A DNA stretch of 64,000 bases from Streptomyces sp. ISL-96 (GTDB lineage Bacteria > Actinomycetota > Actinomycetes > Streptomycetales > Streptomycetaceae). The position numbers were made by a program, and so were the translations under genes. The stretch covers positions 124,001-188,000 of the forward strand of contig NZ_JAGGPA010000006.1 of the NCBI RefSeq assembly GCF_018614035.1. Direction: 5' to 3'. The notes beneath the pieces are model-generated. The model did no database searches and was not told the origin of the DNA. It saw nothing but the letters and a program-made list of their open reading frames with translations. Shown piece by piece: positions 1 to 64,000 of the stretch (within the stretch, counting starts at the first letter, position 1; each line of letters begins with the position of its first letter).

Positions 1-115
1 GGACGAGCGAGGCGTAAGCCTCCCGCTGATCTGCGGATCTCCGCGTGAGCCCCAACAGCGACATACCCCGGCAGGTACCTGGGGCCCGTCATGTGCCACC
101 TATAGTCGTTCGCTT

Positions 116-403
116 CTATGCGGCCAGGCTGTGGCGCTCGGTTCCGCCATCGGTCTGGTCTCCGTCATCCCGATGGCGGTCCAGCCCCAGCAGCTTCAGC
201 AGGTCGGCCGTCACCACTCGGTAGGCGTTCCCCAGCCGCAGAACCTTGACCGGGTACTGCCCCTGCTTGGCGAGTCCGTAGCCGGTGGATCGGCCGATCA
301 TCAGCGCCCGGTTCGAGGTGTCGAGGTCAATCACGGCCGGGAGGGCAAGCAGCTCGTCGCCCGTCAGACCTCGTGCCTCACGGGACGAGTCAGATGCCGT
401 CAT
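116..403 (-). CDS. Excisionase-like small helix-turn-helix protein
   Basis: This 95-residue basic protein resembles the small AlpA/excisionase-type DNA-binding proteins carried by actinobacterial integrative elements. The middle (IGRSTGYGLAKQGQYPVKVLRLGN, read around residues 35-58) has the winged-helix pattern of a recognition helix followed by a beta hairpin. The ATG at 403 is chosen over the longer reading frame because an AGGAGGG ribosome-binding site lies 3-9 bases upstream of it. It is divergent from the XRE regulator and integrase, the usual layout of a directionality module. Its role in excision is inferred from size, fold pattern and neighbours. It could instead be a transcriptional regulator of the element. 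Confidence 0.7.
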   Translation of the reverse strand: MTASDSSREARGLTGDELLALPAVIDLDTSNRALMIGRSTGYGLAKQGQYPVKVLRLGNAYRVVTADLLKLLGLDRHRDDGDQTDGGTERHSLAA

Positions 404-458
404 GATGCCCTCCTGGGGATTTCTGGTGTCGCAGTGGCGCCATAGATGTATCACGGAG

Positions 459-488
459 TTGCAGCAGCGCCTTTTGGCTACCTAAAGT
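459..488 (+). promoter_or_regulatory. Candidate promoter for a leaderless regulator mRNA
   Basis: TTGCAG (459-464) and TAAAGT (483-488) are separated by 18 bases and match the TTGNNN / TANNNT pattern of Streptomyces vegetative promoters. The second box lies six bases before the ATG at 495, so transcription would start on or next to the start codon. No ribosome-binding site precedes that ATG, which agrees with a leaderless transcript. Confidence 0.5.
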
Positions 489-501
489 GTCACCATGACA
501 C
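487..501. promoter_or_regulatory. Palindromic operator over the regulator start codon
   Basis: GTGTCA-CCA-TGACAC is a perfect 6+3+6 inverted repeat whose right half begins inside the ATG (495-497) of the XRE regulator. It sits at the expected transcription start of a leaderless mRNA. This is a typical place for an autoregulatory repressor to block the promoter; binding by the XRE protein encoded just downstream is inferred. Confidence 0.55.
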
Positions 502-1154
502 CTGATCAATGGCCGACAGCGTTCACCGGTCGGATCGCCCAGCGCTTGCGGGACGCGCGCAAGGCCGCCAGCCTCACCATGGCCGAAGTCGCCCAGAGCT
601 GCGCCGACCGCGGCTTGCCGGAGTTCACCGAGCACTCCATGAAGAACCTGGAATCCGGCCGCAAGACGAGCATCACCGTCGCGGACTTCGTTGTCCTGGC
701 TGACGTCCTGGGCGTCCCGCCAGTGACCCTCCTCTTCCCCCTCGGCACCTCAGCCACGGTCGAGGTCCTCCCGGGTCGGGAGGTGTCCACCTGGGACGCC
801 GTCGCGTGGTTCACCGGCGAAACCCCCCTGGACGAGCCTGCCCCCGAAGGCACCGCCCGGGACGTCCTCGATGCCTTCCGCCACCACGGCGACCTGGTGG
901 CCGCCGCGACGTCCTCCTACGCCCTAGCCAGGGAGCGGCGACGAGCGGCGAGCACCACCCTGAATCGGACCCGCAGAGCCACGCTCCTGCAACGTGCCGA
1001 GGGCTACGAGGAGCACGCGTTCGAGGACTGCCAAGAACTGCGGGCGTTCCGAGGCCGGATGCGCGAGCGCTCCCTCATACCGCCGAACCTTCCCGACGAG
1101 CTTGCTTTCGTCGACCAGCCCGAAATACCCACCCACCCGGAGGACAACGAGTGA
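495..1154 (+). CDS. XRE-family helix-turn-helix regulator
   Basis: This 219-residue protein has an N-terminal XRE/Cro-type helix-turn-helix (about residues 12-75). That stretch includes the LTMAEVAQ helix, the recognition-helix stretch ending in MKNLESGRK, and the closing helix ADVLGVPP. The C-terminal half is helical and Arg/Glu-rich with no domain I recognise. Such proteins regularly precede integrases in Streptomyces integrative elements. Its stop codon overlaps the GTG of the integrase (GTGA), so the two are translationally coupled. A palindrome spanning its own start codon suggests autoregulation. No ribosome-binding site is visible, so a leaderless mRNA is likely. Confidence 0.85.
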   Translation: MTPDQWPTAFTGRIAQRLRDARKAASLTMAEVAQSCADRGLPEFTEHSMKNLESGRKTSITVADFVVLADVLGVPPVTLLFPLGTSATVEVLPGREVSTWDAVAWFTGETPLDEPAPEGTARDVLDAFRHHGDLVAAATSSYALARERRRAASTTLNRTRRATLLQRAEGYEEHAFEDCQELRAFRGRMRERSLIPPNLPDELAFVDQPEIPTHPEDNE

Positions 1155-2755
1155 AGAACGGCACCATCACCCGGCGGTGCCGGTGCACGGACCCGGAGAC
1201 CCGCAAGGACCTTGGCGCCTCGTGCCCCAAGCTCAAGTCGCGGCGGCACGGGGTCTGGAGCGTGTTCCAGGAGCTAGACCCGGCTCAGGACGGCCGCCGC
1301 CGACGGTTCCGTCGCGGCGGCTTCGAGTCCTCCACCAAGGCCCAGGAGGAGCTGGACAAGGTCCGCGCCCTCATGGCCATTCCCGAAGAGGACGACGCCT
1401 GGGGCAAAACGCAGATCAGCGACCTCATCGAGAGCTGCCTCAAGGAGAAGGACCCGCTCCCGGACTACGACGAGACCCGTCGCCGGTTCCAATCCGGGCA
1501 GACGCTCAACTCCAAGACCACCGTCGGCGAGTGGCTCGACACCTGGCTTGCCGGGCGTAAGCGCCTGCGCCGGGGAGGCGCGGCCCGCTACGAGTGTGAT
1601 ATCCGCGTTCACCTCAAGCCGCACCTCGGCCACCTACGGCTGGACAAGCTGCGCGTGCACCACATCAACACGATGTTCGACGCGATCAACGAGCGCAACA
1701 TCGAGATCCAGGAGCAGAACGCCCAGCGGCGGGTGGTGCGTGACGACCTCAAGGCAACGCCGAACAAGGGTGCCGAGAACCGGGCCCGCCGCAAGTGGCT
1801 GCAGGCCCAGCTCGATGCGATGCCGCCCTTCCGGCGGGTCACCGGCCTCAACACGCAGCCGCACATCCGCGACACCCTGCGGGCCGCGCTGAACGTCGCC
1901 ATCGCCCAACAGGTGATGCCGGCCTTCAACCCCGCGGCACACGTCGAGCTGCTGCCGGGCACCAAGCCGAAGGCCCTCATCTGGACCGACGAGCGGATTG
2001 CCCACAGGCGCGAGACCGGCGTCAAGCCTTCGCCGGTCATGGTCTGGACCCCCGAGCAGACCGGTCAGTTCCTCGACTACGTCGCCGAGGACCGCCTGTA
2101 CCCGTTCTGGCGGCTGATCGCCTTCCGTGGCACCCGGCGCGGCGAGTCGTGCGGGGTTCACTGGATAGACCATTCGGCCTCCGCGAAATCCCTCGCCATC
2201 GCCACCCAGCTCGTCCAGGACGGCTGGGAGATCCACGAAGGTGCGCCCAAGACCGACTCCGGTATTCGCCTGATCGCTCTCGACGACGAGACCGACCAGC
2301 TGCTGCTCGCTCACAAGGCTCGTCAGCAGCAGGAGCGGCTCGAGTGGGGTAACGGGTGGGTCGATACCGGCCGCATCTTCACCCAGGACGACGGCTCGAT
2401 CCTCCACCCGGGCAAGGTATCCGACCTCTTCGAGCGTCTCGTGGAGGCCGCCGGGCTCCCGCCCATCCGACTGCACGACCTTCGCCACGTCGCCGCCACG
2501 CTCATGCTCGCGGCCGGGGTCGACATCAAGGTCGTCTCCGAAACCCTCGGCCACTCGGACACTCGGGTCACCCGCGACATTTACCAGGCCGTCCTGGACG
2601 ACCTCGCCCGCGACGCCGCAGAGAAGGTCGTGCAGCTCGTGCCTCGGGCACGGAAGCCACTCACGGTGGTCAAGGACACCGAGACTGCCCCTGCCCGCCC
2701 AAGGATGACCCCTCCTCGGAAGGCCAAGGAGTCGGCCGAGGAACGCTCTGCCTGA
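1151..2755 (+). CDS. Tyrosine recombinase / phage-type integrase
   Basis: This 534-residue site-specific recombinase would integrate or excise its element at an attachment site. The frame is open further upstream, but GTG at 1151 overlaps the regulator stop (GTGA) and gives a normal integrase N-terminus with an AP2-like/Cys-containing arm-binding part. The SAM-like core-binding domain spans roughly residues 122-300 and is longer than usual, with an Arg/Lys-rich insert near 180-230. The catalytic set is visible: Arg329 (GTRRGE), Lys367 (PKTDSG), His442 and Arg445 (HDLRH), His468 (LGHSD) and the nucleophile Tyr478 (DIY). All are present, so the enzyme looks active. It is followed by a strong hairpin terminator. 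Confidence 0.95.
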   Translation: MKNGTITRRCRCTDPETRKDLGASCPKLKSRRHGVWSVFQELDPAQDGRRRRFRRGGFESSTKAQEELDKVRALMAIPEEDDAWGKTQISDLIESCLKEKDPLPDYDETRRRFQSGQTLNSKTTVGEWLDTWLAGRKRLRRGGAARYECDIRVHLKPHLGHLRLDKLRVHHINTMFDAINERNIEIQEQNAQRRVVRDDLKATPNKGAENRARRKWLQAQLDAMPPFRRVTGLNTQPHIRDTLRAALNVAIAQQVMPAFNPAAHVELLPGTKPKALIWTDERIAHRRETGVKPSPVMVWTPEQTGQFLDYVAEDRLYPFWRLIAFRGTRRGESCGVHWIDHSASAKSLAIATQLVQDGWEIHEGAPKTDSGIRLIALDDETDQLLLAHKARQQQERLEWGNGWVDTGRIFTQDDGSILHPGKVSDLFERLVEAAGLPPIRLHDLRHVAATLMLAAGVDIKVVSETLGHSDTRVTRDIYQAVLDDLARDAAEKVVQLVPRARKPLTVVKDTETAPARPRMTPPRKAKESAEERSA

Positions 2756-2770
2756 GTGAGCGATGGAGAG

Positions 2771-2803
2771 GAGCCCCGGTCAGCGGGAATCTGACCGGGG
2801 CTC
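2771..2803. terminator. Hairpin terminator after the integrase
   Basis: A perfect 13-bp stem GAGCCCCGGTCAG / CTGACCGGGGCTC with a 7-base loop lies 16 bases after the integrase stop. There is no T tract, as is common for Streptomyces terminators. The convergent RM/peptidase operon ends about 120 bases further on, so the hairpin could serve both directions. Confidence 0.8.
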
Positions 2804-2923
2804 CGGCATGTGTGCCACCCGTTGTCGGCGGCGGCGCAATCTTCACGTTGGGCCGCATGCCCGCCGATCAGAGCGGAGGTCACCCGACCGAGGCGTTCCG
2901 CATTCCTTGTTCAAGATCGCGAT

Positions 2924-3670
2924 TCACTGCAAAGTCGAGGTATGGGACAGCGTTACCTCACTGGGAAGCCACACGCCGGCCCCCCACTCTTCCAGCCGAT
3001 CCCGCCGAGATTCGTAGTCAGGAAGAGCTCGGGCCACCATCCGCCAGAAGTTCGGTGAGTGGTTCGGCTCATGCAGGTGGGCCAGCTCATGCACCAGCAC
3101 GTAGTCCACAAGTGCGGCGGGAAGCTGCATGACCGCCCAGTGGATGTTGAGCGCGCCCCGGTCCGAGCAGGATCCCCAGCGGTAACCGAGGGGGCGGACC
3201 AGTAGATCAGCGGACGGAGCTTCGAGGCAATCTGCCCATGGGCTAATACGCTGGGGAAGCCATTGCCTCCCCCGCTCCGCGTACCAGGCCACCAACACGT
3301 CGCTAGCTGAGTCCTCACAGTCCCGTCGCAACCTGAGCCTGCCTTCAACCAGGGCTACCGGGCGAGGAGCTTCGTCGACGGTCTTGAGCCGGTAGCTGCG
3401 CCCCAAGTAGTAGAAACCCTCGCCATCGAAAAACCGGCGGCACGGGCGCTGCTCTACATCCACCTCACGGTCGCGGACTTTGGTGTAGAGCCAGGGCAGA
3501 CGGGTGCGGATGAGACTTTCGAGGGCCTCGCGGTCCGCGCCTGGCGGCACGGTCGCGACGATCCGGGCATCACGTTCCACCGTGACCCGGACGCTCGTGC
3601 GTCCGGGTACTGGGTGGATGTCGATGACCAGACCGCCCACTTGCAGCGGTTCGGCCGCGGTGTCGTGCAT
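2924..3670 (-). CDS. YgjP-like (DUF45/WLM family) zinc metallopeptidase
   Basis: The 248-residue protein has the family signature YRWGSC around residues 163-168 and the zinc site HELAH (194-198), with a third ligand His204 in NHSPNFW. The length matches the YgjP family, whose E. coli member is encoded near restriction functions. It is the last gene of the hsdM-hsdS-hsdR operon and starts six bases after the hsdR stop. The same pairing with type I RM loci recurs in many bacteria, and the peptidase is often proposed to act on or regulate the restriction complex; that role is not shown here. Zinc ligands are intact, so it is probably catalytically competent. Confidence 0.88.
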   Translation of the reverse strand: MHDTAAEPLQVGGLVIDIHPVPGRTSVRVTVERDARIVATVPPGADREALESLIRTRLPWLYTKVRDREVDVEQRPCRRFFDGEGFYYLGRSYRLKTVDEAPRPVALVEGRLRLRRDCEDSASDVLVAWYAERGRQWLPQRISPWADCLEAPSADLLVRPLGYRWGSCSDRGALNIHWAVMQLPAALVDYVLVHELAHLHEPNHSPNFWRMVARALPDYESRRDRLEEWGAGVWLPSEVTLSHTSTLQ

Positions 3671-3676
3671 GAAGGG

Positions 3677-6600
3677 TTACAAGTCCTTCTTGTTGTGCTG
3701 GATGATCTCCCGCACCGCAGGCGCGAGACTGTCGACAGCGGGATGAGTGCGGTCGTTGACGGCGAGGAGCATCCAGATATCGCTCTGCAGATCGTGGAGC
3801 GCGGCCGTGTTGTAGAACAGGTCCTTGCGCGCGCTGTGCCGCACGGCAACAGCCCGCACTTCGCGCGTCAGCCCGATCAGGTCCAGCCGTGCCTCGTCGG
3901 TGATGACCCCGTCCGTGACGACGGTAGTCAGCTGCTGGTACACGGCCTGCTCGAGCTTGCTGAGACTGCGCACGTCCGCCGGCAAACCCGAATCACGCCC
4001 CTCGGCCACATCCTGCGTCTCCTGGGAGAGTGTCTCGAAGGCTTCTAGCTGCTGCGCCCAGTCCTCCGCGTACTTCTTGAGGATTTCCTCCAGGCGTTCA
4101 CGGAGCCTGTTGTAGGCGACGGGGTTCTCCTGAAAGTGGAGTTCGATGTGGTTACGCACGGCGTGCGCCATCATCGACGCCTTGGCGCGGGAACTCGGCA
4201 GCTGCTCGACCTTGGTGCGGAAATCGTCGGAGGTGAGCCGGGTGGGTTCTATTGCGCGTTCTACGCCAAGGGCCCTGACGTGCTCGTTGATCAGCTCGGC
4301 GACTCGCTCACCGTACGCGGCCGGGTCGAAGCCGTCCTCCTCCTCGCTGAACCGTTGCTTGGCCACCTGCGCGATGAACCCGAAGAGCTTGGCCGGCCGC
4401 TGATAGCGGCGGGTGGCTTCGCGTGGCAGGAGAAGGTCGAACGTGTTCAGGAAGGCCCGAAGGAGCTTGCGGTAGGTGATCCGCCGTTCCTCATCCTCCA
4501 GAGTGTCCACCAGCCGGTGCACGGCGGCAGTGTCGGCAGGGTCGATCAGTTCCCGGGTGAGGCCGAGATGGTGGCGGAGCGCGTCGTACTGGTGTTCAAG
4601 CTTGTTCTCCTCGACCTCGATTTTGACGGTACCGCCCTCGGCTTCATCGGAGGCGTAGGCGGCCATCGCTTCGAGGAGGGCTTTCGAGACGCCCGCGTAA
4701 TCGACGACGAAGCCGGCCTGCTTCTTCTCCCCGTAGGTGCGGTTCACACGGGCGACGGCTTGGAGGAGTTCAGCCTCACGCATCCGACGATCTAGGTACA
4801 TGACCTGTTCGATGGGGGCGTCAAAGCCGGTCAACAGCATGGTGCGGACGATGAGGATGGCCACCGGCTTGGAGGATTCCGCAGTGAGGTCGGCGGGGTT
4901 GGGGAAGGGGCTACGGAACGCCGTGATGGCGTTCTCCTGAGCGTTCCCGTCGGACCAGGATGCCCAAGCCGGGTCGTCCTCGGAATCGGGGGAGATCACC
5001 GGCACGAAGTCGATGGCCTTGAGCAGCGCGAGCTGCTTGTGGGCGGAAACGAGAAGTCGCTGCTTGGGGGTACGGTCCTCCGCCGGGATGTCCTGGGCCT
5101 TGACGAGAGTGCGGGCCGGAGACTTGGCGGCCTTCTCTACTTCGGCGACCAGTTCGTCGCGTGCGTCGCACAGGGCTTCCCGGTAACGCACCGCAATGCC
5201 ACGTGAATGGGCGACGACCTGGGCCTTGAAGCCCTCCTTCATGGCCCCTTCGACGTAGTGCCGCAGCATGTGGCGTGCCTTACGCCGGATCATGTCGTCG
5301 GCGTTGAGGACAGCCGAGGACTTGGCGTAGCGCTTCTGGAGTTCGTCGTACTGGTCATCGGTGAGTTCTTCGAACTCCTCCTGGAACGCCTCATCCAGAG
5401 TCTCGCCCTCATTGACCGCGCCCTTGGCGATGTGGCCTTCGTAGTAGATGGGCACGATGGCGCCATCGTCCTCGGCGTCCTTAAGGCGGTAGGTGTCGAT
5501 GAACTCACCGAAGGTCGTCGCGGTGAGCTTGCGGCGGTTCATGATGATCGGAGTGCCGGTGAAGCCGATACGGGCTGCGTTGGGCAGGGACTCCATGAGG
5601 TTCTGGTGGAGGGCAGAGCCGTGTGAGCGGTGTGCCTCGTCGACCATGATGAGGATGCCGTCCCGGTTGTTGATCAAGCCCCAGCCGGGAGTGCCTTCGT
5701 GGGCCAGGGAGTCAGCGGCGTTCTGCCGGGCCTTCTCCGCGTCCTGCTGTTTCTGGATCATGACGAAGACCAGGCCGGCGTTCTCCAGACCGAGGACCTT
5801 CGGCACTTCGGACGCGCGAGTGATGACGTCCGGCTTTTCGCCTGCAAGCTCGGCTGTTTCGGCGAGCTGCTTCTGGAGCTGCCTTCGGTCGGTGACGATA
5901 ACGATCTTGAAATGACCCAGGCCGGGAGTGGAACGGAGCTTGCGTACCAGGAACACCATGGTCAGCGACTTACCCGAGCCCTGGGTGTGCCAGACGATGC
6001 CACCGCGCTGGTCCTCCTTGCCGTGGACCTGCTTGGTCTCGCCCGTTAGCAACCGCTCCACCGCCTTATGGACGGCTCGATACTGCTGGTAGCGCGGACC
6101 AATCTTCACCCGGGCAGTTCGGCCTTCGGAGACCTCAACATCTTTGAAGACGACGAAGTTCCGCACGATGTCGAGCAAGCGGTGCGGGTGCAGCACTCCT
6201 GCTACGAGAACCTTTTGGGCGCCGGCGAAGGCGTCATGCTTGTGGAATGTCGTTTCTGCTACTCGCTTCGTGTCCAGGGGGTGCGAATCCCGCCAGACCA
6301 CGTAGTCCTGGGGACGAGAGGTGAACGTGCCCAGCAACGCGGTGTCCCCAGTTGTTGCGATCGTCAACTGCACCGTACGGAACAACTGTTCGCTGCCCTC
6401 GGGGGCAAACGAATCCCGCCTCTGATTGGCGTACCGGCGCAACTGCTGGATCGCCTTGTGTGCATCGCCCTGCCCGGCTTTGAGCTTCTTGCACTCGATA
6501 ATGACCAACGGGATGCCGTTGACGAACAACACAAGGTCGGCGATGAGTTTCCTGGGCTTGCCGTAGTCGTCCCGCGCACCAGGGATCGTCATCGGGAACT

Positions 6601-7033
6601 GGGAGACGACAAGGAAGTCATTGTTCTCCGGTGTCTCCCAGTCGATGAACCGCACCTTCTGCGCCCTCCCTCCATCCCAGCCGTCGATGCCAGGGACGGC
6701 GACGCCTTCGATCAGAGCTTGGGTTGATGCCTCATTAGCCGCTATGAGCCCGCCGCCGGGTGCCCCGCCCTTGCTGAGCTCGGAGATCGCGACGGCCGCG
6801 CGGGCGTCGTCCAGCCACGCCGCCCCGTTCGGCATCCGGTTCAGCCGGTCCAACTGGCGCCGGAGGATTCCGGTGAGCAGCGCACTGTCCGCCCCATGCC
6901 GGATATACGGATCTCCGCCTGGCGCTTGCAACTCCACGCCCTGATTCCCCACCGCATGCCGCCAACCCATGGTGCGGTGGGTGAGCTGAGCGATCAGTGG
7001 GGCTTCTACGTACTTGTACTCGGGGCCGGACAT
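3677..7033 (-). CDS. hsdR: Type I restriction endonuclease, R (translocase/nuclease) subunit
   Basis: The 1118-residue subunit provides ATP-driven DNA translocation and cleavage in the HsdR2M2S complex. The N-terminal nuclease domain shows the PD-(D/E)xK core: Asp166 in LIADLVLF, then Glu180-Cys-Lys182. The SF2 helicase motor follows, with Walker A GSGKS (about 352-356), DEAH (465-468) and motif III TGTP (492-495). A motif VI-like stretch ARVNRTYGEKK lies further on, and a helical C-terminus presumably binds HsdM. The start at 7033 has an AAGGAG site 11 bases upstream. It lies 73 bases after hsdS and 6 bases before the peptidase gene. All active-site motifs are intact. Confidence 0.97.
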   Translation of the reverse strand: MSGPEYKYVEAPLIAQLTHRTMGWRHAVGNQGVELQAPGGDPYIRHGADSALLTGILRRQLDRLNRMPNGAAWLDDARAAVAISELSKGGAPGGGLIAANEASTQALIEGVAVPGIDGWDGGRAQKVRFIDWETPENNDFLVVSQFPMTIPGARDDYGKPRKLIADLVLFVNGIPLVIIECKKLKAGQGDAHKAIQQLRRYANQRRDSFAPEGSEQLFRTVQLTIATTGDTALLGTFTSRPQDYVVWRDSHPLDTKRVAETTFHKHDAFAGAQKVLVAGVLHPHRLLDIVRNFVVFKDVEVSEGRTARVKIGPRYQQYRAVHKAVERLLTGETKQVHGKEDQRGGIVWHTQGSGKSLTMVFLVRKLRSTPGLGHFKIVIVTDRRQLQKQLAETAELAGEKPDVITRASEVPKVLGLENAGLVFVMIQKQQDAEKARQNAADSLAHEGTPGWGLINNRDGILIMVDEAHRSHGSALHQNLMESLPNAARIGFTGTPIIMNRRKLTATTFGEFIDTYRLKDAEDDGAIVPIYYEGHIAKGAVNEGETLDEAFQEEFEELTDDQYDELQKRYAKSSAVLNADDMIRRKARHMLRHYVEGAMKEGFKAQVVAHSRGIAVRYREALCDARDELVAEVEKAAKSPARTLVKAQDIPAEDRTPKQRLLVSAHKQLALLKAIDFVPVISPDSEDDPAWASWSDGNAQENAITAFRSPFPNPADLTAESSKPVAILIVRTMLLTGFDAPIEQVMYLDRRMREAELLQAVARVNRTYGEKKQAGFVVDYAGVSKALLEAMAAYASDEAEGGTVKIEVEENKLEHQYDALRHHLGLTRELIDPADTAAVHRLVDTLEDEERRITYRKLLRAFLNTFDLLLPREATRRYQRPAKLFGFIAQVAKQRFSEEEDGFDPAAYGERVAELINEHVRALGVERAIEPTRLTSDDFRTKVEQLPSSRAKASMMAHAVRNHIELHFQENPVAYNRLRERLEEILKKYAEDWAQQLEAFETLSQETQDVAEGRDSGLPADVRSLSKLEQAVYQQLTTVVTDGVITDEARLDLIGLTREVRAVAVRHSARKDLFYNTAALHDLQSDIWMLLAVNDRTHPAVDSLAPAVREIIQHNKKDL

Positions 7034-7106
7034 GGGGTGCGGTCTCCTTCAGTGAACGGGTACGTGGGGAGCAGCCGAGGGGGTGGAGGTGCGGCGCAGC
7101 TAAGGA

Positions 7107-8342
7107 CTACGCGGGAACCAAGACGCGAGCCTTGCCCATGAGAAGGTCATCCATCGTAGATTTCTTGAAGAGCTCAAGCTTCGCGATCAGGCGATCACCC
7201 TCAGATCGCTGCTGAAACAGATCGGCCACGATGCGCGTAATCTGCTCCTGCTCAGCAACCCCTGGCACAGGAATCAGGAACGCTTCCACATCCCTCTTCG
7301 TGACATTGGCATCCTTACGGGTACTCGCCCCGACCTTCCTCCAGCGAAAACGGCCGTGCTGGAGAGCGAGCAGAAGGAATTCAGGGAGGACTCTCGCGCC
7401 CTGCTTAATCTCCAGCGCAGAAAGCGCTTGGTTTACTGCCGCAGAACACCCGAGGATCGCTGTACGACCGATCTGCCCCCAGCCTCCATACATCGCGACA
7501 AGCACAGTTTGGGGCGGGTAGATGCGCATATTAGAACTCTGTAGCGCGGTGTCAGTAACGCTCTCCTGCGTGAACGAAAGAACCCCATCATTAAGGTCGA
7601 GCGTCTTTACCCACGGCGTTCCGGAAGGAGAAAAGTAGAGGTCCCCCTCCGAGCGCAATGGAGTGCTACCAGACCCGACTTCACACATTTCGGATACTGG
7701 CAAAAGATCCCAATCATAGGGGATTTCACCAATTTCGCTCCGCACTCGTCTGCGACCCGCGATCACACCATCCATGAATAGCTGATCCAGCACCCCAGCG
7801 TGGACCATCTCGCGTTTATGCAGAATGGCGCGTTGTGCGCGGATCTGCCCGTCGACCTCGTCGAGGATTTCGGCGATCCGCCGCTGCTCTGCCAGCGGCG
7901 GCAGGTTAACCTCAATCTTCTTGAAATCTCTGTACCGAACAGCCCCACGCCGGTCTACAGAAGCCTGGTCATGTACGCCATATTCAGCCAGCATCACGTC
8001 GCTCTTGAGAATTCGATACATGAAGGCTGTATCAATTTCCGGCGAACATGAGAAGACTGTGTAGATCGGGCTGACACAGCCAATCTCAACAATCCCCTGA
8101 AGACCGATAGAACCTTCCGTAAGGTGATTCGTGGCATACGCGAACCATCCTTTTCGAACCAGCTTGTAGTCCGAGATATCATCACTGTGGATCTGGCGGT
8201 TCTTGAAATACTCGTCCGACCGGACAAGGCCGTGATGCTTCGTAGACGAGAGAACTACCGCCTCGTTCGCGAGGCGACCTACCCGAATGCTCGACTCCTG
8301 AGTGACCTCTCCAAGAGCGATTCGCTTCCAGCCGTCACGCAT
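7107..8342 (-). CDS. hsdS: Type I restriction-modification specificity subunit
   Basis: This 411-residue DNA-recognition subunit has two target-recognition domains, each followed by a conserved helical spacer. The first spacer follows LPPLAEQRRIAEILDEVD near residues 150-167 and the second follows VPGVAEQEQITRIVADLF near 360-377. The gene is visibly A+T-richer than its neighbours (about half G+C near 7.9-8.0 kb), typical of HsdS genes that spread and recombine horizontally. It overlaps the hsdM stop by 8 bases (ATGCGTGA), giving tight coupling. The recognised sequence cannot be predicted from here, but two different recognition domains imply a bipartite asymmetric target. Confidence 0.95.
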   Translation of the reverse strand: MRDGWKRIALGEVTQESSIRVGRLANEAVVLSSTKHHGLVRSDEYFKNRQIHSDDISDYKLVRKGWFAYATNHLTEGSIGLQGIVEIGCVSPIYTVFSCSPEIDTAFMYRILKSDVMLAEYGVHDQASVDRRGAVRYRDFKKIEVNLPPLAEQRRIAEILDEVDGQIRAQRAILHKREMVHAGVLDQLFMDGVIAGRRRVRSEIGEIPYDWDLLPVSEMCEVGSGSTPLRSEGDLYFSPSGTPWVKTLDLNDGVLSFTQESVTDTALQSSNMRIYPPQTVLVAMYGGWGQIGRTAILGCSAAVNQALSALEIKQGARVLPEFLLLALQHGRFRWRKVGASTRKDANVTKRDVEAFLIPVPGVAEQEQITRIVADLFQQRSEGDRLIAKLELFKKSTMDDLLMGKARVLVPA

Positions 8343-10818
8343 AACCCAGCTCCTCCAGGTACCCCCGCAGTCGCTTGGCCGAGGCCTCGCGTTCCTGCTC
8401 CAAGTCCTCCAAGGTCACCGCGTACTTCTCACCCCAGTTACGGAAGGCATCCACTAGTGCCCGCCGGTCGGCGGCGACGAAGCGGGTCATGCGGGCGTAC
8501 AAGTCCGCGTTCAGAAAGCCGAGGACGACTTCCTGCGCCTGTGCGGGGGTCAGATTCTTCGCCGCGTCGTGCAGTTCGGTAACGAACGACGACTTGATCG
8601 CGGCGAGTTCGAGCTTCGCTTCCCGCTGCCTCTTCTTCAGCGCGGTCAGTTCCTTGGGGGGCAGGACCTGGGTCAGGTCGAGCTCTTCCTCGTCGCCCTC
8701 GTCCTCCCCCCCTCCCTCGCCTGCCTTGGACGTCTTCTTCGGCGGCGAGCCCGCCTTCACCTCTGCATCCAGCTTCGCGACCAGTGCTTCCGCTGTTTCC
8801 AGCTGCTTCACGTATGCCGGGATCAGCTCCGGGACCAGCCTGTGCTCGCGGGCCTTGCGCATCGCGGCCCGATAGCGGGCCTTCGTCTTAGCATCGGCCT
8901 TGGCCGAGGGCTCCTCGAATGCCGAGGCAATGCTGCGGACCCAGCCGTCGATCAGACCCTTGAAGTTCTTCGCCATCAGCACGTCGAGGTCGTTCTTCGC
9001 GTCGAACCACCACGCGGCGACCGCTCCCGCCAACTGGTGCCTGTCCAGCACGCCCACGGGCTTCAGCGCCGCCACGAAGGTGGTGAGCAGCTCCTCGCGC
9101 GCCTGCGATTTCTGCTGATGCACGGGCAGCTTCGCGAGCTGCTCCCGGTGTTCGTCCCACCACGTGTGGAACGCCCGCCCGAGGACGACTTCCCGTTCCT
9201 GCGCGAGCCCCGGAATCCGCGCCGCCGTAGCCTCGTAGCCCTCCCTCAAGAAGTCGACGTACCCGGGATCACCGTCCCTCAGCCGGAAGAGCGCCCCTTC
9301 GGGCTCAATACCGAATGCCTCGAACTGCGCCTTGCGCGCTGCGATCTCGGTCCTCGGCACGCCCCCGTACAGGTGCGCCCGCACGTCCTGCGGCTCCGGC
9401 ACGGGCGTGTTGTCCACGTAGCGGCGAATGTTGAGGTTGTAGTCGTTCTTCGCCAGCTCAGCGAACCCCACGACACGAGCGAACCCGGTGATCTCGTTCC
9501 AGCCCTCGTACGCGGAGACGATTTTCTCCGCGTGTTGGGCCTCCAGCAGGTTCTGCGTACGTCCGGCGGTGATCTCCCGGTCAGCATTGATGAAGAGCAC
9601 GCCGTCGCGCCGCCCTTCGGGCGCGCCATCACGGCCACGCAGGACGAGGATGCATGCCGGGATCCCCGTGCCGTAGAACACATTGGGGCCGATGCCGATG
9701 ACGGCTTCCAGCCGGCCCTCCTCGATGATCTGCTTGCGGATCTTCTGCTCTTCACCGCCCCGGAACAGCACCCCATGCGGCATGACGGAAGCCGCGATGC
9801 CGTCCGCCTCCAGCACTGCCAGCACGTGCTGGATGAACATGAGGTCAGCCTTCTTGCCCGACTCGGGCGTCCAGCCGTACCCCATGCGCTCGGCGAACTT
9901 CATGCCCGCCTGACGGTAGTTCTGCGCAAACGGCGGGTTGGTGAGAATGCGGTCGAAGCGCTGGAGTTGCCCGCCTTGTACATGCTGCGGATCCGCGAGG
10001 GTGTCGCCGTGGTGGATGACGCCGTCGGCAACGCCGTGCATTAGCAGGTTCATCCGGGCCATCGCCCAGGCACTGCCGTTGTCTTCCTGTCCGTACACGG
10101 ACAGGTGAGATTCGTCGCCGCCGTGGTCCTGCACATACTCCTTGGCGAGGATCAGCATCCCGGCCGAACCGCAGCACGGGTCGTAGACGGACATGCCTGA
10201 CTGCGGCTTGACCAACTGGTTCATCATGCGGATGACCGAGCGCGGGGTGTAGAACTGGCCGCCCTTTTTGCCGCCCTCGTCGGCGAACTCACCGATCAGG
10301 TACTCGTAGGCGTGCCCGAGGAGGTCGGGAAACTCGAAGTCCTCGTTGCTGAGCCGGTACTCGCTGAAATGGTCGATGAGCTGCTGGATGACCGGCTTGG
10401 TCAGCTTGGTGTTGCCACCGCGGGACTCGGTGAAGCTGATATAGGAGAGCACCCCGTCGAGCGCCTGGTGGTTGTGGTTCTCCAGCTGAGCAAGCGCCAC
10501 GTTCAGGGCCTCGGCCGGTTCGGTCCGGGACTTGCCGACGATCGTGGACCAGCGGGACTCCTGCGGGACGTAGAACTCATGTGCCTTGTAGGCGCCGCGA
10601 GCCTCGGAGATCCGCTTGGCCTGCTCCTGGTTCTTCCCCTCTTCGACGAGCTTCTTGACCAGCGCTGCCTGCGCCACGTCGAACTGGTCAGAGGCGCGCT
10701 TCAGGAACAGCATTCCGAAGATGTAGTCCTGGTACTGCGCCGCGTCCATCTTGCCGCGCAAGATATCTGCGGCGGCGTACAGATGCCGCTCCAACTGCGG
10801 CAACGTGAGCTGTGCCAC
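8335..10818 (-). CDS. hsdM: Type I restriction-modification methyltransferase subunit
   Basis: This N6-adenine methyltransferase of 827 residues modifies the host target and forms the core of the RM complex. SAM motif I reads DPCCGSAG (213-220) and catalytic motif IV reads NPPF (294-297). The N-terminal helical HsdM domain starts at LERHLYAAADIL. It is much longer than the common ~500-residue HsdM: residues ~500-827 form a mostly helical, charged extension with a Lys/Glu/Gly-rich segment near 690-710. GTG at 10818 is chosen because AGAGGAGAT lies just upstream. This is the first gene of the hsdM-hsdS-hsdR-peptidase operon. Confidence 0.96.
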   Translation of the reverse strand: MAQLTLPQLERHLYAAADILRGKMDAAQYQDYIFGMLFLKRASDQFDVAQAALVKKLVEEGKNQEQAKRISEARGAYKAHEFYVPQESRWSTIVGKSRTEPAEALNVALAQLENHNHQALDGVLSYISFTESRGGNTKLTKPVIQQLIDHFSEYRLSNEDFEFPDLLGHAYEYLIGEFADEGGKKGGQFYTPRSVIRMMNQLVKPQSGMSVYDPCCGSAGMLILAKEYVQDHGGDESHLSVYGQEDNGSAWAMARMNLLMHGVADGVIHHGDTLADPQHVQGGQLQRFDRILTNPPFAQNYRQAGMKFAERMGYGWTPESGKKADLMFIQHVLAVLEADGIAASVMPHGVLFRGGEEQKIRKQIIEEGRLEAVIGIGPNVFYGTGIPACILVLRGRDGAPEGRRDGVLFINADREITAGRTQNLLEAQHAEKIVSAYEGWNEITGFARVVGFAELAKNDYNLNIRRYVDNTPVPEPQDVRAHLYGGVPRTEIAARKAQFEAFGIEPEGALFRLRDGDPGYVDFLREGYEATAARIPGLAQEREVVLGRAFHTWWDEHREQLAKLPVHQQKSQAREELLTTFVAALKPVGVLDRHQLAGAVAAWWFDAKNDLDVLMAKNFKGLIDGWVRSIASAFEEPSAKADAKTKARYRAAMRKAREHRLVPELIPAYVKQLETAEALVAKLDAEVKAGSPPKKTSKAGEGGGEDEGDEEELDLTQVLPPKELTALKKRQREAKLELAAIKSSFVTELHDAAKNLTPAQAQEVVLGFLNADLYARMTRFVAADRRALVDAFRNWGEKYAVTLEDLEQEREASAKRLRGYLEELGYA

Positions 10819-11220
10819 TCGTATCTCCTCTTACTTCACGTCCCACAAGACATGCGTCCAGTGACAACCAGCCCAGCCTAGGGCCTGGCTATGACATCCC
10901 GGCTCGTACGGCGGGTTCTGGGCGCCCCTCCTTCAGGCAGCGCACCGGCCGGCAGTGAGGCGGGCGCACCCGAGAACTCGTCCCCTAGTGAAGTGCGCCC
11001 GATTTATAGGAACCCCCCAACAGCCACGCCGCCAGCAGCCGATGTGTGCAGCGTCCCCCAGCCCCATCGCCACTGACTCGATGGTCCGCTTCCCGCACGC
11101 TTGCTCGTCCACCGCTATGCACGCCCACTGCACGCGTGTCCACCGGTTGTCCACCGGCGGCCCTCAGTAACGGTTCTCGGGCTGGGCCGTCACTGCGGCA
11201 CAAGGCAAAGGGCAAGGAAA
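10819..11220. other. Non-coding stretch upstream of hsdM
   Basis: About 400 bases between hsdM and the tRNA-Thr terminator. Short frames here have no ribosome-binding sites or recognisable products. It must contain the promoter of the RM operon, but no clear -35/-10 pair stands out. If the island used the tRNA as its integration site, its right junction would fall at this edge. Confidence 0.5.
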
Positions 11221-11255
11221 AACCCCAGGTCACGGCGAGTGAGTCCTGGGGTTCT
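11219..11255 (-). terminator. Rho-independent terminator of tRNA-Thr
   Basis: Read on the minus strand, AACCCCAGG (revcomp of 11245-11253) pairs with CCTGGGGTT (revcomp of 11221-11229) around a 15-base loop and runs into TTTTT. It lies 8 bases past the 3' end of the tRNA gene. Confidence 0.85.
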
Positions 11256-11260
11256 TCGGA

Positions 11261-11333
11261 GCCGCCTTCGGGATTCGAACCCGAGACCTACGCATTACGA
11301 GTGCGTTGCTCTGGCCAACTGAGCTAAGGCGGC
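11261..11333 (-). tRNA. tRNA-Thr (anticodon CGU)
   Basis: The minus strand folds into a complete 73-nt cloverleaf. The acceptor stem is GCCGCCT/AGGCGGC, the D arm GCTC...GAGC, the anticodon arm ACGCA-CTCGTAA-TGCGT with anticodon CGT (reads ACG), and the T arm TCGGG-TTCGAAT-CCCGA. The 3' CCA is not encoded, as is frequent in actinomycetes. tRNA 3' ends are common integration sites for tyrosine-recombinase elements, and the RM/integrase island lies on the 3' side of this gene. Confidence 0.97.
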
Positions 11334-11442
11334 GCCGCTGCCGACACCATGGTGCGATCAGCAGCGGGCACAAGTCTACACAGTTTCGAGGGGTGCTCCG
11401 CACAGCCCTGTGCCGAGCACATCCGCGCAGGTCAGCGGCGGG

Positions 11443-12978
11443 TCAGGAGCACTTCTTGCCGTCCTTCGGGGGTGTGCCCTCCAGGAGGTAGGTGTTGATC
11501 GCCGTGTCGATGCAGTCGCTGCCGCGCCCGTACGCCGTGTGGCCGTCGCCGTCGTACGTCAGGAGCGTGCCGGAGTCGAGCTGGCCCGCCAGGGACTGAG
11601 CCCACTTGTACGGCGTCGCCGGGTCGCGGGTGGTGCCGACCACGGCGATCGGGGCGGCGCCCTTCGCCTCGATGCGGTGCGGGGTGCCGGTGGCTTTCGT
11701 CGGCCAGTAGCCGCAGGTCAGGGATGCCCAGGCCAGGCCCTCACCGAAGACGGGGGACGCCTCCTCGAAGGCGCGAAGCTCGTTGCGGACCTCGTCGGGG
11801 CCGGTGAAGGCCGGGGGGAGGTCCAGGCAGTTGACGGCGGCGTTGGCGTACATGAGGTTCGCGTAGCTGCCGTCCTCTGAGCGCTCGTAATACGTGTCGG
11901 CCAGCGCGAGCAGGTCCGCTCCGTCGCCGCCCGTCGCACGGGTGAGCGCGCTGCGCAGCTGCGGCCAGGCGGACTCGTCGTACATCGCCGCGATCACGCC
12001 CGTGGTCGCCAGGGACTCGCCGAGCGGGCGGCTCTCGCCGGTCGGTACGGGCTTGGCGTCGAGCTCGTCGAAGAAGCCCTTCAGGCGCTTGCCCGCCTCG
12101 CTCGGCGTACCGGTGCCGAGCGGGCAGTCCTCGCGCTTGACGCAGTCCGCGGCGAACGACTGGAAGGCGGTCTCGAAGCCGGCCGTCTGGTCACGGTTCA
12201 TCTCGCGGGCGGGGAGAGACGGGTCCATCGCGCCGTCGAGTACGAGACGGCCGACGCGGGCGGGGAAGAGTTCGGCGTACGTCGCACCCAGGAAGGTCCC
12301 GTACGACGCCCCGACGAAGTTCAGTTTCCCGTCGCCCAGCACCGCCCGCAGGATGTCCATGTCGCGGGCCGTCTCGACGGTGGAGACGTGCGGCAGGATC
12401 GCCGCCGAGCGCTTCTCACAGCCGGCCGCGAAGTCCTTGAACGACGTGACCAGCTTGCCGGCCTCCCCCTGGTCGTCCGGGGTCTGATCCACCTGTGTGT
12501 ACGCGTCCATCTCCTTGCCCGTCAGGCACTCGACGGGCTCGCTGCGGGCCACGCCACGGGGATCGACGGCCACCATGTCGTACCGCGCGCGGACCGGCGC
12601 CGGATATCCGACCGCCGCGTACGCCTGGAGATAACCGACCGCGGAGCCGCCGGGGCCGCCCGGATTGACCAGCAGCGAGCCGATGCGCTTGCCGGGGCCG
12701 GTGGCCTTCTTCCGCGAAACGGCCAGCTTGATGTCGGCCCTTTCCGGCTTCCGGTAGTCGAGCGGGGCCTTCATCGTGGCGCACTGGAAGCCGGGGGCAC
12801 CGCAGTCGCGCCAGCTCAGCTTCTGCGCGTAGTACGTCGTGAGGGCGGCCGGGACGGCGTTCAGCGGCGCGGAGGCCGAGGCACTTGGTGACGAACCTCC
12901 CGACGAGCAGCCGGAAACGAGCAGCCCGGCAGTCGCGAGCGCGGTGGCGGAGATCCGGATCAAGTGCCTGGTGTCCAT
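11443..12978 (-). CDS. Secreted alpha/beta hydrolase lipoprotein with TAP-like C-terminus
   Basis: This 511-residue extracytoplasmic hydrolase belongs to the Streptomyces tripeptidyl aminopeptidase-like family. The ATG at 12978 begins a lipoprotein signal with lipobox LVSG-Cys24; the longer upstream frame would bury this signal. The nucleophile elbow GASYG lies within the hydrolase core. The C-terminal TAP-like domain carries the late catalytic His in GDGHTAY and an end rich in Cys and Lys. The likely activity is cleavage of short N-terminal peptides or related esters outside the cell; the substrate is not known. It stands alone between the tRNA and holB. The ribosome-binding site is weak. 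Confidence 0.85.
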   Translation of the reverse strand: MDTRHLIRISATALATAGLLVSGCSSGGSSPSASASAPLNAVPAALTTYYAQKLSWRDCGAPGFQCATMKAPLDYRKPERADIKLAVSRKKATGPGKRIGSLLVNPGGPGGSAVGYLQAYAAVGYPAPVRARYDMVAVDPRGVARSEPVECLTGKEMDAYTQVDQTPDDQGEAGKLVTSFKDFAAGCEKRSAAILPHVSTVETARDMDILRAVLGDGKLNFVGASYGTFLGATYAELFPARVGRLVLDGAMDPSLPAREMNRDQTAGFETAFQSFAADCVKREDCPLGTGTPSEAGKRLKGFFDELDAKPVPTGESRPLGESLATTGVIAAMYDESAWPQLRSALTRATGGDGADLLALADTYYERSEDGSYANLMYANAAVNCLDLPPAFTGPDEVRNELRAFEEASPVFGEGLAWASLTCGYWPTKATGTPHRIEAKGAAPIAVVGTTRDPATPYKWAQSLAGQLDSGTLLTYDGDGHTAYGRGSDCIDTAINTYLLEGTPPKDGKKCS

Positions 12979-13090
12979 CCTCGGAGCGTAGTGCGGCCAT
13001 CCCGGATTGTGCGGAAATGAGCTCGTACGAGTGATCCGGTCAACCGCGGCGGGAGGCACTACGGTCAAACGCGGCCGCCCGATCGCCGGC

Positions 13091-14305
13091 TCAGCCGGCG
13101 CGCAGCGCCACCGTCATCGCCTCCACCGCGAGCAGCGGCGCGACATTGCGGTCCAGCGCCTGCCGGCAGGCGATGATCGCCTCTATCCGGCGCAGGGTGC
13201 GCTCGGGGGTCGAGCTCTGCGCGATGCGGTCGAGGGAGTCCCGTACGTCCTCGTTGGCGAGGGCGACCCGCGAGCCGAGCTGGAGCGCGAGTACATCGCG
13301 GTAGAAGCCGGTCAGGTCGGTCAGCGCGAGGTCGAGGCTGTCCCGCTGCGTACGGGTGGAGCGGCGCTTCTGGCGGTCGGCCAGCTCCTTCATCGCTCCG
13401 GCCGTGCCGCGCGGCATCCGGCCGCCGGACGCCGCGCCGAGCGCCGCCTTCAGGTCGTCCGTCTCCTTGACGTCGACCTCCTCGGCGACCTGCTTGGCGT
13501 CCTCGCCCGCCGCGTCGACCAGCTCCTGCGCCGCCCTGAGGCAACCGCCGATGTCGGCGACGCGCAGCGGGAGTTTCAGCACGACGGCGCGGCGCGCCCG
13601 CGCGCGCTCGTCGGTGGCGAGTCGGCGGGCCCGCCCGATGTGCCCCTGAGTGGCGCGTGCGGCGGTCGCGGCGGTCGCGGGGTCGATCCCGTCACGCCGT
13701 ACGAGCACATCGGCGACGGCCTCGACGGACGGCGTGCTGAGCGTGAGGTGGCGGCAGCGGGACCGAATAGTCGGAAGGACGTCCTCCAAGGACGGTGCGC
13801 ACAAGAGCCAGACCGTACGGGGAGCGGGCTCTTCGATGGCCTTGAGCAGTACGTTGCCCGCGCCCTCGGTGAGCCGGTCGGCGTCCTCCAGGACGATGAC
13901 CTGCCACCGGCCGCCCGCCGGGGACAGCTGGGCGCGCCGGACGAGCTCGCGGGTGTCCTTCACGCCGATGGAGAGCTGGTCGGTACGGACGATCTCCACG
14001 TCGGCGTGCGTGCCGACCAGGGCCGTATGACACCCGTCACAGAACCCGCAGCCCGGCGCCCCGCCGAGCGCCCGGTCCGGACTGACGCACTGCAACGCGG
14101 CGGCGAACGCCCGGGCGGCGGTGGAGCGTCCGGAGCCCGGCGGGCCGGTGAAGAGCCAGGCGTGCGTCATCTTCGACGCGGCCGGGGCGAGCGTCGCCCC
14201 GGACCGGTCGGCGACGGCGGTCACGAGCGCGTCGGCGTCCCGGGCGGCGCCGGCCAGCTGCGCCTGAACCCGCCCCTGCCCGACCAGGTCGTCCCATACG
14301 GCCAT
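13091..14305 (-). CDS. holB: DNA polymerase III delta' subunit
   Basis: This 404-residue AAA+ clamp-loader subunit is part of the complex that loads the beta sliding clamp. Walker A is GPPGSGRS (54-61) and Walker B-like residues are VLEDADRL. A zinc-binding insert shows Cys73, Cys86, Cys89 and Cys92. The C-terminal helical collar domain follows. In Streptomyces holB lies downstream of tmk; here tmk is 93 bases upstream on the same strand, so co-transcription is likely. The ATG at 14305 has only a short purine tract (GGCGG) as ribosome-binding site. Confidence 0.95.
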   Translation of the reverse strand: MAVWDDLVGQGRVQAQLAGAARDADALVTAVADRSGATLAPAASKMTHAWLFTGPPGSGRSTAARAFAAALQCVSPDRALGGAPGCGFCDGCHTALVGTHADVEIVRTDQLSIGVKDTRELVRRAQLSPAGGRWQVIVLEDADRLTEGAGNVLLKAIEEPAPRTVWLLCAPSLEDVLPTIRSRCRHLTLSTPSVEAVADVLVRRDGIDPATAATAARATQGHIGRARRLATDERARARRAVVLKLPLRVADIGGCLRAAQELVDAAGEDAKQVAEEVDVKETDDLKAALGAASGGRMPRGTAGAMKELADRQKRRSTRTQRDSLDLALTDLTGFYRDVLALQLGSRVALANEDVRDSLDRIAQSSTPERTLRRIEAIIACRQALDRNVAPLLAVEAMTVALRAG

Positions 14306-14398
14306 GGTGCTACCGCCTTCGCCGTGCGCTCATCTTCTTGCGTTCTTGGATCCCGACGTCCCTATTGTGGTCGACCCCACTGACATCGCCCGGCACGC

Positions 14399-17300
14399 CT
14401 ACCGGCGCCCGCCCCGGCCCCGCTGCGTACCGTCGTCCTCGTCATCGTCGGCGTCCCGCCCGCCCAGCAGCTCGTCCGCCAGCGACGGCAGATCGTCGAG
14501 CGGAGTCTCCTCCGCCCAGTCGGAGCGCCGACGCGCCGCACGCGCGTTCTGGCCGGCCGTCGAATGCGCGGCCTCCGGATCGAACCACGGCAGCTCGCGC
14601 GTACGTTCATTGCTGTCTTCGCCGCCGCGGCGGTCCTCGGACGCCTCGTCACGGAAGAACCCGGGCGGCACCCGGTCCGAAGGCTCGTCCCGCACCTGGG
14701 GCAGCACCGCCGTCTCCTCCGCGGGCCTCACGTCACGCACCGGCGGCAGGACTGCGGTCTCGTCGGCCGCCGGCCCCGCATCCCGTACGTCCCGCACCGG
14801 CCGCAGCACGGCCGTCTCGTCCGCGGCACGCGCCGGCGGGTCGTCCTTGCGCATGTCGACACGCGGCGTCTCCACCGTCTGCGTCACTTCGTCCGGGCGC
14901 ACGACCGGCGTAGGAACCGTCAGCTCGGCGTCGGACGGTTCCGGCTCCGCCGCCACCGGAGCCGAACCCATCGACGCCGACGACGCCGACGCAGCAGCAG
15001 CGGCCGCCTCAGCGGCCTCCGCGAGCCGCCGCGCCTCCTCCGCCCGCAACAGCGCCTCTTCCGCCCTGCGCTGCTTCTCCCGGCGGCGTTCCTCCGCCTC
15101 GGCCCGCAGCCTGGCCTCCTCCGCGGCCTGCCTGCGCAGCCGTTCCTGCTCGGCCTCCCGCGCCTTCTCCTCCGCCTCGCGGCGCAGCCGCTCCTCCTCG
15201 GCCAGCCGGCGTGCCTCCTCGGCGCGCCGACGCGCCTCCTCCGCCTGCCGTTCGACCTCGCGCTGCCGCGCCTCTTCGATCTCGCGGCGCTTGCGCTCCT
15301 CCTCCTCGGCGCGGAGCCTGGCGAGCTGTTCCTGCCGCTCGCGCTCCAGCCGCTCCTCCTCGGCCTTGCGCGCGGCCTCCTCCTCGGCGCGCCGCCGCGC
15401 CTCTTCCTCGGCGGCCTTGCGCGCGTCCTCCTGCGCCTTCACCTCGGCGTCGGACAGGGGCAGCATCCGGTCCAGCCGGTGGCGTACGACCGTGGTGACC
15501 GATTCCGGGTCCTGGCCGGCGTCCACCACCAGGTAGCGCCCCGGATCGGCGGCGGCCAGCGTCAGGAAACCGTGCCGCACGCGCGCGTGGAACTCCGGCG
15601 GCTCCGATTCCAGCCGGTCCGGCGCCTCGGTGAAGCGTTCGCGCGCGGTCTCCGGCGAGACGTCGAGCAGCACCGTCAGATGCGGTACGAGCCCGTCCGT
15701 CGCCCAGCGCGAGATACGCGCGATCTCGGTCGGCGACAGATCGCGTCCCGCGCCCTGGTACGCCACCGACGAGTCGACGTACCGATCAGTGATGACGACA
15801 GCGCCGCGCTCCAGCGCCGGACGTACGACGGAATCGACGTGCTCCGCCCGGTCGGCGGCGTACAACAGCGCCTCGGCCCGGTTCGACAGACCCGCGCTCG
15901 ACACGTCCAGCAGGATCGAACGCAGCCGCTTGCCGATGGGCGTGGCGCCGGGCTCGCGCGTGACGACGACCTCGTGGCCCTTGTTGCGGATCCACTCGGC
16001 GAGCGCCTCGACCTGGGTGGACTTGCCCGCCCCGTCGCCGCCCTCCATGGCGATGAAGAATCCGCTCGCGGCGGGCGCCTGGTCGGGCTCGCCGCCCCGC
16101 AGCGCCTCGCGCAGGTCGCGGCGCAGCGGAACGCCCTGCCGGTCGTCCGCCTTCGCGAGTACGAGCGCGGCCACCGGCAGCAGCAGCGCGCCGACGAGCA
16201 TCAGCGTGAAGCCCGCGCCGCCGTGGGCAAACACGAAGCTGCCACTGGCGAGACGGTGCGGGCCGATCGCGGCGGCGAGCACCGGGGCCACGACCGCGCC
16301 GAGAGCCATGTAGACCCGTACGACGGCGTGCAGGTGCTCGGTCGTACGCGCCCGCCGGAAGTCCTCGGTCTCCTGGTCGAGCAGCGTGTGCCCGGTGTTC
16401 GCGGCGACTCCGGCGGAGAAACCGGCCAGCAGTGTGATCATCAGAACAGTCGCCGTGTCCGGCACCACGCCCATGGCCAGCAGCGCGATGCCGGTGACGG
16501 CGATCGCGAGCGACAGCAGGCGGCGTCGCGACAGGGTGGGCAGCACCTTCTGCGCGCTGCGGATCCCGATGACGCTGCCGCCGGTCAGGGCGAGGAAGAG
16601 CAGGGCGAAGGTGACGGGGCCGCCGCCGAGGTCCTTCGCGTGCAGTACGGCGACGGCCGCCGCGGCGGCGACCGCTCCGGCGACCGCGGCGCAGGCCACG
16701 ACGATGAGCCGGATCGCGCCCGTGCGTCCCTTGTCGACGCCCGTGCCGGTCTTGGGCCGGCGCAGGCCCTCGAGCGGCGAGCGCGCGCGGGGCGTCTGCG
16801 CGTCGGGCAGTTCGAGGAAGAACAGCGTCGATACGGATGCGGCGAAAAGCCCCGCGGCGACGTACGACCCGAGGGCCGCCTGGTGCTGCGAGAACCAGTC
16901 GATGCCTGCGCCAAGCAAATTCCCGACCAGCGTCGCGGCCAGCAGTACGGCGGCAGCCGCGGGCAGGGCGACGAAGCTCGTACGCAGCGACAGCCGGCGC
17001 AGCGCGTCCAGGTGGTCGGGCAGCGGCCGTACCGTCGCGCCCTCCGGGGGCGGGGCGGGCAGCAGCGCGGGGGCGGCGCCTTCCTTGGCGACCGTCCAGA
17101 AGCGCTCGGCGACGCCGGCGACGAAGACGGTGATCAGGAGTACGGCCTGCGCCGTGTCCGGGGTCCAGTCGATCCACAGCGGTGCGACGACGAGGAGGGC
17201 AAGTCGCAGCCCGTCCGCGCCGATCATCGTCCAGCGGCGGTCCAGCGGCCCCGATGGCCCGGTCAGCGTGGAGACCGGGCCCAGGAGCAGGGCTCCGAAG

Positions 17301-17581
17301 ATGAAGGTGGCAAGGATCCGAGCCCCGAACACCGCGGCGACCGAGAAGGCCTCACCGCGATAACCACCGCCGAACGACCCTTCCGAGATCGCCGCCTGAA
17401 GCGACAGCAGCAGCAACACGAGAAGGGCGAGGGCATCGCCGGTATTGCCGACGAGCTGTGCGCTCCACAACCGCTTGAGCGGGGGAATGCGCAGCAGGGC
17501 TCGTACGGCTCGCTCGCGTGAGTCTGCGGCTAGTGCGTCGGAGGTGGGGCTCACGACCGTTGGCTGCTCGGCTCGCGTCAT
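14399..17581 (-). CDS. tmk: Thymidylate kinase fused to an MFS-like membrane domain and coiled coil
   Basis: This 1060-residue fusion has three parts. Residues ~1-490 form a multi-pass membrane region resembling a major facilitator protein. Residues ~505-715 form a complete dTMP kinase with P-loop EGGDGAGKST, DRY motif ITDRYVDSS and LID-region Arg residues; it converts dTMP to dTDP for DNA synthesis. Residues ~715-865 are an almost uninterrupted Glu/Arg/Ala coiled coil, and the rest is a disordered acidic tail with repeated ETAVL(P/R)-VRD units. Stand-alone Tmk is about 210 residues. The same fusion occurs across Streptomyces next to topA and holB. It is probably the sole dTMP kinase, anchored to the membrane; the purpose of the fusion is unknown. 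Confidence 0.93.
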   Translation of the reverse strand: MTRAEQPTVVSPTSDALAADSRERAVRALLRIPPLKRLWSAQLVGNTGDALALLVLLLLSLQAAISEGSFGGGYRGEAFSVAAVFGARILATFIFGALLLGPVSTLTGPSGPLDRRWTMIGADGLRLALLVVAPLWIDWTPDTAQAVLLITVFVAGVAERFWTVAKEGAAPALLPAPPPEGATVRPLPDHLDALRRLSLRTSFVALPAAAAVLLAATLVGNLLGAGIDWFSQHQAALGSYVAAGLFAASVSTLFFLELPDAQTPRARSPLEGLRRPKTGTGVDKGRTGAIRLIVVACAAVAGAVAAAAAVAVLHAKDLGGGPVTFALLFLALTGGSVIGIRSAQKVLPTLSRRRLLSLAIAVTGIALLAMGVVPDTATVLMITLLAGFSAGVAANTGHTLLDQETEDFRRARTTEHLHAVVRVYMALGAVVAPVLAAAIGPHRLASGSFVFAHGGAGFTLMLVGALLLPVAALVLAKADDRQGVPLRRDLREALRGGEPDQAPAASGFFIAMEGGDGAGKSTQVEALAEWIRNKGHEVVVTREPGATPIGKRLRSILLDVSSAGLSNRAEALLYAADRAEHVDSVVRPALERGAVVITDRYVDSSVAYQGAGRDLSPTEIARISRWATDGLVPHLTVLLDVSPETARERFTEAPDRLESEPPEFHARVRHGFLTLAAADPGRYLVVDAGQDPESVTTVVRHRLDRMLPLSDAEVKAQEDARKAAEEEARRRAEEEAARKAEEERLERERQEQLARLRAEEEERKRREIEEARQREVERQAEEARRRAEEARRLAEEERLRREAEEKAREAEQERLRRQAAEEARLRAEAEERRREKQRRAEEALLRAEEARRLAEAAEAAAAAASASSASMGSAPVAAEPEPSDAELTVPTPVVRPDEVTQTVETPRVDMRKDDPPARAADETAVLRPVRDVRDAGPAADETAVLPPVRDVRPAEETAVLPQVRDEPSDRVPPGFFRDEASEDRRGGEDSNERTRELPWFDPEAAHSTAGQNARAARRRSDWAEETPLDDLPSLADELLGGRDADDDEDDGTQRGRGGRR

Positions 17582-17652
17582 CCGCCCAGCCTATCCGGAC
17601 CCCGCCACTCCCCGGAGGCCGCGCCCGAACAAACGTCTGCTGCTCATACAGG

Positions 17653-17689
17653 AGCAGCCCCCGGCGCTGTCATGGCACCGGGGGCTGCT
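17653..17689 (-). terminator. Hairpin terminator after topA
   Basis: A perfect 12-bp stem AGCAGCCCCCGG / CCGGGGGCTGCT with a 13-base loop lies between the topA stop and the tmk start. It separates topA transcription from tmk. Confidence 0.8.
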
Positions 17690-17702
17690 GAGCTGTACGC
17701 GA

Positions 17703-20585
17703 TTACTCCTCCGAAGCCGACGAGCCGTTGGAGGCCGACGCCTTCTTGGCAGCGGTCTTCTTGGCAGCGGTGGTCTTCGCCACCGTCGCCGTGGTCGTCT
17801 TCTTGGCAGCCGTCTTCTTCGCCGCGGCGGTCTTGGCCGTAGCCGTCTTCTTGGCAGCCGTCTTCTTGGCCGGGGCCTTCTTCGCCGGGGCCTTCTTGGT
17901 GGTCTTCTTCTTCACCGGGCCCTTGGCGCGCTTCTCGGCGAGGAGCTCATAACCCCGCTCCGGGGTGATGTCCTCCACGCTGTCGTCGGTCCGCAGCGTC
18001 GCGTTCGTCTCGCCGTCCGTGACGTACGGGCCGAAGCGCCCGTCCTTCACGACCACCGGACGCTCGCTGACCGGGTCCGTACCCAGTTCCCTGAGCGGCG
18101 GCTTGGCGGCCGCGCGGCCCCGCTGCTTGGGCTGGGCGTAGATCGCCAACGCCTCTTCGAGCGTGATCGAGAAGAGCTGGTCCTCGGTCTCCAGGGAGCG
18201 CGAGTCCGTGCCCTTCTTGAGGTACGGGCCGTACCGGCCGTTCTGCGCGGTGATCTCGACACCATCGGCGGGGTCCGTACCGACGACGCGCGGCAGCGAC
18301 ATCAGCTTGAGCGCGTCCTCCAGCGTCACCGTGTCCAGGGACATCGACTTGAAGAGCGACGCCGTCCGCGGCTTGACCGCGTTCTTGCCGGTCTTCGGAG
18401 TGCCCTCGGGAAGGATCTCCGTGACGTACGGGCCGTAGCGGCCGTCCTTCGCCACGATCTGGTGGCCCGTCGCCGGGTCGGTGCCCAGCTCGAAGTCGCC
18501 GCTCGGCTTGGCCAGCAGCTCCTCGGCGTACTCGACGGTCAGCTCGTCGGGCGGCAGGTCGTCCTGCACGTCGGCGCGCTGGTGGCCTTCCGCGTCCTTC
18601 TCGCCGCGCTCCACGTACGGGCCGTAGCGGCCCACCCGCAGCACGATGCCTTCGCCGACCGGGAACGAGGAGATCTCACGGGCGTCGATCGCACCGAGGT
18701 CGGTGACGAGCTCCTTGAGGCCGCCGAGGTGGTCGCCGTCGCCGTTCCCGGCGTCCGCCGCGCCTCCCGGCGCGACACCGGCGTCGGCGTCGCCCTCACC
18801 GAAGTAGAAGCGCTTCAGCCACGGCACGGCCTGGGCCTCGCCCCGCGCGATGCGGTCGAGGTCGTCCTCCATCCTCGCCGTGAAGTCGTAGTCGACGAGC
18901 CGGCCGAAGTGCTTCTCCAGCAGGTTGACCACGGCGAAGCTCAGGAAGGACGGCACGAGCGCCGTGCCCTTCTTGAACACGTACCCGCGGTCGAGGATCG
19001 TGCCGATGATCGAGGCGTACGTCGACGGGCGGCCGATCTCGCGCTCTTCCAGCTCCTTGACCAGCGAGGCCTCGGTGTAGCGGGCCGGCGGCTTGGTGGC
19101 GTGTCCGTCGACCGAGATCTCCTCGGCCGAGAGCGCGTCGCCCTGCGCGACCTGCGGGAGCCTGCGCTCACGGTCGTCGAGCTCGGCGTTCGGGTCGTCG
19201 GCGCCTTCGACGTACGCCTTCATGAAGCCGTGGAAGGTGATCGTCTTGCCGGACGCGGAGAACTCCACGTCCCGGCCGTCGCTCGCCCGGCCGCCGATCT
19301 TCACCGTCACGCTGTTCCCGACGGCGTCCTTCATCTGGGAGGCGACGGTGCGCTTCCAGATCAGCTCGTACAGCCGGAACTGGTCGCCGCTGAGGCCGGT
19401 CTCGGCGGGGGTGCGGAAGCGGTCGCCCGAGGGGCGGATCGCCTCGTGCGCCTCCTGCGCGTTCTTGACCTTCGCGGCGTACGTGCGGGGCTTCTCCGGC
19501 AGGTACTCGGAGCCGTACAGCTGCGTCACCTGGGCACGGGCGGCCTGGACGGCGGTGTCGGACAGCGTCGTGGAGTCCGTACGCATGTACGTGATGAAGC
19601 CGTTCTCGTACAGCTTCTGGGCGACCTGCATCGTGGACTTCGCGCCGAAGCCCAGCTTGCGCGAGGCCTCCTGCTGGAGGGTCGTCGTACGGAAGGGGGC
19701 GTACGGCGAGCGGCGGTACGGCTTCGACTCGACCGAGCGGACGGCGAACGGCGAGTCGGCGAGGGCGGCGGCCAGGGAGCGCGCGTTCGCCTCGTCGAGG
19801 TGAAGGACGTCACTCTTCAGTTGTCCCACGGAGCTGAAATCGCGGCCCTGGGCGATACGCCTGCCGTCGACCGTCGTCAGGCGGGCGACCAGAGAGGACG
19901 GGTCGGAGGCGTCACCGGTGCGTCCCGTGGAGAACGTGCCGGTCAGGTCCCAGTACTCAGCAGAACGAAAAGCGATGCGCTCGCGTTCCCGTACGACGAC
20001 GAGACGTGTGGCGACGGACTGGACACGGCCCGCGGACAGCCGGGGCATGACCTTCTTCCACAGGACCGGCGAGACCTCGTAACCGTAAAGACGGTCGAGG
20101 ATGCGGCGCGTTTCCTGTGCGTCGACCATGGGCTTGTTCAGGTCGCGCGGATTGGACACGGCCTCGCGGATCGCGTCCTTGGTGATCTCGTGGAAGACCA
20201 TCCGGTGGACGGGAACCTTGGGCTTCAGGACTTCGAGGAGGTGCCACGCGATGGCTTCGCCCTCGCGGTCCTCATCGGTGGCGAGGAACAGTTCGTCGGA
20301 CTCCGCCAGGAGCTCCTTGAGCTTCCTGACCTGCGACTTCTTGTCGGCGTTGACGACATAGATCGGCTGGAAGTCGTTCTCTACGTCGACGCCGAGGCGG
20401 CGCACCTCGCCGGTGTACTTGTCGGGCACCTCGGCGGCGCCGTTCGGGAGGTCGCGGATGTGCCCGACGCTCGCCTCGACGACATAGCCAGGGCCGAGGT
20501 AGCCCTTGATCGTCTTCGCCTTGGCGGGCGACTCGACGATGACGAGTCGGCGGCCGCCGTGTGCGGTCTCGCTGGTCGGGGACAA
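17703..20585 (-). CDS. topA: DNA topoisomerase I
   Basis: This 960-residue type IA topoisomerase relaxes negative supercoils. The Toprim domain opens the protein (VIVESPAKAKTI, residues 15-26) and carries DxDxxxE within TDEDREGE (103-110). The active-site tyrosine is Tyr333 in ITYMRTDS. Four to five C-terminal repeats of the GRYGPYV/GRFGPYV type follow, then a Lys/Ala tail (about 890-955, repeated AAKK and APAKK units) replaces the zinc fingers of E. coli TopA. TTG at 20585 is chosen because GGAGAGAAG lies upstream and it yields the family N-terminus MSPTSET. It is usually essential in Streptomyces. Confidence 0.96.
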   Translation of the reverse strand: MSPTSETAHGGRRLVIVESPAKAKTIKGYLGPGYVVEASVGHIRDLPNGAAEVPDKYTGEVRRLGVDVENDFQPIYVVNADKKSQVRKLKELLAESDELFLATDEDREGEAIAWHLLEVLKPKVPVHRMVFHEITKDAIREAVSNPRDLNKPMVDAQETRRILDRLYGYEVSPVLWKKVMPRLSAGRVQSVATRLVVVRERERIAFRSAEYWDLTGTFSTGRTGDASDPSSLVARLTTVDGRRIAQGRDFSSVGQLKSDVLHLDEANARSLAAALADSPFAVRSVESKPYRRSPYAPFRTTTLQQEASRKLGFGAKSTMQVAQKLYENGFITYMRTDSTTLSDTAVQAARAQVTQLYGSEYLPEKPRTYAAKVKNAQEAHEAIRPSGDRFRTPAETGLSGDQFRLYELIWKRTVASQMKDAVGNSVTVKIGGRASDGRDVEFSASGKTITFHGFMKAYVEGADDPNAELDDRERRLPQVAQGDALSAEEISVDGHATKPPARYTEASLVKELEEREIGRPSTYASIIGTILDRGYVFKKGTALVPSFLSFAVVNLLEKHFGRLVDYDFTARMEDDLDRIARGEAQAVPWLKRFYFGEGDADAGVAPGGAADAGNGDGDHLGGLKELVTDLGAIDAREISSFPVGEGIVLRVGRYGPYVERGEKDAEGHQRADVQDDLPPDELTVEYAEELLAKPSGDFELGTDPATGHQIVAKDGRYGPYVTEILPEGTPKTGKNAVKPRTASLFKSMSLDTVTLEDALKLMSLPRVVGTDPADGVEITAQNGRYGPYLKKGTDSRSLETEDQLFSITLEEALAIYAQPKQRGRAAAKPPLRELGTDPVSERPVVVKDGRFGPYVTDGETNATLRTDDSVEDITPERGYELLAEKRAKGPVKKKTTKKAPAKKAPAKKTAAKKTATAKTAAAKKTAAKKTTTATVAKTTAAKKTAAKKASASNGSSASEE

Positions 20586-20797
20586 CTTGGCTCTTCTCTC
20601 CGGTCGACACTCAGTGGTCTGTACGTGACGCTGCGGAGTGTGACGGTACAACCCGCCCCCGTGTCAAACGGCAAAAGCCCGCAACGGCCACTCGAACGGT
20701 AACCCGACTCCCGGCATTCCTGCCGCCCGGACCGCCCGACCGCCTCTGCGGGACCCCGCCGGAGACCTCGTGTAGATCCCGTGTGGATCTCTTCCGA

Positions 20798-20995
20798 TCA
20801 GATCCGGCCGAAACACCACACTCCGAGAAAGACGAAGGCTGACCCGAAGGCGGTGGCCAGCGCGAAAGAGATCGCGGGGCTCGTTCCGTACGCCACCGGC
20901 GCGCGATGCAGGGCACGCGCCCCCGTCCACCACAGCAGTCCGGTCCCGAACAGCGTGAACGCCGCTCCGGCGAAAACCGCTGGCCCGCTCTCCAT
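20798..20995 (-). CDS. Small two-helix membrane protein
   Basis: The 65-residue product is mostly hydrophobic, with two predicted membrane helices (about residues 8-28 and 42-62) joined by a short basic loop. ATG at 20995 has GAGGGG about seven bases upstream; an in-frame GTG five codons earlier overlaps that site and is less likely. It lies between the methyltransferase and topA on the same strand. No function can be assigned. Confidence 0.65.
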   Translation of the reverse strand: MESGPAVFAGAAFTLFGTGLLWWTGARALHRAPVAYGTSPAISFALATAFGSAFVFLGVWCFGRI

Positions 20996-21127
20996 CCCCG
21001 TACCCCTCACCGTCGCCGACCTGGTTCCCCGGACGGTGAGGCTGGCACCCCCGGAACACCGCCCGGCGACCTGGACGCGAACTGCCGGTGAACGGCATGC
21101 GGGCGGCAGGGGGCTGAGCCGGCCGGC

Positions 21128-22648
21128 TCAGTCCAGCGGCTCCAGGAACCCCTGCTCCACCAGCAGCCGGATCGCCTCGGGCGTACGGTCCCGCAGCAGC
21201 ACCGGGTCCTCGCCGAGCAGTTGCGCGATGGCGTCGAGAATGCGGCCCGCGCTGAGCGATCCGTCGGACACCCCGGCGAAGCCCGCGCCGACCGTGTCGA
21301 CCTTCGTCGCGCGCCGCATTCCGCGGTTCTGGCGGAGCACCACGTACTCCGGGTCCTCCGCGCCCGGCAGCCCGATCTGCTCCTGCACGACTTCGTCGGC
21401 GAGCTTGAAGTGGCCGGCCAGCAGCGCCGCGTCGTCATGTGTCCGCAGGTAGTCCTGGCGCTCGAAATGGGCCCGTACGACCGGACCGAGAGGCTGCTCG
21501 ACGGGGTGCGGCCACTCCTCGATGGTGATCGAGGGGATGTCGGCGCCGGACTTGCGCAGCGTGATCCAGCCGAAGCCGACGCCCTTGGTCTTGCGGGCCT
21601 CGAATTCGTCGAGCCAGGCTTCATAGCGCGCGGCGTACTCCGCGGGATCGCAGCGGTGGTCGCCGCTGTCGCGCAGCCACAGTTCGGCGTACTGCGTGAT
21701 GTCCTGCATCTCGCGCTGCACGATCCACGCGTCGCACCCGCGCGGCACCCAGGAGCGCAGCCGCTCCTGCCAATCCTCGCCCTCCACGTGCTGCCAGTTG
21801 GCGAGGAACTGCGCGTACCCCCCGTCGTTCAGCCGCTCCCCCGCTCCCTGAACGAGCAGGCGGCACAGATCGTCCCCGCCCATCCCGCCGTCGCGGTACG
21901 TCAGCCGTGCACCCGGCGAGATGACGAAGGGCGGGTTGGACACGATCAGGTCGAACGTCTCCTCGCCCACGGGCTCGTAGAGCGAGCCCTGCCGCAGATC
22001 GGCTTCGGGCGCCCCGGAGAGCCCGAGTGTGAGCCGCGCGAACTGGAGGGCGCGCGGGTTCAGGTCGGTGGCGGTGACCTTCACCGCGTGCTGCGCGGCG
22101 TGCAGTGCCTGGATGCCGGACCCGGTGCCGAGGTCGAGGGCGCTGGAGACCGGCGCACGGACGGTGATCCCGGCGAGCGTGGTGGACGCGCCGCCGACGC
22201 CGAGGACGACATCCTCGTCGCGGGTGCCCGCGCCACCGGCGCCGCCGACCGCGCGGCCGAGGTCGGAGACGATGAACCAGTCCTGGCCCTCCTCGCCGCC
22301 GTAGGGCCGTACGTCCACAGTGGCCCGTACGCCGCCGTCCGCGCCCCCGCCCCCGTCCGCAACCTCGCGCACCAGCCAGCCGTCGGCCAGGCACTGCTCC
22401 AGGGGCAGGGCGGCGCGGGCGCGGTCGGTCGGCACGGCCTGCTGGAGCAGGAAGAGCCGCACGAGCGTTTCGAGCGGGCTGCCGCCGCGCGTGCAGCGCA
22501 GAGCGGGCACGGTCTCGCTGCGGGCGAGCGCCGCGTACGCGGGCGCGCCGAGCAGTTCGAGCAGCCCGTCGGCGGTGAATTCGGCGGCGAGGAGCGCGTC
22601 GCGGAGGCGGGCGGAACTTTCGGGCGCGGGGAGTCTGGTCGTACTCAC
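21128..22648 (-). CDS. NPPF-type SAM-dependent methyltransferase (HemK/RsmC-like)
   Basis: This 506-residue protein has an N-terminal wing (about 1-160) of the type found in actinobacterial NPPF methyltransferases. A Rossmann methyltransferase follows, with motif I DLGTGSG (172-178) and catalytic motif NPPF (238-241). NPPF-class enzymes methylate exocyclic or amide nitrogens in rRNA or glutamine of release factors; which applies here cannot be told from sequence alone. The C-terminal 150 residues look like a winged-helix or substrate-binding part. The gene is a conserved neighbour of topA in Streptomyces and is preceded by a terminator for the upstream lipoprotein gene. Confidence 0.85.
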   Translation of the reverse strand: MSTTRLPAPESSARLRDALLAAEFTADGLLELLGAPAYAALARSETVPALRCTRGGSPLETLVRLFLLQQAVPTDRARAALPLEQCLADGWLVREVADGGGGADGGVRATVDVRPYGGEEGQDWFIVSDLGRAVGGAGGAGTRDEDVVLGVGGASTTLAGITVRAPVSSALDLGTGSGIQALHAAQHAVKVTATDLNPRALQFARLTLGLSGAPEADLRQGSLYEPVGEETFDLIVSNPPFVISPGARLTYRDGGMGGDDLCRLLVQGAGERLNDGGYAQFLANWQHVEGEDWQERLRSWVPRGCDAWIVQREMQDITQYAELWLRDSGDHRCDPAEYAARYEAWLDEFEARKTKGVGFGWITLRKSGADIPSITIEEWPHPVEQPLGPVVRAHFERQDYLRTHDDAALLAGHFKLADEVVQEQIGLPGAEDPEYVVLRQNRGMRRATKVDTVGAGFAGVSDGSLSAGRILDAIAQLLGEDPVLLRDRTPEAIRLLVEQGFLEPLD

Positions 22649-22679
22649 CCGGCCATTGTCGCCGCTGCCACTGACAAAA

Positions 22680-22721
22680 GCCGCGCGGCCCGGCCCCCTT
22701 GTGGGGATCGTGCCGCGCGGC
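22680..22721 (-). terminator. Terminator after the lipoprotein gene
   Basis: Two copies of the self-complementary GCCGCGCGGC (22680-22689 and 22712-22721) pair around a GC-rich loop. On the minus strand the stem is followed by TTTTGTC, a short T tract. Confidence 0.75.
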
Positions 22722-22740
22722 AGGGCCGTATGCGCCGTGG

Positions 22741-23322
22741 TTACGCGTCCGGGCCCGGCGGGGTGGCGGGCGTCGCGCCGGGCTTCTGGCAGCCGGGCTG
22801 CTTGGCCATCGCCTTGCCGACCTCGCCCGACTGGAGCTTCTGGAGCGCGCGGTCGCCGCTCCTGCTGATCTTGTTCAGTTCGTCGGCGACGCCCTTGAGG
22901 CCGTCGGCGAACTTCGCCTGGTCGTCGGTGTCGAGCCCGTCGACCTGCTTCCGCAGCCCGGCGTACGCCGCCGAGGAGGCGTTGAGCTCCTTGACCGCGT
23001 CCTTCTGGGTCGTCTCGCCGTCGTCGACCGGCGGGGGACCCGCCTTGTCCACGGCGGTGGCCATCGCCTTGTAGGCGTCCGAGATCTGCTGGAAGGCGCG
23101 GGAGTCCGTCCGCTGGACGTCGACGGGCTTGCTGTTGTCCGCGGTCTGCTTCTGGATGGAGGTGTTGGCGTCCGAGATCTTCTTCAGCTGGGGCTGGACC
23201 TGGTCGCAGACCGTCTTCGCCCAGTCGTTGACCTTGTCGTCACTGTCGTCGTCGCCGCAGCCGGACAGCGCCATTGCCAGTACCGCACCGCCGGACAGCG
23301 CGGCCGCAAACTTCTTGTTCAC
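22741..23322 (-). CDS. Small secreted lipoprotein of unknown function
   Basis: This 193-residue exported protein starts at GTG 23322 (VNKKF), with GGAAGG upstream. A hydrophobic signal follows, ending in lipobox ALSG-Cys. The mature part is acidic near its start, then mostly alpha-helical with heptad-like Leu/Ala/Val spacing, two Cys residues and a Pro-rich end. It looks like a membrane-anchored helical bundle of the type common in actinomycetes. It sits between hppA and the methyltransferase on the same strand, with a terminator on each side, so it is probably monocistronic. Function unknown. Confidence 0.8.
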   Translation of the reverse strand: MNKKFAAALSGGAVLAMALSGCGDDDSDDKVNDWAKTVCDQVQPQLKKISDANTSIQKQTADNSKPVDVQRTDSRAFQQISDAYKAMATAVDKAGPPPVDDGETTQKDAVKELNASSAAYAGLRKQVDGLDTDDQAKFADGLKGVADELNKISRSGDRALQKLQSGEVGKAMAKQPGCQKPGATPATPPGPDA

Positions 23323-23468
23323 CGGATTGGTCCCTTCCAAGGCTCTCGGCCCCGGAACATACACGCCAAGTGGGCGACAACCGCATGCCGTACGTCCGGT
23401 ACATAGGCTATTGAAGCCATTTGCACCAAGCGAGAGACACCTCACGAAACAGCCGCGGAACAGCGGCA

Positions 23469-23506
23469 GCGGGCGGACGCCGCGTCACCGCGCGCCGTCC
23501 GCCCGC
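23469..23506 (-). terminator. Terminator after hppA
   Basis: GCGGGCGGAC (23469-23478) pairs perfectly with GTCCGCCCGC (23497-23506) across an 18-base GC-rich loop, 27 bases beyond the hppA stop. Confidence 0.7.
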
Positions 23507-23532
23507 CGTCTGATCAGGCGTTACGACTACTC

Positions 23533-25950
23533 CTACGAGACGACCTTGGACGGCACCGGCGGATCCGCCGGCTTGGGTACCCGCCCGGAGACGCCTCCGG
23601 AGTTGTCTTCGTCACCCACGGCGATTCCGCGCCGCTTGGAGACGTACACCGCGCCGACGACGACGGCGATGGCGAGCGTCGCCACCACCGCCCGCACTCC
23701 GGCGCTGGCGTCGGCCCCGTAACTGAACTGCACCACGGCGGGCGCGATGAGCAGCGCCACCAGGTTCATCACCTTCAGCAGCGGGTTGATCGCGGGACCG
23801 GCGGTGTCCTTGAACGGGTCGCCGACCGTGTCGCCGATGACGGTCGCGGCGTGGGCGTCGCTGCCCTTGCCGCCGTGATGACCGTCCTCGACGAGTTTCT
23901 TGGCGTTGTCCCACGCGCCGCCGGAGTTGGCGAGGAAGACGGCCATCAGCGTGCCGGTTCCGATGGCTCCCGCGAGGAACGAGCCGAGCGCGCCGACTCC
24001 GAGCGAGAAGCCGACCGCGATCGGCGTCAGCACGGCGAGCAGACCTGGTGTGGTCAGCTCGCGCAGCGCGTCCTTGGTGCAGATGTCGACCACCCGGCCG
24101 TACTCCGGCTTCTCCGTGTAGTCCATGATCCCGGGGTGCTCGCGGAACTGCCGCCGCACCTCGAAGACCACCGCGCCCGCCGACCTGGACACCGCGTTGA
24201 TCGCCAGCCCCGAGAAGAGGAAGACGACCGCGGAGCCGAGCATCAGCCCGACCAGGTTGTTGGGCTGGGAGATGTCCATCTGGAGGCCCAGCTCTCCGAC
24301 TTTCGCCCCGACGTCGTCGCGTGCCGTCGCGATGGCGTCCTTGTACGAGCCGAACAGCGCCGCCGCGGCGAGGACCGCGGTGGCGATGGCGATGCCCTTG
24401 GTGATGGCCTTGGTGGTGTTGCCGACGGCGTCCAGGTCGGTGAGGACCTGCGCGCCCGCGCCCGTGACGTCGCCGGACATCTCGGCGATGCCCTGCGCGT
24501 TGTCGGAGACGGGGCCGAAGGTGTCCATGGCGACGATGACACCGACGGTGGTGAGCAGGCCGGTGCCGGCCAGGGCCACCGCGAAGAGGGCGAGCATGAC
24601 CGACGTACCGCCGAGCAGGAACGCGCCGTACACGCCGAGGCCGATGAGCAGCGCGGTGTAGACCGCGGACTCCAGGCCGATGGCGATGCCGGCGAGGACG
24701 ACGGTGGCGGGGCCCGTCAGCGAGGACTTGCCGATGTCCCTTACGGGGCGTCGGTTGGTCTCGGTGAAATACCCCGTCAGTTGCTGGATCAGGGCGGCCA
24801 GGACGATGCCGATGGCGACGGCGACGAGCGCCAGCACCCTCGGGTCGCCATCGTGTCCCTTGACGACGGCGTCGGTCACGCCGTCGAGGTCGGCGTACGA
24901 GGACGGGAGGTAGACGAAGACCGCCACCGCGACCAGGACGAGGGAGATCGCCGCGGAGATGAAGAAGCCGCGGTTGATGGCGGACATTCCGCTGCGGTCG
25001 GCGCGCCGCGGGGCAACCGCGAAGATGCCGATCATCGCGGTGACCACGCCGATCGCCGGAACGATCAGCGGGAAGGCCAGTCCGGCGTCGCCGAAGGCGA
25101 CCTTGCCGAGGATGAGCGCCGCGACGAGCGTCACGGCGTACGACTCGAAGAGGTCGGCCGCCATGCCCGCGCAGTCGCCGACGTTGTCGCCCACGTTGTC
25201 GGCGATGGTCGCGGCATTGCGCGGATCGTCCTCCGGAATGCCCTGTTCGACCTTGCCGACCAGGTCGGCGCCCACGTCGGCGGCCTTCGTGAAGATGCCG
25301 CCGCCCACTCGCATGAACATCGCGATGAGCGCGGCGCCGAGCCCGAACCCCTCCAGCACCTTGGGCGCGTCGGCGGCGTACACGAGGACCACACAGGAGG
25401 CACCGAGCAGACCGAGGCCCACCGTGAACATGCCGACCACGCCGCCCGTACGGAAAGCGATCTTCATCGCTTTGTGCGAGACAGCCGTCAGATCCTTTTC
25501 CGGCTCGCCCTCGGCCGGGGTGGCTTCACGCGCGGCGGCCGCCACGCGCACATTGCTGCGTACGGCCAGACGCATCCCGATGTAACCCGTCGCCGCCGAG
25601 AAAAGCGCGCCGACCAGGAAGAATACGGAACGTCCGGCGCGCTGCGACCAGTTGTCGGCCGGAAGCAGCAAGAGCAGGAAAAACACCACGACGGCGAAAA
25701 CGCCGAGTGTGCGCAACTGCCGTGCAAGATAGGCATTCGCGCCCTCCTGCACCGCCGCGGCGATCTCTTTCATCTTGTCGGTGCCTTCGCCGGCTGCCAG
25801 TACCTGACGTACCAGCAGCTGGGCGACGACCAGGGCCGCCAGTGCCACTACGGCGATGACGATCACGATGATCCGGTTCTCGTCGGTGAGTACCGCGGCC
25901 GCGAGAGTAGAGGGGTGGTCCAGCTGCTGCGATGTGAAGAGCCCCGCCAT
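23533..25950 (-). CDS. hppA: Proton-translocating membrane pyrophosphatase (K+-independent type)
   Basis: This 805-residue integral membrane pump couples pyrophosphate hydrolysis to proton export. The substrate loop DVGADLVGKVEQGIPEDDPR and the NVGDNVGDCAGMAADLFES stretch are intact. The cation-selectivity segment reads GNTTKA. Lys in this position (where K+-dependent enzymes have Ala) marks the potassium-independent class. About sixteen hydrophobic helices are readable. ATG at 25950 is chosen because AAGGAGGA precedes it by five bases; the frame extends 34 codons further upstream without a better start. It is flanked by terminators on both sides. Confidence 0.95.
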   Translation of the reverse strand: MAGLFTSQQLDHPSTLAAAVLTDENRIIVIVIAVVALAALVVAQLLVRQVLAAGEGTDKMKEIAAAVQEGANAYLARQLRTLGVFAVVVFFLLLLLPADNWSQRAGRSVFFLVGALFSAATGYIGMRLAVRSNVRVAAAAREATPAEGEPEKDLTAVSHKAMKIAFRTGGVVGMFTVGLGLLGASCVVLVYAADAPKVLEGFGLGAALIAMFMRVGGGIFTKAADVGADLVGKVEQGIPEDDPRNAATIADNVGDNVGDCAGMAADLFESYAVTLVAALILGKVAFGDAGLAFPLIVPAIGVVTAMIGIFAVAPRRADRSGMSAINRGFFISAAISLVLVAVAVFVYLPSSYADLDGVTDAVVKGHDGDPRVLALVAVAIGIVLAALIQQLTGYFTETNRRPVRDIGKSSLTGPATVVLAGIAIGLESAVYTALLIGLGVYGAFLLGGTSVMLALFAVALAGTGLLTTVGVIVAMDTFGPVSDNAQGIAEMSGDVTGAGAQVLTDLDAVGNTTKAITKGIAIATAVLAAAALFGSYKDAIATARDDVGAKVGELGLQMDISQPNNLVGLMLGSAVVFLFSGLAINAVSRSAGAVVFEVRRQFREHPGIMDYTEKPEYGRVVDICTKDALRELTTPGLLAVLTPIAVGFSLGVGALGSFLAGAIGTGTLMAVFLANSGGAWDNAKKLVEDGHHGGKGSDAHAATVIGDTVGDPFKDTAGPAINPLLKVMNLVALLIAPAVVQFSYGADASAGVRAVVATLAIAVVVGAVYVSKRRGIAVGDEDNSGGVSGRVPKPADPPVPSKVVS

Positions 25951-26155
25951 TCGTCCTCCTTGACGCTCAGCGCTCAAGATGTGGACGGATTGTAGGGAGC
26001 GGAAGCTGATCAAAACAGAGCGCCGCAAACCGAATTGACCTTCGCTTGCCACTCAGCAAATGATCGCGTTCCCGCAATCCCCTCAAAAGCGGTAATGGGG
26101 CAAACGCATTGACGATTTCGGAATGATCTCCGGGAAAGATCTAGGGAAATACGAA

Positions 26156-26176
26156 AGGCCCTGCTCAGCAGGGCCT
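26156..26176 (-). terminator. Terminator of the bldG transcript
   Basis: AGGCCCTGC and GCAGGGCCT form a 9-bp stem with a three-base loop. On the minus strand it is followed by the T-rich TTCGTATTTCCC. It lies about 40 bases beyond the anti-sigma factor gene. Confidence 0.8.
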
Positions 26177-26213
26177 CACGGAAAAGATCCGGTCCACAGG
26201 AACCGGCGGAAAA

Positions 26214-26690
26214 TCAGGGGGACAGGGCCGCCGGTGTCGTCGGCCAGGTCATGCGGATGGTGCCGCCGGACGCGCCGGTGACGACTTCGACATCGTCGAC
26301 CAGTCCACTGATGACGGCCAACCCCATCTCGTCCTCACCGTCGGAATCGGCGTCGGAGTCGGCGCCGCGTCCCCCGGACTCGGACCCGGCCCCGGTGGCG
26401 CCACGCACCCCGGGGACCGATCCGGCCGCACCACCCGAACCAGGCACCTCGTCCCCGACCTCGATGGAGAACGACTTCTCCTCCTCGGTCAGAGCGACCC
26501 GGACCGGAGCCGAGATGCCATTGCTGCGGTGGAGCCCCACCGCACGGGTGCACGCTTCGCCGACCGCGAGTCGGACTTCGTCCAGCACCGCCTCGTCCAC
26601 CCCTGCCCGGCGCGCCACGGCGGCCGCCACCAGGCGGGCCGTCCTGACGTGCTCGGGCTGGGCGCTGAAGCGGAGTTCAACGGTGGCCAT
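26214..26690 (-). CDS. Anti-sigma factor-like GHKL protein, BldG partner
   Basis: This 158-residue protein is the positional and sequence counterpart of the anti-sigma factor encoded after bldG in S. coelicolor (SCO3548). It belongs to the RsbW/SpoIIAB fold: helices 1-55, then a strand pair. The N-box region reads GEACTRAV (44-51) with Arg49 where classical RsbW kinases carry the Mg-ATP-binding Asn. The glycine lid (about 80-121) is replaced by a Gly/Ser/Asp-rich stretch ending in DSDADSDGEDE. GLVDDVEVV resembles the family C-terminus. It probably binds BldG and a sigma factor; kinase activity is doubtful on sequence. It follows bldG by 93 bases. Confidence 0.87.
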   Translation of the reverse strand: MATVELRFSAQPEHVRTARLVAAAVARRAGVDEAVLDEVRLAVGEACTRAVGLHRSNGISAPVRVALTEEEKSFSIEVGDEVPGSGGAAGSVPGVRGATGAGSESGGRGADSDADSDGEDEMGLAVISGLVDDVEVVTGASGGTIRMTWPTTPAALSP

Positions 26691-26783
26691 CTGCGGTCCC
26701 CCTCGGACGTACGGGCGTGCTTGTCAGGGGCCCTGGCCTGCGCCCGGTGCCCCTGGTTGTTCTTCCGGTTGTCCCGGAAGCCG

Positions 26784-27137
26784 TCAGTCGGTGGCGTTGA
26801 CGGCTTCGTCGACCGAGGTGTGAATGGGGAACACCTTGGTCAGCCCGGTGATTCGGAAGATCTTGAGAATGCGCTCCTGGTTGCAGACCAGTCGCAGCGA
26901 GCCCTCATGGGCCCGCACACGCTTGAGTCCGCCCACGAGCACGCCGAGCCCGGTGGAGTCGAGGAAGTCCACGCCCTCCATGTCGACAACCAGGTGGTAG
27001 CTGCCGTCGTTCACCAACTCGACCAACTGCTCGCGCAGCTTGGGCGCGGTATACACATCAATCTCGCCACCGACCTCGACGACCGTACGGTCGCCACCAG
27101 GTCCAGACACGTTGCGAGTCGACAGGGACAGGTCCAC
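26784..27137 (-). CDS. bldG: Anti-sigma factor antagonist BldG
   Basis: This 117-residue STAS-domain anti-anti-sigma factor is needed in Streptomyces for aerial mycelium and antibiotic production. The phosphorylation motif DSTGLG places the target serine at residue 61. The sequence [11 protein letters not shown] before it is the invariant core. The known S. coelicolor protein is four residues shorter; here an SGPG insertion sits at residues 11-14, just before strand one. The ATG at 27137 follows a GAGGATC-type site. It is divergent from the helicase gene with only 81 bases between starts, and is followed by its anti-sigma partner, with which it is normally co-transcribed. Confidence 0.96.
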
Positions 27138-27218
27138 GGATCCTCCAGCACCTTGCTATCGAGCGGCCGCCCCCCTGAGGTCTCCCCGGCGGAGCCAGAG
27201 GACGGAACGCCAGCCGCG

Positions 27219-29762
27219 ATGGCATTCAATCACTTACCTGCAGGCATGCACGATGCCTTGGAACCATTGTCCTTCACGCCAGTGACACACTCGGTGCCGA
27301 TGGCCAAGAATCACCGTCCCAGCAGACCTACGGAGAACACGGGTGCGCGCCCCTCTCCCCGTACGGTCCTCCACCGGCTCTCCGCAGGCGAGAGCCGGTC
27401 CTCGCGCATCACTCATACGGAGCACTTGCCCCCACGTGCGGGTTCTCATGCAGTGTGGCCCGACCGCATCCGTACGGAAGTGATCGCGGCGATTCAGGCC
27501 GCCGGGATCGAGCATCCCTGGACCCACCAGGCGCAGGCCGCCGAGCACGCCCTGGACGGCGAGTCGGTCGTCATCTCCACCGGCACGGCGTCCGGCAAGT
27601 CGCTCGCCTATCTGGCCCCTGTCCTCACCACCCTCCTCGACGGCTCCGAGGCACCGAACGGGCGCGGCACGACGGCCCTCTACCTCGCCCCCACCAAGGC
27701 CCTCGCCGCCGACCAGCGCCGCGCGGTGAAGGCCCTGGCCGCGCCGCTGGGCAACGCCGTCAGGCCGGCGGTCTACGACGGCGACACGCCGGTCGAGGAA
27801 CGCGAATGGGTACGTCAGTACGCCAACTACGTCCTCACCAATCCGGACATGCTGCACCTGGGGATACTCCCCTCCCATCCCCGCTGGGCCTCCTTCCTGC
27901 GCGCCCTGCGCTACGTCGTCATCGACGAGTGCCACACCTACCGCGGGGTCTTCGGCTCGCACGTGGCCCAGGTGATCCGCCGTCTTCGCCGCCTGTGCGC
28001 CCGCTACGGCGCGAATCCCGTCTTCCTCCTCGCCTCCGCCACCTCCGCGGAACCCGCCGTGTCGGCGGGCCGCCTGACCGGTCTCACCGTCCAGGAGGTC
28101 GCGGACGATGCCTCCCCGCGCGGTGAACTGGTGTTCGCCCTGTGGGAGCCGCCGCTGACCGAACTGCGGGGCGAGAAGGGCGCGCCCGTACGCCGGACCG
28201 CCACCGCCGAGACCGCCGACCTCCTCACCGACCTGACCGTGCAGGGTGTCCGCTCGGTCGCTTTCGTACGCTCCCGGCGCGGCGCCGAGCTGATCGCCCT
28301 CATCGCCCAGGAACGCCTGGCCGCCGTCGACCGCTCGCTCCCGGCCCGGGTCGCCGCCTATCGCGGCGGCTACCTCCCGGAGGAACGCCGCGCCCTGGAA
28401 CGTGCCCTGCACTCCGGCGAGCTCCTCGGCCTCGCCGCGACCACCGCACTCGAACTCGGCGTCGACGTGTCGGGCCTGGACGCCGTCGTCATCGCCGGAT
28501 ACCCCGGCACCCGTGCCTCCCTCTGGCAGCAGGCCGGCCGGGCCGGCCGTTCGGGTGAGGGCGCCCTGGCGGTCCTGGTAGCCCGCGACGACCCGCTGGA
28601 CACCTACCTCGTCCACCATCCCGACGCCCTGTTCCGCCAACCGGTGGAATCCACCGTCCTGGACCCCACCAATCCCTACGTCCTCGCCCCCCATCTGTGC
28701 GCCGCCGCCGCCGAGCACCCGCTCACTGACGCCGACATGGACCTCTTCGGACCGGCCGCCGCCGAACTGATGCCGCAGCTGGAGGCCGCGAATCTGCTCC
28801 GCCGCCGGGGCAAGTCCTGGTACTGGACCCGCCGGGAGCGGGCCGCCGACCTCACCGACATCCGGGGCGAGGGCGGCCGCCCCGTGCAGATCGTCGAGGC
28901 GGACACCGGCCGGCTCCTCGGCACGGTCGACGCGTCCGCCGCCCACGCATCCGTCCACGACGGCGCGGTCCACCTCCACCAGGGCCGTACGTACCTGGTG
29001 CGGCACCTGGACCTGGACGACCCGCACGGCGCAGTCGCCCTGGTCGAGGAGGCGAACCCGCCGTACTCCACCACCGCCCGCGACACCACCGCCATCTCCG
29101 TCCTGGAGACCGACACCGAGATCCCGTGGGGCGAAGGCCGCCTCTGCTTCGGCTCCGTCGAAGTCACCAACCAGGTCGTCTCCTTCCTCCGTCGCAAACT
29201 CATCACCGGCGAAGTGCTCGGTGAGACCAAACTCGACCTCCCTCCCCGTACGCTCCGGACCCGCGCGGTGTGGTGGACGGTCACCGAGGATCAGCTCGAC
29301 GCCGCCCGCGTCAACCCGGAGCAGCTGGGCGGCGCCCTGCACGCCGCCGAGCACGCCTCCATCGGGATGCTCCCGCTCTTCGCCACCTGCGACCGCTGGG
29401 ACATCGGCGGCGTCTCCATCCCGCTCCACCCGGACACCCTGCTGCCGACGGTCTTCGTCTACGACGGACATCCGGGCGGCGCCGGGTTCGCCGAGCGGGC
29501 CTTCCACACCGCGCGCCAGTGGCTGACGGCCACCCGTGAGGCCATCGCGTCCTGCGAGTGCGAGGCGGGCTGCCCCTCGTGCATCCAGTCGCCCAAGTGC
29601 GGCAACGGCAACGACCCGCTCAACAAGCGCGCCGCCGTCCGTCTCCTCACGGTCCTCCTCAGGGGAGCCCCGGCCGCCCAGGCCGACCAGGGCGCCCCGG
29701 ATACCCAGGATTCACCGGAGACCCCGAAGCCTCCTGCTGCCACGGAGAGCCCCTCGGAGTGA
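27219..29762 (+). CDS. MrfA/YprA-type SF2 DNA helicase with C-terminal Cys cluster
   Basis: This 847-residue helicase has Walker A TGTASGKS (121-128), DECH box (236-239), motif III SATS and a C-terminal helicase half with the Gln/Arg motif GRAGRSGEG. The C-terminal MrfA (DUF1998-like) domain ends with a four-cysteine cluster, CECEAGCPSC. Bacillus MrfA acts in excision of mitomycin-type adducts; a similar repair role is inferred. The frame is open far upstream. ATG at 27219 gives the N-terminus MAFNHLPAG seen in Streptomyces homologues, but residues 1-75 are non-conserved and a later start is possible. Its last 104 bases overlap the TadE-like gene on the other strand. Confidence 0.9.
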   Translation: MAFNHLPAGMHDALEPLSFTPVTHSVPMAKNHRPSRPTENTGARPSPRTVLHRLSAGESRSSRITHTEHLPPRAGSHAVWPDRIRTEVIAAIQAAGIEHPWTHQAQAAEHALDGESVVISTGTASGKSLAYLAPVLTTLLDGSEAPNGRGTTALYLAPTKALAADQRRAVKALAAPLGNAVRPAVYDGDTPVEEREWVRQYANYVLTNPDMLHLGILPSHPRWASFLRALRYVVIDECHTYRGVFGSHVAQVIRRLRRLCARYGANPVFLLASATSAEPAVSAGRLTGLTVQEVADDASPRGELVFALWEPPLTELRGEKGAPVRRTATAETADLLTDLTVQGVRSVAFVRSRRGAELIALIAQERLAAVDRSLPARVAAYRGGYLPEERRALERALHSGELLGLAATTALELGVDVSGLDAVVIAGYPGTRASLWQQAGRAGRSGEGALAVLVARDDPLDTYLVHHPDALFRQPVESTVLDPTNPYVLAPHLCAAAAEHPLTDADMDLFGPAAAELMPQLEAANLLRRRGKSWYWTRRERAADLTDIRGEGGRPVQIVEADTGRLLGTVDASAAHASVHDGAVHLHQGRTYLVRHLDLDDPHGAVALVEEANPPYSTTARDTTAISVLETDTEIPWGEGRLCFGSVEVTNQVVSFLRRKLITGEVLGETKLDLPPRTLRTRAVWWTVTEDQLDAARVNPEQLGGALHAAEHASIGMLPLFATCDRWDIGGVSIPLHPDTLLPTVFVYDGHPGGAGFAERAFHTARQWLTATREAIASCECEAGCPSCIQSPKCGNGNDPLNKRAAVRLLTVLLRGAPAAQADQGAPDTQDSPETPKPPAATESPSE

Positions 29763-30132
29763 ACCAGGCGGCCACGGGCCCGGCGGGCCCCGCGCGGGCC
29801 CTCACAGCCACCCTGTACGGCCCCGCACCGGCCTCCGCCAGTACGTCGGAGACCTCGCCGTAGACGGAACACCTGACCAGCCGCGCTTCCTGAGCCGACG
29901 CCACCTCGGCCGCCTCACCGCAGGCGGCGGCCTCACCCCGCATCCATTGCCCCGCGGCCGCGAGGGCCGCAAGATCAGCAGCACCACCGGCCCGGTGCCG
30001 AGCCACCACCGCCTGCCCGGCCGCCAATGCCACGCCGAACACGACGCCGGCCACCACCACAGCCACAACGGCCCACACGGTGGCGCTCCCCTGGTCCCCT
30101 CGCCCACCCCGGCCGCCCCACCTCCCCCTCAC
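29659..30132 (-). CDS. TadE-like pilus protein of the helicase/secretion neighbourhood
   Basis: The 157-residue protein has a short Arg/Gly leader, the hydrophobic pilin-like helix after QGSATVWAVVAVVVAG, and a Cys pair at GEAAACGEA / RLVRCSV. This is the mycobacterial Rv3654c-like family that follows TadE next to a helicase gene. The tail is a collagen-like string of proline-glycine triplets (PGYPGRPGRPGRPG). GTG at 30132 overlaps the tadE stop (GTGA). It is the last gene of the Tad operon and its 3' end runs 104 bases antisense into the helicase gene. Probably a minor pilus component or assembly factor; unproven. Confidence 0.8.
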   Translation of the reverse strand: MRGRWGGRGGRGDQGSATVWAVVAVVVAGVVFGVALAAGQAVVARHRAGGAADLAALAAAGQWMRGEAAACGEAAEVASAQEARLVRCSVYGEVSDVLAEAGAGPYRVAVRARAGPAGPVAAWFTPRGSPWQQEASGSPVNPGYPGRPGRPGRPGLP

Positions 30133-30506
30133 GCCGTCACCCCCACGCTCTCCTCGGCCAGTGCGACCGCCTCTGCCCGCAGCGTCAGGGACAGCGCGCC
30201 GAGGCCGGGCGATGGGGCCTCGACGGTTACTCGCACCAGGTCCCCCTCCCTGCCGACCGTCACGCGCGCACCGCGCGGCGCCGCCTGCCGGGCCGCTGCG
30301 GCCGACGCGCCCGCCGGCTCCTGCCGTGCGGCGGCCCTGGCGCCCGCCCTCGCCGCGTCCACGCACTGGATCTGCGCCGAAGTCGCCATCAGCGCCCAGA
30401 TCAGCGCCATGGTGAAGAGCACCAGCGCCGGCACCACCACGGCCGCCTCCGCCGTGACATAGCCCCGGTCCGCGCGTCCCCGTTCGCCTGCCTCAGAACG
30501 GCACAT
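30129..30506 (-). CDS. TadE-family minor pilin
   Basis: This 125-residue protein has the TadE hallmark RGYVTAEAAVVVPALVLF, with Glu five residues into the hydrophobic helix as in prepilins. An Ala/Arg-rich periplasmic part follows. ATG at 30506 overlaps the upstream pilin-like gene by 14 bases; an upstream ATG at 30524 is possible. It belongs to the Tad/Flp pilus set and is presumably inserted in the membrane via its N-terminal helix as a pseudopilin. No prepilin peptidase gene is present in the window. Confidence 0.85.
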   Translation of the reverse strand: MCRSEAGERGRADRGYVTAEAAVVVPALVLFTMALIWALMATSAQIQCVDAARAGARAAARQEPAGASAAAARQAAPRGARVTVGREGDLVRVTVEAPSPGLGALSLTLRAEAVALAEESVGVTA

Positions 30507-30699
30507 TGAGTGCCTTCCCCACAACCGCTTCCAGTGCCCCCGCGACCATGTCGCTCGTAACGACCTTGTAGAGCACCGCCGCGAAAGCGCAGGCAGCGAT
30601 CGTCCCCATCGCGTACTCGGACGTCGTCATCCCCGCGTCCCCGCCACCGGCCGCACCGCACACCAGCCTGCGTGCCCGTACCCGCATCCACACCCACAT
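30493..30699 (-). CDS. DUF4244 Flp-pilin-like small protein
   Basis: This 68-residue protein has a basic N-terminus, then AGMTTSEYAMGTIAACAFAAVLYKVV. The Gly/Thr-Thr-Ser-Glu-Tyr pattern ahead of a hydrophobic helix is that of Flp-type major pilins, with processing expected just before the helix. DUF4244 proteins occupy this slot in actinobacterial Tad operons and are the best candidate for the pilin subunit. ATG at 30699 has GGGGG about six bases upstream; the frame extends upstream without support. It lies 14 bases after tadC. Confidence 0.85.
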   Translation of the reverse strand: MWVWMRVRARRLVCGAAGGGDAGMTTSEYAMGTIAACAFAAVLYKVVTSDMVAGALEAVVGKALNVPF

Positions 30700-30713
30700 G
30701 TCGACCCCCAAGG

Positions 30714-31505
30714 TCAGTTGCCGTTCATCAGTCCGCTCGCCAGTCCGATCACCACGGGCGCCACGCCGACCACCAGGAAGGCGGGCAGAAAACACAGCCC
30801 GACGGGCCCGACCATCAGCACGCCCGCCCGCTGCGCCCGGGCCGCCGCCTCCCGCGCCCGTTCCGCTCTGAGGCCCTCGGCCAGCCGGGCGACGGGTTCA
30901 GCCGCCGGAGCCCCGGTGGCGCCCGCCCGTTCCAGGCAGCGGGCCAGCCCCGCGGCGCCCGGTATCGCGCCCAGCCGCCCCCACGCGTCGGCCGGTTCAC
31001 CTCCGAGCCGCAGCTCGGCGGCGGTCCGCGCCAGCCGCTCACCCACCGGGCCTCCGAGCGAATCCCCGACCGCCTCCGCCGCCTCGCGCGGCCCCGCGCC
31101 GGCCGAGATACAGGCCGCCAGAAGATCGGCGGCAAGCGGCAGTTGGCGGGCATCAATCGGGTCCTCTTCGCGCGGCTTGCGCCCCCGCTGCCACCGCACG
31201 GCTGCGTACGCCGCGACCGCCCCGACCGCGCAGCCGGTGAGCCCACCCACCAGCACGTATCCGGTGACGACGGCCCCCAGCGGCGGCCCCGAGCGCAACA
31301 GCCGCACCCCGTACTCGGGCCTCCACCGCCACCCGCGCCCGAAGCCGGCCCCGGCCGCACCTGCCGCCTCCATGGCCAGCAGCGCCGCCAGCCGCCTGCG
31401 CATCAACCGCTCCCGCCGCCGCCCGGCCAGCGCGAGCGCCAGCCACACCGCGGTGGCCGCGACCGACACCACCACCCCCAGCCTGTGGACAATTTCCCCG
31501 CTCAT
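30714..31505 (-). CDS. tadC: Tad pilus inner-membrane platform protein TadC
   Basis: This 263-residue type II secretion F-domain protein has an N-terminal membrane helix (about 10-30), a second hydrophobic region near 75-105, the cytoplasmic GSPII_F helical domain (LPLAADLLAACISAGAG, about 125-215) and a C-terminal helix pair ending GLASGLMNGN. It forms the assembly platform with TadB. ATG at 31505 overlaps the tadB stop (ATGA). Ala/Arg content is very high, as in all genes of this operon. Confidence 0.88.
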   Translation of the reverse strand: MSGEIVHRLGVVVSVAATAVWLALALAGRRRERLMRRRLAALLAMEAAGAAGAGFGRGWRWRPEYGVRLLRSGPPLGAVVTGYVLVGGLTGCAVGAVAAYAAVRWQRGRKPREEDPIDARQLPLAADLLAACISAGAGPREAAEAVGDSLGGPVGERLARTAAELRLGGEPADAWGRLGAIPGAAGLARCLERAGATGAPAAEPVARLAEGLRAERAREAAARAQRAGVLMVGPVGLCFLPAFLVVGVAPVVIGLASGLMNGN

Positions 31506-32365
31506 GAGCCCTCCCCCCGTCGCACGATCCGCCGGGCCCACAAGAGACCCGCACCTTCCAACAGCCCGCCGACCAGCAGGCACCCCAGACCGGCCGGAGT
31601 GTGCAGCAGCACCCGCAGCGGTCCGGCCCCCAGCGCGCTGCCGATCAGCAGCCCGGCCACCGGAAGCAGCGCCAAGAGCACCACCGTCGCCCACGCCCCG
31701 GTCAGCTGGGCCCGGAGGTTCTCCCGCTGGTCGCGCTCGGCCCGCAGCGCACCCTCCAGGCGGTCGAGTCCGGCGGCGAGACCGGCGCCGCCGTCCACCG
31801 CCACCCGCCAGCACGCGGCGACCCCCACGAGCCCGTCCGCCCCCGGCCGGCGCGCCGCCCTCCGCAGCGCATCGGGTACGTCCCCGCCGAACCGCGCCGC
31901 CGCCAGCACGTCGGCCTCCGCCCCGCCCAGGCCACCGGTGCCCGTCGCGGCGGCGAACAGGGCCTGCCCCGGCTGCCTCCCGGCCCGTAACTCGCCCGCC
32001 ACCGCCGCGCACAGCGCGATCACTTCGTCCGCCCGCTTCCCCCGCTCACGGCGCCGCTCCCCGGCCCGCAGCCGGCGCCGCGCCAGCGGCACAGCCACCG
32101 CTCCCGCGACCAACGGCAGGACCGACTCGCCCAGTACGGCCACGAGCACCGCGACCGGCACACAGAGCCACTCCCGACCCAGCCGCCCCCGCACCGATGC
32201 CGCCAACCGCTCCCACAGCGCACCCGGGCCGCCCGGGTCCACCGCCCCGCCCGCGAGCATCAGCCGCGCCCGCCGCAGGTCCCGGTCCCGCCCTGCCAGC
32301 AGCCAGGCCGCCGCCCCCGCGCACATCGCCGCCGCATACACCGGCGCCGCGCCCGCGCCCGTCAC
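31502..32365 (-). CDS. tadB: Tad pilus inner-membrane platform protein TadB
   Basis: This 287-residue GSPII_F-domain protein partners TadC. Membrane helices are readable near residues 5-20, 70-95 and at the C-terminus (VVLLALLPVAGLLIGSALG and LGCLLVGGLLEGAGLLW). The cytoplasmic domain contains ADEVIALCAAVAGELRAGR. The start is taken at GTG 32365, which overlaps the tadA stop as GTGA. The open frame continues upstream for 500 codons, antisense-like and in another frame of tadA, and should not be used. Confidence 0.86.
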   Translation of the reverse strand: MTGAGAAPVYAAAMCAGAAAWLLAGRDRDLRRARLMLAGGAVDPGGPGALWERLAASVRGRLGREWLCVPVAVLVAVLGESVLPLVAGAVAVPLARRRLRAGERRRERGKRADEVIALCAAVAGELRAGRQPGQALFAAATGTGGLGGAEADVLAAARFGGDVPDALRRAARRPGADGLVGVAACWRVAVDGGAGLAAGLDRLEGALRAERDQRENLRAQLTGAWATVVLLALLPVAGLLIGSALGAGPLRVLLHTPAGLGCLLVGGLLEGAGLLWARRIVRRGEGS

Positions 32366-33510
32366 AGCGCACCCCCGATCAGCGCACGCAGCCGCAGCCA
32401 GCCGCGTTCGTACGAGAAGGCCTCCGCGCCCCACCGCAGCGCCGGCACGGTCACCACCAGCCCCGCCGCGTCCCGCTCCAGCACGTGGACCTCGGCGACC
32501 CGCCGCAGCCCGCCCCGGCCGCGCGCGAGATGCACGACCACCGACAGGGCCGCCGCCAGCTGACTGTGCAGCGCCGCCCGGTCGAGCCCCGCGGCCGCCC
32601 CGAGCGCCTCCAGCCGCGCCGGGACATCCGTCGCAGCGTTGGCGTGCACGGTCCCGCATCCACCTTCGTGTCCCGTGTTGAGCGCGGACAGGAGCTCGGT
32701 GACCTCGGCGCCCCGCACCTCGCCGACCACCAGCCGGTCGGGCCGCATCCGCAGCGCCTGACGCACCAGGTCCCGCAGCGTGATCTGCCCCGCGCCCTCC
32801 TGGTTCGCGGGTCGCGACTCCAGCCGCACCACATGCGGGTGATCGGGCCTCAGCTCCGCCGAGTCCTCGGCCAGCACGATCCGCTCCCGCTCCCCGACAA
32901 GCCCCAGCAAGGTCGACAGCAGCGTGGTCTTCCCCGTGCCCGTGCCCCCGCTGATCAGGTACGAGAGCCGGGCTTCGACGATGGCCCGCAGCAGTCCGTC
33001 GCCGCCCGGCGGCACCGTCCCGGCCTCGACCAGCTCGGCCAGCGAGAACGCCTTGGGCCGCACCACCCGCAGCGACAGGCACGTGGAGCCGACCGCCACC
33101 GGCGGCAGCACCGCGTGCATCCGCGTCCCGTCGGGCAGCCGGGCGTCCACCCACGGCCTCGCGTCGTCCAGCCGCCGCCCCGCCACCGCCGCGAGCCGCT
33201 GCGCGAGCCTGCGCACCGCGGTCGCGTCGGCGAACGAGACCCCGGTGAGCTCGAGGCCGCCGCCCCGGTCCACCCACACCCGGTCGGGCGCCGACACCAG
33301 CACATCCGTCACCGAGGGGTCGGCGAGCAGCGGTTCCAGCGTCCCCGTCCCCACCAGCTCGCAGCGCATTTCCTCGGCAGCCCCCAGCACCTCCGCGTCC
33401 CCCAGCAGCCGTCCCTGCGCCCGCAGCGCGGCAGCCACCCGGGCCGGCGTCGGCTCCGCACCGCTCTCGGCGAGCCGCTGCCTCACGGCGTCGAGCATTC
33501 CCGCGCTCAT
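32362..33510 (-). CDS. tadA: Tad pilus assembly ATPase TadA/CpaF
   Basis: This 382-residue secretion ATPase powers pilus assembly as a hexamer. Walker A is GGTGTGKTT (188-196), the Walker B region is RLVVGEVRG with Glu264, and a His-box-like segment reads GGCGTVHANAATD. The N-terminal domain (about 1-150) has the LLADPSVTDVLV motif shared by CpaF proteins. ATG at 33510 overlaps the TadZ stop (ATGA). All catalytic motifs are intact. Confidence 0.95.
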   Translation of the reverse strand: MSAGMLDAVRQRLAESGAEPTPARVAAALRAQGRLLGDAEVLGAAEEMRCELVGTGTLEPLLADPSVTDVLVSAPDRVWVDRGGGLELTGVSFADATAVRRLAQRLAAVAGRRLDDARPWVDARLPDGTRMHAVLPPVAVGSTCLSLRVVRPKAFSLAELVEAGTVPPGGDGLLRAIVEARLSYLISGGTGTGKTTLLSTLLGLVGERERIVLAEDSAELRPDHPHVVRLESRPANQEGAGQITLRDLVRQALRMRPDRLVVGEVRGAEVTELLSALNTGHEGGCGTVHANAATDVPARLEALGAAAGLDRAALHSQLAAALSVVVHLARGRGGLRRVAEVHVLERDAAGLVVTVPALRWGAEAFSYERGWLRLRALIGGAL

Positions 33511-34628
33511 GAGACACCGCCCCCGGCGAGCGCCTGCTCCCAGAACGCCGTACAGAACCGGGCCAGCGGTCCGCGCGCACTGCCACCCGGTGGTGTACCG
33601 CCGGCCTGCGCCTCCAGCAGCCCCGACTCCATCGGCAGCTCACCGGCCAGCGGAAGCCCCAGCAGCCCCGCCACCGACTCCTCGTCCAGCCCTGCGGCGT
33701 ACGGCCCGCGCACCACCACCCGCAGGTCCCGCAGCACCATGCCCGCCGTGGACGCAACCCGGCTCGCCGCCGCGACGGCCCGCAGCTCGGCGGGCACCAC
33801 CAGCAGTCCGAGGTCGAGCTGGGCCAGCGCCTCGGCCACGGCCTCGTCGACCCGGCGCGGCAGGTCCACGACCACGACCCCACCACGCCTTCGCGCGGCG
33901 GCCAGCACCGAGCGCATCGCTTCCGGCGGGATCACCACACGGTCGCCCCGGTCCCAGCTCAGCACGCGCAGCGCATGCAGCTCGGGCAGCGACTCCTCGA
34001 GCGCACCGCTGCCGACCCGCCCCCTGGACTCCGCGAAATCGGGCCACCGCATGCCTTCCACGGCTTCCCCACCGAGCAGTACGTCGAGGCCGCCGCCCAG
34101 CGGATCGCCGTCGATGAGCATCGTGCGCAGGCCCGTGCGAGCGGCGGCCACGGCCAGCGCACACGCCAGAGTGGAAGCCCCTGCCCCGCCCCGCCCGCCG
34201 AGCACTCCCACGGTCAGGGCCTGGCGCCCCACCCCCTCCGCCACATCGGCGATGCGCTCGACCAGCCAGCTTTCCGCGTCGGGCAGCCGCAGCACATGGT
34301 CGGCGCCGATCTCCACCGCGCGCCGCCACACATCGGGGTCGTCCTGGTCCTTGCCCACGAGCATCACGCCGCGTCTGCGCACTCCCCCGCGTCCGAGCAC
34401 AGCCCCGCGCACCCGGTCGGCAGCGTCGTCGCCGACGAGGATCAGCGGCGCGTTCTCCCAGCTGCCCCTCCGCTCGGGCACCGCGTGGTGGACTTCCGGT
34501 TCGGCGCCCGCCGCGGCGCACAGCCGCAGCAGATCGTCGAGCAGGTCGACGTCCTCGGTGACGATCAGCGGTCCGCCCTGCCGCGCTTCGGCGGCCGGCG
34601 GTCGGTCGGGTGTCATGGATCCGGCCAC
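33507..34628 (-). CDS. TadZ/CpaE-like pilus localisation ATPase homologue
   Basis: This 373-residue protein has an N-terminal receiver-like domain (about 1-120), then a MinD/ParA-fold domain starting at LTVGVLGGRGGAGAS. The P-loop lacks the lysine after the second Gly-Ala, as in many CpaE/TadZ proteins, so ATPase activity may be lost. MinD-like MLIDGDPLGGGLDVLLG and VVVVDLP strands follow. It probably marks the site of pilus assembly. In Streptomyces annotations it is often called a septum-site-determining protein. GTG at 34628 is preferred because AAGGGGG lies eight bases upstream; an in-frame GTG at 34688 would add 20 residues. First gene of the Tad operon. Confidence 0.85.
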   Translation of the reverse strand: MAGSMTPDRPPAAEARQGGPLIVTEDVDLLDDLLRLCAAAGAEPEVHHAVPERRGSWENAPLILVGDDAADRVRGAVLGRGGVRRRGVMLVGKDQDDPDVWRRAVEIGADHVLRLPDAESWLVERIADVAEGVGRQALTVGVLGGRGGAGASTLACALAVAAARTGLRTMLIDGDPLGGGLDVLLGGEAVEGMRWPDFAESRGRVGSGALEESLPELHALRVLSWDRGDRVVIPPEAMRSVLAAARRRGGVVVVDLPRRVDEAVAEALAQLDLGLLVVPAELRAVAAASRVASTAGMVLRDLRVVVRGPYAAGLDEESVAGLLGLPLAGELPMESGLLEAQAGGTPPGGSARGPLARFCTAFWEQALAGGGVS

Positions 34629-34997
34629 GATCTCCGCCCCCTTCTCACTGCGATTCCTTGCGTCCACGAACTTCGCGGACGCAATCACCGTGGGGGGATC
34701 TGGTAAATCGTGTGGATCTTGCTAAAAAACGGGGGACAACTCATCGGTTGTGAATATCCCGCTCACCTATACCAGTGACTTCCGGAGAGCTGCGGAACGA
34801 CTACTCACCGTGACACGTCTTGTGAGTGGAAGGCAGCTGCGGCCACGGGCCGGGAGGGGGAAGAATGATCAGAACCGGAGGGCAAAACCGCGTCCGGACA
34901 TGCGACGACCCCCGTCGGGGGGGAGAACGGGGGTCGTCTCCACGGCCGACTCGGGGGGGGAGGAGTCGGACCGGGGTAGCACGGTCGCGAACGATCC
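34629..34997. other. Divergent intergenic region between the Tad operon and HAD gene
   Basis: This 369-base stretch has no supported gene. It should hold the Tad operon promoter (minus strand) and the HAD gene promoter. Its left half is relatively A+T-rich (CTAAAAAACGGGGG at about 34722-34735). Its right half holds two G-rich hairpins. Confidence 0.5.
34904..34968 (+). promoter_or_regulatory. Paired G-rich hairpins before the HAD gene
   Basis: GACGACCCCCGT (34904-34915) pairs perfectly with ACGGGGGTCGTC (34927-34938). A second, weaker GACTC...GAGTC hairpin with a G8 loop follows at about 34949-34968. They lie 30-95 bases ahead of the HAD start and could be an attenuator, a terminator of a short RNA, or a leader structure. 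Confidence 0.45.
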
Positions 34998-35936
34998 GTG
35001 ACTTCCATGGTGTACCCGAGAGCCTTCTCAGGCAAACCCACGCGCCACAGCGTACGCCGAATGGTGGGCGCCTATGCTCGCCTCGTGGAAAACCGCTCCT
35101 TGCCGCGAACAGCCGCCTTCTTCGACCTCGACAAGACCGTCATTGCGAAGTCGAGCACGCTGACCTTCAGCAAGTCCTTCTATCAAGGCGGACTGATCAG
35201 CCGCAGAGCTGCTCTCCGTACGGCCTACACCCAGTTCGTCTTCCTCGCCGGAGGCGCGGACCACGACCAGATGGAGCGCATGCGCGAGTACCTCTCCGCA
35301 CTCTGCAAGGGCTGGAACGTCCAACAGGTCAAAGAGATCGTCGCCGAGACACTGCACGACCTGATCGACCCCATCATTTACGACGAGGCGGCCTCCCTCA
35401 TCGAGGAGCATCACACCGCCGGCCGCGACGTCGTGATCGTCTCCACCTCGGGCGCGGAGGTGGTCGAGCCGATCGGGGAGCTCCTGGGAGCCGACCGCGT
35501 GGTGGCGACCCGGATGGTCGTCGGCGACGACGGCTGCTTCACGGGCGAGATCGAGTACTACGCGTACGGCCCCACCAAGGCCGAGGCGATCAAGGAGCTC
35601 GCGGCGTCCGAGGGATACGACCTGGCGCGCTGTTACGCGTACAGCGATTCGGCGACGGACATCCCGATGCTCGAGTCGGTCGGCCATCCCTGCGCGGTCA
35701 ATCCGGACCGGGCGCTGCGCCGCGAAGCAGTCGCCCGCGAATGGCCGGTTCTCGTCTTCAACCGGCCGGTCCGGCTCAAGCAGCGGCTGCCCGCCTTCTC
35801 CATGCCGCCCCGCCCCGCGCTCGTCGCCGCGGCCGCGGTCGGAGCGGCCGCCGCCACCGCGGGTCTGGTCTGGTACGTCAGCCGCAGGCCCGGCCGGCGA
35901 GCCAGGCGCCAATACGAAACCTTTGCCCGTATTTGA
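34998..35936 (+). CDS. HAD-superfamily (SerB-like, HAD-IB) hydrolase with C-terminal membrane anchor
   Basis: This phosphatase-like protein of up to 312 residues has HAD motif I FFDLDKTV (nucleophile Asp43, Asp45), motif II VSTSGA and motif IV SDSATDIPML. A helical cap lies between the first two. After the core comes a hydrophobic anchor (about 274-293, ALVAAAAVGAAAATAGLVWYV) and a basic tail, so it should be tethered to the membrane with the enzyme in the cytoplasm. The start is uncertain: GTG 34998 is the furthest, but ATG 35061 or GTG 35085 would still keep the whole domain. Neither has a ribosome-binding site. The substrate is unknown; phosphoserine-like or lipid phosphates are typical. 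Confidence 0.85.
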   Translation: MTSMVYPRAFSGKPTRHSVRRMVGAYARLVENRSLPRTAAFFDLDKTVIAKSSTLTFSKSFYQGGLISRRAALRTAYTQFVFLAGGADHDQMERMREYLSALCKGWNVQQVKEIVAETLHDLIDPIIYDEAASLIEEHHTAGRDVVIVSTSGAEVVEPIGELLGADRVVATRMVVGDDGCFTGEIEYYAYGPTKAEAIKELAASEGYDLARCYAYSDSATDIPMLESVGHPCAVNPDRALRREAVAREWPVLVFNRPVRLKQRLPAFSMPPRPALVAAAAVGAAAATAGLVWYVSRRPGRRARRQYETFARI

Positions 35937-36194
35937 ACCGATACGCAAAGAAGCATGTCCAGGGCTTTCGCTTCCCCGGCTTCAGGAGTACAAATGAGGT
36001 AACGGCCCGCGAGACCACGGACATCCGAGAGGATGACCTACAACGCAGTAAGGCCCCACGGACCGAGCATGGAAGTTGAGCACCCACGCGACGTCGACCC
36101 GTCGATTACGGGCCAGCCGCACCAGGTGACGGGCAAAGTACCCGACCTGATGGGCATAAATTCGAGGACGCATGGTAACTCGGCGGACATGCCA
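35937..36194. other. Gene-free stretch between convergent genes
   Basis: Between the HAD stop and the terminator at 36195 I see no convincing gene. Open frames on both strands lack ribosome-binding sites and run through the terminator into the neighbouring gene. Confidence 0.5.
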
Positions 36195-36224
36195 GCGGCG
36201 GTACCGGTTCACTGGTACCGCCGC
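36195..36224. terminator. Terminator between convergent HAD and Fic-like genes
   Basis: GCGGCGGTACC and GGTACCGCCGC form a perfect 11-bp stem with an 8-base loop. It lies 25 bases from the Fic-like stop and can serve both strands. Confidence 0.8.
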
Positions 36225-36248
36225 AACCCTTTGTCCGGCCGGAAAGGC

Positions 36249-37073
36249 TCAGGCAGCTCCGCGCTGAAGCGCCTCGCACACGGCCGTCGACTCCCGGGCC
36301 CCCAGCTCCACCGCACGCCCGCAGTGCGTGATCCACGCCGCCATGCCCTCCGGAGTCCCTGACACATAGCCCTCCAGCGCCGCGACGTACGCCGCGCGCC
36401 CCAGCTCCCCGTGCCCGACCTCCGCCGGGCAGACCGACTTCGGGTCGAGGCCGCTGCCGATCATCACGATCCGCCCGGCGGTGCGCGCCACCAGGCCGTT
36501 GTACGAGCCGAACGGGCGCAGCGCCAGCAGCTCGCCGTGCACCACGGCCGCCGTCACCAGCGCAGGCGCGGAACCGCCCGCGATGATGAGCTGCGAAAGC
36601 CCTTCGAGCCGCCCTGCCACCTCGTCGGCGCCCGGCAGCGGAAGCTCGATCAAAGGCTCGTTCACGGGCTCGCCCGCGAGCCGCGGCCGGCCCACCAGCT
36701 CGTCGGACACCCCTGCCCCGCCCGCCGCCACCAGATGCAGCCGGGCCAGCACCCGAAGCGGCGACTGGCGCCAGATGGACAGGAGCTGTCCGGCCTCGGC
36801 GGTCAGCCGCAGCGCCGCTCCGACCGTCCGCGACTCCTCGTCGACGCTGAAGTCGGTACGCCGACGCACCTCCTCCAGCGCCCAGTCGGCACCCGCCAGC
36901 GCCGCCGAGCCGCGTGCGCCGCGCAGCGCCGCCTCCGCGGTGATCTCGTTGCTGCGGCGCCGCATGACGCGGTGTCCGTAGACGCGGTCGACGGCCTTGC
37001 GCACGGAGTCCACGGCCTCGGGCACGCCGGGCAGCGCGCCCAGCGCCGCGAGTGGGTCAGCAGTCGTACTCAT
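36249..37073 (-). CDS. Degenerate Fic-fold protein (often annotated oxidoreductase)
   Basis: The 274-residue protein is all-helical. Around residues 178-200 it reads VHGELLALRPFGSYNGLVAR, the outline of the Fic motif HPFxxGNGRxxR. Arg186 replaces the catalytic His, Ser190 the acidic residue and Leu194 the first Arg; Pro-Phe, Asn192-Gly193 and Arg197 are kept. AMP-transfer by the standard mechanism is therefore unlikely. An early helix (SNEITAEAALRGARGSAALAG, within 41-61) resembles the alpha-inhibitory region of some Fic proteins. ATG at 37073 gives MSTTADP; the ribosome-binding site is poor. It is divergent from the P-loop ATPase gene 103 bases away. The function is unknown. Confidence 0.7.
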   Translation of the reverse strand: MSTTADPLAALGALPGVPEAVDSVRKAVDRVYGHRVMRRRSNEITAEAALRGARGSAALAGADWALEEVRRRTDFSVDEESRTVGAALRLTAEAGQLLSIWRQSPLRVLARLHLVAAGGAGVSDELVGRPRLAGEPVNEPLIELPLPGADEVAGRLEGLSQLIIAGGSAPALVTAAVVHGELLALRPFGSYNGLVARTAGRIVMIGSGLDPKSVCPAEVGHGELGRAAYVAALEGYVSGTPEGMAAWITHCGRAVELGARESTAVCEALQRGAA

Positions 37074-37175
37074 AAGTAAGGAGCCTACGCATCCATAGCA
37101 CTCACCCCACCTTGGAGTGGTCTTCTTCACTCAGTGTGCGCACAGCACGCAATCATGCGATTACCCTTGGTGAAC

Positions 37176-38162
37176 ATGAAGATCGCTTTCGTAGGGAAGG
37201 GCGGCAGCGGCAAGACGACGCTGTCCTCGCTCTTCATCCGCCACCTCACCGCCAACGAGGCCCCGGTCGTCGCCGTGGACGCCGACATCAACCAGCACCT
37301 GGGCCCCGCGCTCGGTCTCGACGAGGCACAGGCCGCGGCGCTGCCCGCCATGGGCGCGCACCTGCCCCTCATCAAGGACTACCTGCGCGGCACGAATCCC
37401 CGTATCGCCTCCGCCGAAACGATGATCAAGACCACGCCACCGGGAGAGGGTTCGCGCCTGCTGCGGGTGAGCGAGGACAACCCGGTGTACGACGCGTGCG
37501 CCCGTACCGTGCGGCTCGACGACGGCGAGATCCGGCTGATGGCCACCGGGCCGTTCACCGAGTCCGACCTGGGTGTCGCGTGCTACCACTCCAAGGTCGG
37601 TGCGGTCGAGCTGTGCCTCAACCACCTCGTCGACGGCCCGCAGGAGTACGTCGTCGTCGACATGACGGCCGGTTCAGATTCCTTCGCCTCCGGCATGTTC
37701 ACCCGCTTCGACATGACCTTCCTGGTGGCCGAACCGACCCGCAAGGGCGTCTCCGTCTACCGCCAGTACAAGGAGTACGCGGCGGACTTCGGCGTATCCC
37801 TCAAGGTCGTCGGCAACAAGGTGCAGGGCCAGGACGACATCGACTTCCTGCGCGAGCAGGTGGGCGACGACCTGCTGGTCACCGTCCGGGCGTCCGACTG
37901 GGTCCGCGCGATGGAGAAGGGCCGCCCTTCTCGGTTCGAGCTCCTGGAAGCCGACAACCGCCTCGCCCTCCAGACCCTGCAGGACGCCGCGGAGGATTCG
38001 TACGCGGAGCGCGACTGGGAGCGTTACACGCGCCAGATGGTGCACTTCCACCTGAAGAACGCGGAGAGCTGGGGCAACGCGAAGACGGGCGTCGACCTGG
38101 CTGCCCAGGTCGACCCCGCCTTCGTCCTCGGGGAGGCGCTGCCCGTCCCCCAGCCCTCCTAG
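37176..38162 (+). CDS. ParA/CooC-like P-loop ATPase
   Basis: This 328-residue protein has a deviant Walker A KGGSGKTT (8-15) with the signature lysine, VVAVDADIN as the switch strand and VVVDMTAGSD as Walker B. CooC-like enzymes of this type insert metals or act as chaperone ATPases. No cofactor partner lies beside it, so the target is unknown. The C-terminus ends in ALPVPQPS. ATG at 37176 starts directly at the first beta strand; three in-frame starts lie upstream without a better ribosome-binding site. The last 22 codons and the stop are repeated exactly 353 bases downstream in a 243-bp direct repeat. Confidence 0.85.
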   Translation: MKIAFVGKGGSGKTTLSSLFIRHLTANEAPVVAVDADINQHLGPALGLDEAQAAALPAMGAHLPLIKDYLRGTNPRIASAETMIKTTPPGEGSRLLRVSEDNPVYDACARTVRLDDGEIRLMATGPFTESDLGVACYHSKVGAVELCLNHLVDGPQEYVVVDMTAGSDSFASGMFTRFDMTFLVAEPTRKGVSVYRQYKEYAADFGVSLKVVGNKVQGQDDIDFLREQVGDDLLVTVRASDWVRAMEKGRPSRFELLEADNRLALQTLQDAAEDSYAERDWERYTRQMVHFHLKNAESWGNAKTGVDLAAQVDPAFVLGEALPVPQPS

Positions 38163-38338
38163 ACCCGTACTTCGCAGGTCACCCGATCGTGAAGATCAAC
38201 TGGTCACGACCGATCGCCGCTCAGTCCGGTCCGCAACGGCGATCGCAATGCCGGTCCGATCCGGTCGGGTTCGGACGCCGAAGAGCCGCTGCGGCGAACC
38301 TTTTCAGCGACCCGCGAAGTCCGGGCCTAGAGCCGCAA
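38096..38338. repeat. 243-bp perfect direct repeat, copy 1
   Basis: The stretch from CCTGGCTGCCCAGG to AGAGCCGCAA is identical at all 243 positions to 38449-38691. It covers the last 22 codons and stop of the P-loop ATPase plus about 176 bases downstream. The copies are 353 bases apart with a 110-base unique spacer. Inside are short palindromes such as CCTGGCTGCCCAGG and the CGATCG-containing CGACCGATCG. Confidence 0.95.
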
Positions 38339-38448
38339 CCACCTGCCCCCGGTCGCGGGCCGGACGGACGGAGTCCGGCACAGCGCCCCGAAGCCCGAGA
38401 GGCGCCCCCGGCGCCGAACGTCGCGAGGGGCGCAGAAGGAGGAACCTG
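38339..38448. other. Unique spacer between the direct repeats
   Basis: This 110-base G+C-rich segment contains an imperfect inverted repeat around GCCGGACGGACGGAGTCCGGC and a purine-rich GAAGGAGGAA end immediately before copy 2. No gene is recognisable. It could be the remnant of an inserted element flanked by target-derived repeats. Confidence 0.5.
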
Positions 38449-38691
38449 CCTGGCTGCCCAGGTCGACCCCGCCTTCGTCCTCGGGGAGGCGCTGCCCGTC
38501 CCCCAGCCCTCCTAGACCCGTACTTCGCAGGTCACCCGATCGTGAAGATCAACTGGTCACGACCGATCGCCGCTCAGTCCGGTCCGCAACGGCGATCGCA
38601 ATGCCGGTCCGATCCGGTCGGGTTCGGACGCCGAAGAGCCGCTGCGGCGAACCTTTTCAGCGACCCGCGAAGTCCGGGCCTAGAGCCGCAA
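38449..38691. repeat. 243-bp perfect direct repeat, copy 2
   Basis: Identical to 38096-38338. Copy 2 carries an orphan fragment of the ATPase 3' end (22 codons and stop) without the rest of the gene. Sequence identity ends sharply after AGAGCCGCAA, where copy 2 continues GTATTTTGCGG and copy 1 continues CCACCTGCCC. Perfect identity in non-coding DNA implies a recent event or an assembly artefact. Confidence 0.95.
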
Positions 38692-38704
38692 GTATTTTGC
38701 GGAG

Positions 38705-39994
38705 TTAGTGGCGCTCAGCCGGCTTGGCGTGGGAAGCCGGCGCTGCGCTCGGGGCGGCCGCGGTGGGCTGGGTGGTCAGGAATGGTCCCCAGCCTTCCTG
38801 CGGGTTCTCCCCGACGTCCAGAGTGCGCATCTTGGCGAGCACCTGCGGGTCCTGTGCGTCCAGCCAGTCGACGAGCTGCTTGAAGGAGACGCAGCGCACG
38901 TCCCGCTTCACGCAGACCGTTTTGATCGTCTCCTCGATGGCGCGCATGTACGTGCCGCCGTTCCAGGACTCGAAGTGGTTGCCGATGATCAGCGGGGCCC
39001 GGTTTCCGTCGTACGAGCGGTCGAAGGCCTGGAGGAGGCCGTCGCGCATCTGGTTGCCCCAGAACTCGTGCTGGGCCGGATCGCCCTTGACCGTTCCCGA
39101 CTGGTTGACCATGAAGTTGTAGTCCATCGAGAGCGTTTCGAAGGCCCGCCCCGGCACCGGTACCAGCTGGAGCGGAATGTCCCACATGCCCTGGGTCTTC
39201 TTCGGCCACACCTGCTTGCCGATACCGCTGGAGTCGTAGCGGAAGCCCAGCTCTTTTCCGGCCGCCATCATGTTCTTCTGCCCCTCCAGGCAGGGAGTGC
39301 GGGCGCCGACGAGCTCCTTGTCGTAGTCGAAGGGCAGCGGCTTGGCGTCCTTCAGGCCCGAGTTGGTCTTCCAGCGCTTCACGAACGCCTTCGCCTGCGC
39401 GATCTCGCTCTTCCACTCCTCCGTGGACCAGGTGCCGACGCCCCCGTCCTTGCCGCAGAAGTGGCCGTTGAAGTGCGTGCCGATCTCATTGCCGTCCAGC
39501 CACGCGCCGCGCAGCTGTTCCACGGTCTCGCTGATTCCCTCGACGTCGTTGAAGCCGATGTCGGAGCGGCCCGGTGAGTGCTGCGGCGGGTCGTAGAGGT
39601 GCCTCTTGTCCTCGGGGAGCAGGTATACGGCGCTGAGGAAGTACGTCATCGTCGCGTCGTACTTCTTGCCGACCTCGCGGAAGTGGGAGAAGAGCCGCTG
39701 GCTGTCCTCCCCCGCCCCGTCCCAGGAGAAGACCACGAACTGCGGCGGACTCTGACCGGGCTTCAGCCGCTGGGGCCTGGTCACATTCGGCTGCTTTCCG
39801 GTGTACGCCGTCGAGCCGTCGCCAATCAGGCGTACCCCGCTCATGGGCGCCGGCTTGGGCGCGTTCTTCGCTCCGTGGGCGCCTTGCCCGGCGTCTGGGG
39901 CGCCCTGGCCGGCGGATCCCGAGCAGGCCGCGAGCGAGCCTGCCAAGGTCACGGCGGCGACGCCGAAGACGATCCTCTTCGTGGCGGCCATCAT
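38705..39994 (-). CDS. Polysaccharide-deacetylase-like lipoprotein
   Basis: This 429-residue exported protein has a signal and lipobox LAAC (Cys24), starting at ATG 39994. AGAGGG precedes it by about seven bases. The fold is NodB-like: FSWDGAGEDS supplies the catalytic Asp region, and THFNGHFCG resembles the metal-binding HxxxH strand. GFRYDSSGIG, and HFESWNGGTYMRAIEETI near the end, match the related deacetylase/xylanase family. The probable substrate is a cell-wall or extracellular sugar polymer; not verified. Its 3' end lies only 14 bases from copy 2 of the 243-bp repeat. It is divergent from the SulP fusion gene. Confidence 0.8.
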   Translation of the reverse strand: MMAATKRIVFGVAAVTLAGSLAACSGSAGQGAPDAGQGAHGAKNAPKPAPMSGVRLIGDGSTAYTGKQPNVTRPQRLKPGQSPPQFVVFSWDGAGEDSQRLFSHFREVGKKYDATMTYFLSAVYLLPEDKRHLYDPPQHSPGRSDIGFNDVEGISETVEQLRGAWLDGNEIGTHFNGHFCGKDGGVGTWSTEEWKSEIAQAKAFVKRWKTNSGLKDAKPLPFDYDKELVGARTPCLEGQKNMMAAGKELGFRYDSSGIGKQVWPKKTQGMWDIPLQLVPVPGRAFETLSMDYNFMVNQSGTVKGDPAQHEFWGNQMRDGLLQAFDRSYDGNRAPLIIGNHFESWNGGTYMRAIEETIKTVCVKRDVRCVSFKQLVDWLDAQDPQVLAKMRTLDVGENPQEGWGPFLTTQPTAAAPSAAPASHAKPAERH

Positions 39995-40273
39995 CCGCCC
40001 ACCCTCTTCCGTCAGGTTTCGTGCGCTGCACTGCCGACACAGCGCGGCAAACCTCGCACGGCCTAGCGGAGGAATAAATACGACAAGCCGCTTAAATTCC
40101 TTATTCGTCACTACGAGTGAATGGTTGCTCCATTTAGACCTAATTGCCCCATTGGTTCTTTACTCTGCATTACCATTCATTTACTGAGAGTTGAAAATCC
40201 CGCCGCTGCACGCCGTGACCCACGGCCGCGCCCCACGTTCCGCGACCGCGCTGCCCCGGAGGAGACGGGAACC
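39995..40273. promoter_or_regulatory. A+T-rich divergent promoter region
   Basis: Between the deacetylase-like gene and the SulP fusion the sequence from about 40080 to 40190 is strikingly A+T-rich for this genome (CTTAAATTCCTTATTC, CATTCATTTACTGAG). It probably contains both divergent promoters. I cannot assign individual boxes with confidence. Confidence 0.45.
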
Positions 40274-42811
40274 ATGTCTGCCTGCGTCCCCACCCGCACC
40301 GACCATTCTTCGCGCGCCACCGGCGCACCCCGATCCAAGCGTCCGCACAGCCCGCCGCCCGGCGACGGCCGCCGGCGCCGCTTCCGTATCGCCGGAGCGG
40401 ACCTGTCCGCCTCCATTTCCGTCTTCCTGATCGCACTGCCGCTCTCCCTCGGCATCGCCCTGGCCACCGGCGCGCCGCTCCAGGCCGGCCTGGTCGCCGC
40501 CGCCGTCGGTGGCCTCGTCGCCGGCCGGTTCGGTGGGGCTCCCCTCCAGGTCAGCGGACCGGCCGCCGGCCTCACGGTGGTCACGGCCGACCTGATCCAG
40601 CAGTACGGCTGGCGCACGACCTGCGCCATCACGGTCGTCGCCGGCCTCGCCCAACTCGCACTGTCCGCAGTACGCGTGGCCCGTTCCGCGCTCGCCGTCA
40701 GCCCGGCGATCGTGCACGGCATGCTGGCCGGCATCGGCGCGACCATCGCCCTCTCCCAACTGCACATCGTCCTGGGAGGCACCCCGCAGAGCTCCGCCGT
40801 CGAGAACGTGCAGGGCCTGCCCGCCCAATTGGCCAACCTGCACGGCCCTGCGATCCTGGTCAGCGCGCTCACCGTCACCGTGTTGCTCCTGTGGCCGCAC
40901 ATTCCCGGGCGTACGGGCCGGATCGCCCACAAGGTCCCGGCCGCCCTCGTCGCGGTGTTCGCCGGGGCCGCGCTCGCCGCGCTGACCCGGATGGAGGTGC
41001 CGCGCGTCGACCTGCCGTCCTGGAGCAGTCATGCGCTGCCGGAACTGCCGGAAGGGCCGGTGCTCGGCATCGCCGCGGCCGTGCTCACCGTCACGCTGGT
41101 CACGAGCGTGCAGTCGTTGCTCTCGGCTGTCGCCGTCGACAAGTTGGTGTCCGCCCGCAAGACACCGCCGGCCGAAGGCACGCGTTCGAACCTCGACCGC
41201 GAACTGGCGGGCCAGGGCGCCGCGAACGTCGTGTCCGGGGCGCTCGGCGGACTGCCGGTCGCCGGTGTCGCCGTACGCAGCGTCGCCAATGTGTCGGCAG
41301 GCGCGGTCAGCCGGCACTCCACGATGCTGCACGGAGTGTGGATCGCTCTCGCCGCGCTCTTCCTGGTGCCGGTCATCGATCTGATCCCGCTGCCCGCGCT
41401 CGCCGCGCTGGTGATGGTCGTCGGCTTCCAGATGGTGAGCGTCGCGCACATCCGCAGCGCCTCCCGCCACCGGGAGATGCTGGTTTACGCGGTGACGGTC
41501 GCCGGGGTCGTTCTCCTCGGCGTACTGGAAGGTGTGGCGATGGGCATCGGGGTGGCGGTCGCGGTCGCGCTCCACCGGCTGGCCAAGACACACGTCACCG
41601 CGGAGACGACGGCCGACGGCGCCCATCACATCAGGGTGCGCGGTCAGTTGACCTTCCTCGCCGTGCCCCGGCTGAGCCGGGCCCTGAACCAAGTGCCCCA
41701 CGGGGCCGACGCGGTCGTCGAGCTGGACGGCTCCTTCATGGACCACGCGGCGTACGAAACGCTCCAGGACTGGCAGGTCGCGCATGCCGCGCAAGGCGGC
41801 CGGGTGGAAATCACCGGGCGTTCGGGCCAGCGGTTCACCGGGCCGGCCCCCGGCGCCGGTTCTCCCGACTTCGCAGACTTCACCGACCCCCACTTCGCCG
41901 GCTCCGCCAACTCGACCGGGAGTCCCGCCCGCTCCACGCAGTCCGCCCACACCTGCTGCCGGCCATGGACCCCCTGGCGCAACCACCACTGCGGCGACCA
42001 TGCCGCCGCCCCTTCGGCCGCCAGGCGGGGACGGGCGGCCGGCGGCGCGGGCCAACTCGCCACCGGGCTCAGCGCGTTCCAGCGCAATACGGCGCCGCTG
42101 GTGCGCGAAGAGCTGGCCCGGCTCGCCCGTGAGGGGCAGACGCCGTCGCAGCTGTTCATCACGTGCGCCGACTCCCGGCTGGTCACGAGCATGATCACGT
42201 CGAGTGGCCCCGGCGACCTCTTCACCGTACGCAATGTGGGCAATCTGGTCCCGCCGCCCGGTGCGGAGAACACCGACGACTCGGTCGGGGCGGCCATCGA
42301 GTACGCCGTGGACGTACTGAAGGTGCAGTCCATCACCGTCTGCGGCCACTCCGGCTGCGGCGCGATGCAGGCCCTGCTCAATACGCCGCTCAACACGCCG
42401 TCGGACGCGGCCCAGACGCCACTGCGGCGCTGGCTGCGGCACGGGGCGCCCAGCCTGGAGCGCATGAGGAGCAGGAAACACTCCTGGGCGAGGATCTCGG
42501 GGCGGCTGCCGGCCGACGCGGTCGAGCAGCTCTGCCTGACCAATGTGGTCCAGCAGTTGGAGAATCTGCGTACGCACGAGGCGGTACGACGGCGGCTCGA
42601 CGAGGGCACACTCGAACTCCACGGCATGTACTTCCATGTCGGCGAGGCCCAGGCGTATCTGCTCCAGGACGGTATGCGGATCGGCGAGACCTGCGAGGTC
42701 TTCGACCGGGTCGGCCCGTCCGACGCGGAAGCCCCAGAAGGCTCAGAAGGCTCAGAGAGCCAAGATGGCTCGGATGGCTCGGATGGCTCACTTGAAGAGT
42801 CGCGCGCCTGA
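40274..42811 (+). CDS. SulP-family transporter fused to a beta-carbonic anhydrase
   Basis: This 845-residue fusion begins at ATG 40274 behind GGAGGAG. An N-terminal ~10-12-helix SulP transporter (about residues 40-430) is followed by a STAS-like region (about 455-530). A low-complexity linker comes next, then a complete beta-carbonic anhydrase. Zinc ligands Cys631, His692 and Cys695 and the Asp633-Arg635 dyad (CADSR, GHSGCG) are present. Such fusions likely move bicarbonate and interconvert it with CO2 at the membrane. The extreme C-terminus is a Ser/Glu/Gly/Asp repeat. No partner gene is needed; a terminator follows. Confidence 0.93.
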   Translation: MSACVPTRTDHSSRATGAPRSKRPHSPPPGDGRRRRFRIAGADLSASISVFLIALPLSLGIALATGAPLQAGLVAAAVGGLVAGRFGGAPLQVSGPAAGLTVVTADLIQQYGWRTTCAITVVAGLAQLALSAVRVARSALAVSPAIVHGMLAGIGATIALSQLHIVLGGTPQSSAVENVQGLPAQLANLHGPAILVSALTVTVLLLWPHIPGRTGRIAHKVPAALVAVFAGAALAALTRMEVPRVDLPSWSSHALPELPEGPVLGIAAAVLTVTLVTSVQSLLSAVAVDKLVSARKTPPAEGTRSNLDRELAGQGAANVVSGALGGLPVAGVAVRSVANVSAGAVSRHSTMLHGVWIALAALFLVPVIDLIPLPALAALVMVVGFQMVSVAHIRSASRHREMLVYAVTVAGVVLLGVLEGVAMGIGVAVAVALHRLAKTHVTAETTADGAHHIRVRGQLTFLAVPRLSRALNQVPHGADAVVELDGSFMDHAAYETLQDWQVAHAAQGGRVEITGRSGQRFTGPAPGAGSPDFADFTDPHFAGSANSTGSPARSTQSAHTCCRPWTPWRNHHCGDHAAAPSAARRGRAAGGAGQLATGLSAFQRNTAPLVREELARLAREGQTPSQLFITCADSRLVTSMITSSGPGDLFTVRNVGNLVPPPGAENTDDSVGAAIEYAVDVLKVQSITVCGHSGCGAMQALLNTPLNTPSDAAQTPLRRWLRHGAPSLERMRSRKHSWARISGRLPADAVEQLCLTNVVQQLENLRTHEAVRRRLDEGTLELHGMYFHVGEAQAYLLQDGMRIGETCEVFDRVGPSDAEAPEGSEGSESQDGSDGSDGSLEESRA

Positions 42812-42839
42812 ACCGATCCGCCTCCGCGTCCGTGAGACC

Positions 42840-42881
42840 GTATGGCCCCTCCCCGCACCGCCCTGCGAGGAGGGGCCGTAC
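42840..42881 (+). terminator. Terminator after the SulP-carbonic anhydrase gene
   Basis: GGCCCCTCC (42844-42852) pairs with GGAGGGGCC (42869-42877), extended by GTA/TAC at the ends with one mismatch, 28 bases past the stop. Confidence 0.7.
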
Positions 42882-43041
42882 GCCGCACCTCAGCCACCGC
42901 AGCCGCCACCAACACCGGACGGATGCGGCCCGCCGCAGCTCACAGGTCTAAACCAATTCCCGGAAGGCTCTTGTCACCCGGGCACGGGACTGATGAGCTA
43001 GGGCACGGGACACATCGGACGCCCTGGGAATGGGAGATGTC

Positions 43042-44997
43042 GTGAGCAACGAAAGCCTGGCCAACCTCATGAAGGAGGAGCGCCGCTTCGCACCGCCTGC
43101 CGAGCTGGCCGCGAACGCCAACGTCACGGCGCAGGCGTACGAGCAGGCCGAGGCAGACAGGCTGGGCTTCTGGGCCGAGCAGGCCGGGCGGCTCACCTGG
43201 GCCACCGAGCCTACCGAGACACTCGACTGGTCGAACCCGCCGTTCGCGAAGTGGTTCGCCGACGGCGAGCTCAACGTCGCGTACAACTGCGTGGACCGCC
43301 ACGTCGAGGCCGGCCACGGCGACCGCGTCGCCATCCACTTCGAGGGCGAGCCCGGCGACAGCCGTGCGATCACCTACGCCGAACTCAAGGACGAGGTCTC
43401 GCGCGCCGCCAACGCCCTTACGGAGCTTGGCGTACGCAAGGGCGACCGGGTCGCCGTCTACCTGCCGATGATTCCCGAGGCCGCCGTGGCGATGCTGGCC
43501 TGCGCCCGCATCGGAGCCGCGCACTCGGTCGTCTTCGGCGGCTTCTCGGCCGACGCCGTCGCCTCCCGCATCCAGGACGCCGACGCCAAGCTGGTCATCA
43601 CCGCGGACGGCGGCTACCGGCGCACCAAGCCCACCGCCCTCAAGCCCGCCATCGACGAGGCCGTCGCCAAGTGCCCGCAGGTGGAGCACGTTCTGGTCGT
43701 ACGCCGCACGGGTCAGGACACGGCGTGGGACGACAGCCGCGACGTCTGGTGGCACGAGATCGTCGGCCGCCAGTCCGCCGCGCACACCCCCGAGGCCTTC
43801 GGCGCCGAGCACCCGCTCTTCATCCTCTACACGTCCGGTACGACGGGTAAGCCGAAGGGCATCCTGCACACCTCCGGCGGCTACCTCACGCAGACGGCGT
43901 ACACCCACCACGCCGTCTTCGACCTCAAGCCGGAGACCGACGTCTACTGGTGCACGGCCGACATCGGCTGGGTGACCGGCCATTCGTACATCGTGTACGG
44001 GCCGCTCGCCAACGGCGCGACGCAGGTCATGTACGAGGGCACGCCCGACACCCCGCACCAGGGCCGCTTCTGGGAAATCATCCAGAAGTACGGCGTCACG
44101 ATCCTCTACACCGCGCCGACCGCGATCCGGACGTTCATGAAGTGGGGAGACGACATCCCCGCCAAGTTCGACCTGAGCAGTCTCCGCATCCTCGGTTCGG
44201 TCGGCGAGCCGATCAACCCCGAGGCGTGGATCTGGTACCGCGAGCACATCGGCGCCGGCAAGACGCCCATCGTGGACACCTGGTGGCAGACCGAGACCGG
44301 CGCGATGATGATTTCGCCGCTGCCCGGCGTCACCGAGACCAAGCCCGGATCCGCCCAGCGCGCACTGCCCGGCATCAGCGCGACCGTCGTCGACGACGAG
44401 GCGAACGAGGTCCCGAACGGGGGCGGCGGCTACCTCGTCCTCACCGAGCCGTGGCCGTCCATGCTGCGTACGATCTGGGGCGACGACCAGCGCTTCATCG
44501 ACACGTACTGGTCCCGCTTCCCCGGCAAGTACTTCGCGGGCGACGGCGCCAAGAAGGACGACGACGGCGACATCTGGCTGCTCGGCCGGGTCGACGACGT
44601 GATGCTGGTGTCCGGCCACAACATCTCGACCACCGAGGTCGAGTCGGCGCTCGTGTCCCACCCGTCGGTCGCCGAGGCGGCGGTTGTCGGCGCGGCCGAC
44701 GAGACGACCGGTCAGGCCATCGTCGCCTTCGTGATCCTGCGCGGTACGGCGTCCGAGACGGACACCCTCGTCGCCGAGCTCCGCAACCACGTCGGAACCG
44801 CCCTCGGCCCGATCGCGAAGCCCAAGCGGATCCTCCCCGTGGCCGAACTGCCCAAGACCCGCTCCGGCAAAATCATGCGGCGGCTGCTGCGGGACGTGGC
44901 GGAAAACCGGCAACTGGGCGATGTCACCACACTCACCGACTCCTCGGTGATGGACCTGATCCAGACCAAGCTGCCGAGCGCCTCCAGCGAGGACTGA
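43042..44997 (+). CDS. acs: Acetyl-coenzyme A synthetase
   Basis: This 651-residue AMP-forming ligase activates acetate to acetyl-CoA. The phosphate-binding loop YTSGTTGKPKG, WWQTETG and the catalytic lysine motif KTRSGKIMRR near the C-terminus are all present; that lysine is the usual site of control by acetylation. GTG at 43042 is chosen because GGGAG lies five bases upstream; the frame also opens at 43030. The gene is followed by a long perfect terminator and by nhaA. A complete housekeeping enzyme, probably with family-typical regulation by a Pat-like acetyltransferase, which is not in this window. Confidence 0.97.
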   Translation: MSNESLANLMKEERRFAPPAELAANANVTAQAYEQAEADRLGFWAEQAGRLTWATEPTETLDWSNPPFAKWFADGELNVAYNCVDRHVEAGHGDRVAIHFEGEPGDSRAITYAELKDEVSRAANALTELGVRKGDRVAVYLPMIPEAAVAMLACARIGAAHSVVFGGFSADAVASRIQDADAKLVITADGGYRRTKPTALKPAIDEAVAKCPQVEHVLVVRRTGQDTAWDDSRDVWWHEIVGRQSAAHTPEAFGAEHPLFILYTSGTTGKPKGILHTSGGYLTQTAYTHHAVFDLKPETDVYWCTADIGWVTGHSYIVYGPLANGATQVMYEGTPDTPHQGRFWEIIQKYGVTILYTAPTAIRTFMKWGDDIPAKFDLSSLRILGSVGEPINPEAWIWYREHIGAGKTPIVDTWWQTETGAMMISPLPGVTETKPGSAQRALPGISATVVDDEANEVPNGGGGYLVLTEPWPSMLRTIWGDDQRFIDTYWSRFPGKYFAGDGAKKDDDGDIWLLGRVDDVMLVSGHNISTTEVESALVSHPSVAEAAVVGAADETTGQAIVAFVILRGTASETDTLVAELRNHVGTALGPIAKPKRILPVAELPKTRSGKIMRRLLRDVAENRQLGDVTTLTDSSVMDLIQTKLPSASSED

Positions 44998-45037
44998 GCG
45001 AGGACTGACGGCCCAGGTCGCGTCAGTACGTACGCAG

Positions 45038-45070
45038 ACGGGCACCCGGCGCGGGGAGCCGGGTGCCCGT
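45038..45070 (+). terminator. Terminator after acs
   Basis: ACGGGCACCCGGC and GCCGGGTGCCCGT form a perfect 13-bp stem with a 7-base loop, about 40 bases beyond the acs stop. Confidence 0.88.
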
Positions 45071-45132
45071 TCTGCCCACTCTGTTCGTAAAGTGACGATT
45101 CGCCGGATTACGCCCTTGCACGCCCCGGTAGA

Positions 45133-45232
45133 GTGTCTGTTCGCGTAAGGAACGCGTCAAACTCAAGAGGTGTGCCGGGAAGTCTGGTCGGCAATGTGCT
45201 CCATGCTGCCCACCGACCGGAGGTTCCACCCC
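45133..45232 (+). promoter_or_regulatory. Structured nhaA leader with mutually exclusive hairpins
   Basis: CGCGT-AAGGA-ACGCG (45142-45156) forms a first hairpin. GCCG (45174-45177) can pair with CGGC (45189-45192). Alternatively GGTCGG (45186-45191) can pair with CCGACC (45213-45218), which sits directly before the GGAGG ribosome-binding site (45219-45223). Bases 45189-45191 are shared, so the two foldings exclude each other. This is the architecture of a translational riboswitch or attenuator; a cation ligand would fit the gene. The class is not one I can name with certainty. Confidence 0.5.
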
Positions 45233-46672
45233 GTGACCGCGCCCCGCCCGACCGCGCCGCCCAACCCGCCCGGCCCGCCCACCCCTGCCGGCCCCCGCAA
45301 GTTCCTCGGACGGCTCTCGCTGCCCGAGCGCACCTTCGTCGCGGAGGCGCTGCGCACCGAAACCGTCGGCGGCGTACTGCTCCTCATCGCGGCGACAGCG
45401 GCGCTGATCTGGGCGAACACCGGCCTCCGCGACAGTTACGCGTCCGTACGCGACTTCCACATCGGCCCCGCCTCCCTCGGCCTCGACCTCTCCATCCAGC
45501 ACTGGGCCGCCGACGGCCTCCTCGCCGTCTTCTTCTTCGTCGCGGGCATCGAGCTCAAGCGCGAACTCGTCGCCGGCGAACTTCGCGACCCCAAGGCCGC
45601 CGCGCTCCCCGTCATCGCCGCCCTCAGCGGCATGGTGGCGCCGGCCCTCGTGTACGTCCTGGTCAACGTGACCGGGGACGGGTCACTGGACGGCTGGGCG
45701 GTCCCGACCGCCACCGACATCGCCTTCGCGCTCGCCGTCCTCGCGGTCATCGGCACCTCGCTGCCGTCCGCGCTGCGCGCCTTCCTGCTGACCCTCGCCG
45801 TCGTCGACGACCTGTTCGCGATCCTGATCATCGCCGTCTTCTTCACCAGCGACCTCGACTTCCTCGCACTCGGCGGCGCCGTCGTGGGTCTGGCCGTCTT
45901 CTGGCTGCTGCTGCGGGCGCGCGTGCGCGGCTGGTACATCTACGTACCGCTCGCCCTGGTGATCTGGGGCCTGATGTACAACAGCGGCGTCCACGCCACC
46001 ATCGCCGGTGTCGCGATGGGCCTGATGCTGCGCTGCACCCGGGACGAGGACGGCGAGGCGCACTCCCCCGGCGAGCACATCGAGCACCTCGTACGCCCGA
46101 TCTCGGCCGGAATCGCGGTGCCTCTGTTCGCGCTGTTCTCCGCCGGGGTCACCGTCTCCGGCAAGGCGGTCGGCGACGTATTCACCCGGCCCGAGACGCT
46201 CGGTGTCGTCCTCGGCCTGGTGGTCGGCAAGGCCATCGGCATCTTCGGCGGCACGTGGCTGGCGGCCCGCTTCACCAGGGCCGAGCTCAACGACGACCTC
46301 ACCTGGCCCGATGTCTTCGCCGTCGCCTCCCTGGCCGGCATCGGCTTCACCGTCTCGCTGCTCATCGGCGAACTGGCCTTCACCGGGGACGCCGAGCTGA
46401 CCGACCAGGTCAAGGCGGCCGTACTCATCGGGTCGCTGATCGCCGCCGTACTTTCCGGGATTCTGCTCAAGCTGCGGGTACGCAAGTACCGCGCGATGGT
46501 CGAGGACGAGGAGCGCGACGAGGACCAGGACGGCATTCCGGACGTCTACGAGCTCGACCAGCCCGAGTACCACCTGCGGATGGCCGCGATCTACGAGAAG
46601 AAGGCCGCGGAGCACCGCAAGCTGGCGGAACTCGCGGGGGCTTCCAGCGGCAAGGACGACAGTCCGGCATGA
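45233..46672 (+). CDS. nhaA: Na+/H+ antiporter NhaA
   Basis: This 479-residue antiporter exchanges external protons for internal sodium. The ion-binding aspartate pair is seen in LAVVDDLFAILI, and TDIAFALAV and GIELKRELVAGELRD are hallmark NhaA segments. About twelve membrane helices are readable, followed by a charged cytoplasmic tail with an Asp/Glu-rich EDEERDEDQDG stretch and a conserved end (KAAEHRKLAELAG). GTG at 45233 is chosen because GGAGG lies nine bases before it; the open frame extends 21 codons further. A structured leader precedes it. Confidence 0.95.
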   Translation: MTAPRPTAPPNPPGPPTPAGPRKFLGRLSLPERTFVAEALRTETVGGVLLLIAATAALIWANTGLRDSYASVRDFHIGPASLGLDLSIQHWAADGLLAVFFFVAGIELKRELVAGELRDPKAAALPVIAALSGMVAPALVYVLVNVTGDGSLDGWAVPTATDIAFALAVLAVIGTSLPSALRAFLLTLAVVDDLFAILIIAVFFTSDLDFLALGGAVVGLAVFWLLLRARVRGWYIYVPLALVIWGLMYNSGVHATIAGVAMGLMLRCTRDEDGEAHSPGEHIEHLVRPISAGIAVPLFALFSAGVTVSGKAVGDVFTRPETLGVVLGLVVGKAIGIFGGTWLAARFTRAELNDDLTWPDVFAVASLAGIGFTVSLLIGELAFTGDAELTDQVKAAVLIGSLIAAVLSGILLKLRVRKYRAMVEDEERDEDQDGIPDVYELDQPEYHLRMAAIYEKKAAEHRKLAELAGASSGKDDSPA

Positions 46673-46731
46673 TTCGACATCAGATGCAGACGCAGCACGC
46701 AGCAGACGTAGCACTGAAGAGGGAGAGAGCC

Positions 46732-47196
46732 ATGAGCGACCCCGCCCGCACGGCGACAGCCGACAGCGTCGACCGCAGCCTCGGCCAGTTGGTCGCATCA
46801 GCGACCGCCGAGATGTCCGCACTCGTGCACGACGAGATCGCGCTGGCCAAGGCCGAGCTGCGGCAGGACGCCAAGCGCGTCGGCATGGGCGGTACGGCCA
46901 TCGGTGTCGCCGGGGTGTTCGCGCTCTTCTCGCTGCCGGTGCTGAGCTTCGCCGCGGCGTACGGCATCCACAACCTGGGACTCGGCCTCGCCTGGTCCTT
47001 CCTGATCGTCGGCGGAGCGTTTCTGCTGCTGGCGGGCCTGCTGGCGCTGATCGCCGTCTCGAAGTTCAAGAAGGTCAAGCCGCCGGAGAAGAGCATCGCC
47101 TCGGCCAAGCAGACGGCAGCCGTACTCCAGGGCGTCAAGCCTCATCCGCGCCAGGTCGGTGACAAGGCGGTGGCTGTGGCACGCTCGTCCACATGA
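46732..47196 (+). CDS. Holin-X-like (Phage_holin_3_6) membrane protein
   Basis: This 154-residue protein has an amphipathic N-terminal helix (SLGQLVASATAEMSALVHDEIALAKAEL, about 13-40), two membrane helices (about 52-75 and 84-108) and a cytoplasmic Lys-rich tail. This is the actinobacterial holin-X superfamily layout, which is common on chromosomes and does not indicate a prophage. ATG at 46732 has GAGGGAGAG upstream. It follows nhaA by 59 bases and overlaps the hydrolase start (ATGA), so the three probably share a transcript. Function unknown. Confidence 0.85.
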   Translation: MSDPARTATADSVDRSLGQLVASATAEMSALVHDEIALAKAELRQDAKRVGMGGTAIGVAGVFALFSLPVLSFAAAYGIHNLGLGLAWSFLIVGGAFLLLAGLLALIAVSKFKKVKPPEKSIASAKQTAAVLQGVKPHPRQVGDKAVAVARSST

Positions 47197-48191
47197 CCGT
47201 CCCAGATTCCGGCTCCGGCGCGACCGCCCCTGCTCCCGCCTCTGCTCCAGCCCCTGCTCCCGCTCCGGCTCCGGCTCTCGCTTCCACTTCTGTCGTACGC
47301 CCCGACGGTCCGTGGACCCACCGCGATGTCGCGGCCAACGGCGCCCGCTTCCACATCGCGGAAGTCGGGGACGGGCCGCTCGTGCTGCTGCTGCACGGTT
47401 TCCCGCAGTTCTGGTGGACGTGGCGGCACCAGATGACCGCGCTCGCCGACGCCGGGTTCCGGGCCGTCGCGATGGACCTGCGGGGCGTGGGCGGCAGCGA
47501 CCGTACGCCGCGGGGTTACGACCCGGCGAACCTCGCGCTCGACATCACCGGCGTGGTGCGCTCGCTCGGCGAGCCGGACGCGGCGCTCGTCGGGCACGAC
47601 CTGGGCGGGTACCTGGCGTGGACGGCGGCCGTGATGCGGCCCAAGCTGGTGCGTCGGCTCGTGGTCTCGTCGATGCCGCATCCGCGGCGCTGGCGCTCGG
47701 CGATGCTCTCCGACCTGTCGCAGACGCGGGCCGGATCGTACGTCTGGGGCTTCCAGCGGCCGTGGCTGCCCGAGCGTCAGCTGATGGCGGACGACGCGGC
47801 GTTGGTGGGCCGCCTGGTCCGGGAATGGTCGGGGCCGCGGCTGCCGGACGACGAGGACGTCGACGTATACCGGCGGGCGATGTCGATTCCGTCGACGGCG
47901 CACTGCTCGATCGAGCCGTACCGGTGGATGGTGCGGTCGATGGCGCGGCCGGACGGCATCCAGTTCAACCGGCGGATGAAGCGGCCGGTACGGGTGCCGA
48001 CACTGCATCTGCACGGATCGCTGGACCCGGTGATGCGTACGCGCAGCGCGGCGGGTTCCGGCGAGTACGTCGAAGCGCCGTACCGGTGGCGGCTGTTCGA
48101 CGGTCTCGGACACTTCCCGCACGAGGAGGACCCGGTGGCGTTCTCGACCGAGCTGGTCAACTGGCTGAAGGATCCCGAGCCCGACCGCTGA
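47193..48191 (+). CDS. Epoxide-hydrolase-like alpha/beta hydrolase
   Basis: The 332-residue protein begins with a disordered Ala-Pro repeat (residues ~11-30). The alpha/beta hydrolase core follows: oxyanion segment HGFPQFWWTW (68-77), nucleophile elbow GHDLGG with Asp136, and late LGHFPHEE supplying the catalytic His. An aspartate nucleophile and the HGFP motif point to an epoxide hydrolase or haloalkane dehalogenase rather than an esterase. It is translationally coupled to the upstream holin-like gene. The substrate is unknown. Confidence 0.9.
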   Translation: MTVPDSGSGATAPAPASAPAPAPAPAPALASTSVVRPDGPWTHRDVAANGARFHIAEVGDGPLVLLLHGFPQFWWTWRHQMTALADAGFRAVAMDLRGVGGSDRTPRGYDPANLALDITGVVRSLGEPDAALVGHDLGGYLAWTAAVMRPKLVRRLVVSSMPHPRRWRSAMLSDLSQTRAGSYVWGFQRPWLPERQLMADDAALVGRLVREWSGPRLPDDEDVDVYRRAMSIPSTAHCSIEPYRWMVRSMARPDGIQFNRRMKRPVRVPTLHLHGSLDPVMRTRSAAGSGEYVEAPYRWRLFDGLGHFPHEEDPVAFSTELVNWLKDPEPDR

Positions 48192-48307
48192 CCGAGCGCC
48201 GAGCATTCTGAACGCTTGTCCGACGAACGGCCAATTGCCTGACGCATAGGCCAATTGGCTGCCCCCGACGCGATTACGGACCTTGAGGCACGGGCAAACG
48301 TCGGGGT

Positions 48308-48496
48308 ATGGGCTGGACGCACGACTACGGTGACGCAGCACGCAACCGCCGCTCGGCCACAGCGCTGAGCACCCACGAAGGGGGCGGTCCGCAGGATCAG
48401 GGCCACGGCCCGCCTTCCCGCGCGATCGGGATCCCACACATCCTCCGCCGCCGGGCCCGCTGGGTCTCGGCGCGGCTGCGTCACCCTCGCGACTGA
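48308..48496 (+). CDS. Possible small basic protein
   Basis: A 62-codon frame starting MGWTHDYG has high third-position G+C, like real genes here, and a basic Arg-rich C-terminal half (RRRARWVSARLRHPRD). A short GGGG precedes the ATG. It overlaps the end of the GH4 gene on the other strand by 16 bases. No family is recognised; it may or may not be translated. Confidence 0.4.
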   Translation: MGWTHDYGDAARNRRSATALSTHEGGGPQDQGHGPPSRAIGIPHILRRRARWVSARLRHPRD

Positions 48497-49878
48497 AGCC
48501 GGCTGCCTTCTGACCTGAGGTAACCGAGTCCGGGGTGCACACTCCGGTAGCCGTCGAGCAGCTTCCGTGCCACCCCGACCGAGTCGACGAGCGGGTGCAG
48601 GGCGAAGGCCTTCACCGCTGCCCGCGCCGACCCGCTCTCCCCCGCTTCCAGTACGCACCGTTCCACCGCCTTGACCGCGGCCACCAGGCCCGCCTCGTGG
48701 CCGGTCAGCGGTGATACGGCGAGGGGGCAGGCGCCGGTCGCGTCGACCAGGCACGGAACCTCGATGACGGCTGCCTCGTCGAGCAGCGACAGGGTGCTCC
48801 GGTTGCGGACGTTGAGGATGAGCGTGGCGCGTTCGTCGCGGGCGATGGCCCGCATCAGGGCGAGCGCGACGTACTCGTAGCCGCCGGACTCCAGGTCGTC
48901 GGCGGCGCGCTCACCCGCGCCCGCCGCCTCCCGGTTCGCCGCCATGTACGTGGCTTCGCGCTCGGCGCGGGTACGGTCCCACGCCGCCAGGGCGCCGGAG
49001 GGCGGCGACCCGGGCGCACGGTCCGCCATGTCGTCGTAGAAGCGCGCCTGCTGGTCGCGGAGGAAGGCGCCGCGGGTCTGCTTCGCCTCGCGGTAGGCGG
49101 CGACCGTCTCGCGGTTGAAGTAGTAGTAGTGCAGGTATTCGTTGGGTACGGAGCCGAGCGAGCGCAGCCACTCGGCGCCGAAGAGCCTGCCCTCCTCGAA
49201 GGAGGTCAGCGCGCTCTCGTCGTCGAACAGGGCCGGGAGCAGGTCCCGGCCGGGGGCATCTTCGGCGTACACCCCACGGAGCCAGCCGAGATGGTTGAGG
49301 CCCACGTAGTCGAGCCGCGCCCGCCTCGGGTCGGCGACGCCCAGTACGCCGGCGACGCGGCGGCCGAGGCCCACGGGTGAGTCGCAGATGCCGATGACGC
49401 GGTCGCCGAGGTGGCGGGACATGGCCTCGGCGACCAGGCCGGCCGGGTTGGTGAAGTTGATGACCCAGGCGTCGGGGGCGAGCCGCGCCACGCGCCGCGC
49501 GATGTCGAGGGCCACCGGGACCGTACGCAGTCCGTACGCGATGCCGCCCGCGCCGACCGTCTCCTGGCCCAGGACGCCTTCGGCGAGGGCGACGCGCTCG
49601 TCGGCGGCCCTGCCTTCCAGGCCGCCGACCCGGATGGCGGAGAAGACGAAGTCGGCGCCGCGCAGGGCCTCGTCGAGGTCGGTGGTGGCGGACACCGATG
49701 GCGCGTCCGTTACGCCGTCGGCCTGGTCGGCCAGGACGCGGCCGATGGCGGTCAGGCGGGCCGGCTCCACGTCGTGGAGCGTGACGTGGGTGACACGGCC
49801 CTCGGCGCGGTCGCGCAGGAGCGCGGCGTACACGAGGGGGACGCGGAAACCCCCGCCGCCGAGGATCGTCAGACGCAT
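48481..49878 (-). CDS. Glycoside hydrolase family 4 (6-phospho-beta-glucosidase-like)
   Basis: This 465-residue GH4 enzyme uses NAD and a divalent metal to cleave (phospho)glycosides by a redox elimination route. The NAD fold starts LTILGGGGFRVP (3-14). NFTNPAG (141-147) and the metal ligands Cys165 (GICDSPVG) and His196 (GLNHLGW) are intact. The family covers 6-phospho-beta-glucosidases and related enzymes, so the exact sugar is uncertain. No PTS or sugar transporter gene lies near. It is a stand-alone gene, starting 44 bases downstream of the protease gene. Confidence 0.9.
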   Translation of the reverse strand: MRLTILGGGGFRVPLVYAALLRDRAEGRVTHVTLHDVEPARLTAIGRVLADQADGVTDAPSVSATTDLDEALRGADFVFSAIRVGGLEGRAADERVALAEGVLGQETVGAGGIAYGLRTVPVALDIARRVARLAPDAWVINFTNPAGLVAEAMSRHLGDRVIGICDSPVGLGRRVAGVLGVADPRRARLDYVGLNHLGWLRGVYAEDAPGRDLLPALFDDESALTSFEEGRLFGAEWLRSLGSVPNEYLHYYYFNRETVAAYREAKQTRGAFLRDQQARFYDDMADRAPGSPPSGALAAWDRTRAEREATYMAANREAAGAGERAADDLESGGYEYVALALMRAIARDERATLILNVRNRSTLSLLDEAAVIEVPCLVDATGACPLAVSPLTGHEAGLVAAVKAVERCVLEAGESGSARAAVKAFALHPLVDSVGVARKLLDGYRSVHPGLGYLRSEGSRLQSRG

Positions 49879-49922
49879 GTGATGGTGAACCGGCCTCTCG
49901 GAATCGTCAGAGCCTCAGAGCG

Positions 49923-51122
49923 TCAGAGCGCGCATCCCTCGCTGTCGACCTGCTGGTTGGCCACGCGGCCGAGGCGGATGTCCTCGCGGACCTCGTCGGC
50001 CGTCAGGGCGTATCCCGTGTCGGCGTCGTCGAGGGACTTGGCGAAGACGACGCCGTAGACCTTGCCGTCGGGCGTCAGCAGCGGGCCGCCCGAGTTGCCC
50101 TGACGGACGGTCGCGAAGAGCGAGTAGACATCGCGCTGAACCGTGCCGCGGTGGTAGATGTCGGGGCCGTTGGCGTTGATGCGGCCGCGGACGCGGGCGG
50201 AGCGGACGTCGTACGCGCCGTTCTCCGGGAAGCCCGCGATGATCGCGTCGTCGCCGCTGCGGGCGTCGGTGTCCGTGAACCGGAGGGCCGGGGCGTCGAG
50301 GTTCGGGACGTCCAGTACGGCGATGTCGCGCTCCCAGTCGTAGAGCACCACTGTGGCGTCGTACCGCCGGCCCTCACCGCCTATCTGCACGGTCGGCTCG
50401 TCCACGCCGCCGACGACATGCGCGTTGGTCATGACGCGGCGCTTGTCGAAGACGAAGCCGGTGCCTTCGAGGACCTTGCCGCAGCTCTGCGCCGTACCGA
50501 CGACCTTGACGATGGACTGCTTGGCGCGGGCGGCGACGGGGCTGCCGACGAGTGCCGGGTCCGGGGCCTGGACCTCGGTGATCGGCTCGTTGGAGAAGGG
50601 GCTGAAGACCTGCGGGAAACCGTTCTGCGCGAGGACGGAGCTGAAGTCCGCGAACCACATGCTCGCCTGCTCGGGCATCACGCGCGAGACGCCGTGGAGC
50701 ACCTTTGAGTTACGGACCTCCTTGCCCAGCGTGGGCAGCGAGGTGCCGGCGAGCGCGGAGCCGATCAGCCAGGCGACCAGGAGCATCGCGACGACGTTGA
50801 CCAGCGCGCCGCCCGAGGCGTCCAGGACGCGCGCGGGTGACCAGGTGATGTATCTGCGGAGCTTGTTGCCGAGGTGGGTGGTGAAGGCCTGACCCACGGA
50901 GGCACACACGATCACGACGATGACCGCGACGACGGCGGCCGTCGAACTGACTTCCGATCCGTCGGTCAGCTGGTCCCACAGGAACGGCAGCAGATAAACC
51001 GCGACGAGGCCACCGCCGAGGAAGCCGATCACCGACAGAATGCCGACGACGAATCCCTGTCGGTACCCGACGATCGCGAACCACACCGCCGCGACCAGCA
51101 ACAAGATGTCCAGGACGTTCAC
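49923..51122 (-). CDS. marP: MarP-like membrane-anchored serine protease
   Basis: This 399-residue protein has four N-terminal membrane helices of the CvpA/colicin-V type (about 4-120) and a periplasmic trypsin-like domain. The catalytic triad is His235 (TNAHVV), Asp266 (ERDIAVL) and Ser344 (GNSGGP). Cys214 and Cys397 are placed to form the disulfide known in Mycobacterium MarP, an acid-resistance protease. Residue numbers are nearly identical to the mycobacterial enzyme. It is part of a minus-strand run with the NUDIX gene (12 bases apart) and nth. Confidence 0.92.
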   Translation of the reverse strand: MNVLDILLLVAAVWFAIVGYRQGFVVGILSVIGFLGGGLVAVYLLPFLWDQLTDGSEVSSTAAVVAVIVVIVCASVGQAFTTHLGNKLRRYITWSPARVLDASGGALVNVVAMLLVAWLIGSALAGTSLPTLGKEVRNSKVLHGVSRVMPEQASMWFADFSSVLAQNGFPQVFSPFSNEPITEVQAPDPALVGSPVAARAKQSIVKVVGTAQSCGKVLEGTGFVFDKRRVMTNAHVVGGVDEPTVQIGGEGRRYDATVVLYDWERDIAVLDVPNLDAPALRFTDTDARSGDDAIIAGFPENGAYDVRSARVRGRINANGPDIYHRGTVQRDVYSLFATVRQGNSGGPLLTPDGKVYGVVFAKSLDDADTGYALTADEVREDIRLGRVANQQVDSEGCAL

Positions 51123-51134
51123 GTGGCCACCCTG

Positions 51135-51884
51135 TCACGCGTGCCAGTCGAGCGGGACCTGCCGGGAGCGGTCCCAGGGCCGCTCCCATCCTGCGTAGTG
51201 AAGAATCTTGTCGATCACACCCGCCGTGAAACCCCAGACCAGAGCGGGTCCCACCAGGAATGCCGGGCCGCTGTGACCGCGCGGGTGCACGCTCGTCACG
51301 CGGTTGGCCGGATCCGTGAGATCCGCCACGGGGATCGTGAAGACGCTCGCCGTCTCGGCCGAATCGACGACGCCGACGGGGCTCGGCTCGCGCCACCAGC
51401 CGAGGACGGGCGTCACGACGAAGTTGCTGACGGGGATGTAGAGGCGGGGCAGTACGCCGAAGACCTGGACGCCGGAGGGATCGAGTCCGGTTTCTTCCTC
51501 GGCCTCGCGGAGCGCGGCGCGCAGCGGGCCCGTCGTCTCGGGATCCCCGTCGGCGGGGTCGAGGGCGCCGCCGGGGAAGCTCAGCTGCCCCGCGTGCGAG
51601 CGGAGGCTGCCCGCACGCTCCATGAGCAGCAGCTCAGGACCGTTCTCGCCCTCGCCGAACAGGATCAGTACGGCCGACTGGCGCCCGGCGCCGCTCTCCG
51701 GCGGCAGAAAGCGGCTGAGCTGCTCGGGGCGTACGGACCGGGCGACGTCGGCCACCGGATCGAGCCAGCCGGGCAGCCCGCGGCTCGTCACGGCGACTTC
51801 GGCCGGACCGGCCGCCTCCGCGGTCCCGGCCGTCCCGGCGACCCCGGCCGCCCGGCCGTCGTATGTCTCGCTCCCACGCGTCAT
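51135..51884 (-). CDS. NUDIX hydrolase, coenzyme A pyrophosphatase type
   Basis: This 249-residue enzyme has the CoA-diphosphatase signature LLMERAGSLRSHAGQLSFPGG before the Nudix box, whose REAEEETG core lies at residues 126-133. It probably cleaves CoA or acyl-CoA to 4'-phosphopantetheine and 3',5'-ADP. The first ~35 residues are an Ala/Gly-rich non-conserved leader. ATG at 51884 has GGGGG upstream; the frame is open to 51941. It lies between nth and marP on the same strand. Confidence 0.9.
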   Translation of the reverse strand: MTRGSETYDGRAAGVAGTAGTAEAAGPAEVAVTSRGLPGWLDPVADVARSVRPEQLSRFLPPESGAGRQSAVLILFGEGENGPELLLMERAGSLRSHAGQLSFPGGALDPADGDPETTGPLRAALREAEEETGLDPSGVQVFGVLPRLYIPVSNFVVTPVLGWWREPSPVGVVDSAETASVFTIPVADLTDPANRVTSVHPRGHSGPAFLVGPALVWGFTAGVIDKILHYAGWERPWDRSRQVPLDWHA

Positions 51885-51951
51885 TGGCACCCCCGTCGTC
51901 ACAACGCCCGAACCGGGCCCGTTCGTTCCGCGCGACCGCACGCCGTCCCCG

Positions 51952-52830
51952 TCACTCGGCGGCTCCCAGCGGCGGCGCCGGCGCTCCGGGATAGCCGGGC
52001 GGGGGCTTCAGCCGCTGTCCCGGGTAGCCCCCCATCTCGTATTTGAGGAGCTTCTTCGCCTTCTCCGGGTCCGTCTCGCCCTCGCCGTAGGACGGGCACA
52101 GATGCGCGATCGGACAGGCGCCGCAGGCCGGCTTGCGGGAGTGGCAGACGCGGCGGCCGTGGAAGATGATCCGGTGCGAGAGCATCGTCCACTCGGTCTT
52201 CGGGAAGATCGCGGCGATGTCGGCCTCGATCTTCTCCGGGTCCTCGCTGTCGGTCCACTTCCAGCGACGTACGAGCCGCCCGAAGTGGGTGTCGACGGTG
52301 AGCCCGGCGACACCGAAGGCATTGCCCAGCACCACGTTGGCGGTCTTGCGGCCGACGCCCGGCAGCGTGACGAGGTCCTTCAGGCGGCCCGGAACCTCGC
52401 CGCCGAAGTTGTCCCTGAGAGCGGCGGACAGCCCGATCAGCGAGCGGGCCTTCGCACGGAAGAAGCCCGTCGGCCGGATCAGCTGCTCCAGCTCCTCGGG
52501 GTCGGCTGCCGCCATGTCCTCCGGCGTCGGGTACTTGGCGAAGAGGGCGGGCGTCGTCTGGTTGACCCGCAGGTCGGTGGTCTGGGCGGAGAGCACCGTG
52601 GCAACCAGCAGCTGGAAGGGATTCTCGAAGTCGAGCTCGGGATGGGCGTACGGATAGACCTCGGCCAGCTCGCGGTTGATCCGGCGGGCGCGGCGGACCA
52701 TGGCGAGGCGCGACTCGGGCTTGGCACCCTTCGCGACACTCGCCCGCTTCGGCGTTTTTCCCTCTTTTGCGGCTTTCTTTGGCTGCGTCGGAACTTGTTC
52801 GCCCACAGCGGAATTACGGCCTTCAGTCAC
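51952..52830 (-). CDS. nth: Endonuclease III (base-excision repair DNA glycosylase)
   Basis: This 292-residue bifunctional glycosylase/AP lyase removes oxidised pyrimidines. The helix-hairpin-helix [13 protein letters not shown] carries catalytic Lys162, and VDTHFGR gives Asp180. The [4Fe-4S] cluster ligands are Cys229, Cys236, Cys239 and Cys245 (C-x6-C-x2-C-x5-C). The first ~35 residues are a basic, low-complexity extension absent from E. coli Nth. GTG at 52830 is preferred for its AGGGGG site eight bases upstream; GTG 52875 would add 15 residues. It heads the nth-NUDIX-marP run, divergent from crp. Confidence 0.95.
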
Positions 52831-52978
52831 CTGTCCGGCCCCCTTGGGCTGCACTGTCACCGGCGTTTTGGACACCCGGCCAGCCTAAAGCCCGCCACTG
52901 ACATCCGCCCCGGTCACAGCCGATTGCCACCCCAATCGGCCCCCTGCCGCACGGTCGGGCACGCCGGTACGTCAAACT

Positions 52979-52994
52979 TGTGATTGATCGCACT
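52979..52994. promoter_or_regulatory. Candidate Crp-binding site upstream of crp
   Basis: TGTGA-TTGATC-GCACT resembles the CRP half-site arrangement TGTGA-N6-TCACA at eight of ten positions. It lies 67-82 bases before the crp start codon and could mediate autoregulation. Confidence 0.35.
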
Positions 52995-53060
52995 GTTTTA
53001 CCGTCCGGCATCATGGTGACCACGGTTCCCGTGATGAGCAGGTCGACAAGGAGAGAACTC

Positions 53061-53735
53061 GTGGACGACGTTCTGCGGCGCGCCCCGCTCTTCGCGGCGC
53101 TCGATGACGAGCAGGCCGCGGAGCTCCGCGCCTCAATGAGTGAGGTGACGCTCGCTCGCGGCGACGCCCTCTTCCACGAGGGCGACCCGGGCGACCGCCT
53201 GTACGTGGTGACGGAGGGCAAGGTGAAGCTCCACCGCACCTCCCCCGACGGCCGCGAGAACATGCTGGCCGTACTCGGCCCCGGCGAGCTGATCGGTGAG
53301 CTGTCGCTCTTCGACCCGGGCCCGCGCACCGCGACCGCAACCGCCCTGACGGAGGTCAAGCTGCTCGGCCTCGGCCACGGCGACCTCCAGCCCTGGCTGA
53401 ACGTCCGCCCGGAGGTGGCCACGGCCCTCCTCCGTGCCGTCGCCCGCCGGCTGCGCAAGACCAACGACCAGATGTCCGACCTGGTCTTCTCCGACGTGCC
53501 GGGGCGTGTCGCCCGCGCGCTCCTCGACCTGTCGCGCCGCTTCGGTGTGCAGTCCGAGGAGGGCATCCACGTCGTGCACGATCTGACGCAGGAAGAGCTG
53601 GCCCAGCTGGTCGGCGCGTCCCGCGAGACGGTCAACAAGGCCCTCGCGGACTTCGCGGGCCGCGGCTGGCTGCGCCTGGAGGCGCGGGCCGTGATCCTGC
53701 TGGACGTGGAGCGCCTGGCGAAGCGCTCGCGCTAG
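53061..53735 (+). CDS. crp: cAMP receptor protein Crp
   Basis: This 224-residue regulator controls germination, growth and antibiotic synthesis in Streptomyces. The cyclic-nucleotide-binding domain (about 10-115) includes FHEGDPGDRLYVV and GELIGELSLFD...RTATATA, which hold the cAMP phosphate site. The winged helix carries LTQEELAQLVGASRETVNK (about 167-185). GTG at 53061 is chosen because AAGGAGAG precedes it and it gives exactly the 224-residue length of S. coelicolor Crp; the frame extends 27 codons upstream. A very strong terminator follows. Confidence 0.97.
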   Translation: MDDVLRRAPLFAALDDEQAAELRASMSEVTLARGDALFHEGDPGDRLYVVTEGKVKLHRTSPDGRENMLAVLGPGELIGELSLFDPGPRTATATALTEVKLLGLGHGDLQPWLNVRPEVATALLRAVARRLRKTNDQMSDLVFSDVPGRVARALLDLSRRFGVQSEEGIHVVHDLTQEELAQLVGASRETVNKALADFAGRGWLRLEARAVILLDVERLAKRSR

Positions 53736-53749
53736 TACGAGCCTGTACG

Positions 53750-53792
53750 ACGCCGGAAGGGCCGCCCCTGGTGGGGGCGGCCCTTCCGGCGT
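53750..53792 (+). terminator. Long terminator after crp
   Basis: ACGCCGGAAGGGCCGCCCC and its exact complement GGGGCGGCCCTTCCGGCGT form a 19-bp perfect stem with a 5-base loop, 14 bases after the crp stop. Confidence 0.92.
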
Positions 53793-53872
53793 TCCGGGCC
53801 TCACTGTCAGTGCCGGCGGCTACGCTGCGAACACGTCCAGTGACCGGTGTTGCTGACAGCGAGGAGGCAGCT

Positions 53873-54418
53873 ATGACCGTCATGGCCGACGTACTGCGGG
53901 ACAAAGCCGATCGGATCGCCAGGGAACACGAAGGCTGCAAGGTCGAGATCGTGGGTGCCCGCCTCGTGATGAGTCTGCGAAACAGCGTGCAGAGCTGGAC
54001 AGTCTTCGACGTGCAGAACGCTGTCGCTGCCGCGGGAATCAGCGATGAGCGCATCCTGTCCGATGTGCTCATCGAGTTCCCTGACGGCCCGGACCGCGTG
54101 CCGGACGTGACGATCCTGGCGGAGGGGGCAAAGGATCCGTACACAGACGAGGACATACTGGCCGCCGTCGAAATCGTCCCCACCCAGGACGACGCCAACG
54201 ACACCCGAATCAAGGTCCGCCAGTACGCCCGCCACGGCGTACCGGCCTGCTTGATCATCGACCCCTTTCGGGGCGAGTGCACCCTGCTCACCCGTCCCGC
54301 TGGGAACGACTACGCGGCGCGTGAGTCCTTCACGTACGGCGAGACCGTCACCCTGCGCCTGGCGGGCGGGGCGGCGGTCCCCATCCCCACCCACCGATTC
54401 AAGCGCAGGGAGGACTGA
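53873..54418 (+). CDS. Uma2-family (DUF820) nuclease-like protein
   Basis: This 181-residue protein has the PD-(D/E)xK-related fold: PDVTIL (77-82), AVEIVP with Glu100, and Lys114 in RIKVRQY. Uma2 proteins are abundant in Streptomyces and cyanobacteria and often dispersed; their function is not settled. ATG at 53873 is preceded by GAGGAGG. Its stop is immediately adjacent, base to base, to the convergent metallohydrolase stop. It is not part of an obvious operon. Confidence 0.85.
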   Translation: MTVMADVLRDKADRIAREHEGCKVEIVGARLVMSLRNSVQSWTVFDVQNAVAAAGISDERILSDVLIEFPDGPDRVPDVTILAEGAKDPYTDEDILAAVEIVPTQDDANDTRIKVRQYARHGVPACLIIDPFRGECTLLTRPAGNDYAARESFTYGETVTLRLAGGAAVPIPTHRFKRRED

Positions 54419-55249
54419 TCAGATCAGGCCGTGCTCCCGCAGATAATCCAGCTGCGCCCGCACCGACAGCTCGGCCGCAGGCCACAGTGACCGGTCCACG
54501 TCCGCGTACACGTGGGCGACGATCTCCGACGCGCTGACGTACCCGTTCTCGACGGCCGTCTCAACCTGCGCCAGCCGGTTCGCCCGGTGGGTCAGGTAGT
54601 ACTCGACCACGCCCTGCGCGTCCTCCAGCACGGGCCCGTGCCCCGGCAGCACGGTGCGCACCCCGTCGTCGACCGCCAGGGAACGCAGCCGCCGCAGCGA
54701 GTCCAGGTAGTCGCCGAGCCGCCCGTCCGGATGCGCCACGACCGTCGTGCCGCGCCCCAGCACGGTGTCCCCCGTCAATACGGACCGGTCGGCGGGCAGG
54801 TGGAAGCAGAGCGAGTCGGCGGTGTGCCCCGGCGTCGGCACCACGCGCATCTCCAGGCCCCCGGTGGTGATGACGTCCCCCGCCGCGAGCCCTTCGTCCC
54901 CGAGCCGCAGCGCGGGGTCCAGGGCCCGTACGGACGTACGCGTCAGTTCGGCGAACCTCGCCGCGCCCTCCGCGTGGTCGGGGTGGCCGTGCGTGAGGAG
55001 GGTCAGCGCGACGCGCTTGCCCGCCTTCTCCGCGGTGTCGATCACCGTCCGCAGGTGTACGTCGTCGAGCGGCCCCGGGTCGATGACGACCGCCAGCTCC
55101 GAGTCCGGCTCCGAGACGATCCAGGTGTTGGTGCCGTCCAGGGTCATCGCAGAGGCGTTCGGGGCGAGGACGTTGACGGCACGAGCGGTGGCGGGCCCGG
55201 AGAGCACCCCGCCGCGGGGCTGTCCGGGAAGCGCGGCGGCGTCAGTCAT
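54419..55249 (-). CDS. Metallo-beta-lactamase-fold hydrolase
   Basis: This 276-residue protein has the zinc motif THGHPDHA (His87, His89, Asp91, His92), HTADSL for the next ligand and GDTVLGRG plus GHGPV later. This is the glyoxalase II/lactonase/ribonuclease-like family; LACTB2-type relatives are the closest in length. Its ATG overlaps the NUDIX gene stop (ATGA), so the two are coupled. The substrate cannot be inferred. Confidence 0.9.
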   Translation of the reverse strand: MTDAAALPGQPRGGVLSGPATARAVNVLAPNASAMTLDGTNTWIVSEPDSELAVVIDPGPLDDVHLRTVIDTAEKAGKRVALTLLTHGHPDHAEGAARFAELTRTSVRALDPALRLGDEGLAAGDVITTGGLEMRVVPTPGHTADSLCFHLPADRSVLTGDTVLGRGTTVVAHPDGRLGDYLDSLRRLRSLAVDDGVRTVLPGHGPVLEDAQGVVEYYLTHRANRLAQVETAVENGYVSASEIVAHVYADVDRSLWPAAELSVRAQLDYLREHGLI

Positions 55250-56115
55250 GCGGTGCCTCCTGTGCTCTGGATCCGCTTCGTGAATTCATCGTGGCCCGGC
55301 CAGCTCAGAACCACCTCGTCGCCGACCAGCCGCGCCTGCGCCAGCACCGGCGTCATGTCCTGCCGCGCCGCGCCCGCGAGGGCCTCGGCGGCGGTGGCGT
55401 ACGGCTGGAGCGTACGCAGCGTCGAGATCGTCGGCGGCATCATCAGCAGCTCGCCCTTGTCGTAGCCCGCCGCCGCCTCCGCCGGGCTGATCCACACCGT
55501 GCGGTCCGCCTCCGTCGAGGCGTTACGGGTCCGCTGGCCGGCCGGCAGCGCGGCGACGAAGAACCACGTGTCGTACCGCTTCGGCTCGAACTCGGGGGTG
55601 ATCCAGCGCGCCCACGCGCCCAGCAGGTCCGAGCGCAGCACCAGGGACCGGCGCTGCAGGAAGTCCGCGAAGGACAACTCGCGGGCCACCAGCGCCCGGC
55701 GGTCCGCCTCCCAGTCGTCACCCGTGGTGTCGCTGACCACGGTGTCGGCCGTCGGGCCCGCGAGGAGCACACCCGCCTCCTCGTACGTCTCGCGCACCGC
55801 GGCGCACACAATGGCCTGCGCCGACGCGCGGTCCACCCCGAGGCGAACAGCCCAGTCGTCCAACGACGGGCCCGCCCAATCCACCTGGTGGTCGTCGTCG
55901 CGGGGGTCCACTCCCCCGCCCGGGTACGCGTACGCGCCTCCGGCGAAGGCCATGGAGGCGCGTCTGCGCAGCATGTGGACGGCGGGCCCGCCGGCCGTGT
56001 CCCGCAGGAGCATGACGGTGGCGGCCCGCTTGGGGGGCGCGGCGGTGAGTTCACCATTGGCGAGGGCGCGGATCCGGTCCGGCCACTCGGGCGGGTACCA
56101 CTGACCATTGGACAT
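55246..56115 (-). CDS. NUDIX hydrolase (NUDT19-like)
   Basis: This 289-residue protein has a NUDIX fold with an early AYPGGGVDP and a box REtYEEAG separated by a long insert (about 68-108), which is typical of the NUDT19-like branch. The REx2EExG core, with both catalytic glutamates, is intact. It runs into the metallohydrolase with a 4-base overlap (ATGA). RidA follows the same orientation downstream of a 70-base gap on the upstream side. The substrate is probably a CoA or nucleotide-diphosphate derivative, but this is not settled. Confidence 0.85.
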   Translation of the reverse strand: MSNGQWYPPEWPDRIRALANGELTAAPPKRAATVMLLRDTAGGPAVHMLRRRASMAFAGGAYAYPGGGVDPRDDDHQVDWAGPSLDDWAVRLGVDRASAQAIVCAAVRETYEEAGVLLAGPTADTVVSDTTGDDWEADRRALVARELSFADFLQRRSLVLRSDLLGAWARWITPEFEPKRYDTWFFVAALPAGQRTRNASTEADRTVWISPAEAAAGYDKGELLMMPPTISTLRTLQPYATAAEALAGAARQDMTPVLAQARLVGDEVVLSWPGHDEFTKRIQSTGGTA

Positions 56116-56183
56116 GGCCGGAGGCTATCCGCTCCCGGTTGGATGTTCGAGAGCACCGGGGTCAGGGGGCCGCGACCCGGTCG

Positions 56184-56654
56184 TCACGCCGAAGCGAGCT
56201 CGACCTGAATCTCGATCTCGACCGGCGCGTCGAGCGGCAGCACAGCCACTCCCACCGCGCTGCGCGCGTGCACACCCTTGTCGCCGAGCACCGCGCCCAG
56301 CAGCTCGCTCGCGCCGTTGATCACGGCCGGCTGGCCGGTGAAGTCGGCTGCCGAGGCGACAAATCCGACAACCTTCACGACACGCGCGATGCGGTCGAGG
56401 TCACCGGTGACCGACTTGACGGCCGCCAGGGCGTTCAGCGCGCACGTACGCGCCAGGTTCTTCGCCTCTTCCGGCGTGACCTCCGCGCCGACCTTGCCGG
56501 TGCACGGAAGCTTGCCCTCCACCATCGGGAGCTGGCCCGCGGTGTAGACGTACACGCCCGACTGCACGGCCGGCTGGTACGCGGCGATCGGCGGCACGAC
56601 CTCAGGCAGCGTCAGGCCGAGCTCGGCGAGCTTCGCCTCGACAACACTGGTCAT
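56184..56654 (-). CDS. RidA-family (YjgF/YER057c/UK114) protein
   Basis: This 156-residue protein is of the RidA fold, with VYTAGQLPMVEGKL, a GEVT-like loop, and the C-terminal VEIEIQVELAS strand. RidA proteins deaminate reactive enamine/imine intermediates, mostly from PLP enzymes. The active-site Arg of canonical RidA is not obvious, so it may be one of the less characterised subgroups. ATG at 56654 overlaps the DUF4177 stop (ATGA). Confidence 0.88.
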   Translation of the reverse strand: MTSVVEAKLAELGLTLPEVVPPIAAYQPAVQSGVYVYTAGQLPMVEGKLPCTGKVGAEVTPEEAKNLARTCALNALAAVKSVTGDLDRIARVVKVVGFVASAADFTGQPAVINGASELLGAVLGDKGVHARSAVGVAVLPLDAPVEIEIQVELASA

Positions 56655-56812
56655 GCCTGCTTCTCCCGCTTCAGGTAGGCCACCAGCTGCTCGGGGTTGT
56701 TGGGCCCGGGCACGACCTGGACGAGCTCCCAGCCGTCCTCGCCCCAGGTGTCCAGAATCTGCTTGGTCGCGTGCACGAGAAGGGGCACGGTCGAGTATTC
56801 CCACTTGGTCAT
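56651..56812 (-). CDS. DUF4177 small protein
   Basis: This 53-residue protein has the DUF4177 pattern, MTKWEYSTVPLL followed by ILDTWGEDGWELVQVVPG. It is translationally coupled to RidA (ATGA). The family has no known function. It is divergent from the first ArsA-like ATPase, with 70 bases between the two starts that must hold both promoters. Confidence 0.85.
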   Translation of the reverse strand: MTKWEYSTVPLLVHATKQILDTWGEDGWELVQVVPGPNNPEQLVAYLKREKQA

Positions 56813-56882
56813 ACGCCGACTGTAGTGCCTGCCACAGACACCTCCTGCGTAGCCCGGGCACCGACTGGTTAGGCTCAAAGAC

Positions 56883-57872
56883 GTGAGCAGGCTCCAGGTC
56901 GTCAGCGGCAAAGGCGGTACCGGAAAGACCACGGTGGCCGCGGCACTCGCGCTCGCCCTCGCGACGGAGGGCAAACGCGCCCTCCTCGTGGAGGTAGAGG
57001 GCAGGCAGGGGATCGCGCAGCTCTTCGAGACGGAAGCACTTCCGTACGAGGAGCGGAAGATCGCGGTCGCACCGGGCGGCGGGGAGGTGTACGCCCTCGC
57101 GATAGACGCCGAACGCGCGCTTCTCGACTACCTCCAGATGTTCTACAAGCTCGGAGGAGCCGGCCGGGCGCTCAAGAAGCTCGGCGCGATCGACTTCGCG
57201 ACCACCATCGCGCCGGGTCTCAGAGACGTGCTGCTGACCGGCAAGGCGTGCGAGGCGGTGCGCCGCCGGGACAAGCAGAACCGTTACGCGTACGACTACG
57301 TCGTGATGGACGCGCCGCCCACGGGCCGGATCACGCGCTTCCTGAACGTGAACGACGAGGTGGCGGGCCTGGCCAAGTTCGGCCCGATACACAATCAGGC
57401 GCAGGCGGTGATGCGCGTACTCAAGTCACCGGAGACGGCCGTCCACTTGGTGACGCTGCTGGAAGAAATGCCCGTACAGGAGACCGCCGACGGCATCGCC
57501 GAGCTGCGTGCCGCCGAGCTGCCCGTCGGCAACGTCATCGTGAACATGGTCCGCCCGCACCTTCTCGACGAGGACGCCCTGCGCACCGCCGCCGGCGAGC
57601 AGCGCACCGCCGTCGCCAAGGCGCTCTCCCAGGCCGGACTGGGCGGGGCGCGCCGCGGCGGCCTCGCGGAGCGCCTGGTGGACCCGCTGCTCGAACAGGC
57701 CGCGGAGCACGCGCAGCGCGTCGAGCTGGAGCGCGAGCAGCGCGCCGTACTGACGGGGCTCGACCTGGCGACGTACGAACTGCCGCTGCTCGGCGAGGGC
57801 ATGGACCTCGCCGGGCTCTACCGGCTGGCGAAGGAACTGCGGACCCGTATCGCCCCTGGGGGAACTTCATGA
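56883..57872 (+). CDS. ArsA/Get3-like ATPase 1
   Basis: This 329-residue P-loop ATPase has a deviant Walker [10 protein letters not shown] (9-17), [13 protein letters not shown] as Walker B/switch, and no metal-binding Cys triad of true ArsA. In Streptomyces it is always paired with a second ATPase next to wblA. The pair may work as a heterodimer in membrane-protein targeting or another chaperone task; this is inference. GTG at 56883 is the only reasonable start. The stop overlaps the second ATPase gene (ATGA). Confidence 0.9.
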
Positions 57873-59212
57873 CCATGGAGACCACGGAGAGCACGGAGGC
57901 CATGGAGAACACCGACGCCATCGACGCCATGGACCCGGTGCCCGCGCTCGACATCGACCCGCTGCTCGACGACCCGGCCACCCGCATCATCGTGTGCTGC
58001 GGCGCGGGCGGTGTAGGCAAGACGACGACCGCGGCGGCGCTGGGTGTACGGGCGGCCGAGCGCGGCCGGAAGGTCGTCGTTCTGACCATCGACCCGGCCC
58101 GCAGGCTCGCCCAGTCCATGGGCATCGACGAGCTCGACAACACCCCGCGCCGGGTGAAGGGCATAGACGAGACGGCCGGCGGCGAGCTGTCCGCGATGAT
58201 GCTCGACATGAAGCGGACCTTCGACGAGATCGTCGAGGCGCACGCGGACGGCGAGCGGGCCCGCGCGATCCTGGAGAACCCCTTCTACCAGTCCCTGTCG
58301 GCCGGTTTCGCGGGCACGCAGGAGTACATGGCGATGGAGAAGCTGGGCCAGCTGCGCGCCCACGACGAGTGGGACCTGATCGTCGTGGACACCCCGCCGA
58401 GCCGGTCCGCGCTGGACTTTCTCGACGCGCCGAAGCGACTCGGGTCGTTCCTGGACGGCAAGTTCATCCGGGTGCTGATGGCGCCGGCGAAGGTGGGCGG
58501 CCGGGCCGGGATGAAGTTCCTCAATGTCGGCATGTCGATGATGACGGGCACCCTGAGCAAGCTGATGGGGGGCCAGCTGCTGCGCGACGTGCAGACATTC
58601 GTGGCCGCCATGGACACCATGTTCGGCGGCTTCCGCTCGCGCGCGGATGCGACGTACCGGCTGCTCCAGGCGCCCGGTACGGCGTTCCTTGTGGTCGCCG
58701 CACCGGAGCGGGACGCCCTGCGCGAGGCCGCGTACTTCGTCGAGCGGCTGGCGGCGGAGGAGATGCCGTTCGCCGGACTCGTACTCAACCGGGTGCACGG
58801 CAGCGGCGCCCCTCAGCTCTCGGCCGAGCGGGCACTTGCCGCCGCAGAAAATCTTGACGAGGGTCGCATTGTGGATCAGGAGGCCGGGAAGGCTGGAGTT
58901 CGTGACTCCTCGGCACCCTCTCCCGAAACCGAATCCACACCGGGCCCCGCCTCCGAGAGCCAGAGCCACGGCCACAACCAGTCCCACACCGTCGAGCAGT
59001 TGACCGCGGGCCTGCTGCGCCTGCATGCCGAACGCATGCACGTACTCGCGCGTGAACAGCGAACGCGCGACCGCTTCACCGCACTCCACCCCGAGGTGGC
59101 GGTGGTCCAAGTAGCCGCCCTGCCGGGTGATGTGCACGACCTCACAGGGCTTCGGGCCATCGCTGACCGGCTCGCCGCGAGTGATGCCGCCGAGCCTGTC
59201 GAGTCCGCCTAG
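57869..59212 (+). CDS. ArsA/Get3-like ATPase 2
   Basis: This 447-residue partner of the preceding ATPase has an acidic, Met/Thr-rich leader (1-30), then GAGGVGKTT and the switch [19 protein letters not shown]. It has a long hydrophobic, Met-rich segment (about 210-260, [22 protein letters not shown]) that could bind hydrophobic clients as in Get3. A low-complexity His/Ser/Glu-rich insert (about 350-375) separates the core from a C-terminal helix pair. Translationally coupled to ATPase 1 and just upstream (convergent) of wblA. Confidence 0.9.
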
Positions 59213-59248
59213 CCGGGTGACCTCGCCCGGCCGGACCAACCCACCGGA

Positions 59249-59590
59249 CTAACTGACAGCGGCGAACTCGATGTACGCCCCGGTCTCGTCGTCCTCGGGC
59301 AAAATGCCCGTGCTGCGCTCGTACTCAGTACGAGCGGTCTCAAGGAGCCGGCGCCAGGAGGTGACGGTGGGGCGCCTGCGCAGAAGTGCGCGCCGCTCCC
59401 GCTCCGTCATGCCGCCCCACACGCCGAACTCGACGCGGTTGTCCAACGCGTCGGCCAGGCACTCGGTCCGCACCGGACATCCGGTGCACACCGCCTTGGC
59501 CCTGTTCTGCGCTGCTCCTTGTACGAACAGTTCGTCCGGATCGGTAGTGCGGCAGGCTGCCTGCGCACTCCAGTCGGTTACCCAGCCCAT
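59249..59590 (-). CDS. wblA: Transcriptional regulator WblA (WhiB-like)
   Basis: This 113-residue WhiB-family protein represses antibiotic pathways and promotes sporulation in Streptomyces. The [4Fe-4S] ligands are Cys13, Cys35, Cys38 and Cys44 (C-x21-C-x2-C-x5-C), followed by GVWGG (56-60) and the basic RERRALLRRR stretch for DNA contact. ATG at 59590 gives the known N-terminus MGWVTDWSAQ; the longer frame is not conserved. It has a long upstream region (443 bases), fitting complex control, and is convergent with the ArsA-like pair. Confidence 0.96.
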   Translation of the reverse strand: MGWVTDWSAQAACRTTDPDELFVQGAAQNRAKAVCTGCPVRTECLADALDNRVEFGVWGGMTERERRALLRRRPTVTSWRRLLETARTEYERSTGILPEDDETGAYIEFAAVS

Positions 59591-60033
59591 ACCGGCGCCG
59601 TCCTCTCCCGAATCGAGGCTCCCCCACGGCGGCAGCGGCATATTCACCGCTGCCAGTTGAGGACGTTACGGAAGGTGGGCACAGCGCAACACCCCCTTCG
59701 GGCCCAATCTTGAATGGCCCGAACGGACTATGCGTAAGCGACAGATCACCCGACGGAGTGAGGCGAGGGCATACGTAACCAACCCGGCGAAGCAGGGCAG
59801 TTCGGGTGGATCACAACGGAAATCCGGTGACGCATGAGGCTGATTCGGACATGCCTCTGCCAGATTTCGGAACTGCCGGGAGGTGACGCAGGTGATGCCG
59901 GGGAGGTCAGTGAGGCCGGTGACGCCAGGGGGCTTGATGCGAAACCGCACTGCTGTGACAGTTGGGAGCAGCTTAGGCCAAGGCATATACGCGTGTCCGG
60001 CGAATAAGAACGTAGCCACGACACCTCACGGTG
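59591..60033 (-). promoter_or_regulatory. Long upstream region of wblA
   Basis: No supported gene lies in these 443 bases. The open frames on both strands lack ribosome-binding sites. The region should contain the wblA promoter(s) and regulatory sites; a minor direct-repeat-like GGTCAGTGAGGCCGGTGACG block lies near 59908-59927. I cannot identify specific boxes. Confidence 0.5.
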
Positions 60034-60351
60034 TCAGGCCGTCAAGTCTCCCGGGAGGAGGCCACCGTCCACAGCTCTCCTCCAGAGCCTGTCGAGCCAT
60101 TCGCTGGAGTCGGGAGCCGGCTTGGTGGTGAGCACGGGGTCGGGTCCGGTCTCGATGATGTGAAGCAGCGACCAAGCGACGCCGTAACAGTCGTCCGGAC
60201 CGAAGCATGCGACCAACGCCCGGGCCTCCTCCGCCGTGACCGGCCGGGAGATCGCCTCGAGCTGCTGGACTCGTCTGCCGATCTCCTCTTCACTCCCGTC
60301 CTCATCGGGGAGTGGGCCCTCTGCGACGAACGCCTGCACTTCGGGTCTCAT
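60034..60351 (-). CDS. Small conserved hypothetical protein
   Basis: The 105-residue acidic protein (MRPEVQAFVAEGPLPDEDG start) contains a helical stretch AEEARALVACFGPDDCYGVAWSLLHIIET and a tryptophan-rich C-terminal half (EWLDRLWRRAVDGG). The alternation of helices suggests a small helical bundle. Frame-wise third-position G+C is high. ATG at 60351 is preferred over the longer frame; only a GAGG abuts it. No family is recognised. It is divergent from the penicillin-binding protein gene. Confidence 0.6.
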   Translation of the reverse strand: MRPEVQAFVAEGPLPDEDGSEEEIGRRVQQLEAISRPVTAEEARALVACFGPDDCYGVAWSLLHIIETGPDPVLTTKPAPDSSEWLDRLWRRAVDGGLLPGDLTA

Positions 60352-60492
60352 CCTCGAATGATCACCTACTTTCCGTCCTCGCTCGGGCGCCTCATCGGTC
60401 CGGCTGCCTGTAGATGTCACGGCTTGGTACCCGAACATCCCGAGAAGCACCCGCTCATCAGAACGCCGTCAACAACGGATTAGGCTGCCCCC

Positions 60493-62760
60493 ATGCCAAA
60501 GAAGCGCTCGGGCGGGGGTCTCACCGGGACCCAGCAGGCCGCCAAATTCCTCGGTGTCGCCGCGCTCTCCGGATGCGTCCTGGCGGGCATCGCACTGCCG
60601 GCAGCCGGAGCGCTGGGCCTCGCGGCCAAGGGAACTGTCGAGGGATTCGACGAAATCCCCGCGAACCTCAAGACGCCGCCGCTGAGCCAGCGCACCACCA
60701 TCCTCGACGCGCAGGGCGGTTCGATCGCCACGGTCTACTCGCGTGACCGCACCGTCGTGGACCTGAAGGACATCTCCCCGTACATGCAGAAGGCGATCGT
60801 CGCGATCGAGGACGCGCGCTTCTACGATCACGGGGCGATCGACCTCAAGGGTGTGCTGCGCGCCGTCAACCGCAACGCCCAGACGGGCGGCGTCTCGCAG
60901 GGTGCGTCGACCCTCACACAGCAGTACGTCAAGAACGTCTTCGTCGAGGAGGCCGGTGACGACCCCACCAAGGTCGCCCAGGCCACCCAGCAGACGCTCG
61001 GCCGCAAGGTGCGCGAACTCAAGTACGCCATCCAGGTCGAGGAAGAGCTGGGCAAGAAGAAGATCCTTGAGAACTACCTCAACATCACCTTCTTCGGGCA
61101 GCAGGCGTACGGCATCGAGTCCGCGTCCAAGCGCTACTTCAGCAAGTCGGCCAAGGACCTCAAGCTGGAGGAGGCCGCGCTGCTGGCCGGCATCGTGCAG
61201 TCGCCGAGCCGCTACGACCCGGTCAATGACTCCGAAGAGGCGACCAAGCGGCGCAACACCGTGCTCCAGCGCATGGCCGACATCCGCGACGTCTCCCAGG
61301 CCGAGGCGGACCGGGCAAAGGCGACGCCGATCAAGCTGAATGTCAGCAGGCCGAAGAACGGCTGCATCACCGCCGTCAGCGGCGCGGGCTTCTTCTGCGA
61401 CTACGTGCGCGAGGTCTTCCTGTCCGACCCGGTCTTCGGGAAGACGAAGGAGGCCCGCGCCAAGGTCTGGAACCAGGGCGGCCTGAAGATCCGTACGACG
61501 CTGGACCCGCAGGCACAGCAGTCGGTGCAGGCGTCGATCAAGGACCACGTCTACCAGTCCGACAAGATCGCGACGGCGGTCACGCTCGTCGAGCCCGGCA
61601 GCGGCAAGGTCATCGGGATGGGCCAGTCCAGGCCGTACGGCTTCAAGAGCAACGAGACGACGATCAACTTCTCCGCCAACAAGAACATGGGCGGATCGGC
61701 GTACGGCTTCCCGACCGGCTCGACCTTCAAACCGTTCGTGGCGGCCGCGGCCATAGAACAGGGCATTCCGGCGACGAAGACCTACTCGGCGCCGTACGAC
61801 ATGCCGTACCCGAGCCCCGTGCAGACCTGCGACAAGCCGTGGGTCAACACCGGGGACACGGTCGAGAACGAGAACGAGCAGGAGGTCGGCCCGTACGCCA
61901 TGAAGGAGGCCATGGCGAAGTCGGTCAACACCTACTTCGTGCAGATGATCTCCGAGATCGGCATCTGCCCGGTGACGCAGATGGCGAGCAAGCTCGGCGT
62001 CATCCAGGCCGACGGGCAGAAGCTGAAGGAAGTGCCCGCGATCTCGCTGGGTACGGAGGGCATGTCGCCGCTGACGATGGCGAACGCGTACGCGACCTTC
62101 GCCAACCGCGGCACGTACTGCACGCCGGTCTTCATCGAGTCGGTCGTGACCGCGCAGGGCAAGGACCTCCCGGTGCCCAGGTCGACCTGCTCGCGGGCGA
62201 TGTCCGAGAAGACGGCCGACACGATCAACACCCTGCTCAAGGGTGTGGTCGACTCCGGTACGGGTCAGCAGGCGGGGCTCACCAGTCGCGACAACGCCGG
62301 TAAGACGGGTACGACGGACGGGCGCCACAACGCCTGGTTCGTCGGGTACACGCCGAACCTGGCCGGTGCGGTCTGGGTCGGCGCGGCCGGCGCCAAGCAG
62401 GTCCCGATGGAGAACATCACCATCGGCGGCGTCTACCACGACAAGGTCTTCGGCGGTCAGGTCCCGGGGCCGATCTGGAAGGACGCGATGAGCGGCGCGC
62501 TGGACGGCAAGCCGGCGCCTGGCTTCAACACCGTCCACATCCCGAATCCCGACAAGGACAAGGGCGACCGGGACAGGGGCCGGGACCGGGACCGGGGCGA
62601 CGAGGACGAGGGTGACCCCGACGACGGCAAGCCCGGCGACGGCGGCAACGGCGGTGGCGGCGACCCCTGGCCCGACATCTCGATCCCGCCGGACCTGATC
62701 GGCGGCGGTCACGGCAACGGCAACGGCAACGGCGGTGGGCGCGGCGGGAACGGGCCGTAG
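60493..62760 (+). CDS. Bifunctional class A penicillin-binding protein
   Basis: This 755-residue transglycosylase/transpeptidase polymerises and cross-links peptidoglycan. One membrane helix (about 19-45) anchors it. The GT51 domain shows EDARFYDHGAID with catalytic Glu106, and STLTQQYVKN. The transpeptidase has Ser410-Thr-Phe-Lys413, Ser477-Val-Asn479 and Lys604-Thr-Gly606. A long disordered Asp/Lys/Arg then Gly/Asn tail (about 680-755) follows. The adjacent wblA position is conserved in Streptomyces. Followed by a bidirectional terminator. Confidence 0.95.
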   Translation: MPKKRSGGGLTGTQQAAKFLGVAALSGCVLAGIALPAAGALGLAAKGTVEGFDEIPANLKTPPLSQRTTILDAQGGSIATVYSRDRTVVDLKDISPYMQKAIVAIEDARFYDHGAIDLKGVLRAVNRNAQTGGVSQGASTLTQQYVKNVFVEEAGDDPTKVAQATQQTLGRKVRELKYAIQVEEELGKKKILENYLNITFFGQQAYGIESASKRYFSKSAKDLKLEEAALLAGIVQSPSRYDPVNDSEEATKRRNTVLQRMADIRDVSQAEADRAKATPIKLNVSRPKNGCITAVSGAGFFCDYVREVFLSDPVFGKTKEARAKVWNQGGLKIRTTLDPQAQQSVQASIKDHVYQSDKIATAVTLVEPGSGKVIGMGQSRPYGFKSNETTINFSANKNMGGSAYGFPTGSTFKPFVAAAAIEQGIPATKTYSAPYDMPYPSPVQTCDKPWVNTGDTVENENEQEVGPYAMKEAMAKSVNTYFVQMISEIGICPVTQMASKLGVIQADGQKLKEVPAISLGTEGMSPLTMANAYATFANRGTYCTPVFIESVVTAQGKDLPVPRSTCSRAMSEKTADTINTLLKGVVDSGTGQQAGLTSRDNAGKTGTTDGRHNAWFVGYTPNLAGAVWVGAAGAKQVPMENITIGGVYHDKVFGGQVPGPIWKDAMSGALDGKPAPGFNTVHIPNPDKDKGDRDRGRDRDRGDEDEGDPDDGKPGDGGNGGGGDPWPDISIPPDLIGGGHGNGNGNGGGRGGNGP

Positions 62761-62788
62761 GGCGCGTTACGGGTCAGACACGACAACT

Positions 62789-62824
62789 GGGGGGCGCCCG
62801 GTGGATTTCCACCGGACGCCCCCC
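62789..62824. terminator. Bidirectional terminator between PBP and YqeY genes
   Basis: GGGGGGCGCCCGGTGG pairs with CCACCGGACGCCCCCC (16-bp stem, one C/A mismatch, ATTT loop). It lies between convergent genes and can serve both. Confidence 0.88.
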
Positions 62825-62853
62825 AGCCGTACTCATCTACTTACATCTCCTGC

Positions 62854-63318
62854 TCAGCCGGCCAGGAGCTTCTTCACCGAGGCGGCCACGCGGCCGCCCT
62901 CGGCCCGTCCCGCCACCTTCGGGTTCACGATCTTCATGACGGCGCCCATCGCGCGCGGCCCCTCGGCGCCCGCGGCCTTCGCCTCTTCCACGGCCTGCCC
63001 GACGATGGCGTTCAGCTCGTCGTCGCTCAGCTGCTGTGGCAGGTACGCGTCGAGGATCTTGCCCTCCGCCAGCTCGCGCTCGGCCGACTCGGTCCGGCCG
63101 CCCTGGGTGAAGGCCTCGGCGGCCTCGCGGCGCTTCTTCGCCTCCTTGGCGATCACCTTCTGCACCTCGTCGTCGGAGAGCTCGCGCGCCGTCTTGCCGC
63201 CGACCTCCTCCTTGGTGATCGCGGTGAGGGTGAGCCGGAGCGTGGACGAGGTCAGCTCGTCGCGCGCCCTGATGGCGGCGGTGAGGTCTTCCTTGAGCTT
63301 GGACTTGAGCGTGGTCAT
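62854..63318 (-). CDS. GatB/YqeY domain protein
   Basis: This 154-residue protein of the YqeY family is all-helical: TLKSKLKEDLTAAIRARDE at the N-terminus, and QLSDDELNAIVGQAVEEAKAAG with the C-terminal GatB-tail-like domain. The family resembles the tRNA-binding tail of GatB but its function is unknown. ATG at 63318 (MTTLKSK) is preferred over a start eight codons upstream. Convergent with the penicillin-binding protein and divergent from the metallophosphoesterase. Confidence 0.92.
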   Translation of the reverse strand: MTTLKSKLKEDLTAAIRARDELTSSTLRLTLTAITKEEVGGKTARELSDDEVQKVIAKEAKKRREAAEAFTQGGRTESAERELAEGKILDAYLPQQLSDDELNAIVGQAVEEAKAAGAEGPRAMGAVMKIVNPKVAGRAEGGRVAASVKKLLAG

Positions 63319-63394
63319 GGGGCAAGTGTGGCAGGTACGCACCCGCTTGCGCCCGCCGATTTCGCGGGCAGGGGCCGTCTGCGACCATGGGCGT

Positions 63395-64000
63395 ATGCGC
63401 GCACGTTACGGGGTACCCCTGAAAGTCACCGCAGGAATCACGGCTGTTGGCGCGGTCGGCGTTGCCTACGCCGCCGGCTTCGAGGCCCGTTCGTTCCGCC
63501 TCCGGCGCGTCACCGTGCCCGTACTCCCACCGGGTGCCCGGCCCCTGCGCGTACTCCAGGTCTCGGACATCCACATGGTGTGCGGGCAGCGCAAGAAACA
63601 GCGCTGGCTCCAGTCGCTGGCCGGCCTGCGCCCCGACTTCGTCGTCAATACGGGCGACAACCTCTCCGACACGGACGGTGTACCGGAGGTGCTGGACGCG
63701 CTCGGCCCGCTGATGGAGTTCCCGGGCGTCTACGTCTTCGGCTCGAACGACTACTACGGCCCCAAGCTCCGCAACCCCGCCCGCTACCTGCTCGAAAAGA
63801 CCCAGGGCAAGTACGGCCTCAACGGAAACCCGCCGGCCGTCGGCGCCGTACACAACCCGTGGGAGCAGCTGCGCGACGGCTTCGACGCGGCGGGCTGGGT
63901 GAACCTCACCAATACGCGGGGCCGGCTCAAGCTGGGCGGCCTGGACGACCTCGAAATCGCCTTCACCGGCGTCGACGACCCGCACATCAAGCGGGACCGG
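63395..64000 (+). CDS. Metallophosphoesterase (partial, runs off the window)
   Basis: At least 202 codons with no stop before the window edge. A hydrophobic N-terminal segment (about 10-27, TAGITAVGAVGVAYAAG) suggests a membrane anchor. The calcineurin-like motif set starts LQVSDIHM (Asp, His), continues NTGDNLSD (Gly-Asp-Asn) and FGSNDYYG in place of the usual GNHD. The replacement of GNHD by SNDY is unusual, so one metal ligand may differ. The rest lies beyond the window. It may act on cell-envelope or nucleotide substrates. Confidence 0.85.
   Translation, partial: MRARYGVPLKVTAGITAVGAVGVAYAAGFEARSFRLRRVTVPVLPPGARPLRVLQVSDIHMVCGQRKKQRWLQSLAGLRPDFVVNTGDNLSDTDGVPEVLDALGPLMEFPGVYVFGSNDYYGPKLRNPARYLLEKTQGKYGLNGNPPAVGAVHNPWEQLRDGFDAAGWVNLTNTRGRLKLGGLDDLEIAFTGVDDPHIKRDR

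What the first reader, a model, noticed from the sequence alone, without database searches (positions are those of the whole stretch)
38096..38691. Perfect 243-bp direct repeat duplicating the 3' end of a ParA/CooC-like gene
38096-38338 and 38449-38691 are identical at every base, with a 110-bp unique spacer between. The repeat includes the last 22 codons and stop of the ATPase and ~176 bp of non-coding DNA. The A-B-A-C layout is not a simple A-B tandem duplication; it looks like an insertion flanked by target-derived copies whose cargo is now 110 bp, or a recent duplication. An assembly artefact is also possible. Non-coding identity argues for a very recent origin.
Basis: partly seen in the sequence, partly recalled or inferred. 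Interest (0 to 1): 0.62.

Follow-up and report, generated by a model that had tools for sequence, protein, structure and literature searches.

The report
Old gene-end duplication, recently re-copied
The perfect repeat is real, but it is not a recent one-off: it belongs to a Streptomyces-centred family of small structured DNA elements that often sit at the 3' end of a gene between two copies of that gene end, and here the two copies were probably made identical recently, together with a separate small transposon that had landed in them.

Summary
The 243-bp repeat is exact. Copy A = last 67 nt of the ParA/CooC-like gene + a 174-bp MITE (M, IS1634-type ends; 28 near-identical copies seen genome-wide) + 7 bp. 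The 110-bp spacer is a second dispersed element (B): about 80 nt, four helices with strong covariation; its exact core is in 91 of 392 same-genus genomes. A-B-A is common for B: 61 of 107 testable cores are bracketed by exact direct repeats of at least 18 bp, against 1 of 175 control positions; but only 6 of 36 loci in three B-rich genomes. A1 holds the stop codon of a same-strand gene in 39 of 60 loci. B copies most resemble B at the same gene in other species (51 of 60), so they are old. At parA, B joined to a second gene end occurs in at least 9 of 392 genomes, and G085 has A-B-A without M. So A-B-A is old; the 243/243 identity is best read as recent homogenisation that also copied M. How B first duplicated the gene end is unknown; a long target-site duplication is my best guess.

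The parts
37176..38162 (+). ParA/CooC-like ATPase gene (CbiA domain); start codon chosen by eye (ATG 37176), stop TAG 38160-38162
   Evidence: Pfam CbiA E 5e-7
38096..38338 (+). A1: first copy of the 243-bp repeat = gene 3' end (38096-38162) + MITE M + 7 bp
38158..38331 (+). M1: 174-bp MITE incl. CCTAGA at both ends (38158-38163, 38326-38331); its left end lies on the gene's TAG stop
   Evidence: ends match IS1634-type elements in other genomes; M-free site in G085
38339..38362 (+). left part of the spacer, similar to the parA 3' UTR of G085; this part is not conserved between B loci at other genes
38363..38443 (+). B: conserved structured element (model R1 positions 1-80), hairpin GACGGAC-GGA-GTCCGGC first
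   Evidence: C69:162363-162443, E 7e-9
38339..38448 (+). whole 110-bp spacer, ending in the purine-rich right end of B (AGAAGGAGGAACCTG), flush with A2
38449..38691 (+). A2: second copy of the repeat, beginning inside the coding sequence of the gene
38511..38684 (+). M2: second MITE copy, identical to M1
38705..40111 (-). convergent neighbour ORF (resembles a secreted polysaccharide-deacetylase-type protein; name by eye, not searched); next to parA in many relatives

Best explanation
The spacer is one member of a family of small (about 80-110 nt) structured elements (B) lodged at gene 3' ends in Streptomyces. When a B settled at parA in an ancestor, the gene's 3' end came to lie on both sides of it (A-B-A), most likely as a long target-site duplication (inferred). 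The A copies then kept recombining with each other (gene conversion, unequal exchange), which keeps A1 and A2 alike within a genome, makes (A-B)n-A arrays, and would excise B cleanly. In this strain's lineage an IS1634-type MITE (M) inserted at the CCTAGA that includes the gene's TAG stop, with a 6-bp direct repeat; one recombination tract then made gene end + M + 7 bp identical in both copies, giving 243 of 243. Shown: A-B-A as a frequent property of the family; B's structure and nearly fixed right end; same-gene lineages; A-B-A at parA without M in a relative; M as a MITE by its ends and copy number. Inferred: the first duplication event, the homogenisation tract and its direction (A1 to A2), and clean excision.
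For: 61 of 107 testable cores have an exact repeat of at least 18 bp bracketing B, against 1 of 175 control positions. Stop codon of a same-strand gene inside A1 in 39 of 60 strong loci, within 200 nt before the core in 4 more; none of the other 17 has an opposite-strand stop in A1, a test made only on those. Right edge of B at 61-68 or 74-84 nt after the core start in 58 of 76 aligned cores. Covariation: 93.0% of cells paired vs 84.5% shuffled, 109 vs 33 double-change cells, slid controls 37.5-44.5% paired, 63 sequences; within the response-regulator lineage alone 16 vs 3.3 double-change cells, 0 of 500 shuffles, 24 sequences. Nearest B is at the same gene in 51 of 60 (shuffled mean 10.5, maximum 23), and the window's B is nearest to the parA B of G371. 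B joined to a second parA gene end in at least 9 of 392 genomes; A-B-A in G085 lacks M. A1-A2 difference within genomes 0.048 vs 0.099 between genomes for A1 (response regulator, 23 loci), 0.050 vs 0.134 (parA, 8 loci). B-free relatives: no B match in 29 of 29 parA loci fetched, and in 4 of 30 response-regulator loci. M.
Against: In three B-rich genomes only 6 of 36 B loci show A-B-A. Of 27 others inspected there, 17 have B ending 70-92 nt after its start at the stop of a convergent gene, 4 more within 145 nt, with no visible duplication, and in 23 of 27 the left flank belongs to a longer repeat. Some loci read A-B-A-B' with a truncated second B (L233, L418, own C75), which tandem duplication explains as well as insertion does. 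The 'GCCGCAA' tail in both own copies could be native, so two parallel M insertions into two identical CCTAGA sites are not excluded. No exact pre-insertion site for B was found at parA; the UTRs of relatives are too diverged. The within-genome comparison counts only loci with a recognisable A2.
Confidence: 0.68

Rival explanations
1. B was resident in the 3' UTR first and the second gene end arose by backward template switching from B's right end (replication slippage at a strong hairpin), followed by loss of the second B.
For: Truncated second B copies after A2 in L233 and L418 and a near-complete last B in own C75; small tandem duplications inside B that also end at its right end, e.g. L368, L370, L378.
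Against: All 24 B-bearing response-regulator loci displayed carry at least a remnant of A2, so B without A2 was not seen at that gene; the right junction is alike at many genes; one more A than B in L181 and L200.
Confidence: 0.2
2. A simple recent tandem duplication or insertion private to this strain, as first proposed.
For: 243 of 243 identity incl. non-coding bases.
Against: B joined to a second parA gene end in 8 other genomes; B nearest to B at the same gene elsewhere.
Confidence: 0.05
3. Assembly artefact: a short-read assembler duplicated the gene end with M or placed M twice.
For: Many contigs of this assembly end in M, so M was hard to resolve; no reads were available.
Against: A-B-A at parA and at many other genes in independent assemblies, some of one contig (G268, G098).
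Confidence: 0.05
4. B spreads by target-primed reverse transcription, as a SINE-like RNA element: nearly fixed 3' end, variable 5' end, variable long target duplication, sense orientation.
For: Right edge clustered, left edge variable; covariation; same-strand gene stop in A1; partial copies of B's right end only. The own genome does carry reverse-transcriptase matches.
Against: No RVT_1 match in 6 B-bearing genomes (G466, G449, G173, G371, G278, G307) of the 14 searched; no tail of A; no helper found; B here is old.
Confidence: 0.1
5. M itself made the 243-bp repeat, since two IS1634-family elements are reported to make direct repeats of 8-514 bp.
For: An element with M's ends encodes an IS1634-family transposase; long variable repeats of IS1549 and IS1634 are stated in PMC2266710 (passages).
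Against: M lies inside the repeat, not between the copies; elements with M-type ends show 6-bp repeats; A-B-A exists without M in G085.
Confidence: 0.02

Closest known systems
YPAL/RU-2 of Yersinia (168-bp small mobile sequence)
   Same: Small non-coding element, internal inverted repeats, not A+T-rich, target duplications of variable size (PMC2229807, passages)
   Different: There 3-26 bp; here about 13-243 bp, tied to gene 3' ends in sense orientation, one nearly fixed end, same-gene lineages and within-genome similarity of the duplicated ends
IS1549 / IS1634 long direct repeats
   Same: Long, variable direct repeats of target DNA, 8-514 bp (PMC2266710, passages)
   Different: Those are insertion sequences with a transposase; B has none and no terminal inverted repeats. 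M, which has ends of that family, shows a 6-bp repeat
REP/BIME and MIRU-type intergenic repeats (recalled, not read here)
   Same: Small palindromic intergenic repeats near stop codons, tandem arrays
   Different: I recall no report of a flush copy of the upstream gene's end after each unit
Diversity-generating retroelements (recalled)
   Same: Gene 3' end, then hairpin, then a copy of that gene end
   Different: Mismatches between the copies are of all types, not at adenines only; no RVT_1 match in 6 B-bearing genomes, though there is one in the own genome
Elements that insert into a gene's 3' end and bring a replacement end (integrative elements at tRNA genes, some mitochondrial mobile genes; recalled)
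   Same: Functional gene end upstream, displaced end downstream
   Different: No room for an integrase or endonuclease in 110 bp; a different gene end duplicated at each locus

Membership tests
IS1634-type MITE (for M) | ends shared with an element coding for an IS1634-family transposase | tested here: met
   CTAG(A/G)CCCG(T/G)ACTTCGC ends on L100, whose 557-aa protein hits NF033559 E 2e-74
IS1634-type MITE (for M) | 5-6 bp direct repeat | tested here: met
   CCTAGA at both ends wherever both ends of a copy are visible; the six bases NCTAGN equal at both ends in L100, L106, L115, L116, L118, L119, unequal in L101 and in the degenerate L102-L105; single CCTAAA at the M-free site of G085
IS1634-type MITE (for M) | mobilised in trans by a transposase in this genome | tested here: inconclusive
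   only a transposase remnant found (C16, two short matches); assembly is in 101 contigs
Small non-coding mobile repeat with target duplication (for B) | under 200 bp, dispersed | tested here: met
Small non-coding mobile repeat with target duplication (for B) | bracketed by target direct repeats | tested here: met
   61 of 107 vs 1 of 175; but 6 of 36 in three B-rich genomes
Small non-coding mobile repeat with target duplication (for B) | exact empty site in a close relative | tested here: inconclusive
   B-free orthologues exist but UTRs too diverged to place the join
Insertion sequence or MITE (for B) | terminal inverted repeats | tested here: not met
   by inspection of the B sequences: left edge variable, no matching ends
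Diversity-generating retroelement | substitutions confined to adenines of the template-like copy | tested here: not met
   210 mismatches in 58 loci, all types; adenines of A2 changed in 21 of 464, adenines of A1 in 62 of 505, other bases of A1 in 148 of 3480
Diversity-generating retroelement / SINE-like | reverse transcriptase in the host genome | tested here: not met
   RVT_1 in 6 of 14 genomes searched, the own one included; absent from 8, of which 6 are B-bearing
Known Rfam RNA | match to a curated family | tested here: not met
   4 matches in 37900-38900, all far below their gathering scores and none on B itself

The most novel reading that the evidence does not exclude
B is a new kind of bacterial mobile nucleic acid: a short structured RNA-like element that homes to the 3' ends of particular protein genes, leaves the functional gene end upstream and a copy of that end downstream, and remains as a self-homogenising, excisable A-B-A unit, moved by an RNA-templated or RNA-guided process whose helper is unidentified.
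Probability: 0.25. Interest if true: 0.82.

Novelty: new variant of a known kind. Interest (0 to 1): 0.62.

Why it matters
Streptomyces genes can carry a 3'-end unit in which a covarying structure sits between two copies of the gene's own end. If the reading holds, some gene ends in this genus are duplicated, homogenised and reset, which creates variable sites and can spread passengers such as M. The locus gives a direct test of how short elements make long target duplications; for the IS1549/IS1634 case PMC2266710 (2008; passage) says that no mechanistic model had been proposed.

Tried and rejected
Rfam on 37900-38900: four matches far below gathering scores, none on B. Mini-ORF idea (B supplies a start codon for the duplicated gene end): in-frame starts in 13 of 35 loci, 13 and 5 in the other two frames, so rejected; Shine-Dalgarno match of the tail hardly above shuffles (16 of 35 tails with 5 or more bases, shuffled share 0.32). 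DGR idea: substitutions of all types. Reverse transcriptase as a general helper: missing from several B-rich genomes. M as cause of the long repeat: M lies inside it. Literature: the strings GGACGGAGTCCG and GTTTGAGGCGCG are in 0 papers; among the titles listed (capped lists) none is on this element. All this covers only the open-access library, and a sequence printed in a figure or supplement would be missed.

Limits: B loci were chosen by an exact 18-20-base core and by what the tools listed, so they are not a random sample; several cores come from one array or from two records of one species, so the 107 are not independent; 22 of 129 cores were too near a locus end to test. The 30 response-regulator loci were the best matches to a B-bearing query and are enriched for B. 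One search used 60 loci with a gene label, one B each; L261 holds two B copies and carries the wrong label for the copy used. One search left out response-regulator loci L312, L317, L318, L322-L324 and parA locus L419, where the motif or a recognisable second copy was missing. The alignments were picked by hairpin pattern, so pairs in the first hairpin partly reflect selection; the other helices were not selected for pairing.

Full report
OBSERVATION. The two 243-bp stretches are identical and 353 bp apart, with a 110-bp spacer. They lie in contig C69 (251,570 bp) of an 8.0-Mb genome in 101 contigs. I take the genus (g1) to be Streptomyces because G305, G224 and G275 share B loci with named S. 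gardneri, S. diastatochromogenes and S. hyaluromycini records (L198/L238, L191/L237, L203/L231 give the same values).

WHAT COPY A IS. Copy A is 67 nt of the gene's end (38096-38162), then the rest of element M, then 7 bp. M is 174 bp with CCTAGA at both ends. A search of the own genome with the region gave 35 matches. Reading the flanks gave 28 near-identical M copies, the two here included and one cut by a contig start, plus two at 82%. Two copies on C4 are adjacent and share one CCTAGA. An end-motif search found further M ends at contig ends, so the assembly breaks at M and the true number is probably higher. Among 392 genomes of the genus 26 had some match to M, but outside the own genome only G164 and G323 matched over nearly its whole length, at 73-74%. 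Elements with the same ends occur in other genomes. In L100 the ends enclose 2.6 kb with a 557-aa protein of the IS1634 transposase family (NCBIfam NF033559, E 2e-74; Pfam DUF4277). The six bases NCTAGN are equal at both ends of L100, L106, L115, L116, L118 and L119, and unequal in L101 and the degenerate L102-L105, so the direct repeat is read as 6 bp. PMC2266710 (passages) gives 5-6 bp for the IS1634 family and notes two members with long variable repeats. M is therefore read as an IS1634-type MITE. At parA its left end lies on the TAG stop, which survives.

WHAT THE SPACER IS. The spacer holds the core GACGGAGTCCGGCACAGC. With at most one mismatch this core occurs 9 times at 7 places in the own genome. 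At 6 of the 7, direct repeats lie around it: 243 bp here, 45, 33+18, 13 bp, 21 bp after a truncated B (C36), and a 131-bp tandem array (C75); at C64 none was found. Two of these are a fabF-like and a methionine-aminopeptidase-like gene end (names by eye from the C-terminal sequence). The exact core is in 91 of 392 genomes of the genus, and the reversed control pattern shows 0 in the rows listed. A scan of named genomes returned 87 stretches, 80 of them held as loci, mostly Streptomyces and Actinacidiphila, a few in unrelated taxa that look like chance.

STATISTICS OF A-B-A. Of 129 cores held, 107 could be tested. An exact direct repeat of at least 18 bp brackets the core in 61 of 107, against 1 of 175 random positions in the same loci; at least 15 bp, 68 against 3. 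Local alignment of the two sides scores at least 36 for 76 of 113 cores. The left edge varies. With one entry per locus, 39 of 60 strong loci have the stop codon of a same-strand gene inside A1 and 4 more have one within 200 nt before the core; of the remaining 17 none has an opposite-strand stop in A1, a test that was made only on those. In a second sample, found with a covariance model in three B-rich genomes, only 6 of 36 loci show A-B-A (score at least 50), against 1 of 240 mismatched controls; four loci picked because they were tandem all show it. Of 27 of the others that I inspected, 17 have B ending at the stop of a convergent gene (gene edge 70-92 nt after B's start; in 6 the stop lies in B's own tail), 4 have one within 145 nt and 6 have none; the left flank of 23 of the 27 matches other loci, so B there is the 3' part of a longer mosaic repeat. 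A-B-A is thus frequent but far from universal.

STRUCTURE. An alignment of 63 long-type B sequences supports four helices with 25 pairs: 93.0% of cells pair against 84.5% in shuffles, 109 double-change cells against 33, and slid controls pair at 37.5-44.5%. Within one gene lineage, the response-regulator gene ending RGLGYKFEP, compensatory change is also seen: 16 double-change cells against 3.3, 0 of 500 shuffles, 24 sequences. The structure therefore seems to be kept in place after arrival, not only while moving. A model built from the first alignment finds 7 copies in the own genome and matches in 83 of 245 genomes of the order, in 2 of 8 genera, with filters that lose weak matches.

AGE AND LINEAGES. 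The most similar B is at the same gene for 51 of 60 labelled loci (shuffled mean 10.5, maximum 23). The response-regulator query matched in 392 of 392 genomes. Of the 30 best loci, which are enriched for B by the query, 26 carry B or its remains and 4 do not; three of the four are from genomes 96% identical to the carrier in the gene. Within a genome A1 and A2 differ by 0.048 on average, against 0.099 between genomes for A1 (23 loci with a recognisable A2), and A2 is nearest to its own A1 in 18 of 23; for parA 0.050 against 0.134, 6 of 8. This is concerted evolution, or repeated renewal. Arrays with one more A than B (L181, L200) and arrays ending in a truncated B (L233) both occur. The two copies differ by substitutions of all types. 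Adenines of A1 are changed more often (62 of 505) than its other bases (148 of 3480), those of A2 are not (21 of 464), so this is not the template-adenine pattern of a diversity-generating retroelement.

THE PARA LOCUS. Among 29 relatives whose parA region was fetched, none has a B match. A query of B plus the second gene end found the two joined in at least 9 of 392 genomes (the list of places is capped): the own genome, G085, G162, G268, G299, G249, G310, G371 and G098. Reading the eight other loci shows the same order, with both gene-end copies found by motif in seven; in L419 (G249) only the downstream copy was found. In G085, 92% identical over B plus gene end, A1-B-A2 is present without M. 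Its A1 continues TCCTAA AGCCGCAAC, and its A2 ends TCCTAG followed by a fragment of a further gene-end copy. In the own genome both copies continue CCTAGA-M-CCTAGA-GCCGCAA. The simplest history is an old A-B-A, insertion of M in one copy (A1, judging by its tail), then one recombination tract of 243 bp that overwrote the other. Two separate M insertions at two identical targets remain possible.

MECHANISM. Shown: structure, clustered right edge, same-strand gene ends, gene-end copies, same-gene lineages, within-genome similarity of A1 and A2. Inferred: that the copy arose as a long target-site duplication when B arrived. A template-switch origin and an RNA-templated origin are rivals. RVT_1 was found in 6 of 14 genomes searched, the own one among them, and not in G466, G449, G173, G371, G278 or G307, which carry B; this weakens the RNA-templated version but does not exclude an ancient event.

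COMPARISON. YPAL/RU-2 of Yersinia has variable target duplications of 3-26 bp and internal inverted repeats (PMC2229807, passages). IS1549 and IS1634 make repeats of 8-514 bp (PMC2266710, passages). B lacks a transposase and terminal inverted repeats, so I file it under neither. No paper in the open-access library holds the core string of B or the string of the mosaic repeat in its text.

Noticed in passing
G000 contigs C85, C68, C58 end, C12, C1, C4, C79, C5, C67 (L013-L017, L021, L025, L027, L035): M lies inside a second, diverged intergenic repeat family (flanks about 75-92% alike over tens to some 450 bp), while M itself is 99-100% identical in these copies except L035 (82%), which looks like repeated targeting or conversion at one site.
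   Followed up: partly
G000:C4:7606-7945 (L021): Two adjacent M copies share one CCTAGA, period 168 bp.
   Followed up: no
G000:C75:31008-31349 (L036, L178) and C36 (L039, L175): Own-genome array of three B units of 131 bp whose last B lacks its tail; C36 carries a truncated B and shares flank sequence with C75.
   Followed up: partly
L365-L403 (G466, G449, G173): B is often the 3' module of a longer mosaic repeat (GCCGGCGTTTGAGGCGCGGGG ... GGGGCGGAGCCCC) at ends of convergent genes; in 6 of 27 loci inspected the stop codon of the opposite-strand ORF lies in B's tail.
   Followed up: partly
G000:C16:200712-201012 (within L179): Remnant of an IS1634-type element with an M-like end, a possible decayed parent of M.
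   Followed up: no
L303 (G122): B at the response-regulator gene is interrupted inside its first hairpin by some 25 nt, and a partial second B follows A2.
   Followed up: no
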